Positions 1 through 64,000 of a stretch of DNA of 64,000 nt are shown here, one piece after another; the stretch's first letter is position 1, and each line of letters begins with the position of its first letter. The notes under the pieces are model-generated. The model was not told the origin of the DNA. It saw only the letters and a list, made by a program, of their open reading frames with translations, and ran no database searches. This stretch comes from Vishniacozyma victoriae (lineage: Eukaryota > Basidiomycota > Tremellomycetes > Tremellales > Bulleribasidiaceae): NCBI GenBank assembly GCA_017654735.1, contig JADPYG010000004.1:124001-188000 (forward strand). Reading direction: 5' to 3'. Position numbers and translations under genes: made by a program.

Positions 1-1
1 A

Positions 2-271
2 GCTGCATTCTGTATTTTGGGAGTAGCAGTTACTGAATCTTATCGGCATTTAAGTTCTAGTTCAAAACCCCCACCTGCGCCTGAGGTGTATCAATATAAT
101 GTAAGATCTGGGGTTGAGGGGTATGAAGATATAGTTGGGACTATGGAGAAGGTTGGGTATGGATGGGGATTTACGATTTTGGTGGAAGTACTTGCTGTTG
201 GGCTTGTTACTCTGGGGTGGTATCTCTGGCCCAGGGAGGTTGAGGTGGAAGAGGTGGATAAGGAGGAATGA
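2..271 (+). CDS. C-terminal part of an unidentified membrane protein (5' end outside window)
   Basis: The frame is open from the left edge and ends at TGA 269-271. About 90 residues are visible. Near the end is one hydrophobic segment of about 20 residues (GWGFTILVEVLAVGLVTLGW) followed by a short acidic tail (EVEVEEVDKEE). This would suit a C-terminal membrane anchor with a short acidic tail. No family motif is visible, and the missing N-terminus prevents a functional call. Confidence 0.5.
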   Translation, partial: AAFCILGVAVTESYRHLSSSSKPPPAPEVYQYNVRSGVEGYEDIVGTMEKVGYGWGFTILVEVLAVGLVTLGWYLWPREVEVEEVDKEE

Positions 272-488
272 TCGAGTTTAGAATACATGTTGTTTTCCCG
301 TCTTAGGCTTTTAACGTTTGTAGCATAGCATAGCATTTCATATAGCATGGCATTCATAGCATATTTCGCAAGCTTTGATCTATCCGTAGGGTGGAAGAGG
401 GTGCCGCGGAGATTACTCAATCTCCGTATTTGAGCTATTCAGACATTTCCACAAGTTACTCTACAACTACATTCAGTATTCAACGACA

Positions 489-1126
489 ATGTCAGCAACG
501 AGAGGAAAGGTGAGCCCCCATACCAGTCAATGTAGGACAGAACTGATGTATAGACCGCATTAGCACTTACGAGGGTATGGCATCATGCCTCTGCTCAGGA
601 TCGGGTTCTTGGAAACCTAGCGAGCCGTATAGCTTGGGTATTGATGGGGAAACATAAGCCTACGTATGATCCTGCAGGTATGTCCCCTTCCTACTCCCAT
701 CTTGAGTCACCTCGAGTGATTGTATTTAAGAAAAGAGCTGACAAGTAGTCGACGCCGGAGATTATGTAGTGGTGTCCGACGCATTATCAGTTCGATTAAC
801 AGGAAAGAAATACGAACAAAAGATCTACAAACATCATTCAGGATTTATCGGTGGATTAAAAGAAGTCCCAATATCCAGAATGAGGGAAAGGCGTCCAGAG
901 GAGGTGCGTCATCATATCCATCTCGTATCAAATGAAGATACTGTACTAATGGTAGATCGTCCGAAGAGCTGTTTCTGGAATGTTACCTAAAAACACATTC
1001 AGACAGAGGAGGCTTGATCGATTAAAGGTTTTCCCGGGAGCTGCACCTGATTCGTATTTGGAGAATGTAGTCAAGGGGTGGAGGGGTGTTGCATCACCTG
1101 AAAAGGAGGGACAGGAGAGTAGATGA
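489..1126 (+). CDS. MRPL23: Mitochondrial large-subunit ribosomal protein uL13m (L13 family)
   Basis: Four exons (489-509, 554-677, 749-903, 956-1126) join to a 156-residue protein. It matches the L13 family along its whole length: an N-terminal ALTRVWHH segment, then RVLGNLASRIAWVLMGKHKP, a GDYVVVSDA strand, the GKKYEQKIYKHHSGFIGG block, and the C-terminal RRAVSGMLPKN and RLKVFPG motifs. L13 proteins bind 23S-like rRNA in the large ribosomal subunit; the WHH start and short C-terminus fit the mitochondrial form (yeast Mrpl23). The first coding exon carries only seven codons. Introns end in CTGATGTATAG, CTGACAAGTAG and CTAATGGTAG, the local branch-plus-acceptor style. The MRPL23 name is given by family analogy. 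Confidence 0.93.
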
Positions 1127-1807
1127 TTTCAAGGGGATTTAGGTTGAATGATATGTATGTACATCAGATATGACTACTGATCTCCTTTTCACTCGCGATC
1201 GGTCATGTTACTCTTAGGCACTGACTGACATGGTGCCGCTAACGCTGTAGAACTTTCCATCTCACCATTTCATCCCGATAACAACCTCCACTCGTCCCTA
1301 TTGACGGAACAAATCCCATCTGAAACATTATCCAGACCCAGTTCCAAAAAATTGTCCAAACAAGTCGCCGTGCCTCGTATGGTCTCGCCTCAAATTGTCT
1401 CTGAAACATCGCCAAGTCCAAGACCTATCGGTTCCTTTTCTAAACAACAGGTAATGTGGGGTAACCCAGGAATTAACAAAATCTGACGTCTACTCCATTC
1501 ATTCATTTCATTATTCATCAACCTTACGTTACGTTACTCAACTCTCATATCTATTCAACATCGGGCCCGGTACCCGATCTTTCAACCAACCTCCATTCAA
1601 ACATCCTCTTGACCGGTCAAGCTTGGCTGGTCCATATTCCCCCCGTTCATCATTCCACCTTCAACACTACCCACTTTAAAAGACCGCAGAGGTCAACTTC
1701 ATCATCTACATATACACAAGTCTCTTATCACTCCAACTTGTCACGATACGAATACCTAGTTCCTACCACCTAGTCCTTATTCAATACATCAACGCAATAC
1801 ATATCAC
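1127..1807. other. Intergenic region / probable 5' leader of the kinase gene
   Basis: No supportable ORF is seen. The last 300 bases before the kinase ATG are pyrimidine-rich and A-poor, as in long fungal 5' leaders, so part is probably transcribed leader. No specific regulatory site can be named. Confidence 0.4.
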
Positions 1808-4800
1808 ATGCCATCGGCGCCTACTTCACCTGGACCCCCTCAAAGGGAGTACATGACTCGATATGCTAGAGAGATTGAACGTGAGTTACTTGAAGGAGAG
1901 GAGGTGCCTCCGCCAGCATCTTCATTTGGTCAGAATGGATGTATAGGAGCATGGAGGGTAGGGAGGGAGATTGGAAAGGGTGCTAGTGGTATGTCTTCTC
2001 TCTTCTCCTTCCCCAGTATATGAGAGACAGGAGCTAATGAGTAGGTCGAGTTCGGATCGCTAAAAACGCCGATACAAATATCTACGCAGCTATGAAAGTG
2101 ATCGACAAAGCCGCTCCGGAACGAGAAACAGTATGCTCAATCGCTACTGCTACTTCGAAAGAGGAGGATAAATGTGAAAAAGTCAAGCATTCAATCGAGA
2201 GGGAAGTTGTAATTATGAAATTGATTCAACATCCAAATGTGATCCAATTATACGATGTATATGAGGATTCAGAGAATATGTATGTATCTCTATCTCCATA
2301 TCTTTTGTTACATCCAGAAAGACGCTAACACCAGCCACCTACTCCTAGAATACGTAGGAGGAGGAGAACTATTCGACCGTCTAGTAAAACACGGTAAACT
2401 CCACGCAGACGAAGCATCCCAATATTTCCAACAGATCATCTCGGGAGTTTCATACTGTCATCATTTCGGTATCGCTCATCGAGACCTCAAACCGGAAAAT
2501 ATATTGATTGATCATCATAATCGTGTAAAGGTTGCTGATTTCGGTTTGGCGGCTTTACAACAACCTGGGAATTTATTGAGGACTAGTTGTGGGAGTCCGC
2601 ATTATGCTTCTCCCGAGATTGTCTCTGTGAGTCCATGTTCTCTGATGACGTCTCTTCTTGATTCATGTATCGCACCTACCGGTGCTAGGCTAACATATAG
2701 GGAGTCCAATATAACGGAGCAGCAACCGATATCTGGTCATGCGGAGTAATCTTGTACGCACTATGCGCAGGTCGACTTCCATTCGACGATGAAAATCCAA
2801 GGACATTACTACAAAAAGTAAAGATTGGGAGGTATCATATGCCTCCTGATTTTACTCCTGATGTAAAGGATTTGATCAGTAAGATGTTGGTTTTGGATCC
2901 ACATAAGAGGATTAAGGTATACTTCTTTCCTTTTCCTTTCCCATCTTTTCTTGCCCCTGCTATTTCGTCTCTCTCCCGAACCTTGACCTGTCAAAAAAAG
3001 GAAAGGAAGAGGTAGACTGACTCACAGATGGACGAGGTGATCAAACACCCTTTCTGTCAAAGACGACATCCCTCCTTCCCGACCGATGCTCTCTTTCTCG
3101 CTTCACCACCTGAATTGATTGACATCAAAGAAGTACTAGCCAGTAGGGGTGGGATGGATGATACTGCTTTCCAGAGTTTACAGGTCTTGTTACCTGATGC
3201 GGATGTTCGGGATTTGTATCGCGCTTTACATATGCCCGAGTGAGTCCTTGTTTCCTCTCCTTGCCCGCTTTACTCCTCCTTACTTCTCCTTGCCCTCTCT
3301 TTCTTCTTCGCTAGCTTCGTCATCCAGGGTCAGAGACAGATGTAGTTCAATGCTGACAGATAGGGAGAACTATGAACAAATCTGCTACCGTCTCATCCTC
3401 CTCTACGATAATCGAAAGATCAATGGCGAAGATCCAATCACCTATCGATTCTTCGGTAGTAAACCTGAAGAAGTCAAGATCGTCCTGCCCCTCTTCACGG
3501 CCGATATGATGGAATCCTTATTCATGAACCAACCATTCAGACCAACATACGATCCCCACCTCGACGCAGATTACCTCCAATACCACGAGACTGCTAAAGC
3601 GGAGATGGACGCTTTGCAACGGGTTGGGGAAACTCCGAAAGCTAGGAGGGTTAGGATGCCATCTCCAGAAACGGATTGGGAGATTGTACATAAAGCCGCA
3701 CAGGGTACTCCTAGTACGTCTCCCTTGCTTCCTTGACGTAGTGAAGTAGAAGTACTAATAACAGTACTCGTGGACCATGATCGGCTTCCTACGCCAGGTC
3801 AAACGGAAGCGGCTCGAGCACTAAAGAGGAGATCATCACATCAACCAGCTACTTCCTCTCGACCTCCTCCTCCTGAACTCAACCGAAGGTCTACGGTGAT
3901 TCACAAGATCGAAAAGGAAGAGAGGAAAGTAAATGGTCCGAGATCACCTATGCCCAAGACACCTGCATTACCTCAAGGGCATGAACATGCTCACACTCGA
4001 CGAGACCGAGACCATACCAGACAAGGAAACTACACTACCCCATTAAGGAGTCCTCAACCTATGCGATCTCCCCAGACCCCTGCTACGAATTGGAATGAAT
4101 ATGAAAATACCCCAAGGGTCCCTGCTCCTTCTGGTGGATTGGCGGTACCGACCACGGACGTGGTGAAATGGGCTGCGAACGTCCCATTACCCAATACGCC
4201 CCTTACGGGTGGTTTCACCCGGTTCACCAATCCCCATGGCAACGGAGTCAATGTACCTTCTTCCACATACCGCCCACCACCTCCTCGCACAGACTATGGT
4301 CCTCCAGCATCGCCTCGATCCCAGAAACCCGCCCCAAGCCCCAATAGGACACCCAGAAAGAGGACAAGTGCAGTAGTAGATCAAGCATTCTTGGATGATA
4401 TTCAACGACTTGCCGAAATCAATGTCGAACTCGATACACCCCCATTCTCAAAATTACATTCAAGTACGCGGAGGAATCTCGATCGATTAAGCACCTCAAT
4501 CTCCCAATCAGGTCTTCCGAAGAGAAGAGACGCTTCTCCGGCAAAAGGGAAAATGGGTAATGTCTTCCGACTAATGAACAAGGAGAACGTACCCCACGGT
4601 AATGGGGAACCGGTATTGAGGAGAAAGAGGAGTGTTTTCGGTGGAAGAGAAAAGGAAAAGGAGAGGGATAAAGAGAATAAAAGGGAATCAACTTATGTGA
4701 CTGTTTCTAGTGGTGCCGAGAGGGAGAGGGAGAGGAAATCGGTTTATGGGACTTTTGATGAACCGCTCGATACTCAGTTTAAGAATGTTCCAGGGGGATT

Positions 4801-5965
4801 GAGTGAGGGTAATCGGCGACCTAGGCGTGAGTCCCCCTTGCCTCCTCTTCCAACCCATCCCACCACCTAACAATTAGCTGCGCCCCTCAACCTCAACATA
4901 GCTAAACATGACCTCGAACCATCCCCCCGACTCGGCACTCCGGGACTAATCAACTCCCCAGCTCAGACACCTACCATGTCCCAGCTCGCTACTCCCACTA
5001 TTGGATTCGGGACAGCACCGAGGACTCCACTTGCCGTAGTCCCCGAAGCACAAGCTAAGAGGGGATGGTTTGAAAAGACTTTCTCGGGGAAACCAGTTGG
5101 TGTGAGTCTGCTTCTCCCTCTACTTCTTCTTACTCTATCTCGATTTCGTTTGAACTTATGCTGATGATAGTACTACGAGTTGATCTCTACTTATGATTGT
5201 TCGACGACAAGGGAGGAATGTTTCAAGATTTTCAATTCCCTAGGAGCGGCTGTTCAAGTTGAAGATTCGGAAAATTGGGGTAATTTGGTAATCTCCCAAC
5301 ATGAAGTTAGGGGTAAGTCTTCCCTCCCATTCTAGAGTCGTCGGAAACCCCAGTAAATAGAGAGGTGAGCGGAAACAATTGGAGGGTCAAGAGAGAAAGG
5401 GAGAGGACAAAAAGAAGAAAGATTACTGACAAACAGGAATATCAGGCCAACTAATAACTCGACCCGTAAAAATAAAACTAGTCTTCATTCCAAGATCAAA
5501 CTCTTATGGCGTACCCACCAGTGGAGGGAATTCACCAAAACCACCAGCTTCACCTCGATCTACATACTCTTCAATGAGGGGTACTGGGGAAAGTGGACAG
5601 GGGACGAGGATTACATTTAGGCAAGAAAAGGGGAGCGAGGAGGGATTTATGGCTGTTTTTGAGCAGTTTAGGACTACTTGGGGGTGGGTCTTTCTTCCTT
5701 TTTATTTCCTATCCTCGCTCTTGTCTTCACGATTCAACCGTCATGATGACGAAGAGACAGAGCTAGAAGAGTGAAAGAGAAAATACAGCTGATATACAGA
5801 CTGGATTCACTCAGGTCTCCGGGGATGTACGGTTCACCCGCTTTCCCCCATTCTCCCCAATTATCGCCAGCTCAGAAGATGGGTGGTGGGATCGGAATGG
5901 GTATGGAGGAGAGAGGATTATTTGATGAGGATGTCCCAGGGATGGGAATGGGGATATATTCCTAG
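1808..5965 (+). CDS. Gin4/Hsl1-type CAMK-family serine/threonine kinase (Nim1-related)
   Basis: Eleven exons (1808-1988, 2045-2279, 2335-2626, 2701-2916, 3028-3239, 3364-3713, 3765-4826, 4878-5101, 5171-5312, 5437-5683, 5800-5965) give about 1108 residues. The kinase domain starts near residue 50: glycine loop GKGASG, catalytic-lysine strand AAMKVI, catalytic loop HRDLKPEN, DFGL, and activation segment SPHYASPEIV. A UBA-like region and a long Ser/Pro/Arg-rich tail follow. The last third (around GWFEKTFSGKPVG and YYELISTYDCSTTREE) resembles the KA1 membrane-binding module of Kin1/Gin4/Hsl1 kinases. These kinases act at the bud neck with septins and the morphogenesis checkpoint; that role is inferred from the family. 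Gin4 and Hsl1 cannot be told apart here. Confidence 0.85.
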
Positions 5966-6284
5966 GGTCGATGATGTGATGAGAGTAGGTTGTGGTCTTG
6001 TTCAGACTGTGAGGAGAAGTGTGAGCAGGAGAGGTGAGATGGTTGTATTGCAATCGTCGGATCACGGGAATGCAACCAGCATGAGTCTCATTATGTGTCC
6101 ATGGCTGCTGGATCCGAGACTTCGGCTGTTTGAGTGATCAGCTAAAAAGGCTCGACGCCTACTTTACTGTGAATTGATGCATGATGATTTCTCGATGTAA
6201 TGATGAATTGTCTCCTCCTTCGGCTTTGCCAACGTCAACGCAAATCGTCTCAGACCTTCGCGTAGTGGCTTGACGGCCAGACGC
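5966..6284. other. Convergent intergenic spacer
   Basis: This is 319 bases between two convergent 3' ends (kinase and RNA14). It presumably holds both 3' untranslated regions. No gene is seen. Confidence 0.5.
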
Positions 6285-9200
6285 CTATCGCCTATAATCA
6301 TACCCCTGTGACCTAGCTCCATATCCAGCAGGAGGAACATCCCTACCATATCCAGCAGGAGGTACATCCCTGCCATACCCACCTGGCGCGCCTCCACCAT
6401 ATGCGGCGGGAGGCGCATAACCACCATGCGTAGGTGGTGGAGGGGCGTATCCACCTTGAGCAGGTGGAGCAGTGTATCCTCCTCTGGGCGGGAGGGGTGT
6501 ACCGTCTCGAGCGATATTATCGAATGATCTGATGATATGTTCTGGTCGATACACAGGGCCTTGGCGTCAGCTTACATCCCAAAACTTGTCACAATGAATG
6601 AAGATAGGACATACCATCATAAGACCTATTACTAGGTAATTGCCCAATGAACCAAGGTAAAGCGGGAGCAAGATCCCCATGGTTCGAAAGAGCAGGTGAT
6701 GCCCTCACAGGCTGAGCCCTAGGTGGAACGAAAGGGGGTGGAGGGGGAGGTCCACTTCCAGCAGATGGATACCTATTAACAGGTCTTTCATCCCTAGGTG
6801 GAACTCGCGGAGGGGGGTTATATGAGGGTGAAGGCCTTTGTCTCTTATTAGGAGCACCGCCCGAGAATGAAGGTGATCGAGATGGTCGATTTCGTCGGGG
6901 TGATGGAGGCCTGTACTGATTTTGAGGTTGAGGGATTGGTGGTGGGTAATTTGTTGGTGGTGGGATTGGGTGATTTCCGTTGGTGTTGTGTTGAGGAATC
7001 GGGAGGGTTGGGGGAGGTGGAGCCATTTGCATTTGAGGTGGCATTGGCATGTGTGGGGGCTGTCGACCTAGACCTAATTCCCTAGTTCCAATTTGATCTA
7101 CTCCATCATATGTGAATCTCTGAGCTAGTCTCTTGAGTGTAGTGTCTGATAATTAGCCTCATTCTCCTCCAGATTGAAAGAGATGATATTGGGGAGAAAG
7201 ATGAGGTGGACATACCATTTGGAAACACTTCTTTGAACCTCGCTTCCAATTTATTGACAGCAGCTAAATCACCGTACATGTATTCGTACCTAGCCCAAGC
7301 ATCCCACAAAGGTCGAGATGTCTCTGCGGGGATGCTAAGTGCCGATTTCTCAAACAAAGCACGAGCATCTATCATCAGTCTCCTGATCCTTTATTCCTCG
7401 ATCAACGAATAACGAAGAAATGGGCTACTCACTTGTATCATCGTTGATAGATAGCAGAAATTGGAGATGCTTAATCACATAATCTACTTCATTTGGAAAC
7501 TTCTTAGCCCCCAAATCAAAGATCTTAATTGCGACCGCCGAGTCTTTGTTTGAATGGAACTCCATCATGGCTGATGCTTCGAATAAATGCCAAGTGAGAT
7601 GAGTTCCTCTTCTTGCTTTTCCGAAAATAGTCCTGGCAGCTTTTATTCCCTGATGTCAGCTTTCCTTCCCCAGCTATGATGAACGGAGAGAGAGAGCAAT
7701 AAATGAGACTCACCTCTGACCTCCTCGTAGATCGCATAAACATGATCCAAGAAATCGAAATTGCAGTTTCGATCTCTACAATCTCTTTCCCTCTTCTCTG
7801 CTCTACCATCTTTCCCCTACCCTCCCTCTCCTCGACTAATCGTTTCATCTGATCAGACATGTTGATCTCATCATCAGTCGTTTGAGGCGCATTTGGGATT
7901 TCAGGTCCTTTAGCAGCTTCCACTTCGGCAGAGACGGTCTTCTGGAGATTTTCAACTTCGGTAGTCAAGTTTTCGATAAGGGAAGTGTAGATTTCGGTAC
8001 AAGTTTTCGCATCTTTTTGGATCTCGAGTAAATCGGCACATGCGAATGTTAGGAGGACGCTGAGATTAGCTCAACCCCACCAAATTTGTAACAATCGTAC
8101 CTGCTTGGACAAGCTTGAATACCGTCTTTGAGAGTTTTTATTGCTTCCTCGATATCCCCAGAATCAGAATAGTAAGTCGAAACATAATGCCTGTACATTA
8201 GCCGCATCCATACCAAGGAATCGAGAGGGACGTACCAGAGCTCTGGGAAATGCCTCATCTGACACAAACATTGCTTCATGGCATATTTGATCCTAGCCGC
8301 CAAAGCCTCTTTATCCTCAATAACCAATTTATTCTCCTGTTCCCATTTCAGATAAGCTTTCCAACCGATTATCAGTCCACGCTCGAACCCGCTGAAAGTT
8401 GGTTTGGGAGGTAAGACACTTTGAGCGGCGTAGAGGGGATCGGTGAGTCTTTGGAGATCTTTGAGAGCTGTTCGTGCGGTCATGTAGGCAGGTGACCTCT
8501 CTGCTAGGAACTTTTTGGCCTGTTCATCAGCTCAGACCGGTTGTAAGGTAGAGAGAACGAGCTTACGGTCTGCTTATTGACATTATTCTCGAATGCGTCG
8601 TATGCTTTCCAGATTGCTTCGACATTATCGAGAGGGATACAGGTCGCTTTATGGTATGCTTTTCTTAGATTATCCTGCTTCTGCTGTTCTTCCCAATCAT
8701 TTGTCGGCTATCCATCAGCTTACGATCGATTGTAGGTGCGACTGAGCTCACCCTTGGGGCGCTCAGGAACTGTAGATAATCCTGCCATATCTCCCCACTA
8801 GCCCTATCCGTACCACAATCTTTCAATGCAAAGTCATATGCCTCGATAATAATTGCTCGAATAGGATCACTCAGTGTCGCGCCTTCCACAACTGGATTCT
8901 GACGACGAATATATTGTAGGTATTGTTCTACCATCAGCTTCATCTAATCGGATATGGGTGACATACTCCATACTGCGACATCGCTGATTCCGCCAGAGGA
9001 ACCTTTGATAGCTTTGGAGAATAGATTTTCGACTTCTGAGAAATTGTTTAAAGCTTGCTCTAGCTTGAGTAGGGATAGGAGGGGTTGGGTCTGCATGTCA
9101 GTTTTGGTCGGGAAGGGCAAAGGTAGACTTACAGCACTGGGACTATCCTTTTCGATCACCGCGTACCAAGCTCGAGCATCGTTGATCTCGGTATTATCGA

Positions 9201-10306
9201 TACTCCACCCAAACAAGTGGAGTAGAGCTTGGGTGTCTTTATGGTCTAATATCAGCATTCTCCCCAGATGACGATTATAAGGACTCACTGGCTCGCCAAC
9301 CAATGGCTGCTTCCTTGTTGTTGACAACACTGGGCGATTGTTCAGTGATTCCGGAAGGTAATTCGCTTAATGGCAGATTGGGCAGGTGGCTGTAAGGTTG
9401 TTCGCTCGTACTACTCGTCGATGGGAATTTCGTCTTGACTTCCTCAGTCTTGATGGGTTGTTGTTGGAATCTAGGATCGGAGCTTGCGGGGACAATTGGT
9501 TTGACGTCCTCGGCCGATGCGGCTACAGACGATTCGCGAGGTTGAGACGGATCGAACGAATTGACTTGTGCGCTAGCTTGTTCTATCGTCTGAGGGACGG
9601 ATGGGTCGTATGAAACAGATGTGGTGTCCTGAGGTTCGGATGGATCGTATCGAGCAGCCGGTGCCGATTCACCTTGGGGTTCGGATGGATCATATCTGAC
9701 CGCAGAAGCTGGCGCCTGATCTTGAGGTTCTGAAGGATCGTATCGCTGAGGTGGATCGTATGTATCCTGTGGTTCGGACGGATCGTATCTAGGTCTGACT
9801 TCCGCTTGTTCTTCCACATCCACTTGCATCGGACTAGTCTCTTCCTCTATCGTAGTCTCCATAACGACGTCGTGTGCTGGTTCTGCAACTTGTTCGGGCA
9901 AGACTGGAGCAGGTATATCTGCATTGACGATGTCTATAGTATCTTGTGCTTCCGTCACTGTCGCTGTTTGAGAAACGGGTTGGTCGTGAGGAGTAGCAGC
10001 CTGTGCACCAAGTCGCGGATCACTAGAAGGAGCAGGGGGAATAGCCGATTCTAAAGCCCCTTCTACTTTTTCTGCCTCTGCCATAAACGCGTCTGTCTGT
10101 GCAGCAGCTGCATTTTCATCATCATCAATTGCAATCTCATCCGAATTTACATCTGCCTGAGCTGCCTGATTCTCGACTGCCAAATGTGCTTCGGCAAGAC
10201 CCGACTCGACGTCGGTTAAAGTGTTTAATTGCTGGATTATTCCAGATGCTTCTGATGCCGATGAAGTATGATCCTGATCTGGTTCTTGTTCTTGAATGTC
10301 GGACAT
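6285..10306 (-). CDS. RNA14: mRNA 3'-end processing protein Rna14 / CstF77 with a YDPSEPQ-repeat N-terminus
   Basis: Twelve exons read leftwards (9289-10306, 9133-9245, 8974-9090, 8752-8943, 8567-8707, 8236-8519, 8101-8190, 7714-8059, 7433-7649, 7216-7368, 6615-7145, 6285-6559) give about 1158 residues. The centre is a HAT-repeat array (for example EIWQDYLQFL, RLTDPLYAAQ, WKAYLKWEQENK, LWDAWARYEYMYGD), as in Rna14/CstF77, a scaffold of cleavage factor IA/CstF that binds Rna15 and Pcf11. The first 340 residues are acidic, low-complexity and carry repeats of YDPSEPQ. The C-terminus is Pro-rich with a tandem GYGRDVPPA repeat. The exon 3-4 join needs a 30-nt intron (8944-8973); the obvious GTATGT donor at 8966 breaks the frame. 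That join is the weak point of the model. Confidence 0.9.
6309..6380 (-). repeat. 27-bp tandem repeat near the RNA14 C-terminus
   Basis: Two near-identical 27-nt units encode YGRDVPPAG twice, followed by a partial third (YGAR). They lie in the last exon just before the stop. This is a coding minisatellite that could vary in copy number between strains. Confidence 0.75.
9536..9790 (-). repeat. YDPSEPQ heptad-like repeats in the RNA14 N-terminus
   Basis: These are residues about 173-257 of the RNA14 protein. Four copies of RYDPSEPQ are exact; TYDPPQ, SYDPSVPQ and SFDPSQPR are degenerate. Copies are separated by 2-14 residues of Ala/Ser/Gln-rich linker. On the DNA the units drift in sequence, which suggests selection on the peptide or an old expansion. 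Confidence 0.9.
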
Positions 10307-11300
10307 GGCGGGTGAGGATGGTATTGGGGGATCAATGGTGGTTCATACAGAGAGAGGGGGGAGGGTGGAAAAGTAAGAGGAAGAGAAGGAAGGATGAGGG
10401 CGTTGGAGAAAGGAACACACACACAGAACAAAGTGGGGGGAGTAGATAGTATCAGTTGATGGTGTGCACCAAGCAATCCGTAATGTCGCAGATGGTTTCG
10501 AGTATCAGATCAGAAATTCGTAACCTGAGCTCTTGATGCGGTACGAGGGCAGCATATTGCGAGATCAGGGCGAGAGTCAGTCGTATTTGGGCTGGATTCG
10601 CAAAGTTGACATGACTACACCACTACGAACAGAGAGCACCGACGGAGGCATTGTCCAAGCATCAGCTGGATCTGGAAACATTGATGCATCTGACTACATA
10701 ACAATCACGCTGATGGACTATCGAGGGCTATGAAGGGAGAGAGGTAATCTGTGCGACCACAGAAAGCCGGAAACGTTACTCGAGGATACTGACATCTGAT
10801 TTGGGGATGATCCACGACTGCCCTGAAATGATCGGAGGAGACGGCTTAGAATCAGCAAGACGGTCTCCCTCTTCGAGGACGCCACGGTCGACAATGTCCG
10901 TACGGTCATTCACCATCAGTCACCCAATACGGCGGTTTCACTCAGAAGTGTGTTTGTCAGTATTTCTGTCCACTCCACTAGGTGTCCAATTCTACTCGGG
11001 ACTTTCGAAAGATCCTAGTCAGCCCGGCCTGTTGGACAATGAGTTCTGCTGGGAGTAGATGTGATTCCCAGGCCTTACACCATGTTGAACTTAGGCTGGT
11101 CGGGGATGCATCTTCGCTACGATCTGGGCATCGAAAATCACCAGGCTACCTCTAGAGTCTTTCACGCCAGCACCAGACCCTCAGGTGGATTCCAGTATTA
11201 GGCCGTTCCGTCCTCCTCATCTCCAGTGACGAATGATTGACGATGCATACAACATATGATAACCGAATTTCCCAACTTGACATCCCATTCCCCATCCCCT
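10307..11300. other. Intergenic region upstream of RNA14 and downstream of RPB11
   Basis: About 1 kb with only short ORFs in conflicting frames and no family motif. Purine-rich GGGAGAGG-type tracts lie close to the RNA14 start (10340-10440). It should include the RNA14 promoter. No gene is supported. Confidence 0.45.
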
Positions 11301-11867
11301 CTAGAAATCATAATCATCCCCAGGCCCAGCAGCAGCAGCCGTCCCCGAATTCAGTTCACCTCCATATTGACCGAATCCACCAAGTCCAGCCTGCTCAGGT
11401 CCCATACCCATATCGATATTCTTGGCCTGATCCATGAATTGCTGCTTGACATCTAATGTCTGAGTGATCAAAGCTGCACAAGCTCGTTTCAGCGCGTCGG
11501 CGGGATTTGAGCGGTCATCCGTCTGAATCTTGATGACGATATCGTTCTCGAGGGGATGAGGGACTTTGTAGCCTGCGAAGAGGACTGAAGGATCTAATAA
11601 GAGTTGTCTTGATATCAGCTCTACAACACGCAGGGTTGGAACGAGCTGAACATACGCTCTTATCATGTTCCCTAACGTGTGATCCTGTTTACGTAGTGTG
11701 AATGTAGCTGCGTTTGGAATCTTGGCATCCTCCTCTATCTTCAGACTGGATCATGAGCGCAAGCACCAGTAGCGTCTACCAAGAAGGACCTACGGCTTTT
11801 CATCTTCATCCGGAATCCACGCCTCCACCCTATTCGGCTGATTCATAGCACTAGCTCCTCCCGCCAT
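11301..11867 (-). CDS. RPB11: RNA polymerase II subunit Rpb11
   Basis: Three exons (11794-11867, 11656-11745, 11301-11607) give 156 residues. The protein has the Rpb11/AC19 dimerisation fold signature: NRVEAWIPDEDEK, then KQDHTLGNMIRAQLLLDPSV and FAGYKVPHPLE, closing with a helical ALKRACAALI segment. Rpb11 pairs with Rpb3 in the polymerase assembly platform. The second intron must use the acceptor after CTGATATCAAG (exon 3 starts at 11607); the nearer-looking TTATTAG acceptor breaks the family motif. The last 40 residues are Gly/Gln/Ala-rich and not conserved in the family. An internal Met at codon 8 (MNQPNRVEAW) is an alternative start. Confidence 0.93.
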
Positions 11868-12288
11868 TTTGATGATTCCGTACTTGAGAGTTTATCCAAG
11901 GGGTACTGCACATAGTCAGCCGTGTCCCTCAGCCGCATTACCGGCACGAGGCAAGAATCAGCCCAGCTTTCGAGCTTGGAATTTACTGTCTCCAAGCTCG
12001 TGACCCGTAGAAGTAGGACTAGCTGCACATACCTAGTGTTCCAGATGATATATCTGAGTCTCGAACTGTCGTACTGTAGGATTGTTGACGAACGGAAGGT
12101 GTGTGTATAGTAGACGATCGTATAGATACCCGTAACGCTTGATTGATTGCAGAGTAGAGTAACCAAAAGTTAAAGGGAGGATCAATTAAAGGTTATCCGG
12201 GGTAATCTCGCCGGATCCTCACCTGACTGCTGTCATCTATCAATCCGGTTCACAAGGATAAGGTAGAGCTATACAGCTCAGAAAAAAG
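11868..12288. other. Divergent promoter region between RPB11 and PCMT
   Basis: This is 420 bases between two divergently transcribed genes. No convincing ORF is seen. It must hold both promoters. An AT-rich stretch lies at 12040-12125; no named site is assigned. Confidence 0.45.
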
Positions 12289-13353
12289 ATGGCATGGATA
12301 TCAAGTGGTCGTACTAACGACGAGGTGAGCTGCAGAAAGCTAGAAAGACCCCCGTCTCGGCTCGAGCTCATGACTAGCTGATAGACACGATGAGGAAGAA
12401 CGGTCTGATCAAATCTTCGAGAGTAGCTGAGGTGATTCTCGTCGACGCCGACTACTGATATCGCAGCTGATATACAGGCAATGAAGCAAGTAGACAGGAA
12501 GAACTACGTGGTAGACAAGACTAAGGCATATGAAGATTCACCTCAGTGAGCTCTTACGCCCCTGTAGTGGAGGCAAGCTAATGAACAGGCCAATAGGATA
12601 TAACGCTACAATATCGGCACCGCATATGCACGCCCACGCAGCTGAGATCTTGCTCTCCTTACTCCCAGCCAATAGTCATGGTGGGGCTATACTAGACGTC
12701 GGTAGTGGATCAGGGTATCGTAAGCTATATTACACCGCTGTCGCATGAGTTGATACGGTAGTGACGGCTGTATTTCATCATCTCGCACCAAATGCCAAAG
12801 TGGTCGGTATAGAACATATCAAAGAACTAGCCGAATGGTCGAAAGAGAATCTTCGGAAAGATGGTATTGAGGTCGGAGACGGGGGCGTAGAGATCGTCCA
12901 TGGGGATGGTCGATTAGGTGAGCTGTCATCACCAATTGAGATGGGAAAGCTGAGACCTAGGATCGCCTGAGCACGGTGGGTAGCTCCCATGATCTAGCTC
13001 ATGGAAGCTCCGTTCCAGATCATACACGTCGGAGCGGCGGCACCAAGTATTCCCCAACCACTAATCGATCAGGTCAGCTTCAATTCGCTCGATATATGCA
13101 TGTAAGCTGATAACAGTTGGCAAAGCCGGGGCGGATGTTCATACCAGTAGGCGAAGACACTCAAGGTATTTACGCTCATCAATCAATGAGGACGAGGCTA
13201 AAGGATAGATATTTGGCAAATCGATAAAACGACCGAAGGGGTCGTAACGAAAACAAAGCTTTTTGGAGTCATGGTCAGCCCCTCCTTGGAGTCATGGATG
13301 GTGCTGATGGGTAGTATGTTCCTTTGACTGATGCTGTCGAGCAGTGGCAGTGA
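12289..13353 (+). CDS. PCM1: Protein-L-isoaspartate O-methyltransferase
   Basis: Nine exons (12289-12324, 12378-12431, 12478-12545, 12589-12719, 12762-12917, 13008-13072, 13117-13165, 13209-13273, 13315-13353) give about 220 residues. Family motifs: VDRKNYV, the substrate-site segment [21 protein letters not shown], the SAM motif [49 protein letters not shown] and the closing GVMYVPLTD. The enzyme uses S-adenosylmethionine to repair isoaspartyl damage in proteins. The 12918-13007 join is uncertain: the only in-frame canonical splice I find fuses GDGRL directly to APFQII and drops about five residues usual in the family. Exon 8 and the next intron share a short repeat, GGAGTCATGG. The gene symbol is only by family name. 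Confidence 0.85.
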
Positions 13354-13570
13354 TATCTGCCACTAATACGTGGTTGACGGCAGTATTCGGGGTATGTAAG
13401 TTTTATGGCGATGTATATCCTTTGTGAGATCAGCAGAATTTCGGAACGCGATCGATAGCATATTCGAAACGAAATTGAGCGGCCTTCTCTTGATCATTCA
13501 TCTCTTGCCAGGCATCCGGCAAGCAACACCCTCAAGACAGAGTCAAACACCATCGAGACAGATCCATATC

Positions 13571-14611
13571 ATGTCACGACGGCAGCCACAACATCCCCAA
13601 TGGACATATACTTTATCCGAAAATGCAGAATATCCTGAGGGCGGCAGAGAAAACACTCTCAACCACTTTGCAAAATACATGGAGGACACACTTTCTCGAT
13701 TCAAGCCATCGATCGTGACCGACAAGGTGCAGGAAACAGTGGCAATCAAGCTCCCTACATTCGTGGCCAAACCAGCGCAGTCTTTAGAGATAATTCCCGA
13801 CGCCACTTTCAACGATACAATCATCTATATTCCGTCCTGGTTCCGTCCGGATGGCTATACTTTGCAACCGGGCGAGGAACCAAAGGGATCCGCGATCGTG
13901 TTTGACGGGTCCAATGCATATCGAGTGTCGAAGGTCTCGCACACGGACAACCTGGCTGGAATCGAGAACCTGTCAATAACCAACCGTACTGGGACTCATA
14001 AAGTGGGAGTTCAACTCAGCGGAGGAACTCGAACGGAGTATTCGGAATTGCCAGGACTCTTAGATTGGAAACGATCAAACATTGTCAGACAATCAAACAA
14101 GGTAGGGATCTCTGAGAGACGTCCGGTGTGTACGGCTCGCGAGACATCCGCCAGCGCATCATCATTGCAAATCACGCGCCCTCCAGGCAGGTCATCTGCA
14201 GCCGCTTCCCCGACGCCGAAGGGAAATCGCATATTACTTCCGGATCCGCCTGCTGAAACGTCGAGCAAGTCCCCTGAGATTACAAGAACGCCTCAGGAAT
14301 ATCCGAGTACACCTATGGCATCTCATCAGCAATCCACGCCACTTGTCCATGAGCACACAAGTGCCGCTCTTTCCGACCTAAACACTGGATATCAGTCTTT
14401 ACAGGCGAGGATAGATGCCATTACATATTCTCCCTTCATACATGTACCCGCCACTCAGCAAGAAGAGGACCAAACCAAAGATGAGCCACACAAGCAAACT
14501 AGGTCACGGCAGACCGCGCATGAGCAAGAAGAAGAGGGAGCGAAGATGCTAATAAACTTGCTCGAGGAGATTTACGGCACTCATATCATTGAAGAAGCAT
14601 CATCAATCTGA
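13571..14611 (+). CDS. Intronless lineage-specific protein, ORFan family copy 1
   Basis: A single open frame of 346 codons from ATG 13571; the frame stays open upstream to 13424, so a longer start is possible. I do not recognise it. It shares an ordered motif set with the ORFs at 16366 and 19262: an N-terminal WTYTL block followed by a helix ending MEDTL, a central DTIIYIPSW strand, a GSAIVFDGSNAYRV strand, and a closing SGGTRTEYSELPGLLDWKRS block. After residue about 180 the sequence is a Ser/Thr/Pro-rich tail with an acidic glutamate end. There is no signal peptide or membrane segment. It lacks introns, unlike its housekeeping neighbour. Function unknown. Confidence 0.65.
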   Translation: MSRRQPQHPQWTYTLSENAEYPEGGRENTLNHFAKYMEDTLSRFKPSIVTDKVQETVAIKLPTFVAKPAQSLEIIPDATFNDTIIYIPSWFRPDGYTLQPGEEPKGSAIVFDGSNAYRVSKVSHTDNLAGIENLSITNRTGTHKVGVQLSGGTRTEYSELPGLLDWKRSNIVRQSNKVGISERRPVCTARETSASASSLQITRPPGRSSAAASPTPKGNRILLPDPPAETSSKSPEITRTPQEYPSTPMASHQQSTPLVHEHTSAALSDLNTGYQSLQARIDAITYSPFIHVPATQQEEDQTKDEPHKQTRSRQTAHEQEEEGAKMLINLLEEIYGTHIIEEASSI

Positions 14612-14930
14612 GACGTTGTTGTGAGAAGTCATTTACTAGTCAGCAGCTAGTCTTGTAGCAAGTACTACTATGCTCTCCGGTGTAAATGGAAAGGGAGTGC
14701 GAGGGCAATTCTGGGAGCTTGCGTCGTGAATACATCTACCGTCCTACTTGACAATATGCATATGCTGTGTACAATTGATTCCACATCACTCTTCCTCCGG
14801 TTTCAGACATGTTAACAATAATTGACTACTCACAATGCTATGAACATAACGGGTACACAGTCTACTGAGCTGTCTTGTTGTCACTTCCAACAGTAGCAGT
14901 TCCCTGACCTTGACTTTCGTCCTGAGGATG
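14612..14930. other. Intergenic spacer in accessory island
   Basis: This is 319 bases between the 3' ends of a plus-strand and a minus-strand ORF. No gene is seen. Confidence 0.4.
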
Positions 14931-15671
14931 TCAGCACCCCCAAAAGTATCGGTCAACGGGGTAGACACTGGCCACAAGCGATCCACTGTGGCGCTCATGA
15001 CTTGGTTCATTTACCTGGCTATCCAGTGGTACCCAATACAAAATGTCTGTATCACCTCGCTTCTTGACCCAGGTCAGCGGCACCCCGTGGATTCTATAGG
15101 AGTGGAGCCTTCCCTGCTTGATTCTAGTCTGATTCTCGAGGCTGGCTTCAGCCTGTTTGCTGAGAGATGGACTGAACAGCTTTTGGTTATGGATAACCAG
15201 TCTAGATTGAGGGCTTCCGTGACAATCAAAGAGACCATCCGTATCGCTGGTGAGATACGCATTTCTCTGAGTGTGTCTATGATAATTTTTGGTTCCTCGA
15301 TCTCTCTGATGTTGAGAAAAAATGTCAACGTTACATGGGCGATGGTCCTTGTGACAGGGTTTCTCACCAATGGCAATCTCCATGTTTGTCACTCGTTTGG
15401 GATCATAGTCGGATGTGTAGACTGCTTGATCATTGAGTTCCAAAACCCCCTCCGATTGGGGGAACATCTTCAAGAACCAGGCAGAAGCGGACTCTGTCGG
15501 TTGACTACGCGCTCCTGGCTGTATGTAATGATGTGGGACAAATGTTTGAGGACCTGTGGGATTGGCTGCGTTTAGTGGGAACACTTTACCGAGTTGGGTG
15601 TAGATTTTTGAATTGGTCGGGGGAGGCGATTCACGACCGTTACTTGTGGATAGACATGATATAGACCTCAT
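14931..15671 (-). CDS. Possible intronless hypothetical protein
   Basis: A minus-strand frame of about 246 codons is open from an ATG at 15671 (open upstream to 15782). I see no known domain. The sequence is polar, rich in His, Ser and Gln, with a block HGVPLTWVKKRGDTDILYWVP near residue 210 that looks like folded protein. It lies among the ORFan family members but shares no clear motif with them. It could be a diverged member, an unrelated accessory gene, or a fortuitous frame; overlapping plus-strand frames are also long here. Confidence 0.35.
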   Translation of the reverse strand: MRSISCLSTSNGRESPPPTNSKIYTQLGKVFPLNAANPTGPQTFVPHHYIQPGARSQPTESASAWFLKMFPQSEGVLELNDQAVYTSDYDPKRVTNMEIAIGEKPCHKDHRPCNVDIFSQHQRDRGTKNYHRHTQRNAYLTSDTDGLFDCHGSPQSRLVIHNQKLFSPSLSKQAEASLENQTRIKQGRLHSYRIHGVPLTWVKKRGDTDILYWVPLDSQVNEPSHERHSGSLVASVYPVDRYFWGC

Positions 15672-16365
15672 CGTAGTGAAACGATGTGGAAAGGTAAAAT
15701 TGGCACTACAGCAACTTCTAATATGCAAACATGACAACAATACTTGCCACCAAGACGGAGGCGTGAAAGGTGACGCCTTCAAAAAGGAAGTCGCCTTGGC
15801 GGTCAGGTCAGAGGGTCTATCTGTATAACAGATACTGTGGAGCTACCAAATGGAGGCGCTATGCAAGGAGCAGCCTGCCCACAGCAGAAAAGTCCGTGGA
15901 GCTGGATGTTTGCACCTATCCAAAGCTGTATGGACGCGCTGCTCAATCTCTTCATTACTTAAGGCAGGAACACCAAGGCAAGGATAGTACTGGCTGGACA
16001 TCTTGGAGTGGCAAGTACGTGTCAGACATGGCCTATTATGTGCTCACGAAGTAAATCGAATCGTTGCCCCAAGCAAAGCATTCTGGCATCAAGATGGACC
16101 CTCCTCGATCACCTTGTTGTCCAGAGCTGAGCTACCAGTTCCACTCCTTTGAGAGCCTCATCACGCAGTGTATGAGATACATGCCACAACGACGTGGTCT
16201 GACGGGAATATCTCGCTGACTGAGTTGGCGTGAGGGTATTCATCCTTTGTGCGGGCGATACAGATTCAAACCGCAGTCAAAAGCAGCAGGCCCAGCGGCG
16301 TAGCATTCCGACTATCATTCAACCTTGGACATCCTGACATTTTCTTGCTGCCAGACATCCACTCA
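15672..16365. other. Intergenic region with possible promoter of the 16.4-kb ORF
   Basis: Contains short frames on both strands without family motifs. It should hold the promoter and leader of ORFan copy 2. The frame upstream of 16366 stays open to 16249, so the true start could be earlier. Confidence 0.35.
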
Positions 16366-17187
16366 ATGCCACGACGAATGCCAAGACAAGAGTACCAGTG
16401 GACCGTACTGCCAAATGCCTCAATCATCAATGACCTCCGCGCGGACTTTCAAGACACTCTCGCTCCGATTGCTATGTTTGCCAAGGTCGATGGATCCAAT
16501 AGCCACCTCAGGGTTGCTTTGGAGAAGAACTCAATCCGCAAGACCACCTCGATAACAAGTATAAAGCCGGGGCACTTAAAAGAAGATATCCTCTATATCC
16601 CGGCCTCAATCCCGTTCAAGAGACGGCTTACCCAGGAAAGTGATAACTCGAAAGGTACCTTTGTGGTGAGTTACAATGGGGGTAAATTCTGTATTCCCGG
16701 CGTGTCCCTGGTCGACGATGGTGAAACTGTCACTATTTACACAGTGGACAAGGACGGCATGAGGGAGAGGGGGTTTACACTTGCTAAGCAGACTGGATTA
16801 CGGCAAATGAGGACGCCGGGAGTAATGGCCTGGCGAGGAGCCAATATTAAGAAAATGGAACGTGTGACTCATCTACATCCATCACACTGCGACTACAAAT
16901 CCACAAACTCCGCATCTACCGCCGCTACCCACAAGTCACGATTGCCGCATACTCCTACTGGGGCTGCGAGCACGGTCCTTGAGTCGAACACCAGTCAGTA
17001 CGGGTATCAACACTCGCTTTTGAGTAGCTCAGGTCCGATCGAGGAGCCGGATGCCTTACTTGCCGCAATGGTGAATCTCGCAGAAGACGTCATTCCGAGC
17101 ACCGGCCAGGGCTCAGACCATTCTATGGCTCCGCTGTCTCATTGGTCTGATGAAGCAATTGGATTTACCCCAATCAACCGTGGCTAA
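16366..17187 (+). CDS. Intronless lineage-specific protein, ORFan family copy 2
   Basis: ATG 16366 opens a 273-codon frame without introns. It aligns by eye with copy 1 (13571) and the second half of copy 3 (19262): EYQWTVLPN then a helix ending FQDTLAPI, a DILYIPASIP strand, GTFVVSYNGGKFCIPGV, and a closing TPGVMAWRGANI block. A Ser/Thr-rich tail of about 100 residues follows, as in copy 1. Both copies begin with a basic MSRR/MPRR stretch. No catalytic motif, signal peptide or membrane helix is visible. Function unknown. Confidence 0.65.
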   Translation: MPRRMPRQEYQWTVLPNASIINDLRADFQDTLAPIAMFAKVDGSNSHLRVALEKNSIRKTTSITSIKPGHLKEDILYIPASIPFKRRLTQESDNSKGTFVVSYNGGKFCIPGVSLVDDGETVTIYTVDKDGMRERGFTLAKQTGLRQMRTPGVMAWRGANIKKMERVTHLHPSHCDYKSTNSASTAATHKSRLPHTPTGAASTVLESNTSQYGYQHSLLSSSGPIEEPDALLAAMVNLAEDVIPSTGQGSDHSMAPLSHWSDEAIGFTPINRG

Positions 17188-18149
17188 AATCTGGCAAAGC
17201 TGGCTGAGGTACTCATCACGCAGTACAGATTGGAGGGCTCCGAGATCCATCAGCAGGATCGTACGCTGGCGAACCTGTTACACAGTTTTAGACAACCCTG
17301 GTAGATTTTGCTTGATACCCTATGTATACATCGTATGCACAATCAACATGTCTCAAGTTTGATTCAGTCTCTAAGCAGGCATTTAATAGCTAACAATTTA
17401 CGAGAATGTGAGCAACCAAGAACACGTAAGAGTACACTAAGCTGCACTGGTTCCGTCTCTGACGGTAATGGATTCCTCTTGAGTATTGTTCTCCTCCTAA
17501 AAGTATCAGCACATGATGGTCTTGCCATGTCAATTTGCACAGGGACACCAAATCATTGATGGACTTACCGGTTGTTGTTTCACCCACTGGATTGATCTTC
17601 TGTAAGGGAGCGGAATGCAGCCATAGAAAGTCGGAGCCAGCCCTTGAGGCCTGAACTTTGCAGAGATCATGACCACAGCCAAGCAAGTCGGACAATTCTT
17701 TCAATCGACTCTCACCTCGAGATGCATCAGGAACAGCCCACTAAGCCTTGGGCAGTGCAACTACGTCCAATCTCTATAGATCTCTCTGACTTTGTTGATA
17801 TGAATCATTCACCACCTTCCCCCCATTTTTAAACACGCAGACAACAATTGCTTAAGTACAGTACATTGACTCAGAACAAGGGCACGCCAACAGCTAAGCT
17901 ACATTGTGATTACTTTCATGGGTGGAAAATTCTGCCGTTGGCTTGTTGATGATGGCCTAGCACTGTCAGCACAACTGCATAATGAGACCTCAAAGATCAG
18001 AAGGTAAATATGAGAGGCTGCAAATGCAAAGATAGAGGATTGGTACTCACAGGCTTCCTTTCCACGCAATACAATGTCACCTCATCTCCATTGCCAGTAG
18101 GAATTGCCCAAGCCACTTCCGCTCCCTCAAATAGCAGTGATCGATTCCC
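17188..18149. other. Intergenic region with a possible relic coding segment at its right end
   Basis: No convincing gene. At about 18050-18149 the minus strand continues the 18150 ORF's frame past its stop codon for about 35 codons (SLLFEGAEVAW and on), which looks like the family's closing motif. A minus-strand frame at 17390-17704 has no recognisable motif. Confidence 0.4.
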
Positions 18150-18662
18150 TTAGCTTTTCAAGTTCAGCAACTCCCGAGTTGCGCATTTAGACGGTCCATC
18201 AGGTCTGTCGGTGTTGGTCAAAGATCCATTAAACTTTAAGGTTACCAATGATTCACCTCCCTTATAGGTCCATTCAGAGACTTTTTCAGTGAGAAGGCCT
18301 TGATGCTGGGCAACATGGCAGTATGGCTTTTTGTTTTTGGGCGTTGAGTATATGATGTGACAAGGCCCTTTCTGGCCATTTCTGTTACTGATCGCGGCTA
18401 TCAAATCGGTCTCGTCTTTACGCGGATAGTATTTACAAGTCCAAACCCTGCGTCCGTCATCAAAAATACTTTGAGTTGGCGATGGAAGTCCCCCCTGGGG
18501 CAAGTCTTTGGAGCGAGGGGTTGATTGATGGGTTGGGACAAAGCGGAAGGTTCCATCGACTTGCGATGCCAAAGTGCCAACCTGGCTGTATTGCAAAAAA
18601 TGATCCTTCAGATCTTTCTTGGAGCCAAAAAATGACTTGAAGTCTGAAAGGGAAGGTGTCAT
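18150..18662 (-). CDS. ORFan family copy 4, short and possibly interrupted
   Basis: A minus-strand frame of 170 codons from ATG 18662. It resembles the other island ORFs in general plan: an N-terminal helix region around DFKSFFGSKKDLKDHF, then strands such as GPCHIIYSTPKNKKPYCHV. The frame stops with TAA at 18150-18152, but the same frame reads on into GNRSLLFEGAEVAWAIP, which resembles the SLIRWDGAEI closing block of the 19262 ORF. This suggests a stop-codon interruption, a stop within an intron, or a shortened protein. Family membership is inference from weak similarity. Confidence 0.45.
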   Translation of the reverse strand: MTPSLSDFKSFFGSKKDLKDHFLQYSQVGTLASQVDGTFRFVPTHQSTPRSKDLPQGGLPSPTQSIFDDGRRVWTCKYYPRKDETDLIAAISNRNGQKGPCHIIYSTPKNKKPYCHVAQHQGLLTEKVSEWTYKGGESLVTLKFNGSLTNTDRPDGPSKCATRELLNLKS

Positions 18663-19261
18663 GACGCAGTGAAATAGTGAAGGACTGTAGGTGTTGAATA
18701 TGTCTCCTCTGGTGTTGACCTGTTTATACGAAAGTGGTGCGGGGTGACATTGCCACCGAGGCTCAGATATAAAAGGTTTAAGTATCAATGGATCATGTGG
18801 AGCTGTTTGTGTGCAATGTTAATTTATATATTCACCTTGTGGAGCCATCAACGGAATACCTCTCCAGGAAGCGGCTACAAGACCTTGGAGCTTGGGCTTT
18901 TCTCCTGTCTACATGGGAAAGGGCAATGCACCGCTTCACAACAATGCTCATGAAAGGGAAAACAAAGGAAGGTCAGGCGAGAGGATGAAGCAATGATCTT
19001 CTCCTGCTCCGACTTGCGCAGTGGCATTTTGTGACATTGTCTGTCTTTGTGGCTTAGCCACTCCCGTCAGTGCAACTCCATTTATCCCGGCGTTATACAA
19101 GTCTCATGCGGGGTTATTAACGATCCTTTCATATTCTATTTAAGGTCAGAAACAGCTGTGAAACTCCAGTGAGCTTCATCTCTTGTCTTCTCTTACAATA
19201 CACATTGCCACGGCCGAACCATAACACCAATCAAACACCATTGTTCCAATACACATACAAT
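18663..19261. other. Divergent promoter region between two ORFan genes
   Basis: Holds the 5' sides of the minus-strand ORF at 18150 and the plus-strand ORF at 19262. A TATTTAAG box lies at about 19137-19144, roughly 120 bases before the downstream ATG. No gene is supported. Confidence 0.4.
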
Positions 19262-20434
19262 ATGGGAAAATACCCCAATACCGGAGCTGTCCATGTGCCT
19301 TGGCTTGAGGTAGACGAACGCAAAGTCCTCGATGCATCTTTGAAGAGTGTAGGAGCCATAACAATGTGGCACAACTCGAGACAGGACCACAAGACGACGT
19401 TCATGTTTGATAAGTCGAGCAAGAACCTGAGACCGGTCCGTCTCGACGATCCAGCAGTCAAATTCAATCGACGTGTCATGATTGTACCCACCGGTGATGG
19501 CACCTTCGATCAGTCCAGATTCAAAGGCTCAGTCATTCTCCGACCGGACGACGAGATCGGAGAGTTCCAAATGAGCGTCATGCTTGAAGATGTGGATATT
19601 CGACTGGACAACGAGAAAGTCACAATTGGAAAAAAGACCAAGGGAAAGGGACGAGACAAGGACAAAGATATAGTGGAATCACTTTGCTTGTCACTTCACA
19701 CACAACCAACTATGCAAATATACAAGTCGGGACACCCCACTTTCGCTTGGGGGGACGGAGGACTCGGGAATCCGGTTGGAAAAGCATGCGCCACCCCGAT
19801 TTCGATCCACGAGTCCCATCGGGACCGCGTTACTTACCTCGATACTCTTTTGGACCAAGTCTTCGACGGCGGCTCGGACGGATGGACGACCCGAGAACCG
19901 GCTTCGACTTTTGACCCAAGTATCGAACCGGCCGCAGCCGAGTCCAGTACCCGCCGCTCAGCCCCGGAATACCGATGGAAGGTCGACTACGTAGGAACCG
20001 AGGAGTCTCTTGAAACCTGCAAGCGGCATTTCCAAGATGCTCTTAATCCCAGCCACATCAGGACCCGAAAAGGAGGATTCGCAATGGCGTTTCCATCGGG
20101 TGTCATCCAACCAGCTTATTCGGTGCAAGGTATCGAGGATGCATGGTATGGAGGAACCGTCTTACATCACTCGCCATCGATCCCTCCCGAACAATCGACT
20201 AATCCGACAGACAGGCTGTCAAAGGGAGAAATGTTTATCCGACATCATGGCCAGGTGTGCCGTGTCACCGATGTTGATCGAAGGGTCCTTGATACTGGAG
20301 CAGACTTTTTGTACAAAACGACTCGTAATGGAGCTCATGAAATCGGGGGTAGGCTCCAGGGAGGAACGCGAGCCGTTCTGATGGAGACACCGTCACTTAT
20401 TCGATGGGACGGAGCAGAGATTCATAGGGGATAA
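19262..20434 (+). CDS. Intronless lineage-specific protein, ORFan family copy 3 with two repeat domains
   Basis: ATG 19262 opens a 390-codon intronless frame. The second half (from about residue 235) carries the full family plan: EYRWKVDYV, a helix ending HFQDALNP, GGTVLHHSPSIPPE, GEMFIRHHGQVCRVTDV, GGRLQGGTRA and the closing METPSLIRWDGAEI. The first half seems a diverged copy of the same plan: VHVPWLEVDE, RRVMIVPTGDG, GSVILRPDDEIGEFQMSV, a Lys-rich loop, and HPTFAWGDGG. A Pro/Ser-rich linker joins them. So this looks like an internally duplicated, two-domain member. Function unknown; no membrane segment or signal peptide. Confidence 0.65.
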   Translation: MGKYPNTGAVHVPWLEVDERKVLDASLKSVGAITMWHNSRQDHKTTFMFDKSSKNLRPVRLDDPAVKFNRRVMIVPTGDGTFDQSRFKGSVILRPDDEIGEFQMSVMLEDVDIRLDNEKVTIGKKTKGKGRDKDKDIVESLCLSLHTQPTMQIYKSGHPTFAWGDGGLGNPVGKACATPISIHESHRDRVTYLDTLLDQVFDGGSDGWTTREPASTFDPSIEPAAAESSTRRSAPEYRWKVDYVGTEESLETCKRHFQDALNPSHIRTRKGGFAMAFPSGVIQPAYSVQGIEDAWYGGTVLHHSPSIPPEQSTNPTDRLSKGEMFIRHHGQVCRVTDVDRRVLDTGADFLYKTTRNGAHEIGGRLQGGTRAVLMETPSLIRWDGAEIHRG

Positions 20435-21734
20435 AGAGACGAAGCATTTCAACATCCCTAAGTCACACTCTCAAGATCCCACCACCCCAGCTCGCAGTCG
20501 CTTTCTTGGTAGTCCTGGACGTTAGCATCGTAGCTTGTCGCGTTGTCTTTCTGATGAATTCCCGCATGGTGAAAGACGACGCAGCGGCTTACTGAGCTTC
20601 CCCGTCATGAGCGCGGTCATCTTGGCTCAAACATTGACCATGTACCTTACTTGTCGTTGATATGCTGCACCTGCTTTTACAGCTCATGCTGTACAGAGTA
20701 TGACCGAAAATGTGACCGCAACACTTTGCTTCCAGGAAAGAGGCTGCTCAGAGGGTGGCAAATGGGGGCGGTTTTGTCTTGAGGCTATATTTAGCCATAA
20801 GCAAGCTTCGGGCGATCGGTGATGACAACCTTCTTCATTGCCTAAGTACTTATGAGCACTACGGCAAAAATTCTTCTCCCAGTCCCTCGGTAGCATTCGG
20901 CCACACATCCAGCAAGGCATCAATCATAAGCGCCATGAAGTCGGTGTTGAAGGTCGACCCTAAAGACGCGACAGCGAGCGATCTATCCACTCGGAGGCAA
21001 AGTAAATCCCAGCCGATAGACTGGTGGACGGTCGCCCGGAAAGTCGGTATCCTGATGGCTTTCGTCTATGGTTCGAAATTCGTGGGAAACATCATCAAAC
21101 ACAGAGGATTTTCTTTCCTCGCACCATCAGAATACGATCCTGGGCCACTATGAGGGACTCCGTTTCCAGGTCACTACTTGAGATCGAGGAAAGGATGTAT
21201 TGGGGAATATGTTGAAGCACTCGCGGGCCTATGGGATACGGCTTTCTTGACGCGTCGTGATGAATACCAGGGCGTGAGATCAAGGTAGAGAGCCCTAGGA
21301 CCATCGTGGAAACGTTTAGACTGACGCTAGATGCCGGTCGTCACGTGATTGCTCAATTCGGTGCTGAATAATGCCTATGTCTCGATGACGGAACATATGA
21401 GACATACTCAGCTAGCCTTAGAGAGACTGCACGTATCTCCAGTACGTATGGGACCAACAAGCCGGGTCGCACATTTCGTCTCATCCGGGCAGTAAGGTGT
21501 CATTGAAGCTTTTCAACGTGGCTTTTCGATACCCGGGCGCAATTCCTGGAGGTCGTTGAGATAAGCTCGATGGACCCATGCTTGACTTGCGCAACGGCTC
21601 CAAATCTAATTGCAGACTCATCGAGGCACTCCCCATGGTCCGGACGCCAAAAGGCGCCGACGCGTCCGCAGGCACGACGCCGATAGTTCTTAACCTGTCA
21701 TCCGCTTTCTTCCCTGCATCTGCTACATCTCTAT
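20435..21734. other. Intergenic region with one small possible ORF
   Basis: 1.3 kb without a confident gene. A short plus-strand frame at 20935-21153 is listed separately. The rest holds only overlapping short frames. Confidence 0.35.
20935..21153 (+). CDS. Possible small single-pass membrane protein
   Basis: A 72-codon frame from ATG 20935 (open upstream to 20755). It has a Ser/Lys-rich start, then WWTVARKVGILMAFVYGSKF, a plausible short membrane helix, and an acidic-Pro end. There is no known match and the size is small, so chance cannot be excluded. Confidence 0.25.
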   Translation: MKSVLKVDPKDATASDLSTRRQSKSQPIDWWTVARKVGILMAFVYGSKFVGNIIKHRGFSFLAPSEYDPGPL

Positions 21735-22061
21735 ATGTCGGGCATCGAACACATCATCGACGAGCTTCCCGAGTCCACCCACATCAACTTCAAAACCCAT
21801 CGCGACTTCATAACCCACGTCGACGGGTCCTCGCTTACCGGCGAACAGTACGTGAAAGCGTTCATTCGTACTCGCAGCTCTGGCAGCACTCAATACCGCC
21901 TTGCCGATCTGAGCGCCGTCGAATTCGATGGAGGACGTGAATGGCAGGACGATGTTGGTCGAACGATCTATCTCGAACGACCTATACCGGCGATGTACAG
22001 TAGTCGACTCTCGCGTCCATACAAACAATTTCTCGAATGGATCGAGCAGCAGCGTCGATAG
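21735..22061 (+). CDS. Possible small hypothetical protein
   Basis: A 108-codon intronless frame. The segment GEQYVKAFIRTRSS followed by YRLADLSAVEFDGG and VGRTIYLERP reads like a compact beta-rich domain. It faintly recalls the GEMFIRHHGQVCRVTDV strand pair of the ORFan family, so it may be a diverged or truncated member. Overlapping frames on the minus strand are also open; treat as tentative. Confidence 0.3.
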   Translation: MSGIEHIIDELPESTHINFKTHRDFITHVDGSSLTGEQYVKAFIRTRSSGSTQYRLADLSAVEFDGGREWQDDVGRTIYLERPIPAMYSSRLSRPYKQFLEWIEQQRR

Positions 22062-22483
22062 TACGGTGACCGAACTCGACTCGAGGGCTGAACTCACTTC
22101 CTCCAATGATGGTCTGGCTCGGGGAGACATCGGCGAGTGCTGTATTTCAGTCTAAGGTCATCCGAAGCCCGCACAACTGCACCGGCGACTATCATCCGTG
22201 GGTCACCCGGATATCGAGCTGCGATTGTCGGGGAGGTTGCACGACTCGCCCATCGGTGGTTGCAAGATATTAGCTGCGCTACAGTCGGACAGAGGGAGCG
22301 TATCCTGCATTATGACTTCCAGTTTAGCACAAGTATGAAGAAAGTTTGATCGAGGTGAGTACGTGTAATTCAGAGATGAAATCTCGCTGATCGGCCACAG
22401 ATTCAGCGAGAATATGAATCAGAGAGAAACATATGCACCAATTTAATATAAAGTCGGAATTACAGTACTCAGCCACCTGTCAG
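22062..22483. other. Intergenic spacer
   Basis: About 420 bases, AT-richer near 22430-22450. No gene seen; it lies at the 3' side of the minus-strand ORF that follows. Confidence 0.35.
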
Positions 22484-23422
22484 TCATTGTCGCTTTGTGG
22501 GTCGAGGCAGTCTTTGATTTGAGCGGCCTCCAAACCATCGTCCCAGGTTCGTTGTAGCCCGTGTTTTCCTTGACGAACCAGGAGCTTTCTCATCTCCTTC
22601 GTGCCAGCCTGTGTCCTTTCCCGTGAAAGATGCCTCGCCTTCCTCTGACTTCCGAGTTGCATATAGTGCCTCTGCCCGCCCATCTCTTCCAACTTTTCGG
22701 TTCCAGTCCTGCTCTTGCGCCTTATCCTCGATCCTGCTGTGCATCGTGTCCTGTGGCTTCTCGCCTGCTGGTTCGAGCGCAACCCAGCGCTTGCCGCGGC
22801 CAAATCCCTCTGCAAAAACCAGAGTATCCGGACTATCATCTCTGTAGTGACCCTTGTCTCTTTGCCCCACGGTCGCCCAAAAATCCATAGCCTCCTCGCC
22901 ATCTCGGTCTCCTTCCGGTCTCGACACATTGATCACCCATTGCAATCCGGATTGGGCCACCTTGGCGGTCATATGAGTGTAGATCTCGCGATGATATGGC
23001 CCTGTCGCCTCTCCAAGGAGCGATGTTGAAGCACTATACACTCCGACTGTGGCATCTGGAAATACAGTTCCAGAGTAAATTGCGTCTTGCAGGGCGAGAT
23101 CGTTTGTTTGTAAGGTAATGTAATGGAAGTCGACCAAACGGTTTGCGTTTGTACCGTGTGTTTTGCGGTCCAGCCAACGCTGTGGATCCTTTTTACTGAA
23201 CACAAAGAGACCGGCTTTTTGGGTGGCACGTATCTTCGACCCATCGGATTCGGGAACAGTAGTCGCTGGGGATTGTGGTAGATGTGCTTGTGAGTATGAT
23301 AATTGCGGTGGCAAATTCGTGCCCGGGGCGAGGACCACAGAAAAAGGGACATCTGTCGAGTACGGCAATGAAAGAGCAGCCTCCTTGGGGGGTCGCCTCG
23401 ATTCAGTCTGTTTCCCAGTCAT
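22484..23422 (-). CDS. Intronless hypothetical protein, second accessory family copy a
   Basis: A minus-strand frame of 312 codons from ATG 23422 (open upstream to 23485). The centre reads like folded protein: FHYITLQTNDLALQDAIYSG, EIYTHMTAKVAQSGLQWVIN, DFWATVGQRDKGHY and FAEGFGRGKRWVALEP. The C-terminal 90 residues are highly charged. By eye the central block lines up with the frame at 24059 (QVYSRIETGL, RWTMYITDPE, KDDDERWHGFTP), suggesting a second small paralogous family. No known domain is recognised. No introns are evident. Confidence 0.45.
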   Translation of the reverse strand: MTGKQTESRRPPKEAALSLPYSTDVPFSVVLAPGTNLPPQLSYSQAHLPQSPATTVPESDGSKIRATQKAGLFVFSKKDPQRWLDRKTHGTNANRLVDFHYITLQTNDLALQDAIYSGTVFPDATVGVYSASTSLLGEATGPYHREIYTHMTAKVAQSGLQWVINVSRPEGDRDGEEAMDFWATVGQRDKGHYRDDSPDTLVFAEGFGRGKRWVALEPAGEKPQDTMHSRIEDKAQEQDWNRKVGRDGRAEALYATRKSEEGEASFTGKDTGWHEGDEKAPGSSRKTRATTNLGRWFGGRSNQRLPRPTKRQ

Positions 23423-24058
23423 CCGAGCTACGTTTTGAAGGCGAGTAATCTTACTGATAATGGACAGCTTTGAAAGCGGAACCACTAGTGTTCGTCATGT
23501 CGGAAAGATGTGGATCAGGATGTATCGAGATCGTGCGGTATGGTATGTGAGAAAGAGACAAGAAGGCTTGGGTCAGGTAGGCTAGAAAAGGCGTTTCTCC
23601 TAGGGTGAAAGGAGAATCACGACTTCCAAACAAAGGACAAGCAAGGGGGCAAGATGGAAGGAAGTCTGGTTTTTAAGAGATAGTGGGGCAGGGGTCGAGC
23701 CTCCTGTGATCCAAGGAGTCCTTGGTCTTGCTAGCTACTACCCCTTCCCTCCAAGTAATCGAGTGTACCCAACATGGCTGTTCATGGTCATAGTCTTGCT
23801 CTATGAATGTTTGAAAGTCCATAAACAGCCCCCATATGACCAGTGTGTATCGATAACGTATGGCGTTTGGTCAACCTGGAAGCATCCTATAAGATGGTTC
23901 CGCGGCATTGCATTACATGTAGTCTTGATAGTGGTAGCATTTCAATGGGATGAGCAAGTATATGTATCCCTACAGTCATCAGATCAACATGATCGATGTG
24001 TCAGGCATCTTGAACGTTGATGAATACATCTCATTGCCCAAGTCAGTCCCATCAAATC
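23423..24058. other. Intergenic region
   Basis: About 640 bases between two same-strand accessory ORFs. It should contain the promoter of the 22484-23422 ORF. Plus-strand frames here show no motif. Confidence 0.35.
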
Positions 24059-24628
24059 TTACAGTTTCATGCACTCGATCGCAGACCAGCATCCTCCTTC
24101 GTCCAAATCAGTCCCCTCATCCTCCCGTACAGGTGTAAAGCCATGCCATCGCTCGTCATCGTCTTTGAAGAAGAAAGAGCCATCGTCGGCAGCGTAGAGT
24201 GTTCGACCCTTGTCTACAATCTTTCCACCAAGCCAGCTGTTACCTTCCGTCTCTTCCTTCATTGTTCCATACGACTTTTGCTCTGGATCAGTAATATACA
24301 TGGTCCACCTCTCAGCTCCCTTGACCAGGCGGACGTCCAACCCGGTTTCGATTCGACTGTATACCTGTTCAGAGTCCTGCGCGTGATGAGTCATAGGTGT
24401 AAATGTCTGAACGGCGATGTTAGAATAGGAAGTCGTCTTGTGGGATTTGGACCGCTCTTTGGGTGTAGGCTTGAGGCTGATATATTCGCAGCGATCCGCT
24501 TGACTGCGCGACGGTGGCTCGACTGGGAAGAGAAGGTAATCGGGATGCGGTCTTGTCGTGATAATTTGGCGGTTGCTTGACGATCGAGGTTCTACTTCGG
24601 ATTGTCCACTATAGTCTTCGAGTCGCAA
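24059..24628 (-). CDS. Hypothetical protein, second accessory family copy b (5' end unresolved)
   Basis: A minus-strand frame of about 190 codons, with no ATG near its 5' end; the frame runs upstream only to a TAG just past 24690. So the true start lies at an internal Met (MTHHAQDSEQ), in an upstream exon, or has been lost. The block QVYSRIETGL, RWTMYITDPEQKS, DKGRTLYAADDGSFFFKD and RWHGFTPVRED resembles the centre of the 22484 ORF. Function unknown; possibly a truncated gene. Confidence 0.4.
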   Translation of the reverse strand: MRLEDYSGQSEVEPRSSSNRQIITTRPHPDYLLFPVEPPSRSQADRCEYISLKPTPKERSKSHKTTSYSNIAVQTFTPMTHHAQDSEQVYSRIETGLDVRLVKGAERWTMYITDPEQKSYGTMKEETEGNSWLGGKIVDKGRTLYAADDGSFFFKDDDERWHGFTPVREDEGTDLDEGGCWSAIECMKL

Positions 24629-25038
24629 TTGGACCGTACCATCGTTTCGAGATTCGGCTATTTTGTCAAACGATTGAGCACCGAACAGAGATCCAATAGG
24701 GCGTTTCTATTCCATCATGGAAGCTATCGTCTGAGAGACAGAGCTACGAGAAGTCAGAGGATAGAGCGGAAAGCGAGAGACGGGTGATTTAACCGAAGAT
24801 GAAATTAAGCAGGTCCAGTGTCGGCAGATGCAAGTGTGGGAAGACCTGCTGGGGATGATTCAGCAGCTTCTCACAGTGAATCCCGGTTCATGAAAGGATT
24901 ACAAGAAGATCAACGTAGAAAGGATAAGCCAGCAAGAATAGCCCGTAGAAATACATGGTGGTCTACTCATCAGCTTCATTCGCACGCAGTGTGTACCTGG
25001 TACTCACACAACAATGCTTGAGCTTGGCACAGCTACGG
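24629..25038. other. Intergenic region at the island boundary
   Basis: About 410 bases between the last accessory ORF and the 3' end of the LCCL-domain gene. No gene is supported. Confidence 0.4.
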
Positions 25039-27141
25039 CTACAAAGCCCATGATCCGTTTGCTAGTAGTGTTACAGGATTAATATAATCTAGAGCAGTAC
25101 CACCCATAACGAACTAACATCAGCTCTCGCTCCTCGATACCGAATCATACTCACAGCCAAACGGAAATAATGCTCGATTCCCTCTTTCAAATCGAAGTCG
25201 GTCAAATCAAGGGCTGACATCAGTCTTCACTATAAACAATCGGAAAGTAAACTCACTACTATTCTGAATACCAAACACCCGCTGAATATCATCAACGATC
25301 AAAGAGAATCCCGTGATCCCAGCGTCGATATATGTTTCATTCAATCCTGTCCATGATACTTGTGTCGATGTAGATGTATTTGAGAATGCAGGGATATAAG
25401 TCCCAGCATTCGAATCACCTCTCAACTACCCATCAGCCCTTGAGCAGAAATTGGTGGAAACACTCACAGAGTCGGTGCTCTCTGCTATACTTGCCCATCC
25501 CCACCTCCCAACTCCATCTAGGAAGAGACCGAACAACATTGCTTGGAGGAATAGGGAGACTCTATTTGGGAGACATAAGACTGGGATACCGACTAATGCG
25601 TATATGTAGTGGTGGAGTCGGAGGTGGTAGCCGTTCCCTAGGTTTGCTAGGACTATTAGAATGGGGACTAGGGGGAAGTATCTGCTTGTCAGTCATACGA
25701 GAGAATGTCATTGGAGATTGACTCACCTGACGATAAAGTACTGCAGTAATCCCACTTTGCGTAATGTCAATGCCTGGATCACTGCCACAATGACCACAAA
25801 CACCAAGATGATGGTCAAGGTAGTGACTCCCGCTGGATCTAACGCGTCATACCCCAACCTGCTTATCGGTAATTTTCCAAACACCTGGGCACTTTCTACC
25901 CCGATCCAATACCCCGTCCCCTGCCAGAATGCCAATTCAAATGGTAATTTCCTAAACCCTTCCATGGTAGTTTTGAACGCCACTTTATATGCCCAGTAGC
26001 TCGCAAAGATGACAGGTCCAAAGGAAGCGAAAACCCATTCCCAATCTGGCGGTTGGGCACGTGGATTGGAGACGAAAATGATTTGAGTGTATCCCAAAAA
26101 CACGAGGATATGGAACAAGATCCATGTTGGCGGGTTCAAGAGAAGTGTGAGGATGAACAGGGAGATGGCGTTGTAGGTCGTAATGATTGGGTGAATGTCG
26201 AGGCAACCGTTCCTTGCTAAGCGCATTAAAGCGTATGCACCTGGGAAAGAGGGGAGGAAAGATGCCGAAGTGATTCCGTTTGAAGTAGATGATTCGAGGT
26301 TGGAGGAACCCTCTGTCAATGGTAGTGCTGAGAGGGAGACACATCCTCCCCATGTACGGTGGACCATTCCAGCGTGTATACCTGCTGCACAAACCCATGA
26401 ATCCGCCCTATCATCAGCTTAGCTCGTAGTCGTGACTTACCGATAGGTCGCCGAGTCTCCCCCACCAACGACAAGCGGAACACCATTCACTTCCTCATCT
26501 CCTACCCATCTTGGATTACCCAAATTGACATCTCCACATCCACCAAGACATCGATATTCTCCCCCATACAAAAATCCTGCACACGCCGTCCCGTTGATCC
26601 CGCAGGTATCAGGCGGCCAATCGTTCCAGATGGAAGTCGTACATCCAATAATAGGCGGCCCATTAAGAGGCCACCACTGTTGTCGAATCAACAGGATATA
26701 TCCTGCCATCCATACCCCTATAAAGGGCCAGAGGAAGTATCGAAGTTTCCAAGATTTCGAAAACCGGACTACCTTGGTATCGATCGCGGACTTGTATGAT
26801 TTTTTCGGAGTCGACAGCGATAAAGACATACTAGGTGATGGCTGAGGTAATAGTGAGGTTGGAATAGGGTTGGCAGGACCCAGTAACCACCTAATGCGTT
26901 TCCAAAGGGGTGCCGTCCGTTTCTTGAATCGTCCAACTTTACTATAATCGGCTAGGAACGGCTCCTCTAGACTCGTCGTAGTTGGCGAATCGTATGTGTA
27001 GGACGCAGACTTGGTAGTCTCATCTTCCTCTTGAAGAGTAGAGCTGGTCGTGTGTCTTGATCGAGATCCAGATGCCTGACTGTTCTTAAGGATTTGTGGT
27101 GACGGAATGATTTCGTCGTCGGTTTCTATGAATTTAGACAT
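25039..27141 (-). CDS. LCCL-domain multi-pass membrane protein
   Basis: Six exons (26441-27141, 25727-26407, 25468-25681, 25257-25425, 25155-25213, 25039-25113) give about 632 residues. After a polar N-terminus of about 150 residues comes one membrane segment (FLWPFIGVWMAGYILLI). An extracellular LCCL domain follows, with CTTSIWNDWPPDTCG, CAGFLYGGEYRCLGGCGD and, across the first splice, SWVCAAGIHAGMV and GGCVSL, matching the domain's cysteine pattern. About seven further hydrophobic helices follow, then a small lumenal tail. Fungi commonly carry this LCCL-plus-membrane architecture, but its role is not established; surface or vacuolar localisation is inference. Confidence 0.88.
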
Positions 27142-27629
27142 TGGAAAGTGTATTACATGTACAGTCTATGGTCTATTTCGATTCTATGTGTGACAGCTAA
27201 CGGTACAATCTACAAGCAAGAGTCCAGCAACAGTATATACATGGCGATGGTCGTCAAAGCAGTCACCATAAGATCGATGAAGTATGCCCAGATTCTTGGT
27301 AAACCGGCATCGGCCACTCGGATAAACACCTTTGTCCTAACGATCCTGACTGTGACTCGGGACACAACAAGTCCGTTATAACCTTCGAGCGACTCCGTAT
27401 CACAATATCCATGGAAGGAGTAGGTGCCTCGTCGAACTGCATTGAATCCAATATGCATGTATACCTTGTCGCATTCAAGAGATGCACCAGTCATAAAGTA
27501 AGGTAAACATGACCGGAGAAATCAGGAAACTTCCACGTGTACACACGACGCGCCCATAGAATTCCCCCAACTCCCCAAAGTTAAAGATAATCGTACCATC
27601 CTTCATATTTCATTATTTCTATCATACAA
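27142..27629. other. Divergent promoter region between the LCCL gene and CBR1
   Basis: 488 bases between two divergent starts. Only short frames; no gene. It should hold both promoters. Confidence 0.45.
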
Positions 27630-28787
<1,158 letters not shown>

Positions 28788-28907
28788 GCGGAACGCTCAA
28801 CTACCTGAGCCTCCTCAGGGCAGTAATCGTAACATACGAGATACATCTAGATATAGAACTAGCATACGGGATATACAACATGGAAAGTATCTTTGGTGGA
28901 AAGAAAC

Positions 28908-31111
28908 CTAGATTGACCCTTTCCTAACACCATTCTCATTTCCTCTTTCTACGATCGGATCCTTCTTTCCTATATTCATGACTTCCTGAGTCAATTTCGC
29001 TTTACTCTTTGCTTTCACCCATTCATGAGGTGATGCCGACTCATCCCCACTTGCACTCGCACTTCCTTCAGACTTTCGACGAGCTCGAGGCGTAGAGGGA
29101 GGCAATGGGAATTGAATATTACTTAATCCAAACATGCCCTTGACCCTCTGAACAGTCTGAGCGTCGGGGATAAAGGATGGATAGCGGGAATCTGTACTTG
29201 CTGAAAAGATTAAGGATTCACCATCATCAGACAGTGCCCCTCTACTTCCTCTCTTTGAACTTCGTTTACTATACTCCGTCCTCTGACTTAACGAGTATCG
29301 AGTAGCGCCGGGAAAAGGCTCGTATAAACTTGGTAATGTCGAAGAACCCCTTGGATCATCGGTGATTGATTTAGGTACTCCAGATTGTTTTCGTCTATAT
29401 TCTTCAGGAGGTAATGTGAAATCGTAAGCGGGCGTTACGGGTGGTTGGGGGAGAGCGACGGCTGAAGAGAATCTCGAATCTGGGATTTTGGTCGATAATC
29501 TCGATTTCAAAGCAGGAGGTCGAGGAAGTGGTTTCTCCATCGAAGGAGTGGGCGGGAAAGGGTATGAATCACCTTCGGTATGACGACCCGTGGCGATTGT
29601 CGATGGAGTTTCCAATGGATCATTCTCCTCATCCTCCCTTTTCATCGTGTTGATAGCTTCCAACAATCCCCCAGGACCTCGGTGGGTGGAAGTCATATCC
29701 GCCCTAGCCGTCATAGGTGATACCACACTGATATTGGTAACATCCTTAGCCTTTAAGTATCTCACTCCAACTTTTGGTGTCCCCACCCCTAAGCCAAAAG
29801 AAACTTCACTTCCAGAACTAAAACTGGTCGTTCGATCCCTCTCAAGACGTTCAGAAGTGGTGGTATACCTCAAACTCTCGATTGAATCATTACTATCCTT
29901 CCTCAACCTCTTACTTTGTTGATGAGCTAATGCAAATGGTTTCGGAGGGGTTCGGGGTGAAAAGAAACTTTCTCCAGTCGCTCGTTTTTCTTTGTTTATA
30001 GAGAGGACATCAAGGAAAGATCGATGTTTATGTTTCCAATCAATTGAAGTATGGTATGAAGGATCGAACCTCCTAGCAGTACCATCAGGTGGACCATCTG
30101 CTGAATCGCTAGATAATTCCTGTTGACCTTCTGCCCCACGTTTCTTGCGTCGAAGGAAGTAGAAGAAGATGAGCATGGAGATGAGGACTGTGGCGATTCC
30201 ACCGCCAATACAGCCCAGAATGATGGCCAATGAGGTGTCGGAATCTTGATTCTCGTGGCCATGCTCGGGCGAGGGGGAGTCAGTCGCTCCTGGCACCCCT
30301 GTCGTAGAGTCTGCTAATGTTGATCGAGTTTGGGCGAGAGATGAGGATGAAGGTAATGAGGTGGATTGAAGGTCGGAGAATGAGCGGGAGAGTGTGGTAG
30401 TGCCAGAAGCAAGGGAGGTAGTTGCGAAACTAGGAGCAGCAGCTGCGGCCAGGGCGGGGTCGAATCGAGCGGCTATATGTTAGTCTCCCTAAATGCTGAA
30501 GTGAACATACCATCCCAAGTACGCCAGACGAAAGGTGGTAAATCTAATGGGTCCTGGGAGAAGCCCAGTCTATCCGATCAGCACCCGCTCGAAATGCAAA
30601 AGAGTACTCACCCATCATCGACGAAAGTAGCACATCCGGCACTATACGCTTCCTGAGTCGACCAGGTACGATCGCCCCCTACTTGGCACCTGTCATCAGT
30701 ATTTCTACTACACATATTAATGGATCTTACCAGCTACATGCCGCCTGTTATCAGCGTGATACCGAACGGCTTGGGGAAAGAAGCTTACCATCAGATTATA
30801 AGCTGCTATATTACATTGACAAGCCGACCCCTCTGAGGGCGGGTTGTACCCATAAGTCCCATCCACAAGAGGCGGAACATTAACAAATGCCGAGCTCGGT
30901 ATACAAAGCGATTGTAGCTTTGACCAAGTTTCACTACAATAAGCTACCCCCTCATCGAGGAGTCGAGGACCCACCAAGGTGATTCTCCCGCTTGATTAAA
31001 TAAGAACGAAGTGGTCGAATTATTATTACAGATAGTATTTGTAGTTTGAGCTTTGATTAAATGAATGTGAGTGTAGGCGTATATCAAATACAAAGTCCAC
31101 AAATTAATCAT
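28908..31111 (-). CDS. Single-pass surface membrane protein with cysteine-rich ectodomain
   Basis: Six exons (30975-31111, 30789-30933, 30731-30744, 30612-30689, 30511-30569, 28908-30472) give about 665 residues. A signal peptide (LWTLYLIYAYTHIHLIKA) opens the protein. A cysteine-rich ectodomain follows, with SPCETWSKLQSLC, ACQCNIAAYNLM, AACSWCQVGG and SAGCATFVDD. Then comes a Ser/Thr-rich stalk, one membrane helix (LAIILGCIGGGIATVLISML) after a short polar stretch, a KKR stop-transfer, and a long Ser/Pro-rich cytoplasmic tail of about 400 residues. The plan resembles fungal wall-stress sensors or adhesion receptors, but no WSC domain is seen. Exon 3 is only 14 nt and carries one of the cysteines. 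Confidence 0.75.
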
Positions 31112-31471
31112 TTTGGAAAGAGGCAGAGTCGGAAAAGGTGGGAAGAAACGATGTTCAAGGCCTGGTTGTTCATTGTGTTTGGCAAGTTGAAAGGGAACAA
31201 AGGATGTTAGATTTAGAATGTTTAGGATCAGCGTTTCCAATCGCTTAGATAGTTGATAAGTCCTTTGATGAAATCACCGAGGATCATGTCTAAGATAGGC
31301 TGGGGATTATCTTGAACGATAGGGGATAAATGATCTTTACAGATGGGTTCGGAGAGATCCGATATCCGGGCTCGGGCATCATTGCTTCTACCCGGTCATG
31401 CTTATATTTCGCCTTCCCATCATTGTCCTCCTTCACTACCTTTACTACTACACATCATTCACTGAGCAGGA
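31112..31471. other. Divergent promoter region
   Basis: 360 bases between the surface-protein start and the aldehyde dehydrogenase start. No gene. Confidence 0.45.
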
Positions 31472-33710
31472 ATGTCGACTCCACCAGAGACATACACTCC
31501 TGTTAAGGATATTGAAGCTGTGAGCTGATGTCTGTATACTTCAGAGTAAGCTGACGAAAAGATCTACACTCGCCTTCAAAACCGATTCGCTTCAGGCGTA
31601 ACCAAGACCCTAGAATACAGGACATACAATCTCAAGCAACTAGCCTACTTGATCAAAGATAACGAAGTCAAGATCCAAGAATGCTTGCGAAAAGATCTAG
31701 ATAGGGGAGAATTCGATACTGTCATGTCTGAAGTAAGTCCCTTTCGAATGAAATGGCTGATGAAGAGGTGTTTCCTCTGTTTGGTGAGATTGAGCTTGCG
31801 TTGAAGAAGTTGTCTGGATGGATGAAAGATGAGGGTAGAATTTGGGATGCTAGTTTGTTTTTTAAGGTTATGAGTACGTATACTGGTGATAATCAAGCTG
31901 ATAGAAGAACCCAAGATTATGAGGCAGCCAAAGGGTGTCTCTTTGGTGAGCTATCTCCAGCTCCTACGAGACATCAACTGATAATCAGATCATCAGTCCA
32001 TGGGTAAATAGCTAACCTGATCTCCCAGTTCTAGCTAATATCAGAACTTCCCGTGGTTATGCGCCCTCTCACCCCTCGTAAACGCTATCGCAGCAGGATG
32101 TCCAGTCGTGATCAAGGTCAGCCCCTACCGTACCCTCCTTTGTCAATACAAAAGCTAATAAACAGCCTTCCGAACTAGCTCCCTCTTCCTCAGCACTACT
32201 AGCGGAGCTTATCCCCAAATACCTCGATCCCGAGGGGTATGCTGTCGTTCTCGGTGCTGTTGATCAGACTACTCAGTTGCTAGAGAAGCAGTGGGGTCAT
32301 AGTAAGCTACATTTAATGTTTTGGTGAGTCTTTTGAAGCTGACGCTCAGTCCTTTTTACTGGATCAGGACGGGTTGGGAAGATCGTAGCTGCCGCTGCTG
32401 CCAAGACCTTGACTCCCACTACTTTAGAGGTAAGCTGACGAGTTTCGACGATGAACTTGCGAGCTCACTCCTCAGCTCGGGGGCAAGAGCCCTACAATCG
32501 TAGCTGCGGATGCCAACATGAGACTCACTGCTAGGAGGATGATGAGTATCAAACCTATGAGTGGATCGCAGATTTGTGGTAAGCTATCTCCTGATAATCT
32601 CAAGGTGCGGGGCTGATTTGGCAGTTTCACCAGACTACATTCTAGTCGTCCGAGAGAAACTTGACGCATTCGTATCAGCCTGTCAAGAAACGTGAGTCCA
32701 TATCCACATGACATATCTAACGACAGTTTGAAAGAATTCTTCCCACCTCACCCAGATGCCAATTCTGCTATTGAAAGCGTAACCACCGGATCCCTCCGTT
32801 CCGACCATGATTACAAGCGACAGTTGAACTTTATCGAAAAAGCGGAAGCTAGTGGTCATACAGTAATCAGAGGTGATATTGATGAAGAGAAACGAAGGAT
32901 GGGGATAAGTTTGGTAATCATGAAAGGCGGGCCTAGAGGAACTGAGGGTGGATTGATGGATGAAGAGATCTTTGGGCCTGTTCTTCCGATCATCCCTGTT
33001 GATGTGAGCTCACAATTTCTTCTTGAACCGGAGGAAGAAGCTAATGTGTAGTCTGTCGAAGATGCTATTGCGTTCATAAACGCCAGGCCTAATCCTCTAG
33101 CATTATACGTTTGCACGAGCAGTCGAGCTACTTTCCAAAAAGGTAAGCTTCCGGATGGGTGTATGCAACCGTAGCTGATGATCAGTAACCCGAGAGACAA
33201 TCAGTGGACATGCTACTTGGAACGATTTCTCTTTCGTACCCATTGGTAAGCTGTCTCCAATTCAACAATCTCAGCTGACATCCAGCTCGATCACTCCCAT
33301 TCGGTGGAGTCGGGGATAGTGGTTGGGGATCATATCACGGTATTGATGGGTTCAAGACATTTTCCCACGAGAAAGGTATGTCACCTCACCATTTATGAGC
33401 GTAGCTGATGAATAGCAATCCTCGAATTGCCATTCTAGTAATTCCCCTCCTCTCACATTGTGTACAACTGCTCATGAACAGTATCGAACCCCTGCTGAAT
33501 ATCCGATACTCCCGAGCGAACCCTACCATCCAGAAACTTATTCGATTAACCCTCTGTGCTCCAGTACATTACGCTAGGCCATCTAGCGTGGAGTCGGAAA
33601 GGAAAAAGAGGGTGATTGGGTGGTGGAGGAATAGGATCTTTGCAGTTCTAGTCCTTTGTGTAGGGGTTTGGGTGGGGAATTATTTGGGCTGGACTAGGGG
33701 CTGGTATTGA
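31472..33710 (+). CDS. HFD1: Fatty aldehyde dehydrogenase with C-terminal membrane anchor
   Basis: Sixteen exons from 31472 to 33710 give about 535 residues. Class-3 ALDH features: [23 protein letters not shown] (oxyanion Asn), [20 protein letters not shown] (NAD site), ELGGKSP (general-base Glu), and GSQICVSPDY with the catalytic Cys. Later come EIFGPVLPI and [16 protein letters not shown]. The last exon encodes a basic stretch and one hydrophobic segment ([18 protein letters not shown]), the tail anchor of Hfd1/ALDH3A2. The enzyme oxidises long-chain aldehydes from sphingolipid breakdown. The exon IISPW (31989-32003) is only 15 nt, and a 22-nt exon (33416-33437) lies near the end. Confidence 0.92.
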
Positions 33711-34085
33711 TCCCTTGGCAATGTTGGGGACAGGTGAAAGCGTCAAAACACAAAAAGCAGTAACGAAAGTACGAACCGATTCAGTTTGTTTGTATATACA
33801 TTTCTGAAATGCAATGTGATGTACATATACAACCCTGTTGAGCGCCCGACAATTCTCTTGCCCATGAGTGTCAACGGCTCCGATGTATGTAAAGCTTTTA
33901 CGCCGAGACTCGGTTTTCGGTCCATCCTTTTTCGCTTCCCCCATCTTCCCCTCTTATCCTCCGAACCATGCTAGATCGCTTATTCCCTAGTGCCGATGTG
34001 TTTGCTGGAGCTCGTTAACTGGTAGAGGTCCATGCCTTCTTCTATGACTCCTATGACTCCTATGACTCCTATGACTGGGCTAGAA
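33711..34085. other. Convergent intergenic spacer with a small tandem repeat
   Basis: 375 bases between two convergent 3' ends. It holds the TATGACTCC tandem repeat listed separately. No gene. Confidence 0.45.
34043..34076. repeat. TATGACTCC tandem repeat
   Basis: A 9-bp unit is repeated three times exactly plus a 7-base partial copy, just after the 3' end of the acyltransferase gene. It is a simple minisatellite. Confidence 0.9.
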
Positions 34086-35522
34086 TCATGGATTCAAGAA
34101 CCGGCCATAGGTCGTGAATACCGGATCCGACCTCAACATCGTAATATCGTCGTTCCGAAGACAAATACTCAAGACATTCTCCCCATCAGGTCGTTTGGGC
34201 AACAAGAACCCCAAACTCGGAACCCCAAGATGATCCATCCGGCGGAAATAAGTCGGTTTACCTAACCCTAGCCCGAAGTCGAAATTGTATCCACGCATGT
34301 TCGCCCAAGAACTGAAAATGACATCCACATCAAGATCTAATGTTGCGTTTATATTGATGTCGTTTCTGTTGGTAGCTCTATGAAGTAATGTAGCGAATTC
34401 TTTCGTTGTATCTCTTATCCCAGGAATGTCAGATACTTTCGATCGTAATTCGGCTGCGATTGAGGATAAAGACGAGTTGGCGAGGTCGTGCAGGGTGTGC
34501 GTTGAATAGGCGTTATTTGAGATGTACCCTGGGTAGGTCGCGGGGATCCCAAGGTATTTGCGTGGATTTACTGATCGTCCGATTGTACTTGTAGTTGAAG
34601 GTGGGTAACGTGCCAGTCGAGCTTTCGCTATGCTCTGCCAAATTAGAGCTGTCAAGGCATCGTCGGTCGAAATGAATCCCGATTGGAGGTCGTGGGAGAT
34701 AGTAGATTTGAGGTTTGATAATGAAGATGGACTGAACAAGACACTGATCCATTGATGTTCGACCTTCTCACTCAGGTCTTCGACTGTTTCCTCTTTCGCT
34801 TTCTCAGTCGATGGGTTTGCTCGGTACATAGATTCCGAGGGTGATTGCCAATCATCATTGAATATATCCACTATCCCCTCCCTCTCCATATTCCCAATCT
34901 GAATCTCCTCCTCCGTAAAAGGTATCCCATTACAAGCTTTATCAAGCAAATAACAAATTTGATCCTGAGCAGTCCCATCCATAGCTTGATGATTCGCCAT
35001 TACACTCAATACGACACCGCCGGTGATAATCGATAATTGGAGTTGGAGGAGTGGTGCTCTGTCCTCGTCTCCACTTGGTAAGACATTAATGGGCGCAAAA
35101 AACTCTTCTTTGAGCATTGAACATGCAACCTCGGATTTAGCGAGTTGAGCCATAGTCGGAGCATTTTCGTCATTTCGCCAATCTTTAACCACAAATTTGG
35201 GTATCGACGTATGCGGAGTAATCGAGAACACTCCCGATGAGATCTCCGTTCGACCGGTATTGATAATCTTCCCAGCTATCCAAGGGAATGCTTTCGTCAA
35301 ATCAAGAAGACCCGTATGGATAGTATCGGTAAATACCGAAATATCGGGATTGGGATCATCGCAAGGGAAGATAAAGACGAAGGGGGTCATGATACTGAGT
35401 ACATCATTCTGACCAAATATCTCCAGTGGAATGTCAAGTACCGGACCCATGCTGACTGGAAGTATCGACTCGAGTTGTGGTGGTTCTCTACGACATTGAG
35501 ATGATTGAAATAATGAATTCAT
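34086..35522 (-). CDS. BAHD-like / trichothecene-3-O-acetyltransferase family acyltransferase
   Basis: A single intronless frame of 478 residues. The catalytic HxxxD motif is present as NHQAMDG (His about 178, Asp about 182), and a DFGLG near the C-terminus stands for the structural DFGWG. ALTALIWQSIAKARL and NPRKYLGIPATYPGYISN also fit the fungal Tri101-type branch of acyl-CoA-dependent transferases. Such enzymes transfer acetyl or longer acyl groups to alcohol or amine acceptors; basidiomycete members are common and the substrate here is unknown. The family name does not imply toxin synthesis. The lack of introns contrasts with the neighbours and could reflect retroposition or transfer. Confidence 0.85.
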   Translation of the reverse strand: MNSLFQSSQCRREPPQLESILPVSMGPVLDIPLEIFGQNDVLSIMTPFVFIFPCDDPNPDISVFTDTIHTGLLDLTKAFPWIAGKIINTGRTEISSGVFSITPHTSIPKFVVKDWRNDENAPTMAQLAKSEVACSMLKEEFFAPINVLPSGDEDRAPLLQLQLSIITGGVVLSVMANHQAMDGTAQDQICYLLDKACNGIPFTEEEIQIGNMEREGIVDIFNDDWQSPSESMYRANPSTEKAKEETVEDLSEKVEHQWISVLFSPSSLSNLKSTISHDLQSGFISTDDALTALIWQSIAKARLARYPPSTTSTIGRSVNPRKYLGIPATYPGYISNNAYSTHTLHDLANSSLSSIAAELRSKVSDIPGIRDTTKEFATLLHRATNRNDININATLDLDVDVIFSSWANMRGYNFDFGLGLGKPTYFRRMDHLGVPSLGFLLPKRPDGENVLSICLRNDDITMLRSDPVFTTYGRFLNP

Positions 35523-35854
35523 GTGCCAAGCTAACGAGTCGATTCCCGATCACCGGATACCCCGGACCTGAAAACCCGGCCCGGATCCTGGTTGGAATCC
35601 CAATGAGAGCTTGATCTTACCTGACAAGTTGATACTTGTCTATATGGAGCAAGATGGGGGTGAACGAGGTCTGAAAAGATAGACGAAAATCCATGGATAA
35701 AGCTTGGTGGTGAATTACATTTCGACTCTTGAGACCATTCGAAATCATGATCTAACCATACTTTGGGTGCAGTCTCGTTTTCATTCCTCAAATCATAACC
35801 TCCTGGGAAAACATGCTAGATACATGAACTAGCTAGCAGGTTCCACACGTATGA
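35523..35854. other. Divergent promoter region
   Basis: 332 bases between the acyltransferase start and the next plus-strand start. A GC-rich patch with CCGGATACCCCGGACC and GGCCCGGATCC lies at 35550-35590. No gene. Confidence 0.4.
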
Positions 35855-36548
35855 ATGGAGACCCTACTCCACAATCCTTTCATGACACCACCTAAAAGGA
35901 TCACCATACCAAACATCTCACGGAGCACAGCATCTTCGCATGCTTCCCACCTCACATTATCTATATCACATACAATGTGTAATTCCAGACCCGCGCAACT
36001 CGTGCATACTGAGTCCGATACTTCAAAGTCAAAAGAGGAGGCAGGGAGGCGAGATCCAGTGACTCTCGATCCGAGGAAGAAAGCAAGTCTTGCTAAATTG
36101 TTCATGCACAATCCTCAATTCGCTGAAACGTTCTTTAAAGCTCGAATTGGTATGTTCTCTCTAACCTCCACTTTGATCTCATGTAAATTTGAAAGATGCC
36201 TGACATACAGGCGAAGAAGGAATGATCCGATTTCATGCCCTTCAATCTCATATCGCCGAGATGCCGGAGGAGGGATTGAGGGTAATAATGGAGCAAAGAG
36301 TCGTTGGAACCTTGACCCTCCTCTCTCAATTCTTTGATCCGTCCGAAGCGGATACCATACCATCACCACCCACCAGATCTCTTGAGAACGGGGCTCAAGT
36401 GGAGAAGGACACGGACGGGAGGATGGAGAACGAAGGAGAGAGAGGGGTGAGGGTAAAGATGAATAAATGGTGTTGGATCTTCCTAGGAGCATGGACGGTA
36501 GGTGAAGCAGGGAGGGTATTGGAGCGACGAAACCAGACTTTGCGGTAA
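35855..36548 (+). CDS. Hypothetical two-exon protein
   Basis: Exons 35855-36149 and 36211-36548 join across a canonical intron (GTATGT to CTGACATACAG) to about 210 residues; an in-frame TGA just before the ATG fixes the start. Conserved-looking parts are DPRKKASLAKLFMHNPQFAE and FHALQSHIAEMPEEGLRVIM, which look helical. The C-terminus has a short hydrophobic stretch, WCWIFLGAWTVGEAG. No family is recognised. The early Ser/Thr/Arg-rich sequence could act as a mitochondrial presequence, but this is only a guess. Confidence 0.55.
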
Positions 36549-37030
36549 GATCAGTACTTAGTTACCCCTGCCCTTTATTTCCGAGATCAAACAAGAATCG
36601 CACGACCTGCATGCACATTGTATCGTTTTCTATTGTCCATATCGAGCCACTCGTTATGGACTATGGTCGTTCGAGAGATGGTGGATCGACCCATCTGACT
36701 GTATCCCAAGCCCAATATCCTATTTGTCAGCTTTCTTTTCTTTTCGGTTCTGTTTTGTTTCTACCCCTTCATTCGATCCTCGAAGTGGAACGGGCTGTTG
36801 CCGAGATGGGAAGGAAGGGGCGGAATTCGACTTACCCTTTCCTGGCTTATCAGGCCAATCGTGACATCTCACTTTCTTCGGTGGTCTAATCGTTAGCTTC
36901 CATCTTTCTTACTTCTCCCTTCTATTTTGCTATATTCCTTTCGCCAAGATCCTACTCTTCGACTTCGGTCGATCTATCGATCGAGGCAAAAGAGGCCGAA
37001 ACCATGTACCCGCCCTAGCGGTCGGAAGAC
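36549..37030. other. Convergent intergenic spacer
   Basis: About 480 bases, T-rich on the plus strand around 36735-36760 and 36900-36950. It presumably holds the 3' ends of both neighbours. No gene. Confidence 0.4.
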
Positions 37031-38961
37031 TCACTTATCCTGCCAAGTAACCATCTCATTCAACGTCGTTGGCGCTGGGAATTCCACCCATCCCCTTAAT
37101 TGAGCATCTCCTTTCCCATAGCATGCGTGTACTCCCGGGACCGTCAAGATTCTTCCAAAGCCGTACTACTAGTCAGCGATGTCCATTGTATCTATCTCCC
37201 TGACCGGTCGAAAAAGGTAAAAGGCCTAACGGCCTGGGGTGACATACCTTCCAGAAATCCCAACTGATAAAACTACTTTCACTAGCCTGACATTCCCATT
37301 CCATACTCAATAAACTTTTTGGCGCACCTCGTCTAAATCTGACGTTGTATGGTGGAAAAAACGGACGAGGGTTCATTACTGCTATTCCGTTCCATCCTGC
37401 GAATACTTGAATAGGGAGGTTTTGTTCGTGTCGCAATCTGGAAGTTGGGTGGTTTATGAATAACTACAGGTCAGCATTGCTCGAGAGAGAGAGCAGCGTT
37501 GTCCCAGGAAAGCAGTGAAGGGTAGTCAGGAGGAAGGCCAAGAAGCAGAGGATGACTCACCTTTTGAGGTAGATCCTTATCTTCCTCTTTAACAGGGAAA
37601 GGGGTATATAAATCCCCCGACATATCCCTTCCGACCCATCCATCATAGAACCACCGTCCCGCATGATCCCATCCACAAGTCATATCCGCATCCTGCATAT
37701 AATGCTGATGCAACAATTCCAAGAAATGTGTTCCACTCAGGTAAACATCATTATAGTATACGACCGCACTCCATGGTTTACCATCGTATGTGAGACCCGA
37801 GGGGGCTGTATCGTAGAGTGGTTTCATTCCTTCGTTTCGCATTTTTGCGAGTAGGTCTATACGGTGGTATTGTTCCCAATCTACTTTTGGGAGGTGGGTT
37901 TGGATGTTGATGTTTTTCGGGGGGACTCCTAGGTAGAGGAGGTAGTCTCGCATTACTTCTGCGAAGATCTCGCCACTGGCGTCGGAAGTGAGGGGCAGAG
38001 CGAGCGACACGAGTTTCGAGTCGCGAGTAGAGAAGATGTGAGCAGCGAGTGTGGGGTGTAAAGTTTTCCGAGCGTAGGACAGCGTACATAGGGCGAGTGT
38101 GACGATGGTGGGATGTGCGGGCGAGGGGCAAGGGAGTAACAGTAAGCTTCATTCCTTCGCTGGGAATGATCACTCACCTGCCGTCGGCTGAATCACCCTC
38201 CAGTAATGAGAAATGTAATGTCTCCGGACCCAAGAAATCCGCTAGCACAGTCCAGGTAGCAAACCAATCCGCCAACATACCTAACTTTCAGCGTAATCTA
38301 TGTCCGAAAGAGTGAGGAACCCACCAGCAACCTGTTTACAAACAGTAACCAACATGAACCTCTTGTCGCCCGTATGTTTCCACGTCTGGGTAGCCTCATC
38401 CCAATCCTCTCTTAAATGCCAGAACCTTTCCTGCAGCTCGTCGGTAAGGAAGGGCGGGAAGATGGGTTGCCATAAATCGTGTTCTCTGGGTATATGTTGA
38501 TGTCTCTCCTTAACTGCTCTCAACATTGGTTCCAGATGCGCGAACGCTTGGTCCAAACTAGGTAATGGGGCTGTTTTGTATTCCTCAGGAGAAGTATTGG
38601 GAATGACGATTCTGGAAGTTCCAAAGTTTTCTCGGGCCCGAGTAGTATTTACTCGGGAAAGTGGGCGGGGGGTAGATGTATTTGGTTTAGGTGCTTTCTC
38701 CTTCTTTACAGATCCAGATCCAGAATTACCAAAGATATTCCATTTGGATCCAGCGGTATCATGTACTGGTATATCGTAGACCACTCCATTTGGATTATCT
38801 TCAGTCGTAAATGGTGAATTCTTTGATCGTCGATCGGCCCATGAGGATGCATCCCATACTCCTTCTGGTGATGGTGTGAATGCGAGGTTGTAGAGTAAGA
38901 CTACACCTAGTAAAGCCGCTGCGAAGGCTAGGACTCGAATGAGGGCTCGGGGTAGTGCCAT
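37031..38961 (-). CDS. GT69 alpha-1,3-mannosyltransferase-like protein (CMT1/CAP59 family)
   Basis: Five exons (38325-38961, 38178-38280, 37561-37975, 37248-37463, 37031-37165) give about 501 residues. It is a type II Golgi-type protein: an N-terminal signal anchor (LIRVLAFAAALLGVVLLYNLAF), a stem rich in Ser/Thr/Pro, then a catalytic domain. Family landmarks are MLVTVCKQVAGMLADWFATW, HRIDLLAKMRNEGMKPLY, VVYYNDVYLSG with the NDV motif, DMTCGWDHAG, WNGIAVMNPRPF and ECQASESSF. GT69 proteins of this kind include Cryptococcus Cmt1, Cap59 and Cap60, linked to capsule or glycan mannosylation. Which paralogue this is cannot be settled. One intron (37976-38177) is about 200 nt, much longer than the rest. 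Confidence 0.88.
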
Positions 38962-39885
38962 GTTGTCGGGGATGGGGGCGGTTTAGGTCGTGCTCATCAA
39001 TCGGCGGGTGGGGATTTGGGCGGCTCGACCTGGCAATGCACTGATATAGCCAGTTCAATGACGGTTTTAGAGTACGATGGCTGGCGTGGTAGTCTATGGA
39101 GATGTAGAGTGAAGACGTATAGAAGGCCGAGATAGTTCATGAACCAGAGGCGGAGTTGTACGCGCAGCTGTGCCTGGACACGGCGTAAGCCAAGCATCAA
39201 GGTTCATTCCTCTCATTTTGATTCTCATAAAGATCGAGACATGGCTCGAGTGCAGTGCGCAGTAGTGAGTGAGCAGGGATATTACACGTCCTGCGACAAT
39301 GCACGAGCAAACCATCATGTACGTTTGGAGTTCACTGTCGATGTGAACCCGCCTTTCCTCAACGTGGATTACCCCGGATGGCCGGTTCCAAGGACCTTTG
39401 TCTGCTTGCCCAGTATCTCAACTGGTCGATGTCAGGGAGAGATCGCAGTTTTAGACAGTTTCGAACAGGCATGCGCTCCCCAATTTACCGCTGCTCACTA
39501 CCGGCGAGCTATTCCCTCCTGTGCGCTTCTGCCGTACACAGATCACGGTTGCAATACTGCCATCTGCCTGATTTCATTGCCCATGACTGGTGCCCTATGT
39601 GCAGACCGTTGTACTCCGATCGAACTACTTGGCCGACCATATGCATGCCGGATCGCAAGACCAAGGTGTGCACCATGACCCATGCTGACACCACGTGGTT
39701 TGTACCGGCTCTTCCGGATGTATGACCGAGTCGCACCGGTTCCCTAATCCCTCTATTTCGAATCCATACTATACCATCGCCAACCGCATTTAATCCATCG
39801 CCAACATCTCCGCCGCGGCTTATATCATACGTATACAACGACAATAGCCCTTCTACTATCAATCATCACACAAAATAATAATACA
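38962..39885. other. Divergent intergenic region
   Basis: About 920 bases between the GT69 and aspartate aminotransferase starts. A 179-codon plus-strand frame at 39139-39678 shows no motif or splice logic and is not called. The region should contain both promoters. Confidence 0.4.
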
Positions 39886-41938
<2,053 letters not shown>

Positions 41939-42084
41939 AGTAGACCATACATAGGTTATAGGTTGATAGGAAGAATGAAAGAATATGACGTGGCATTACT
42001 TTACATCAGGACGCGTTCAGGACGCGACGCGTTTAAACCCTTGATTCATCATTTCATTTCACTGATCATTACTATCATTATACA

Positions 42085-45695
<3,611 letters not shown>

Positions 45696-46031
45696 GCCAC
45701 TGGGTGATCGGGGCGGTTGATTGGTTGTTAGTTATTGTAGGTTTTTAATCTCTTTGGGATGTATGCTTTTGCTAGAGTTTAGCTCCGTCCGCTTGTGGCC
45801 CTCTTGACAAGTATCAGGCCTCACTTCTCAATCTCAGAGGTGGACTCGGTGATGGCTCTTACATATGAGGACCATTGCTGTCGACCCTGACTTATGTGAT
45901 GCATCATATGTGAAGACTCTGCGGTGCTGCTTGTGCCCTGTGCCCCGTAATAAGGCTATCCTGGGCCTATATACACTGTTGTACATACGGTTACACGCTT
46001 TCATTGCTGTACGTCTTCATTTATCAACCCT
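45696..46031. other. Convergent spacer between MCM4 and the accessory island
   Basis: 336 bases at the start of the second accessory region. No gene. Confidence 0.4.
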
Positions 46032-46937
46032 CTACATGTATCCACCTCGCCAATCGAACGGTTCATTGGGCTGCAGAAGCGACTCCAAATTCAAGCTCTC
46101 CAGCTCGGGTCCGCCAGTTTCGACGTTGCGTAAGAAGTCGTGGGGAGGGTTGTTGGCCGGTTCGCCATTTATACACCAGTCATTGGCTGTGCTGTTGTTC
46201 ATGAAGTTGTCGCGTACGAAGCCATCGTATTCGAATTCATTGTAGATGGGAACGCCGTTGTCAATGTGTGGGTAGCAGGAACCATCGGCTGTTTGATTGT
46301 TGATGTATCTGTCACTCTCGGCGCGGGAGTTCAGGAACTGACGATAAGCGAAGTTGCCGTTTGCCAATTGAGTGTCTACTAGGGGGACGTTGGCGGAGAA
46401 TCCACTTGCGAGGTTGGTGGTAGGCGGGTATTGAACACTGTAGAGATGTTGCAATGACCTGTTCGATGCGCGTGATTGGCTTGGAAGAGGTTGGATCAGC
46501 GGCGGGAGTAGAGAGATCGTTGGGTGGGAGGGATACGGTCCTTGTATGCTGCCGTCTTGTCCGAATACAAGTGACTTATCACCACTTGTGTAGACACAAG
46601 AATCCCCTGTGATGGGAATACAGGGGCCAAGGGTGCCCTGGGGGCAGAAGCCAATCAAAGAATTGAGGTCATGTGTGTTTTCCGGAAGGGCTTTCTCCTT
46701 GAAAATACCCTCGGACTTGTGTGGATCAATGTAACGAACCACAATGCTATCTTTCTCCTGAGTGGTGAAGATCACCTTGTGATCTTGTGCTCGGTAGCGT
46801 TTTGGCTTTATAACAGAGGGGTCCGATCCTGGGCCTGGCGTGATTTGGGGAATTGACCATATGGCCAGTGTAGGGCGGTGATCGCTCAGCTCCGACCTCG
46901 TTCGTTTCAGGTCCTCCTCAAAGGCGGTTTGCTGCAT
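46032..46937 (-). CDS. Intronless ORFan, tandem paralogue 1
   Basis: The minus-strand frame is open from 47003; the ATG at 46937 (MQQTAFEEDL) aligns with the corresponding start of the paralogue at 48394. From there it is 301 residues. It shares the plan RPTLAIWSI, RYRAQDHKVIF, VVRYIDPHKSEGIFK, PENTHDLN, FCPQGT and DGSIQGPYPSHP with the ORF at 47576. The C-terminal third is rich in Asn/Asp/Gly with repeated DN and NN pairs. No known domain, signal peptide or membrane helix. Function unknown. Confidence 0.6.
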   Translation of the reverse strand: MQQTAFEEDLKRTRSELSDHRPTLAIWSIPQITPGPGSDPSVIKPKRYRAQDHKVIFTTQEKDSIVVRYIDPHKSEGIFKEKALPENTHDLNSLIGFCPQGTLGPCIPITGDSCVYTSGDKSLVFGQDGSIQGPYPSHPTISLLPPLIQPLPSQSRASNRSLQHLYSVQYPPTTNLASGFSANVPLVDTQLANGNFAYRQFLNSRAESDRYINNQTADGSCYPHIDNGVPIYNEFEYDGFVRDNFMNNSTANDWCINGEPANNPPHDFLRNVETGGPELESLNLESLLQPNEPFDWRGGYM

Positions 46938-47003
46938 TGATGGCGATAAGGGCAAGTGTGCTTTTGATGTTAGGGTTGAAAATGAGAGTGGGCAGTAAGT
47001 CAC

Positions 47004-47575
47004 TAGGTCGAAGGAATTAGCCTATACATGTGAGCACTAGAAATCACCTCACTGGTGTTTCAGCCGTGAATGGATCATCGAGCTGCAAACTCAGCTTGAT
47101 CCTGATACGAATGGAGGGTCAGTGAAAGGATACAGTACACAAGATTCCGTGTAACTCGACGGCCTTCCACCTGATAGAGTATTGTGAGGTACTATCATGA
47201 AGAGACACGGATGATCGTATTGATGCTGAGAGATGTCAGCGTGTGTTGTCGTCACAGACTGTTTGCACTAGCCAGGAATTGATGGCGACATCCCTTGGCT
47301 TATAAGACAACTGGCATCTCTTGAGTGTTCTTCTGCTACTTTTTATTGTGCCAGAGACCCTCCCACAGATCTCCGATACACTGCATTGCTTGCTGGAGCC
47401 GTAGTTGAGTTAGGCTTACTTAGGGACACAAATTGACAACAATTTCCATATTTAAAGAGAAACGTTTATCCAGTGGGTCTTCTACTTATATACATATGCA
47501 CTCGGTGACTCAGACTGTACCCCAACGTTCCACCCTAAACGGTGAATCATGACACCACCACAATGACTTGTCGCT
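47004..47575. other. Duplicated 5' flank of tandem paralogue 1
   Basis: About 570 bases. The part next to the ORF (47004-47170) is similar to the flank of the second paralogue (48452-48630); for example ATTCCGTGTAACTCGACG aligns with GTTCCGTAAAACTCGACA. An ATTTAAAG box is near 47451. No gene. Confidence 0.55.
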
Positions 47576-48394
47576 TCATTCACCTTCTATCCACTCTATT
47601 GTGTCTCCTATTTTTTCGAAGTGTTCACCGGTGTACCCAAACATCTGATCATCCAATCCCTCACCGAGCCTTCCGCACGGTTCGGCGCTGTCGGTTTCGA
47701 CCTCGCTGAGTCGGTCATAGGGGGGTTTGTCTTTCACTCTTTGATCATTGAAGAAGCATCCATTCACCGATCCACCATAGCCGGAGTCGTTGATGGTGGA
47801 ATGGCGCATGAGGTCGAGAGGGTTGACTGTGAGAAGAATGCTGGAGTAGCCACTGGCGGAATCGCTGCAAAGCACTTGGCGAATACCGGGGTGATGTTGT
47901 GAAGGCTCTCGTGAGGCCACCTGTGATGGGGTTGCAGGAGGCTGTGTCGAGGTCGAGGGCTTGCAAAGTCGTGAGTGCAAGGGATATTCTCCTATCACGT
48001 CGCCGTTCGATCGGTACATACGTGAATAGTCACCCTTAGAGTGGATACAGACGGCTTGTTGAACTGAATGACAAGTGGAGCTTCCGACCCCCTGAGGGAA
48101 GAATCGCCTTTCGACGTTTCCGGTATGAGATTGAGTATTTTCAGAAGACGTACCTCTTGTGAATACACCTTCAGGATCATCTCTTTTTCCGTAGTCGACT
48201 AAGGTAACATTGCCTATCTGCCTAGTGCCCACTGGTTCGCCTTCCCGTACCGTGTAGCGTCTTGACGGGGTATCAGGAATATTGCTTCCCAAACTGGGTG
48301 CTCGGCCGTGCCACACGACCATGGTAGGATAAAGTATGTCCAGTTCCGAACTGGGTTGTCCTGGCTCGACTTGGCCAAAATTGGTTTGCTCCAT
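47576..48394 (-). CDS. Intronless ORFan, tandem paralogue 2
   Basis: The minus-strand frame is open from 48451; the ATG at 48394 (MEQTNFGQVE) matches the position of the start in paralogue 1. It is 272 residues. Shared blocks are YPTMVVWHG, RRYTVREGEPV, LVDYGKRDDPEGVF, SENTQSHT, FFPQGVG and NGDVIGEYPLHSR. The C-terminal half diverges but keeps the Asn/Asp/Gly-rich character. The two are clearly a tandem duplication with moderate divergence. Function unknown. Confidence 0.6.
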   Translation of the reverse strand: MEQTNFGQVEPGQPSSELDILYPTMVVWHGRAPSLGSNIPDTPSRRYTVREGEPVGTRQIGNVTLVDYGKRDDPEGVFTRGTSSENTQSHTGNVERRFFPQGVGSSTCHSVQQAVCIHSKGDYSRMYRSNGDVIGEYPLHSRLCKPSTSTQPPATPSQVASREPSQHHPGIRQVLCSDSASGYSSILLTVNPLDLMRHSTINDSGYGGSVNGCFFNDQRVKDKPPYDRLSEVETDSAEPCGRLGEGLDDQMFGYTGEHFEKIGDTIEWIEGE

Positions 48395-48451
48395 TGGTGG
48401 CGATATAGTCAAGGTTGAATATGGAACTACAGTGTAAAATGATAGTGGCAA

Positions 48452-48942
48452 ATGTAACTGGCTGGAAGCCCATGACTTGCATACTTATAAGCACTAGAGC
48501 TCAGCATTGCTAGGTGTCAAAGGAGTGACCTCCAACTTCAGCTATGCCCTGATTTGAAAGGGGGGTTTATCAAAGGATAAAAGACTCCAGGTTCCGTAAA
48601 ACTCGACAACTTTCCACCTCATAGAGTCATGACCAATTCTCCGGCCTCGGCCCACTGGCGGAGTCACATACGGGTATCTTTTGACAACAAGAATGACGAT
48701 AATAGAACGTCCCCGGCTTAGCAGCGGCCGGATGCTCGAAAACGGAAGGATGATGCGTCGACCTGGAGCGTCGTCGACCTGGGACTCGGGGCATCCGGGG
48801 AACCAGCCATCCGAATGACTTCCGGGAATCCTCCGAAGAAAGTTATCGAATTGTTCGATGATTCATTATATAAACGACATTCGCTAATGAGCAACGTTCT
48901 TCATGTCAAGCGACGTCAACTAAACGCGCGACACTCATATCG
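48452..48942. other. Divergent promoter region of tandem paralogue 2 and the sugar transporter
   Basis: 490 bases. Left part is homologous to the flank of paralogue 1. Right part has the transporter's TATA box. Two GTCGACCTGG-type repeats lie at 48758-48782. No gene. Confidence 0.5.
48868..48875 (+). promoter_or_regulatory. TATA box of the MFS transporter gene
   Basis: TATATAAA lies 68 bases before the transporter ATG (48943). It is a full consensus and well placed for a short leader, as is typical of strongly regulated nutrient transporters. Confidence 0.6.
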
Positions 48943-51251
48943 ATGATAGCAGATATCAAACCTTCCCACACCGAGTTGGTCGACGACATTATCACCGACC
49001 AGGACAAAGATGGACTTGACACCAAACATGTCGAAGATTACGATCGACCACAAGTGATAGAAGGGGTCGATGTAGTGGTGCCAGTCTCTCACTTTGCGAC
49101 AATGAGCCGCTCCCAGGCGTTCCGGACCTTCTGGCGTGTAGGTCGATCCTTACTCAGAATTCGATCACACACTCATCCAACAGTCTACGATGTTTTGTTT
49201 CATGGCATCTTTCGGCGCCGGAATGGATGGCTATCAATTGTCGCTCGCAGGTATGTTACAAGTACCACCAATGTTACCGGTCGCCTGGTTGACCAGTTTC
49301 AGGATCCATCGTAGCGAACCCTGGTTTTGTTGCTGTCATGAAGTCGGTGGAGAATGCCGCAGGAGTCATGGTGATCGACCCAAACCACGTGGCTGCCTGG
49401 GGTGGAATAACTGTTGCCGGTAATATAGTGGGAGCTGCCTATGCCCCTTTGTCAGTCACATCTCAAAAATTGATACAGATGTGTGCTAATTTAGTAGTAT
49501 AGCCGACAAGTTTGGGCGGAAAGTGATTTTGCTTTTCATGATCTTCTTGTTGTTACTGGTGAGTCGAACTTTTTTCACGGGATTCCCAATCTGACATTCG
49601 TCAGGGTAACATGTTTGAACTTCTGGCCAAGGATTGGAAGCTATGGGCAGTGGCCAAAGCGTTGACTGGCATGGCTGTCGGCATGACTCAGACCCAGATT
49701 ATCATTTACATCAGCGAGATTGCAGTACCGCAAATACGTGGCTTCATGCTCTCTAGTTACGCTCTTGGCTATGGAATTGGCGGTCTGTTGTCGGCTATCG
49801 CCCTTCAGGCTCTGGCTGAGGTGAGCTCAGCAAATCAGCCCTCTTGTGACTACCGCTGACAGAATTTGAAGTCCTCCAACCCGGGCAACTACAAACTGGC
49901 CCTATATACCCAATTTATCACTAGCGCCATCTTCTTGGCAATGTTATGGTTCATGCCAGAGAGTCCTTGTGAGTGCTGTTTCTCACTCTCACCAGTGGAC
50001 TGACCAGACTTTTAGGGTGGCTCGCAAGTACTGGTCGTCATGAGCGCGGCAAAAAGGTATTGCAATACATCAATGGCAAAGTGCCTGATTACGACCTTGA
50101 ACACGAGTGTATGTGCAAGATCTCATTATTCTTCGTGGGGTCTTGCTGAGTAAATTAGATTTCATTGTGTCCGCCACAATCGAGCAGTCGCGCCAGATCG
50201 AAGTGCTGCACGGTGTCCCAGCCTGGAGGGAGATGTTCCGAGGTCAGCATCTGGTGAGCCAGACCGCCAATCCAGTTTCAGATCTGTGAGCTCACGTCAC
50301 CAGCGAAGGTTGTTCATCACCGCTATGGTCTCGATCTACTGTCAACTATCGGGCATTGCAGTCAGTCTCTCACCAAAGTGCTGGATCATGCTCACCCTCT
50401 CAGCTCATGTTCAGCTACCTGACTTGTTAGCAGAGACTTTCTCAATCGTTGGGTATGATCGCTGATAATGCAGATTTTCTCGAACTGGCTGGCTTCGACA
50501 AGCCGTTTTTGGCCAGTCTCATTTCCAAGTAGGTGATAAGTCTGTACCCTGATTTCGTGCTGATCGAACAGCTTTGTCTTGATCGGTGCCATCCTCATAT
50601 CGTTCTGGACGATTGAGAGATTTGGCCGTCGGGCGAATTACTGGGCAGCCATCAGCGTCATTACCATCGACCTTTTGCTTGTAGGGGTTCTCGGCAGCAT
50701 CAAAAGGAATGACGCCACCAACAAATTCTTGGTCTTTTTGTGCTGTTTATGGGTAGGTGCATACGCTCTTGGCCCAGCTGTCTTAGGTGAGCTGCTACCT
50801 TCTTTTTTCAGGTACCTGCTAACCACCAACAGCTGCATGTTACGCGGGTGAAATTTCCTCTCCGCGATTCCGTGCCAAGACGAACTCGTTTGGGTAAGTT
50901 AATTAGCTCATTTCTGAAGGCTCAGCACTGATGACACCTTAGACAATCATTCGCCCAGATGTTTTCGTTGGTGATTACGTACTGTACACCCTTGATGCTA
51001 AATGTCTGGGGTGTCAAAACCGGATACTTCTTTGCCGCCATCTCTTTTGTCGGGGGCGCGATCCTTTTGTTGACTGTACCCGAGGTACGACATCAAATAT
51101 AGATATTGAGAAGGAGCTAAAGATCTAGACCAAAGGAAGGACCTACGCAGAGCTTGATGAGCTGTTCGAACGCGGAATCCCAGCTCGGAAATTCGCCAAG
51201 ACCAAGACGTCGGCACAGTATGAGCTTGAGGCTCGAAACGCCGCGGCGTGA
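48943..51251 (+). CDS. MFS sugar transporter (alpha-glucoside/hexose type)
   Basis: A multi-exon gene ending at TGA 51249-51251, about 500 residues. Twelve hydrophobic segments are expected and most can be followed. Sugar-porter signatures: DKFGRK after helix 2, PESPWWLASTGRHERGKKVL after helix 6, ERFGRR in the second half, and the C-terminal PETKGRTYAELDELFERGIPARKF typical of fungal alpha-glucoside and related permeases. It would import a sugar by proton symport across the plasma membrane; the substrate is not readable from sequence. It sits in an accessory island and is one of few intron-rich genes there. Confidence 0.88.
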
Positions 51252-52646
51252 CAGCCCCTGGGATGATAGTGGTAGAACTACTTCAGGTCGTGGGTGGAGA
51301 AGGTCAGAGATTAATACTGGCGCGGGAAGAAGAACTGATCGTGTTGATGGAGGTGTGGCGTTTGAATTATCTGTTCACGAGTCAGGATATCCCTATGTAC
51401 CATGTGCGATACACATCCAGACATCAAAGCAGCCCGTGAAACTCGAGAGCTCTGTGCCACGGCATACACGGCGACATCTCATCTTTTGCAGTCATGATCC
51501 TGCAGGCAAAGACCGCCGAGCGAAACCATTGCCAGGATAGCAGTTCCCAAGAATCTGGAAATCGTAAACGCAATGCACAGATACTCCTGGCAGAATGAGG
51601 GTTACTTTTATTACGAGCGATGCCTATGTTTCATCGCTCTAGCGCTGCAAGACCTTAGTGAAACGATGGCTGTATGACAAAGTGATCGTAGTTTTGATCA
51701 TGGGCACAGATCTGGGATCTTGGGGGTTGGATATGGCCAAGACGCCTCACTGGGACCCTTACAATATCAATCACCTACACCTTTGCTCTCCGGAAACTTG
51801 CCAGTACTATGTATTATCAGGTCTGCAATTCCTATGGCCAGAGCGACTGAGGGCCCAAGTGCTGTTAAAAGCGACTTCCGAAAGATTGCCGGTAATCCTC
51901 CGCCGGGTTTCCGCCCTCTGGCCGGCACTTGCAATGTCATCTCCGACTCGTACACTTCGCCATGAGGTAAGCGTCTGAATGATGTCTCCAGGAGAAAGGC
52001 GTACCTTGTCTATGAAATGAGGACCAACACCAGGTCCCCTATGTTGGGTTGGACCTCCAAAATTCGCTGAAAACTCGATGTGAAAGGGGCATTTATCAAA
52101 GCATAAGATACCTCGATCCATCCTTTGTATCCTCCAGCAGGCTCACACCCCCATCGAGGTGTGTACGCCAGTACCCTCAGAGACCCAAGGACGGTCTTCT
52201 TGATGGTGATAGACGATAAAATATTGTTGTTTCAGACTGTCTTGTACCTGCTATAGAAGGAGCAGTGGCATCGCTCATGTACCTCCAAAGCTCGCGAAAG
52301 GAATGGATCAGCGCCATCTCAATGTGTCCATCAATTGGGTCTCTACTGGGGGGAGGTGCGGTCCACATCTAGGCCAATCGTCTGATTTGGAAGAACAATG
52401 TTGACCATTATTACTCGTTTCTGGCCGGACAATCACCTTTCAAAGTCCCAGCAAACATCTAGTCCAGCAAACATCTAGTCAAGCGACATTCTGTGATGAG
52501 GACTATGAAATACATGGCTGGATGGTCGCAGAGGAGTATTGAGCCGTTCTGCATACATGAACGTGCATAGACTTCGATGTGAGATTCCTTCAAAAACTAC
52601 GGTATATATACTGTACAAAACCGCCACAAACACCAACAAGTGGTAG
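51252..52646. other. Apparent relic region between transporter and tRNA
   Basis: 1.4 kb with several frames of 60-130 codons, none with a recognisable domain. A segment near 52068-52120 (GGACCTCCAA, then GAAAGGGGCATTTATCAAAG) resembles the flank of tandem paralogue 2, suggesting a decayed third copy. A 16-bp direct repeat is at 52448-52479. Confidence 0.4.
52448..52479. repeat. 16-bp tandem direct repeat
   Basis: CCAGCAAACATCTAGT occurs twice head to tail without spacer. Confidence 0.95.
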
Positions 52647-52733
52647 AACAGCGTAGCTCAGGGGGAGAGCGGTAGGCTCATATAAACTTCTATATACACC
52701 TACAGGTCCCTCGATCGAAACGAGGTGCTGTTA
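52647..52733 (+). tRNA. tRNA-Met (CAT), intron-containing, initiator-like
   Basis: A full cloverleaf can be drawn: acceptor AACAGCG with TGCTGTT (one G-T pair), D stem GCTC/GAGC with a 7-base loop, anticodon stem GTAGG/CCTAC with loop CTCATA (anticodon CAT at 52679-52681), a short intron of about 15 nt (TAAACTTCTATATAC) after position 37, a 5-base variable region, and T stem CCTCG/CGAGG. The first pair is A-U and the T loop is ATCGAAA (A54 and A60), both hallmarks of eukaryotic initiator tRNA. However, the anticodon stem has two rather than three G-C pairs beside the loop. A TATATATA lies about 40 bases upstream. Confidence 0.85.
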
Positions 52734-52735
52734 TA

Positions 52736-52753
52736 TTTTTGTCTTTTTTTTTT
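52736..52753 (+). terminator. RNA polymerase III terminator of the tRNA
   Basis: A run of five T followed by a run of ten T begins three bases after the tRNA discriminator base, a standard Pol III stop signal. Confidence 0.85.
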
Positions 52754-53219
52754 ACTGCAATCATAGCACTGCTCCTGACGGTCCTACGGGGCCTGCAATG
52801 GATAGCGGATGCATAGATAGGGTTGGCGAGGCATGATGACCCTTTTGCGCGCCAGGGGTCTTTTTGAACATTATCTTGGTATATTGCCGATTTCATGTCC
52901 TTTGTCATTTGTCCTGTCCTCTGGCTCTGAGAAGACACTGACTGGAATGCAGTCGCTGCTCGCTTCATGATGAAACGAGATGCATAGACAGGCATCGATA
53001 GAGATGAATATATGATGGTGAAAATCTGCCACCTTCAACGTCAGTGCGCCAAGCCACGTGAAAGGTCCTGAGCCAAGTCAAGCGTTGACTTTATCGATAC
53101 CATCTCATCCATCCATCACACCTGTATACTACTACTATACCACCAGTCTCACACAGCTCATCGAAGTCGAGCACGCATACCTATTCTACAGTGACAAGCC
53201 CTCGAGGAACCACGTCAAG
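52754..53219. other. Intergenic region upstream of the RMD1-like gene
   Basis: About 470 bases. It contains CT/CA-rich sequence at 53100-53160 that may be 5' leader. No gene. Confidence 0.4.
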
Positions 53220-55018
53220 ATGCCGCCGGCTGGAAGTAATTCACTTCCTCTCCCCTATTCTCAGATCCCACAACAGGGTCGTAGGGAACCTAGACAACCT
53301 ATGAGGTGAGTCTCTCTTCTTCTCCATAATATGTGTGTGCTAATAGTAGAACGTCGAAGCTTGGATCAAGTACGTTGAATCTGAAGATGATATAAAGAGG
53401 AGAAGACTAATTAAACAGAATTGAAGGTTTTACCTACTCAACCTGATCATCCTGCTATTCCCGAGGAAGAGGGTGATGATGAAGATGCTCATGAGAGGGT
53501 TGTTGGGGATGATGCTGGTGTTGAGGTACGTCGGGTCTTCGCCGTCAGGCGATGTCCTTCTGGTAGTAGTTGACGGAATAGTTCTACACGCCATTAAGCC
53601 AGATCCCTGCTGGTACAGCTCGACGTGATGCTCAGAAACTCACCAAATCCGAGAAATCAAAGTTACCCAGGGTTACTGCTTATTGTACCGCAGCGTATGT
53701 CCCCGTCTTCATTTAGGTATAAGGAAAGAAAGCTAATGAACAGTTCATATAACCTAGAAGGTCTCGCCGCGTACCTCTCAGCTCGACCCCCAGCATATCG
53801 AACCCATCCAAGGATGTTCGATACTGAATGCCTCCATACACCATACCTCCCCCCTCCAACGAATACAACTACCTCAGCAGGCCATCGATCTCCAGCATTA
53901 AAACCTCATCGACATGGCGTGCCCGAAGCCGATTTATTAAATCTTGATAATTCATCAAATCCAAAACCAGAGAGGAGAAAGACTGGATTCTCAAAGACCC
54001 CTGGTGGGAGGAGTCGACAACCCTCAAGTGGTGGAGGAGGGGAGGAGACGGATGATGATGAACATGATGAAGAGTGGGTTCCGGATGTGTTTTTGTTTGA
54101 ATATGGAACCGTTGTTATTTGGGGAATGACCGAGAGGGAGGAGAAGAGGTTTTTGGGTAGTTTGTAAGTCCCCCCTACCATCGGTATGAGGAAATCCTGA
54201 CTGGGTAGAAAGAAGTTTGAGCTGGAGAAGCTGTCTACGGAAGATGTCGAGATGGAGGATCTGAATTTCTATTATGCCGACTACTCTCGGTATGTCCTTC
54301 TCAGATATATGTATCGATCGCGAGCTGATGAGTAGGATATATAACGATGTCATCACCCTCCGAAAGGGTTCATCGTATATGTAAGGCTCAATTTTCCCTC
54401 AGTCGCACCAAGCTGACAGATAGGACGAAACTATCATTATCCCACGCTCTCGCTCAATCGGTCAAGATCTCCTTATTCGAGGAACTTATAAGTAGTACGA
54501 TCGAGCAGACGAAAGATATCCCCAGGAGTTTGTCGGAGACTGGTAAAATCGGATTACCCAGGAGTGAGATCATGAAGCAGATTGGAAATTTGTTTATTTT
54601 GAGGATAAATATTAATCTGGTCGGATCTATTCTGGATTCTCCTGTATGTTTTGCACCTTCTGGTCTACTACGAACGGTCACGAATGGACGCTGACCTGCA
54701 GGAATTCTTCTGGTCGTTCCCCGATCTTGAACCACTGTATAATGCCGCTAGGTCATATCTTGAGATCTCACAGCGTGTTGATCTTCTCAATGCTCGTGTC
54801 GATGTGAGTCTTCCCTTATTCCCCTTCCCCTTCGACCTATCAGGAGAAAATAGGGGACGCGACTGACTTGGCAGATCCTCCAAGACATGCTCAAACTCCT
54901 CAAGGAGAGTGTCAATTCTTCCCACGGAGAACGGCTTGAAGGGATCGTCATTGTACTGATTGTATTGGAGATCTTCCTTGGCATAGCCACAATCCTTGTA
55001 GATCTCAGTCTTTCTTAG
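53220..55018 (+). CDS. RMD1/DUF155 family mitochondrial protein
   Basis: Multi-exon gene from ATG 53220 to TAG 55016-55018. After a polar N-terminus comes PRVTAYCTAASYNLEGLAAY, the start of the DUF155 (YagE-like) domain. The domain core is DVFLFEYGTVVIWGMTEREE, with LEKLSTEDVEMEDLNFYY, LSLSHALAQSVKISLFEELI and LRININLVGSILDSPEFFW. A long helix precedes a C-terminal hydrophobic segment (GIVIVLIVLEIFLGIATIL) that would anchor the protein. Fungal members include yeast Rmd1/Rmd8 and mitochondrial Mrx10; human RMND1 supports mitochondrial translation. Which subgroup applies is not certain. A Gly-rich acidic insert (SSGGGGEETDDDEHDEE) interrupts the domain's start. Confidence 0.88.
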
Positions 55019-55039
55019 GTACTTATATAATGCTACAAT

Positions 55040-55065
55040 GTATGGTGTATGGTGTATGGTGTATG
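55040..55065. repeat. GTATGGT tandem repeat
   Basis: Three exact 7-bp units and a fourth imperfect unit lie just after the RMD1-like stop codon. Confidence 0.85.
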
Positions 55066-55171
55066 CCACTTTAACGGAATCAAATTACATTTCGAGGAGG
55101 TCCAATTCATCACTTGTCTATAGTCTAGATTCAACTAGTCACTACTAGATTATCCTTACCTATATACAGTC

Positions 55172-58100
55172 ATGGCGGCTGGCTTACCTCCTAAACCATA
55201 TGTCCCGCCAACGGCACCGGCTCCACCACTACCCGCCGGTCCTGCTCCTCAAACATACACTCAAGATCCGGCAGCAGCGCACGCAGCAGCATGGGCAGCA
55301 TATTACCAGGTCCGTTCGCGTCCTTGCCCCATTCATATTTCCTGCTGATGTACAGTCACAAGGTCTAACAGCCCAAGGTCAACCTCAACCAGCTGGATAT
55401 AATGCTCAAGCCCAACCACAAGCTCAAGCTGGACCACAACAACCGGGTGCAGCGAACCCATATGCGAATTACGGATACGGCGCTCAAGCTGCTCAAGCTC
55501 ACCTCGGTGGTCCTGCTCAACCGGGTTACCGACCTCCCGCTCAACAGGGATATCAGTACCCTCAACAAGCTGCTGGATATGCCTCGCCCGCGCCTGCGCC
55601 CTACCAAGCTCCTCATCAGGGGTACGCTCAACCACAACAACCTCAGGGGTATGTCGCGCCTGCACAGGCATGGGGACAAGGACCACAACAACCTCAACAA
55701 GGGTATCGACCTCCTGCTCAACCTTATAATGGTGCTCCTGGTCAACAACCGTATTTCAATGGTGGACCACAACAACCTTATACACCTCCTCATAGTGGTG
55801 GTCAGACCCCTTATCGCTCTTCACCTGGTATGAACCAGAATCGACCTTATGCACCCCAAGCACAACCTATGGCACCACGTTCTAGACCGCCGATGAACCA
55901 GGGTCCTACTCCACCCCACCACCCACCAGCAAAGAGACCACGATTCGACGGTCCACCTAATCAAGGTCCAACTCACCTCGGAGGACCTAGGAACGCTTCA
56001 CTCCCCGTTCGACCTGGGTCTATCCCGAATCGACCACCTTCAGGACCCAGAACACCACTTCCACCACCACCTATCACCCGCCCTCCAATCCACCTAGGTT
56101 CAGGAGGTCCACCACCCGTCTTTGCCCCAGGTGGTCCACGAGGCATGACACCATCTCGCGGCGGAAGGGGAGGAGGAAGAGGAGGGATGGTGATGAATGC
56201 CCCAAGAGGACCTAGTCATATGAGGCGAGAGAGGCAGGAATCTCAACGTCAAAGATCTGCAAAGGAACAAAGTCCTAGTAAGAGGGATAAGAAGGATAAG
56301 AAGAAGGAAAAAGAGAAGGATAATGCGAAAACTACCTTGACAGACTTTAGGATCGTGGGGATTGAAATGAAGGAATTGGGGTGGAGTTGGGGACTAGTAG
56401 GGGAGGAAGCTATGAATCAGGTCGAAGAAGAGGAGAAGGTTGTGGAGGAAGAGGCGAAAGTCGCTGGCGATGGGGATGTCAAGACTGAAGAGGCTGGGCA
56501 GGAAGAGGTCCCAACAGAACCAACAACAACAGAGGAAGTCAAGCAGGAATCCAACGAAGCCGAGGTCGAGGCTGAATCGGAAGTCAAGGCTGAGGTCGAT
56601 GCTGAGGGTGACTCCACCGAAGTCAAGGACGAATCAACATTAGAGCAAGCCGACGCACCAAAGGAGGAGCCCTCAACAACCGAACTCGAAGATTCCGAAG
56701 GAAAAGGCAAGACCGGAGGGAAACGTAAAGCTCAATCCCCCGAAACAGGTGAGCTGATTGCATCTCTCTCCAGGTTCAGAGCTAATGAACAGACGAAGGA
56801 TCATCAAAGAAACGATCAACATACCTCCTAACCCACGGTAAAGCCAATGAAGATACCCCATCCCAAGAATCCAAGAACAACCAAAATCGATTCAGGATAT
56901 ACTTTGAATCACCACCTGAAGCCGATAGGATCCCACAAGCGTTAAGGAGGAATCCGTACAAGAGGTGGAGGAGGGAGGACAGTGCCCTGCCCCCTACTGG
57001 TGGGGAGAAGGAAGGGGAGCTTGCTGCTATTGAGGAGACGGAACAGGATACTGGTGTCGTGCCAGAAGAAGCTCCTACCGAGGCGGATGTTGGACTCGAT
57101 TCAAAGGATACATCGAAAGATGTTCCTACTTCCGACGCTGTACCCGAAAATCAAGCCGCTACCGAAGTTGTGGGAACCGCCAGTGCCAGCGAAGTGATCG
57201 ACCCCACCGAACCTACCCCAGCTGAGAATGGACATACCGAGACCGATGCACAAGCAACCGAAACTGCCGGGCAAGCCGTACCAGAGGTCAGTGTCGAAAC
57301 GAACGTCGAAGTTCCAGCTACTACCGCCGAGGAAGCACCGACTACAACCGAGCCGCCAAAGGAGGACGAACTTCCCGTCCCAGCAGAGCAAGCGGCTGAA
57401 GTCGACCAATCTGCTGAGGAACCGGCGTCACAGAACGAGGCTATCTCTTCTTCCGCTGACGCCGGACCTTCATCCACCGCTGAGGCTGCTGTCGAATCGT
57501 CTGCGGCCGCCGCCGCCGACCCCAGTACCACTGCTGATGCCGCTGTCGAGGCCATAGCTACACCCGACATCGTCGCTCCCTCGGCCACACCCGCAAGTGC
57601 CGAGGAAACAGCAGCTGCCATCGCCATCTCCGCAGAGAACGCCGCATCAGCGTACAAATCACGCACCCGCCGTCGATCTTCCGTCTCATCAACCGACTCT
57701 CGCGAGACCCTCAACGCTTTCCAACCCGAAGTCACTCCGTCCATGAACAGATTATCGATCTTGTACGAGGGTAGTCAAAGACGTATGTGTTTCGATGCGG
57801 AGGTTGTTGAACGTATTGAAGTCTGGAGGGAAGAGGGTAGGATTGAAGTCATCTTCACTCCTGCCAAACCTGATGAGGAGGAGAATACGTTATTGCCTAA
57901 AGGATACCTCGTAAGTCACTTCGAATGTTTTTGAGAAATGAAACTGATGTATAGCTGGAAGAGTATAACCAGGAAGATCAACGATTCGCCCCTGTTTCCA
58001 AGGAACGGTTGGACGACATTTATGGTACCGAGGAAGCTACCGATAGTATACCTCCGCTCCATCGTCATTTTATCCCTGCCGTCAGTAAGGATACAACGAA

Positions 58101-58662
58101 AGAGGATATCACAAGTACCGGTCTCCGCCTGAATGTATATCTCAACAAGAAGAACCCATTAAGCGTTCCTCGATGGTGTCGAAACAATTCGGCCGATGAG
58201 TGGTTATACGAACAATTCGGTTCTAAACATTCAGCATGGAAGGCGAAACTAGTCGTAATGGATCCGGATCCACCACCAACCCTAGCTTCGATCTTGGAAA
58301 ACTGGTCATCCTCATCCAACCTCTCATCCTCCCAAAAGAGAAATACATTCATTACCACCCTCCTTTCAGATCCACACGACCTCCTCGAAATCTTGTTGAG
58401 GCTCACTCGAGGGGATAGGAACCCACCAGCTCCACTTGCAAATACGATAAGAGCGGATTCACCCTACGCAACCCATCAGACCCATGTCTCGCTTGCTATA
58501 TTGGCAATGTATAGGTTGACTACCGATTATGCTGTTCAGGCAGGAGTGGATTTGGAGATTGTTAATGAAAAGATTGGGGATATTATCAAGAGTTTACCTA
58601 CGAATTTGATTGGAAGGAGTTTAGATGGGATGTTTAAGGAATGGGATGGGAGGAAGAAATGA
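55172..58662 (+). CDS. Large low-complexity protein with a C-terminal folded region, function unknown
   Basis: Multi-exon gene from ATG 55172 to TGA 58660-58662, over 1,100 residues. The first 280 residues are Pro/Gln/Gly/Tyr-rich (GYRPPAQ, QGYAQPQQPQ), a prion-like composition. An RGG-like patch (SRGGRGGGRGG) and a Lys-rich segment follow. Two long acidic Glu/Ala/Thr stretches flank a short ordered block, RFRIYFESPPEADRIPQALR. The end looks folded: RMCFDAEVVERIEVWREEGR, YIWGT-free helices around LNVYLNKKNPLSVPRWCR, and DLLEILLRLTRGDRNPPAPL. I do not recognise a family. Prion-like plus RGG composition suggests RNA binding or condensates, by inference only. Confidence 0.7.
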
Positions 58663-59404
58663 GCCGGGGTCGGGGATGGGGTAGAACTGGAGGGGAAGTG
58701 GGTTAGGGACATGATGAACGGAATAGAGAGGGATGAGGGATGAGGGACGAGGGATGACGAGTCGTGCTTTCGCTGTTTTCTTGATCTCGGATGATGACGA
58801 TATGGGGTAATGTCAAAAATTGACTATATCAGAGGAATTGGTTGGATCCGGAAATGAGGAGGGGTTAGGCAAGAGCAATGCTAGATGATAGTACTTCCGA
58901 AGAGAAGCATGAGTCAGGGATATAGGCGAAGAAGGGAGGGCTTTTATCGTTTCTTTCCATTTGTCGAGATGTTCATCATATACCATCATGTCTTGTGTCT
59001 CGATCATTTCTTCCATGATCATCATCATATCCGGGTCTGGGTGATCTTTTCCATGATCAACATCAACATCAACGTCTAACATCCACGGATGAGAACTAGG
59101 CATAGATGTGATCTATTGAAAAGAAAGCCTTGACGATACTTGTTTTCAGATCCTAGGTTTACTTTCTGGGCCCCTCCCCTTACTCCTCGCTCGATTACCT
59201 CTCGGAAACAAGTGTTCAGTTCTTTGCTCCCATCCCTTCTACCTCTCTTCTTGCATGAACGATGCCCAATTGGGATATACTCTAAGGTGATGGTGATTAC
59301 GGAAACGGAAGAACGTTGATACTGACTGGCCATACTGTTCTTTACCTAGAATGCATATTTTACCTGATGTAATCACCAATACAATCCTTGATATAGTCCA
59401 ACGT
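58663..59404. other. Convergent intergenic region
   Basis: 740 bases between two 3' ends. It contains a GATGAGGGAT-type purine repeat at about 58728-58760. A minus-strand frame at 58813-59103 (acidic, Met-rich) may be chance. No gene is called. Confidence 0.4.
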
Positions 59405-61051
59405 CTATACGATTTGAAATTGTACACAAGCCGGTCTAAGCACATTTCCTAATTGCTCCAGCTCCAAGTAACCTTCCTGATCCACCTCGACTGAATCCCC
59501 TCCGAGTAATTTCGCAGACTTGATATCTAGCTTGTCGGCGGAAAATGGTAATCGTACCTTAGTCTCTGCGTGACCAGCATCAACGAACGCAAATACTGAA
59601 TTCCCCTTCATTGTCCATCTCACCCAATTCTCCCCTGGAATACCAAAGGGTTGAGCAATATCCTCCTCCACTCGGGTAGTTCCAAATATCGCCTCACCAT
59701 AGATTTTGATCCATCTGGCGAGATCTTCTAAACATTTCCGTTGGACTGGAGGGATATTTCCATCCGCATCCGGTCCGACGTTTAATAAGAGGTCTGCTCC
59801 TTTTGAAACGACGTCTACTAGGAGTGTAGCAGCTTGTTTTCCAGTTAGGGAATGAGATTCGAGTTCTTGCTCATTGTACCCGAATGATAATCCGACTAAT
59901 CAGGTTAGACCACTATATTTGTGGGATAGAGGTACGTACTGCCACGAGTAAAAGTCCATTTTTCATCTTTGTCTTTTGGTGGAGCACTTAGTCCGTATTC
60001 GACAGTATGGAAATCCCAATGTGTATCTCCGAACCGGTCTAGGCATTAGTTCCAATTGACTATACCAGTCGAGATCACGGACCATTAATGACAGATTCTG
60101 GATTCGCTTCATACAGCCTCTTTAACAGGTTCTCCACACTGTATTCTCCTGGAGCGATACCTCTACTACCTCAGCATTTCGATATGATAAAGGAACTTAC
60201 GCCTTGGGCCAATCACAATCACCCCACAATAAATACGGTTTATACCGATCAATAAGATCTGCACAATGCTGCCATGCGTATTTATTGTAGTCTGTCGCAT
60301 CTTCATGTAATCCAGGACGATCTTCATTTCCGAATCCCCAAGGTTCTTGAGTTGGCCAGTAATGCCAATCTATCCCTCTTTCAATCAGCTTATCTTCTCA
60401 TTAGGCCTTACGTTGAATAGTAGACCCCGAATTTGATGTCTTCTTGTTCACATGCTTGAGCCCATTCAGCGATGATATCTCGTTTTGGACCTCTCTTTAC
60501 TGTATTCCTGTCACCCGTTTCAGGAGCATCCCAGAGTGTTATTCCGTCCTATATATCAGTAACAATCTTAGTGAATACCTACGTGATGTTTCGTGACAGG
60601 CATAATATATTCTGCACCGGCTTCTTTAAACAGCTTTACCAATTTGGAAGCATCAAATTGACTAGCTTTCCACTGATCCAAGAAATCGTCATATGGCGCA
60701 TCCCCATATACCTCCTTGTGATGTTTGGAAGCGGGACTATCCTCGATTCGAATCGTATTAAAATACCACTCGGCATACGGATTATGTTTATGCCTATCAT
60801 AAGTTATTCCCATGACGAAGTGAAGGACTCACACAAGTTCCTCAGGTATATGTCCTAATTCCCCAGTAGTCTCAGCCCAAGCTGGAACCGAATATGGCCT
60901 GTCATCAGCTAGTCCACTGCGTAGCAGAAGGACATATATACCCCCAATGAACGAATATCCCAAATTTAGCATTCTTGAACCAAGTGGGTGTTTTCCTATC
61001 GGCAAATTGTTCGTAGTTCGGAGCCCGAACTTCACCCCACATATGAGCCAT
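59405..61051 (-). CDS. GH29 alpha-L-fucosidase
   Basis: Multi-exon gene from ATG 61051 to the stop at 59405. GH29 motifs: [69 protein letters not shown], and LLWGDCDWP, where the Asp after LLWG is the expected nucleophile. Then INDRFGDTHWDF, WTFTRGIGLSFGYN and LLVDVVSKGADLLLNVGP; a small beta domain ends the protein. The enzyme removes alpha-L-fucose from glycans. No signal peptide is visible (MAHMWGEVRAPNYEQ), so it may be intracellular. At least eight exons. Confidence 0.88.
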
Positions 61052-61457
61052 GATTGCTTCTAAGGGAGGAGATGATCACGTTCATGGATTCATAGGCGTA
61101 TCATTGCTTTATATGTCCACTGGGACCGGCGCATCTGCGCTACATCTCCGCAATCGGTCAGTCCGGAGCCGAGGGCGTAGTCGGACCGTGTGTTTACCGT
61201 CGAACCCACCCTAATCGCGATGTATCAGTACCGAGAGCCTCTAATCCCAAGTCAAGTCGTACATAGATGATTGGGCCAGACTGATCATCTGCATGTGAGA
61301 ATGCAGAGACTGGACGGAATCCAATATCAAAGGTAAATATGCAGTGCCTGACCTGGAGCTTGTGTATTATCCTGATCGAACCCCTGATGATACACTGTAT
61401 TGTATTCTATACATCGTAATATACTTCTACTTTTATTCTCTAGACCTCAGATACGTT
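61052..61457. other. Intergenic spacer
   Basis: About 400 bases between the fucosidase start and the desaturase stop. It holds the fucosidase promoter. No gene. Confidence 0.45.
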
Positions 61458-63628
61458 CTACTCATCCTCATCAGTAGCCAACCTAGCAACTCTCAAACAC
61501 CTCATCATCTCCTTAGCAGCCGCACTATGATTATTCATCCCTCCAAAGAACGGTCGAGTTGCATCTCTAAGTCTTATTTCTGATTTAGTCTTCAATTCGG
61601 GTCCGGGTCGTTTACGATGAGAGAGGGATGAAGCGTATCCTGAATCATGATTCGAGGAATCACTTTCATCGACGTCTGCTTCGGATGATGCGGAGGATGT
61701 GTTGGAGTATGATGAAGATGATGGGAGGGGGGAGATGGCGTGAGAGAGGAGTAAGGATTCTCCACCGGGCTACATGTTAGCTCTGTCCATATAAACTTTC
61801 TTCTTGACGAAGAAGAAAAGAAGAAGAAGAGGGGGACGTACATGATCCTCCAAATATCCACCAACATCCACCACACACCCTTCCAGCACAAGCAACACCC
61901 TCCTCCTCTCATCAACCCATTCCCCATGTTTCCTAACCACCTCATTCTTTGTCCATACAGGTAATTGAGATGGATCTTTGGCCATCTCATCGGCTTTTAC
62001 AGTCCCGAATAAACGATCTGCTTCTGCCATGTGCATCCTTGCTCGCGCTTTTGAGATTGATGATTCGGGTGTTCGAGCTATTGTGGGGACTAGGGGTGTG
62101 TAGATGTGGAGAATGTAGATTATCCATTTTGTTGGGTCCCAGTCACTGGCTATCAGCTTTTGATTCGTTTGAATGGGTGGGGCAAGGGGGGCTTACGCTG
62201 GATGAGGTCCGTTTCGGAAATCTTTTCTGTTTTGTCAGCTTTCTTCAGACACGAAATACAGTAAGCTTACGGGAAAGCATGATGGAAACTGTATCATCAG
62301 CCTGAAGTCTCGTGTCATGTTGAAGTAGGGTAGTACTCACTTATGATTCCCTTCTCCGGACGTCAATAAAGCCAATAGCTACGCATCAGCAACTACCCCT
62401 TTGCTATTTCGATCGACTCACATAATTCCCCTTGGCAGATACTTCCTCTGTATAAGGTTGTAACCCAGTCCAATGAGCCAGGGAATTTATACAGAATGTC
62501 GTGTGCCTATTATCAGTCTCTTCCTCTCCGAACCTCATGAGACAGCGGACGGGGGAGACATACCAGATCAACAACCTTGCGACCGCTCCTCCCCATACTA
62601 GTCCCCCTAATCCATCGTTCCATCCTAGTTTTGCGATTAAATATGGGAGGACTAAACCTGAAAAGAGGGCTATCGGGACATAATGTTTATGTTGAAAGCG
62701 GACCACTGTTTATTAGCTCGACTCGACTGAGCTCACGCAATCGACCGAGTTAAAGAAGGCATAGGTAGAGCGAAGGAGGCAGGAGCTTAAAAGATAAGGA
62801 TACTTGGAGGAGGACGTACCAGGATCAAACTCAAGATCACCCCTTTCAATCATTTTCATCCTTGGGTAAGATGGCTTTCTGAATATCCATCCGCAATGCG
62901 AGTACCATAATCCATTGGTAGCTGCATAAGGATCATGAATTGGTGAATCGGTGAATCTGTCATGAGCTTTCATCCCTTGATCGTAGATTTCCAAGCTTCC
63001 TCTCCATTAGGTCAGGCGGAGAGGACATCAGGAAAGAGACAGGAAGGTGGAAACAAGGGGACATACCGATGATGTAACCTATGCCTCAATACCCACCACT
63101 TTATACTCCCCTGAAACCCCATTGATCCCATCCAAGCTAATACTATCCTCAATGGTAAAGTAGCTGCAAAAGCGCGGTGTGACCATAATCTGTGGTATCC
63201 TGTTTGTCAGTATTATTCAAAAAAAGGGCGCGGGCGGCTTGCCTATCGTTACACTAAAGATTAGCTGGTTCCCAGACATCAAGAGACCTAGGAAAAGGGG
63301 CAGGGGGACTTACCCGAATGAAGCTAGTTGCCAACTTATGAAACATAATATCGCTGTTTTCCAACTTAGGCTTGATGGTGGGGATAGGTATGTTGCTCCG
63401 ATTATTGCGAACAGGTGGAGGGCTGTGTATCAGCTACCTATCATGTAACCGTGGGTGGAGACTTACAGACAAAGAAGATACCATTAGCTACCTCGATCAG
63501 CTTATCCCACTACAAGCCAGTAAGAAAGACGTACACCACCAAATCTCGCCCTTGTCCCTCCTCTCCCGATCTCTCGATTCACTGGGTATCGTCGAACCCC
63601 TCGAGCTACTTTTGATATCTACTCCCAT
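61458..63628 (-). CDS. OLE1: Delta-9 acyl-CoA desaturase with C-terminal cytochrome b5 domain
   Basis: Multi-exon gene from ATG 63628 to TAG 61458-61460. The N-terminus has EIWWSNGIFFVSLHLFAII and the first membrane helices. Histidine boxes are GYHRLWSHRAF and LRHRLHH; the third (TFCINSLAHWTG) is near the NNRHTT-like segment. The fused cytochrome b5 domain has LEDHPGG and, later, FFGGMNNHSAAAKEMM, giving both heme-ligand histidines. Ole1 makes palmitoleic and oleic acid in the ER with electrons from NADH via CBR1, also encoded in this window. The b5 domain carries an unusual Ser-rich insertion between the heme ligands; a 36-nt stretch there could be an intron. Confidence 0.92.
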
Positions 63629-64000
63629 ATTCCTTGACTATCTCAATCGATGTTTCATATACCAAGTCAGATTTTGGGGGTATAAGAGGGTTGAGCGGTG
63701 AAAGGCGATTCGTAACCGCCTTGAAATATGAAATGTGAATGCCGGGAAACCCGCGATCCGAGGAAGGCGTGGTATATGAATGGAAGCTGTTTGATCGATG
63801 ACGGTGTTGTGCAGTAGCTTGTGAGTTCGATGTATGCTGATAGTGCAGCCTGTCTATGTGTATAGGTCAATGATGAACTGATTGATGTAGTATGTATATC
63901 CTCCTAACCTAACATATATCCCCATCATGAACCCACGATCGGGAATAGAAGATTCAGGCACGTACCTGGCACCTCGGTGACGCCTCGGCGACTTGAAGAT
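63629..64000. other. Upstream region of the desaturase gene
   Basis: About 370 bases to the right edge, presumably the desaturase promoter and leader. No gene is seen. Confidence 0.4.

What the first reader, a model, noticed from the sequence alone, without database searches (positions are those of the whole stretch)
9536..9790. CTD-heptad-like repeats in Rna14 with acidic residues at Ser2 and Ser5 positions
The N-terminus of this RNA14 has four exact and three degenerate copies of YDPSEPQ. The RNA polymerase II CTD heptad is YSPTSPS. Aligned, Y1, P3 and P6 are kept, S4 stands for T4, and D and E replace Ser2 and Ser5, the two phosphorylated sites. This could be a built-in mimic of the doubly phosphorylated CTD inside a cleavage factor whose partner Pcf11 reads Ser2-phosphorylated CTD through its CID. 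The repeats are read directly; the mimicry idea is inference.
Basis: partly seen in the sequence, partly recalled or inferred. Interest (0 to 1): 0.75.

Follow-up and report, generated by a model that had tools for sequence, protein, structure and literature searches.

The report
CTD-like motif arrays in fungal Rna14
A core mRNA 3'-end-cutting protein in this fungus carries repeated short motifs that resemble the tail of RNA polymerase II, with an acidic residue where the tail is phosphorylated; similar arrays turn up in the same protein of other fungi, which hints at a built-in decoy or tether for a tail-reading partner.

Summary
RNA14 (minus strand, 11 exons, 1170 aa) has four exact YDPSEPQ and three looser copies before its HAT domain. 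Within one duplicated 71-nt block, 16 motif codons show 7 synonymous and 0 amino-acid changes, 7 spacer codons 6 amino-acid changes. The array is a lineage-specific insert: 23 of 27 other listed Tremellomycete N-termini have no [YF]DP. But three Cutaneotrichosporon Rna14s carry 4, 11 and 17 YDP motifs (mostly YDPSxPA) in the same region, and three Tulasnella Rna14s carry GYSPS(A/N/Q), one also YDPSS. Three Dacrymycetes have a single YSPS(A/G)PS. The AU test rejects grouping the window with Trichosporonales, so the arrays look convergent. Position 2 is D or S by lineage, S4 is nearly fixed, position 5 is free (E, V, M, R, A, N...). So the Ser2-side mimicry survives; the 'acid at Ser5' half does not. 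Best reading (about 0.4): a multivalent Tyr-x-Pro turn ligand for a CTD-interacting domain, most likely Pcf11's, like the Nrd1-interaction motifs in logic but not a member of that class. Binding is untested; Pcf11 and Rpb1 were not found in the held assembly. Condensate stickers, another reader, or a neutral array remain open.

The parts
6285..10306 (-). RNA14 gene, 11 coding exons, 1170 aa
   Evidence: hand-built splice model; Pfam Suf over aa 337-926
9289..10306 (-). exon 1: N-terminal region before the HAT domain, aa 1-339
10175..10243 (-). conserved block 1 (GIIQQLNTLTDVESGLAEAHLAV), shows that the N-terminus is orthologous
   Evidence: alignment
9809..9925 (-). conserved block (NADI..VLPE..PAHD..EEETSPMQVDVEE) directly before the array
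   Evidence: alignment
9767..9787 (-). motif 1 YDPSEPQ, aa 174-180
9743..9760 (-). motif 2 YDPPQR (degenerate), aa 183-188
9722..9742 (-). motif 3 YDPSEPQ, aa 189-195
9674..9694 (-). motif 4 YDPSEPQ, aa 205-211
9629..9649 (-). motif 5 YDPSEPQ, aa 220-226
9590..9610 (-). motif 6 YDPSVPQ (degenerate), aa 233-239
9536..9556 (-). motif 7 FDPSQPR (degenerate), aa 251-257
9317..9361 (-). conserved LPxGLTxxSPSVxxN block between array and HAT domain
   Evidence: alignment
7075..9298 (-). Suf/HAT core, aa 337-926 (interrupted by introns)
   Evidence: mapped on the exons

Best explanation
The N-terminal tail of this Rna14 is a multivalent array of Tyr-[Asp/Ser]-Pro-Ser turn motifs that imitate the Ser2 side of the RNA polymerase II CTD heptad. 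I propose that each motif docks in the Tyr1/Pro3 pocket of a CTD-interacting domain (CID), most likely that of Pcf11, its partner in cleavage factor IA. The tail would then hold the CID on the cleavage factor when it is not on the polymerase, compete with Ser2-phosphorylated CTD, or hand the factor on and off the polymerase. Shown: the motifs, their location before the HAT domain, conservation of the peptide over the DNA, recurrence in other lineages, D/S exchange at position 2, freedom at position 5. Inferred: CID as reader, Pcf11 as the particular CID, and the tether or competition role.
For: Within one duplicated block (aa 173-195 against 204-226) the 16 codons of RYDPSEPQ have 9 same, 7 synonymous, 0 changed; the 7 spacer codons have 0 same, 1 synonymous, 6 changed (Fisher p 7e-5). 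The DNA repeat is old (71-nt pair at 73% identity; TRF lists none there at score 50). Y[DS]P[ST] in Rna14 N-termini: 50 seen against 0.84 in shuffles; 7 of 182 proteins have three or more, where 0.02 would be expected to have two or more (the pattern was chosen after seeing the arrays). The C-terminal regions, longer and twice as rich in Tyr, hold 1. Arrays in three lineages: window, Cutaneotrichosporon (P0027, P0028, P0029), Tulasnella (P0037, P0045, P0142). Window plus Trichosporonales as one clade is rejected, p-AU 2.7e-5, and parsimony needs 2 changes. The tail of P0027 has pLDDT below 50 over residues 1-218 and no secondary structure. Known CID complexes read Tyr1 and Pro3, often with a turn after Pro3, and short CTD mimics with acidic residues exist in Trf4, Sen1, Mpp6 (passages of PMC10317158; PMC4186968; PMC7110113). 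Pcf11 prefers Ser2P CTD.
Against: No binding or complex model was possible. Pcf11 and Rpb1 were not found in the held assembly (no positive control rang for the CID searches), so the organism's own reader and CTD are unseen. Position 6 Pro is kept in only 3 of 9 Tulasnella motifs. In the polar-fungus CTDs of PMC9451162 (passages) S2-P3 and S5-P6 are essentially invariant while positions 1, 4, 7 vary; in Rna14 position 5 is the free one, so these are not simply copied heptads. Most Rna14s in hand lack the array. Degenerate copies exist: of 51 Tyr in the three Cutaneotrichosporon tails 32 are YDP, 9 are YD without P, 4 are YxP with another residue at 2. Single motifs outside arrays (4 in 173 N-termini) are no commoner than other orders of the same letters. 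Arg precedes Tyr in 4 of 7 window motifs, unlike the acidic lead of Nrd1-type motifs.
Confidence: 0.4

Rival explanations
1. The motifs are Tyr/Pro stickers in a flexible tail that help Rna14 enter CTD- or RNA-rich condensates; no single folded reader exists.
For: Same protein has a second Tyr-rich repeat tract at its C-terminus (GGYAPP, PPAGYGRDV). Tyr-based contacts are tied to CTD phase separation (start of the abstract of PMC10519987 in the listing). Fungal CTD divergence is tied to phase behaviour (PMC9451162 passages).
Against: Stickers do not need a fixed residue order: 6 of 7 window Tyr and 32 of 51 Cutaneotrichosporon Tyr are in YDP, and the other orders of the same letters are rare.
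Confidence: 0.22
2. The motif is a linear motif for a reader other than a CID, e.g. a WD40 or other subunit of the cleavage machinery, or the HAT domain itself.
For: Order and recurring residues look like a domain ligand. Tulasnella motifs have Gly before Tyr in 8 of 9 and mostly hydrophobics at position 6, which a CID does not obviously demand.
Against: No known motif of this pattern came to mind (no motif library was searched). The single-chain AlphaFold2 model of P0027 gives the tail no confident structure, which neither shows nor excludes a partner.
Confidence: 0.2
3. A neutral repeat array that grew by tandem duplication in a fast-changing tail and has no role.
For: Absent from 23 of 27 other listed Tremellomycetes. 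P0029 shows near-identical 26-residue blocks, so arrays do grow by duplication. The window lineage is a long branch (0.84). The looser window copies do carry amino-acid changes.
Against: Motif codons changed only synonymously while spacer codons of the same duplicated block changed in sense, and the same peptide arose in the same tail of the same protein more than once.
Confidence: 0.12

Closest known systems
Nrd1-interaction motifs (NIM; ELM LIG_Nrd1CID_NIM_1) of Trf4, Sen1, Mpp6
   Different: NIMs are few per protein (one validated and two putative in Sen1), have acidic residues before Tyr and mimic Ser5P for Nrd1; here up to 17 motifs, no acidic run before Tyr in the window, Asp after Tyr at the Ser2 position, in a core cleavage factor subunit, reader unproven
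RNA polymerase II CTD heptads (YSPTSPS)
   Same: Y1, P3, usually P6; Ser at 4 for Thr; position 2 Ser in Tulasnella and Dacrymycetes
   Different: not in Rpb1, not contiguous, position 5 free, Asp at position 2 in window and Cutaneotrichosporon
Rna14/CstF77 of other Tremellales
   Same: same HAT core and shared N-terminal blocks
   Different: no motif array

Membership tests
Rna14 / CstF77 | Suf domain with HAT repeats over the core | tested here: met
   PF05843 534 bits; PDB Rna14/CstF77 matches
Nrd1-interaction motif (NIM) | Tyr-x-Pro (or Leu) core | tested here: met
   definition from PMC10317158 passages
Nrd1-interaction motif (NIM) | run of acidic residues before Tyr | tested here: not met
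   window contexts VRPR-Y, QDT-Y, PPQR-Y, SAVR-Y, PAAR-Y, SVS-Y, VNS-F
Nrd1-interaction motif (NIM) | in a disordered region | tested here: inconclusive
   only the homologue P0027 was modelled: pLDDT below 50 over residues 1-218; the window tail itself was not
Nrd1-interaction motif (NIM) | binds the Nrd1 CID | not testable with these tools
   no complex prediction or assay
Pol II CTD heptad | contiguous seven-residue repeats at the end of Rpb1 | tested here: not met
   in Rna14; motif starts 6-18 residues apart
Pol II CTD heptad | S2-P3 and S5-P6 pairs (essentially invariant in the CTDs of PMC9451162) | tested here: not met
   of 39 window and Cutaneotrichosporon motifs caught with [YF][DS]P, position 2 is D in 39 and position 5 is Ser in none
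   4 of 7 window motifs, 0 of 32 Cutaneotrichosporon motifs acidic at 5
Ser2-type CID ligand | binding to Pcf11 or Rtt103 CID through Tyr1 and Pro3 | not testable with these tools
   reader not found in the held assembly; eight tries of a further Pcf11 pattern search did not complete

The most novel reading that the evidence does not exclude
Rna14 of several fungal lineages independently evolved a multivalent, partly phosphorylation-independent imitation of the Ser2-phosphorylated Pol II CTD that occupies the Pcf11 CID inside cleavage factor IA. Going by the wording of a 2023 review (PMC10317158) it would be the first non-CTD ligand of a Pcf11-type CID, with Ser (switchable) and Asp (always on) versions in different fungi.
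Probability: 0.28. Interest if true: 0.85.

Novelty: new variant of a known kind. Interest (0 to 1): 0.6.

Why it matters
[quoted passage not shown] This array, in a partner of Pcf11 within cleavage factor IA, gives concrete candidate peptides with natural variants (D or S at position 2, many residues at 5). If it binds, it would show how a cleavage factor could hold or release the CTD reader without phosphorylation, and that CTD mimicry arose more than once in mRNA 3'-end formation.

Tried and rejected
Rejected: (a) chance composition (shuffles; letter-order and C-terminal controls); (b) recent slippage; (c) one array shared by descent with Trichosporonales (AU test; caveats: long window branch, and unseen N-termini of P0030-P0032 and P0124); (d) Ser5-acid mimicry as a general feature; (e) Cryptococcus TEYSPSVSQNG as a motif: it belongs to the LPEGLTxxSPSVxxN block, so it is not used as evidence, although two such matches are inside the raw count of 50.

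Led nowhere: the CID family and the yeast Pcf11 CID gave nothing in the held assembly, with no positive control; the CTD repeat family gave nothing either; the CTD heptad pattern gave 18 scattered sites against 29 for the reversed control; a shorter YSP-type pattern was too common to use. The only large polymerase subunit found reads, by my recognition, as Pol III Rpc1, so the assembly is probably incomplete or partly withheld. The first protein search listed only 5 proteins. Paper searches for Rna14/CstF77 with CTD-like repeats or a Pcf11 CID peptide ligand returned no paper on that point in their listings; that is no proof of absence, as only open-licence papers are held and listings are short.

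Limits and biases: the motif pattern was chosen after the arrays were seen. In one search motifs were caught with [YF][DS]P, so Pro3 and D-or-S at position 2 are conditions, not results; one search gives the unconditioned Tyr contexts. The figure of 7 synonymous and 0 amino-acid changes among the four exact copies (1.6e-5) is biased because they were picked for being identical; the block test is fairer, but its block was also noticed through the motifs, and its first spacer contains the degenerate YDPPQR. With the two looser copies that align (233, 251) pairwise sums are 50 synonymous differences over 68.3 sites and 25 nonsynonymous over 246.7. Single matches outside arrays are not enriched. 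Only 117 of 182 N-termini are 60 aa or longer; each protein search scored under 8000 candidates, and 120 of 171 and 120 of 225 hits were listed. The 27 Tremellomycetes leave out Phaffia (P0040), which has a 232-aa N-terminus without the motif. The Dacrymycete table holds 2 matches from the HAT core by my slicing error; the 3 real ones are. In one search the parsimony count left out P0030-P0032, P0124 (no N-terminus), P0034 and P0038. In one search, 245 tetrapeptides of the tail could be scored.

Full report
What is there. On the minus strand at 10306-6285 lies an 11-exon gene coding for 1170 aa. Its core is a Suf/HAT domain (PF05843, 534 bits, aa 337-926), and by sequence it matches solved Rna14 and CstF77. 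The first 333 aa precede the HAT core. They hold YDPSEPQ at aa 174, 189, 205 and 220, and looser copies YDPPQR (183), YDPSVPQ (233), FDPSQPR (251). Motif starts lie 6 to 18 residues apart, so these are dispersed motifs rather than a true heptad run. Six of the seven tyrosines of the N-terminus sit in a YDP.

More than chance. Of 20000 shuffles of the window N-terminus, 3 reach three [YF]DP and none more; seven are seen. The DNA pattern of the exact motif occurs 4 times in the held 11.58 Mb, all here. A looser YDP[ST]xP-type pattern has 30 sites, 5 of them here and the other 25 single in their frames; the reversed pattern has 23 sites, so most of the other 25 are noise.

Old, and kept by selection on the peptide. 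The repeat at DNA level is a 71-nt pair at 73% identity, and TRF lists nothing there at its score limit. Within that duplicated block (aa 173-195 against 204-226) the 16 codons of the two RYDPSEPQ have 9 same, 7 synonymous and 0 changed codons; the 7 spacer codons have 1 synonymous and 6 changed (Fisher p 7e-5). Among the four exact copies the smallest number of changes is 7, all synonymous, but these copies were picked for being identical. With the two looser copies that align (233, 251), pairwise sums are 50 synonymous differences over 68.3 sites and 25 nonsynonymous over 246.7. So the array grew by duplication some time ago and the motifs were held while the spacers changed.

Relatives. Three protein searches gave 181 Rna14-like proteins. 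In an alignment with 13 other Tremellomycetes the window shares conserved N-terminal blocks, and the array is an insert after the block ending VDVEE. Of 27 other listed Tremellomycetes, all with at least 100 aa before the core, 23 have no [YF]DP there; the four that do are the three Cutaneotrichosporon and one Naganishia with a single AYDPEVMP. Phaffia, not in that list, has none either. Cutaneotrichosporon cavernicola, oleaginosum and spelunceum carry 11, 4 and 17 YDP motifs, mostly YDPS[MRV]PA. Three Tulasnella proteins carry three motifs each: GYSPSA, GYSPSN, GYSPSQ and once EYDPSS. Three Dacrymycetes have one ADYSPS[AG]PS each; YSPSAPS has 5 of 7 letters of YSPTSPS. In all, Y[DS]P[ST] occurs 50 times in 182 N-termini against 0.84 in shuffles, with 7 proteins holding three or more; the C-terminal regions, longer and richer in Tyr, hold 1. 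Two of the 50 are a Cryptococcus block that I do not count as motif. The pattern was chosen after the arrays were seen. Outside the arrays the 4 remaining matches are not above other letter orders.

One origin or several. On the core tree the window is a long branch (0.84) without a supported place inside the Tremellales and Trichosporonales; its best identity is 60%. Forcing it together with Trichosporonales is rejected (p-AU 2.7e-5), and two changes are needed on the tree. Long-branch effects and the unseen N-termini of four metagenomic Trichosporonales-like proteins are the caveats. Tulasnella and Dacrymycetes lie outside the Tremellomycetes. Convergence is the simplest reading.

What the motif is. 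Motifs were caught with [YF][DS]P, so Pro3 and D-or-S at position 2 are conditions. Within that: position 2 is D in 7 of 7 window and 32 of 32 Cutaneotrichosporon copies, S in 8 of 9 Tulasnella and in all 3 Dacrymycete copies; S4 in 6 of 7, 30 of 32, 9 of 9; position 5 E4 Q2 V1 in the window, M10 R9 V8 A2 G2 L1 in Cutaneotrichosporon, A4 N3 Q1 S1 in Tulasnella; P6 in 6 of 7, 31 of 32 and only 3 of 9. Without the condition, 6 of 7 window Tyr and 32 of 51 Cutaneotrichosporon Tyr are YDP; 9 more of the latter are YD without P and 4 are YxP with another residue at 2, which look like decayed copies. Glu at Ser5 is not general; outside the window only the single-copy YDPEEYR of P0069 and YEPSEHQ of P0004 have an acid there.

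Mechanism. In CID complexes the domain reads Tyr1 and Pro3, in many with a turn after Pro3, and NIM peptides of Trf4, Sen1 and Mpp6 use the same Tyr-x-Pro pocket with acidic residues standing for phosphates (passages of PMC10317158; PMC4186968; PMC7110113; ELM class in PMC10767929). Pcf11 is in the same cleavage factor and prefers Ser2P CTD (PMC4350670 passages). The two reviews differ on the Ser2 phosphate: one says that it makes no direct contact with Pcf11, the other that Lys104 contacts it. Either way Asp at position 2 should be tolerable or helpful (inference), and D-P-S-x is a good turn (values from memory). The tail of P0027 is modelled without confident structure, pLDDT below 50 over residues 1-218; I had no contact or error map, so docking on the HAT domain is neither shown nor excluded. 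Hence my best reading: a multivalent Ser2-side CTD mimic for a CID, Pcf11 first. The step from motif to CID is inference, at about 0.4.

Against. No binding data; reader and CTD of this organism unseen. The acidic lead of NIMs is missing in the window. In the polar-fungus CTDs positions 1, 4, 7 vary while S2-P3 and S5-P6 stay (PMC9451162 passages), which is not the pattern of conservation here. Most Rna14s in hand do without the array. Tyr-rich stickers for condensates are a serious rival, the more so as the same protein ends in GGYAPP-type repeats.

Verdict. A real feature with signs of selection, wrongly described as a double phospho-mimic but more interesting than first stated because it recurs. 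Functionally a candidate CTD mimic; by membership neither a NIM nor a CTD. New variant of a known kind. Papers were seen as passages only (PMC7110113, PMC4186968, PMC4350670, PMC9451162, PMC10317158, PMC10767929) or as listings.

Noticed in passing
window 6285-6470 (-): C-terminus of the same Rna14 has tandem repeats (27-nt x2.3 and 30-nt x2.0) giving GGYAPP and PPAGYGRDV; a second Tyr-rich tract in one protein.
   Followed up: partly
window 11301-11750 (-): Upstream neighbour of RNA14 looks like the Pol II subunit Rpb11 (PF13656 Rpb3/Rpb11 dimerisation domain; the name Rpb11 is my reading).
   Followed up: partly
window 12749-12970 (+): Exon of a protein-L-isoaspartate methyltransferase (PF01135).
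   Followed up: no
window 9440-9481 (-): SDPRFQQQPIKTEE aligns with Kwoniella SDPRIKSD, PDPRVKAE, ADPKIKQE: a small shared element with a sumoylation-like psi-K-x-E look (motif recalled).
   Followed up: no
G000 (held assembly): 11.58 Mb in 17 contigs shows only one large RNA polymerase subunit, which I read as Pol III Rpc1, at C11:288137-291016; the assembly is probably incomplete or partly withheld.
   Followed up: partly
P0045, P0142, P0037 (Tulasnella Rna14): GYSPSA / GYSPSN repeats close to the real CTD heptad, with a Ser-Pro at position 2; perhaps the better system for a binding test.
   Followed up: partly
P0034, P0035, P0036 (Dacrymycetes Rna14): One ADYSPS(A/G)PSA motif per protein amid diverged flanks.
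   Followed up: partly
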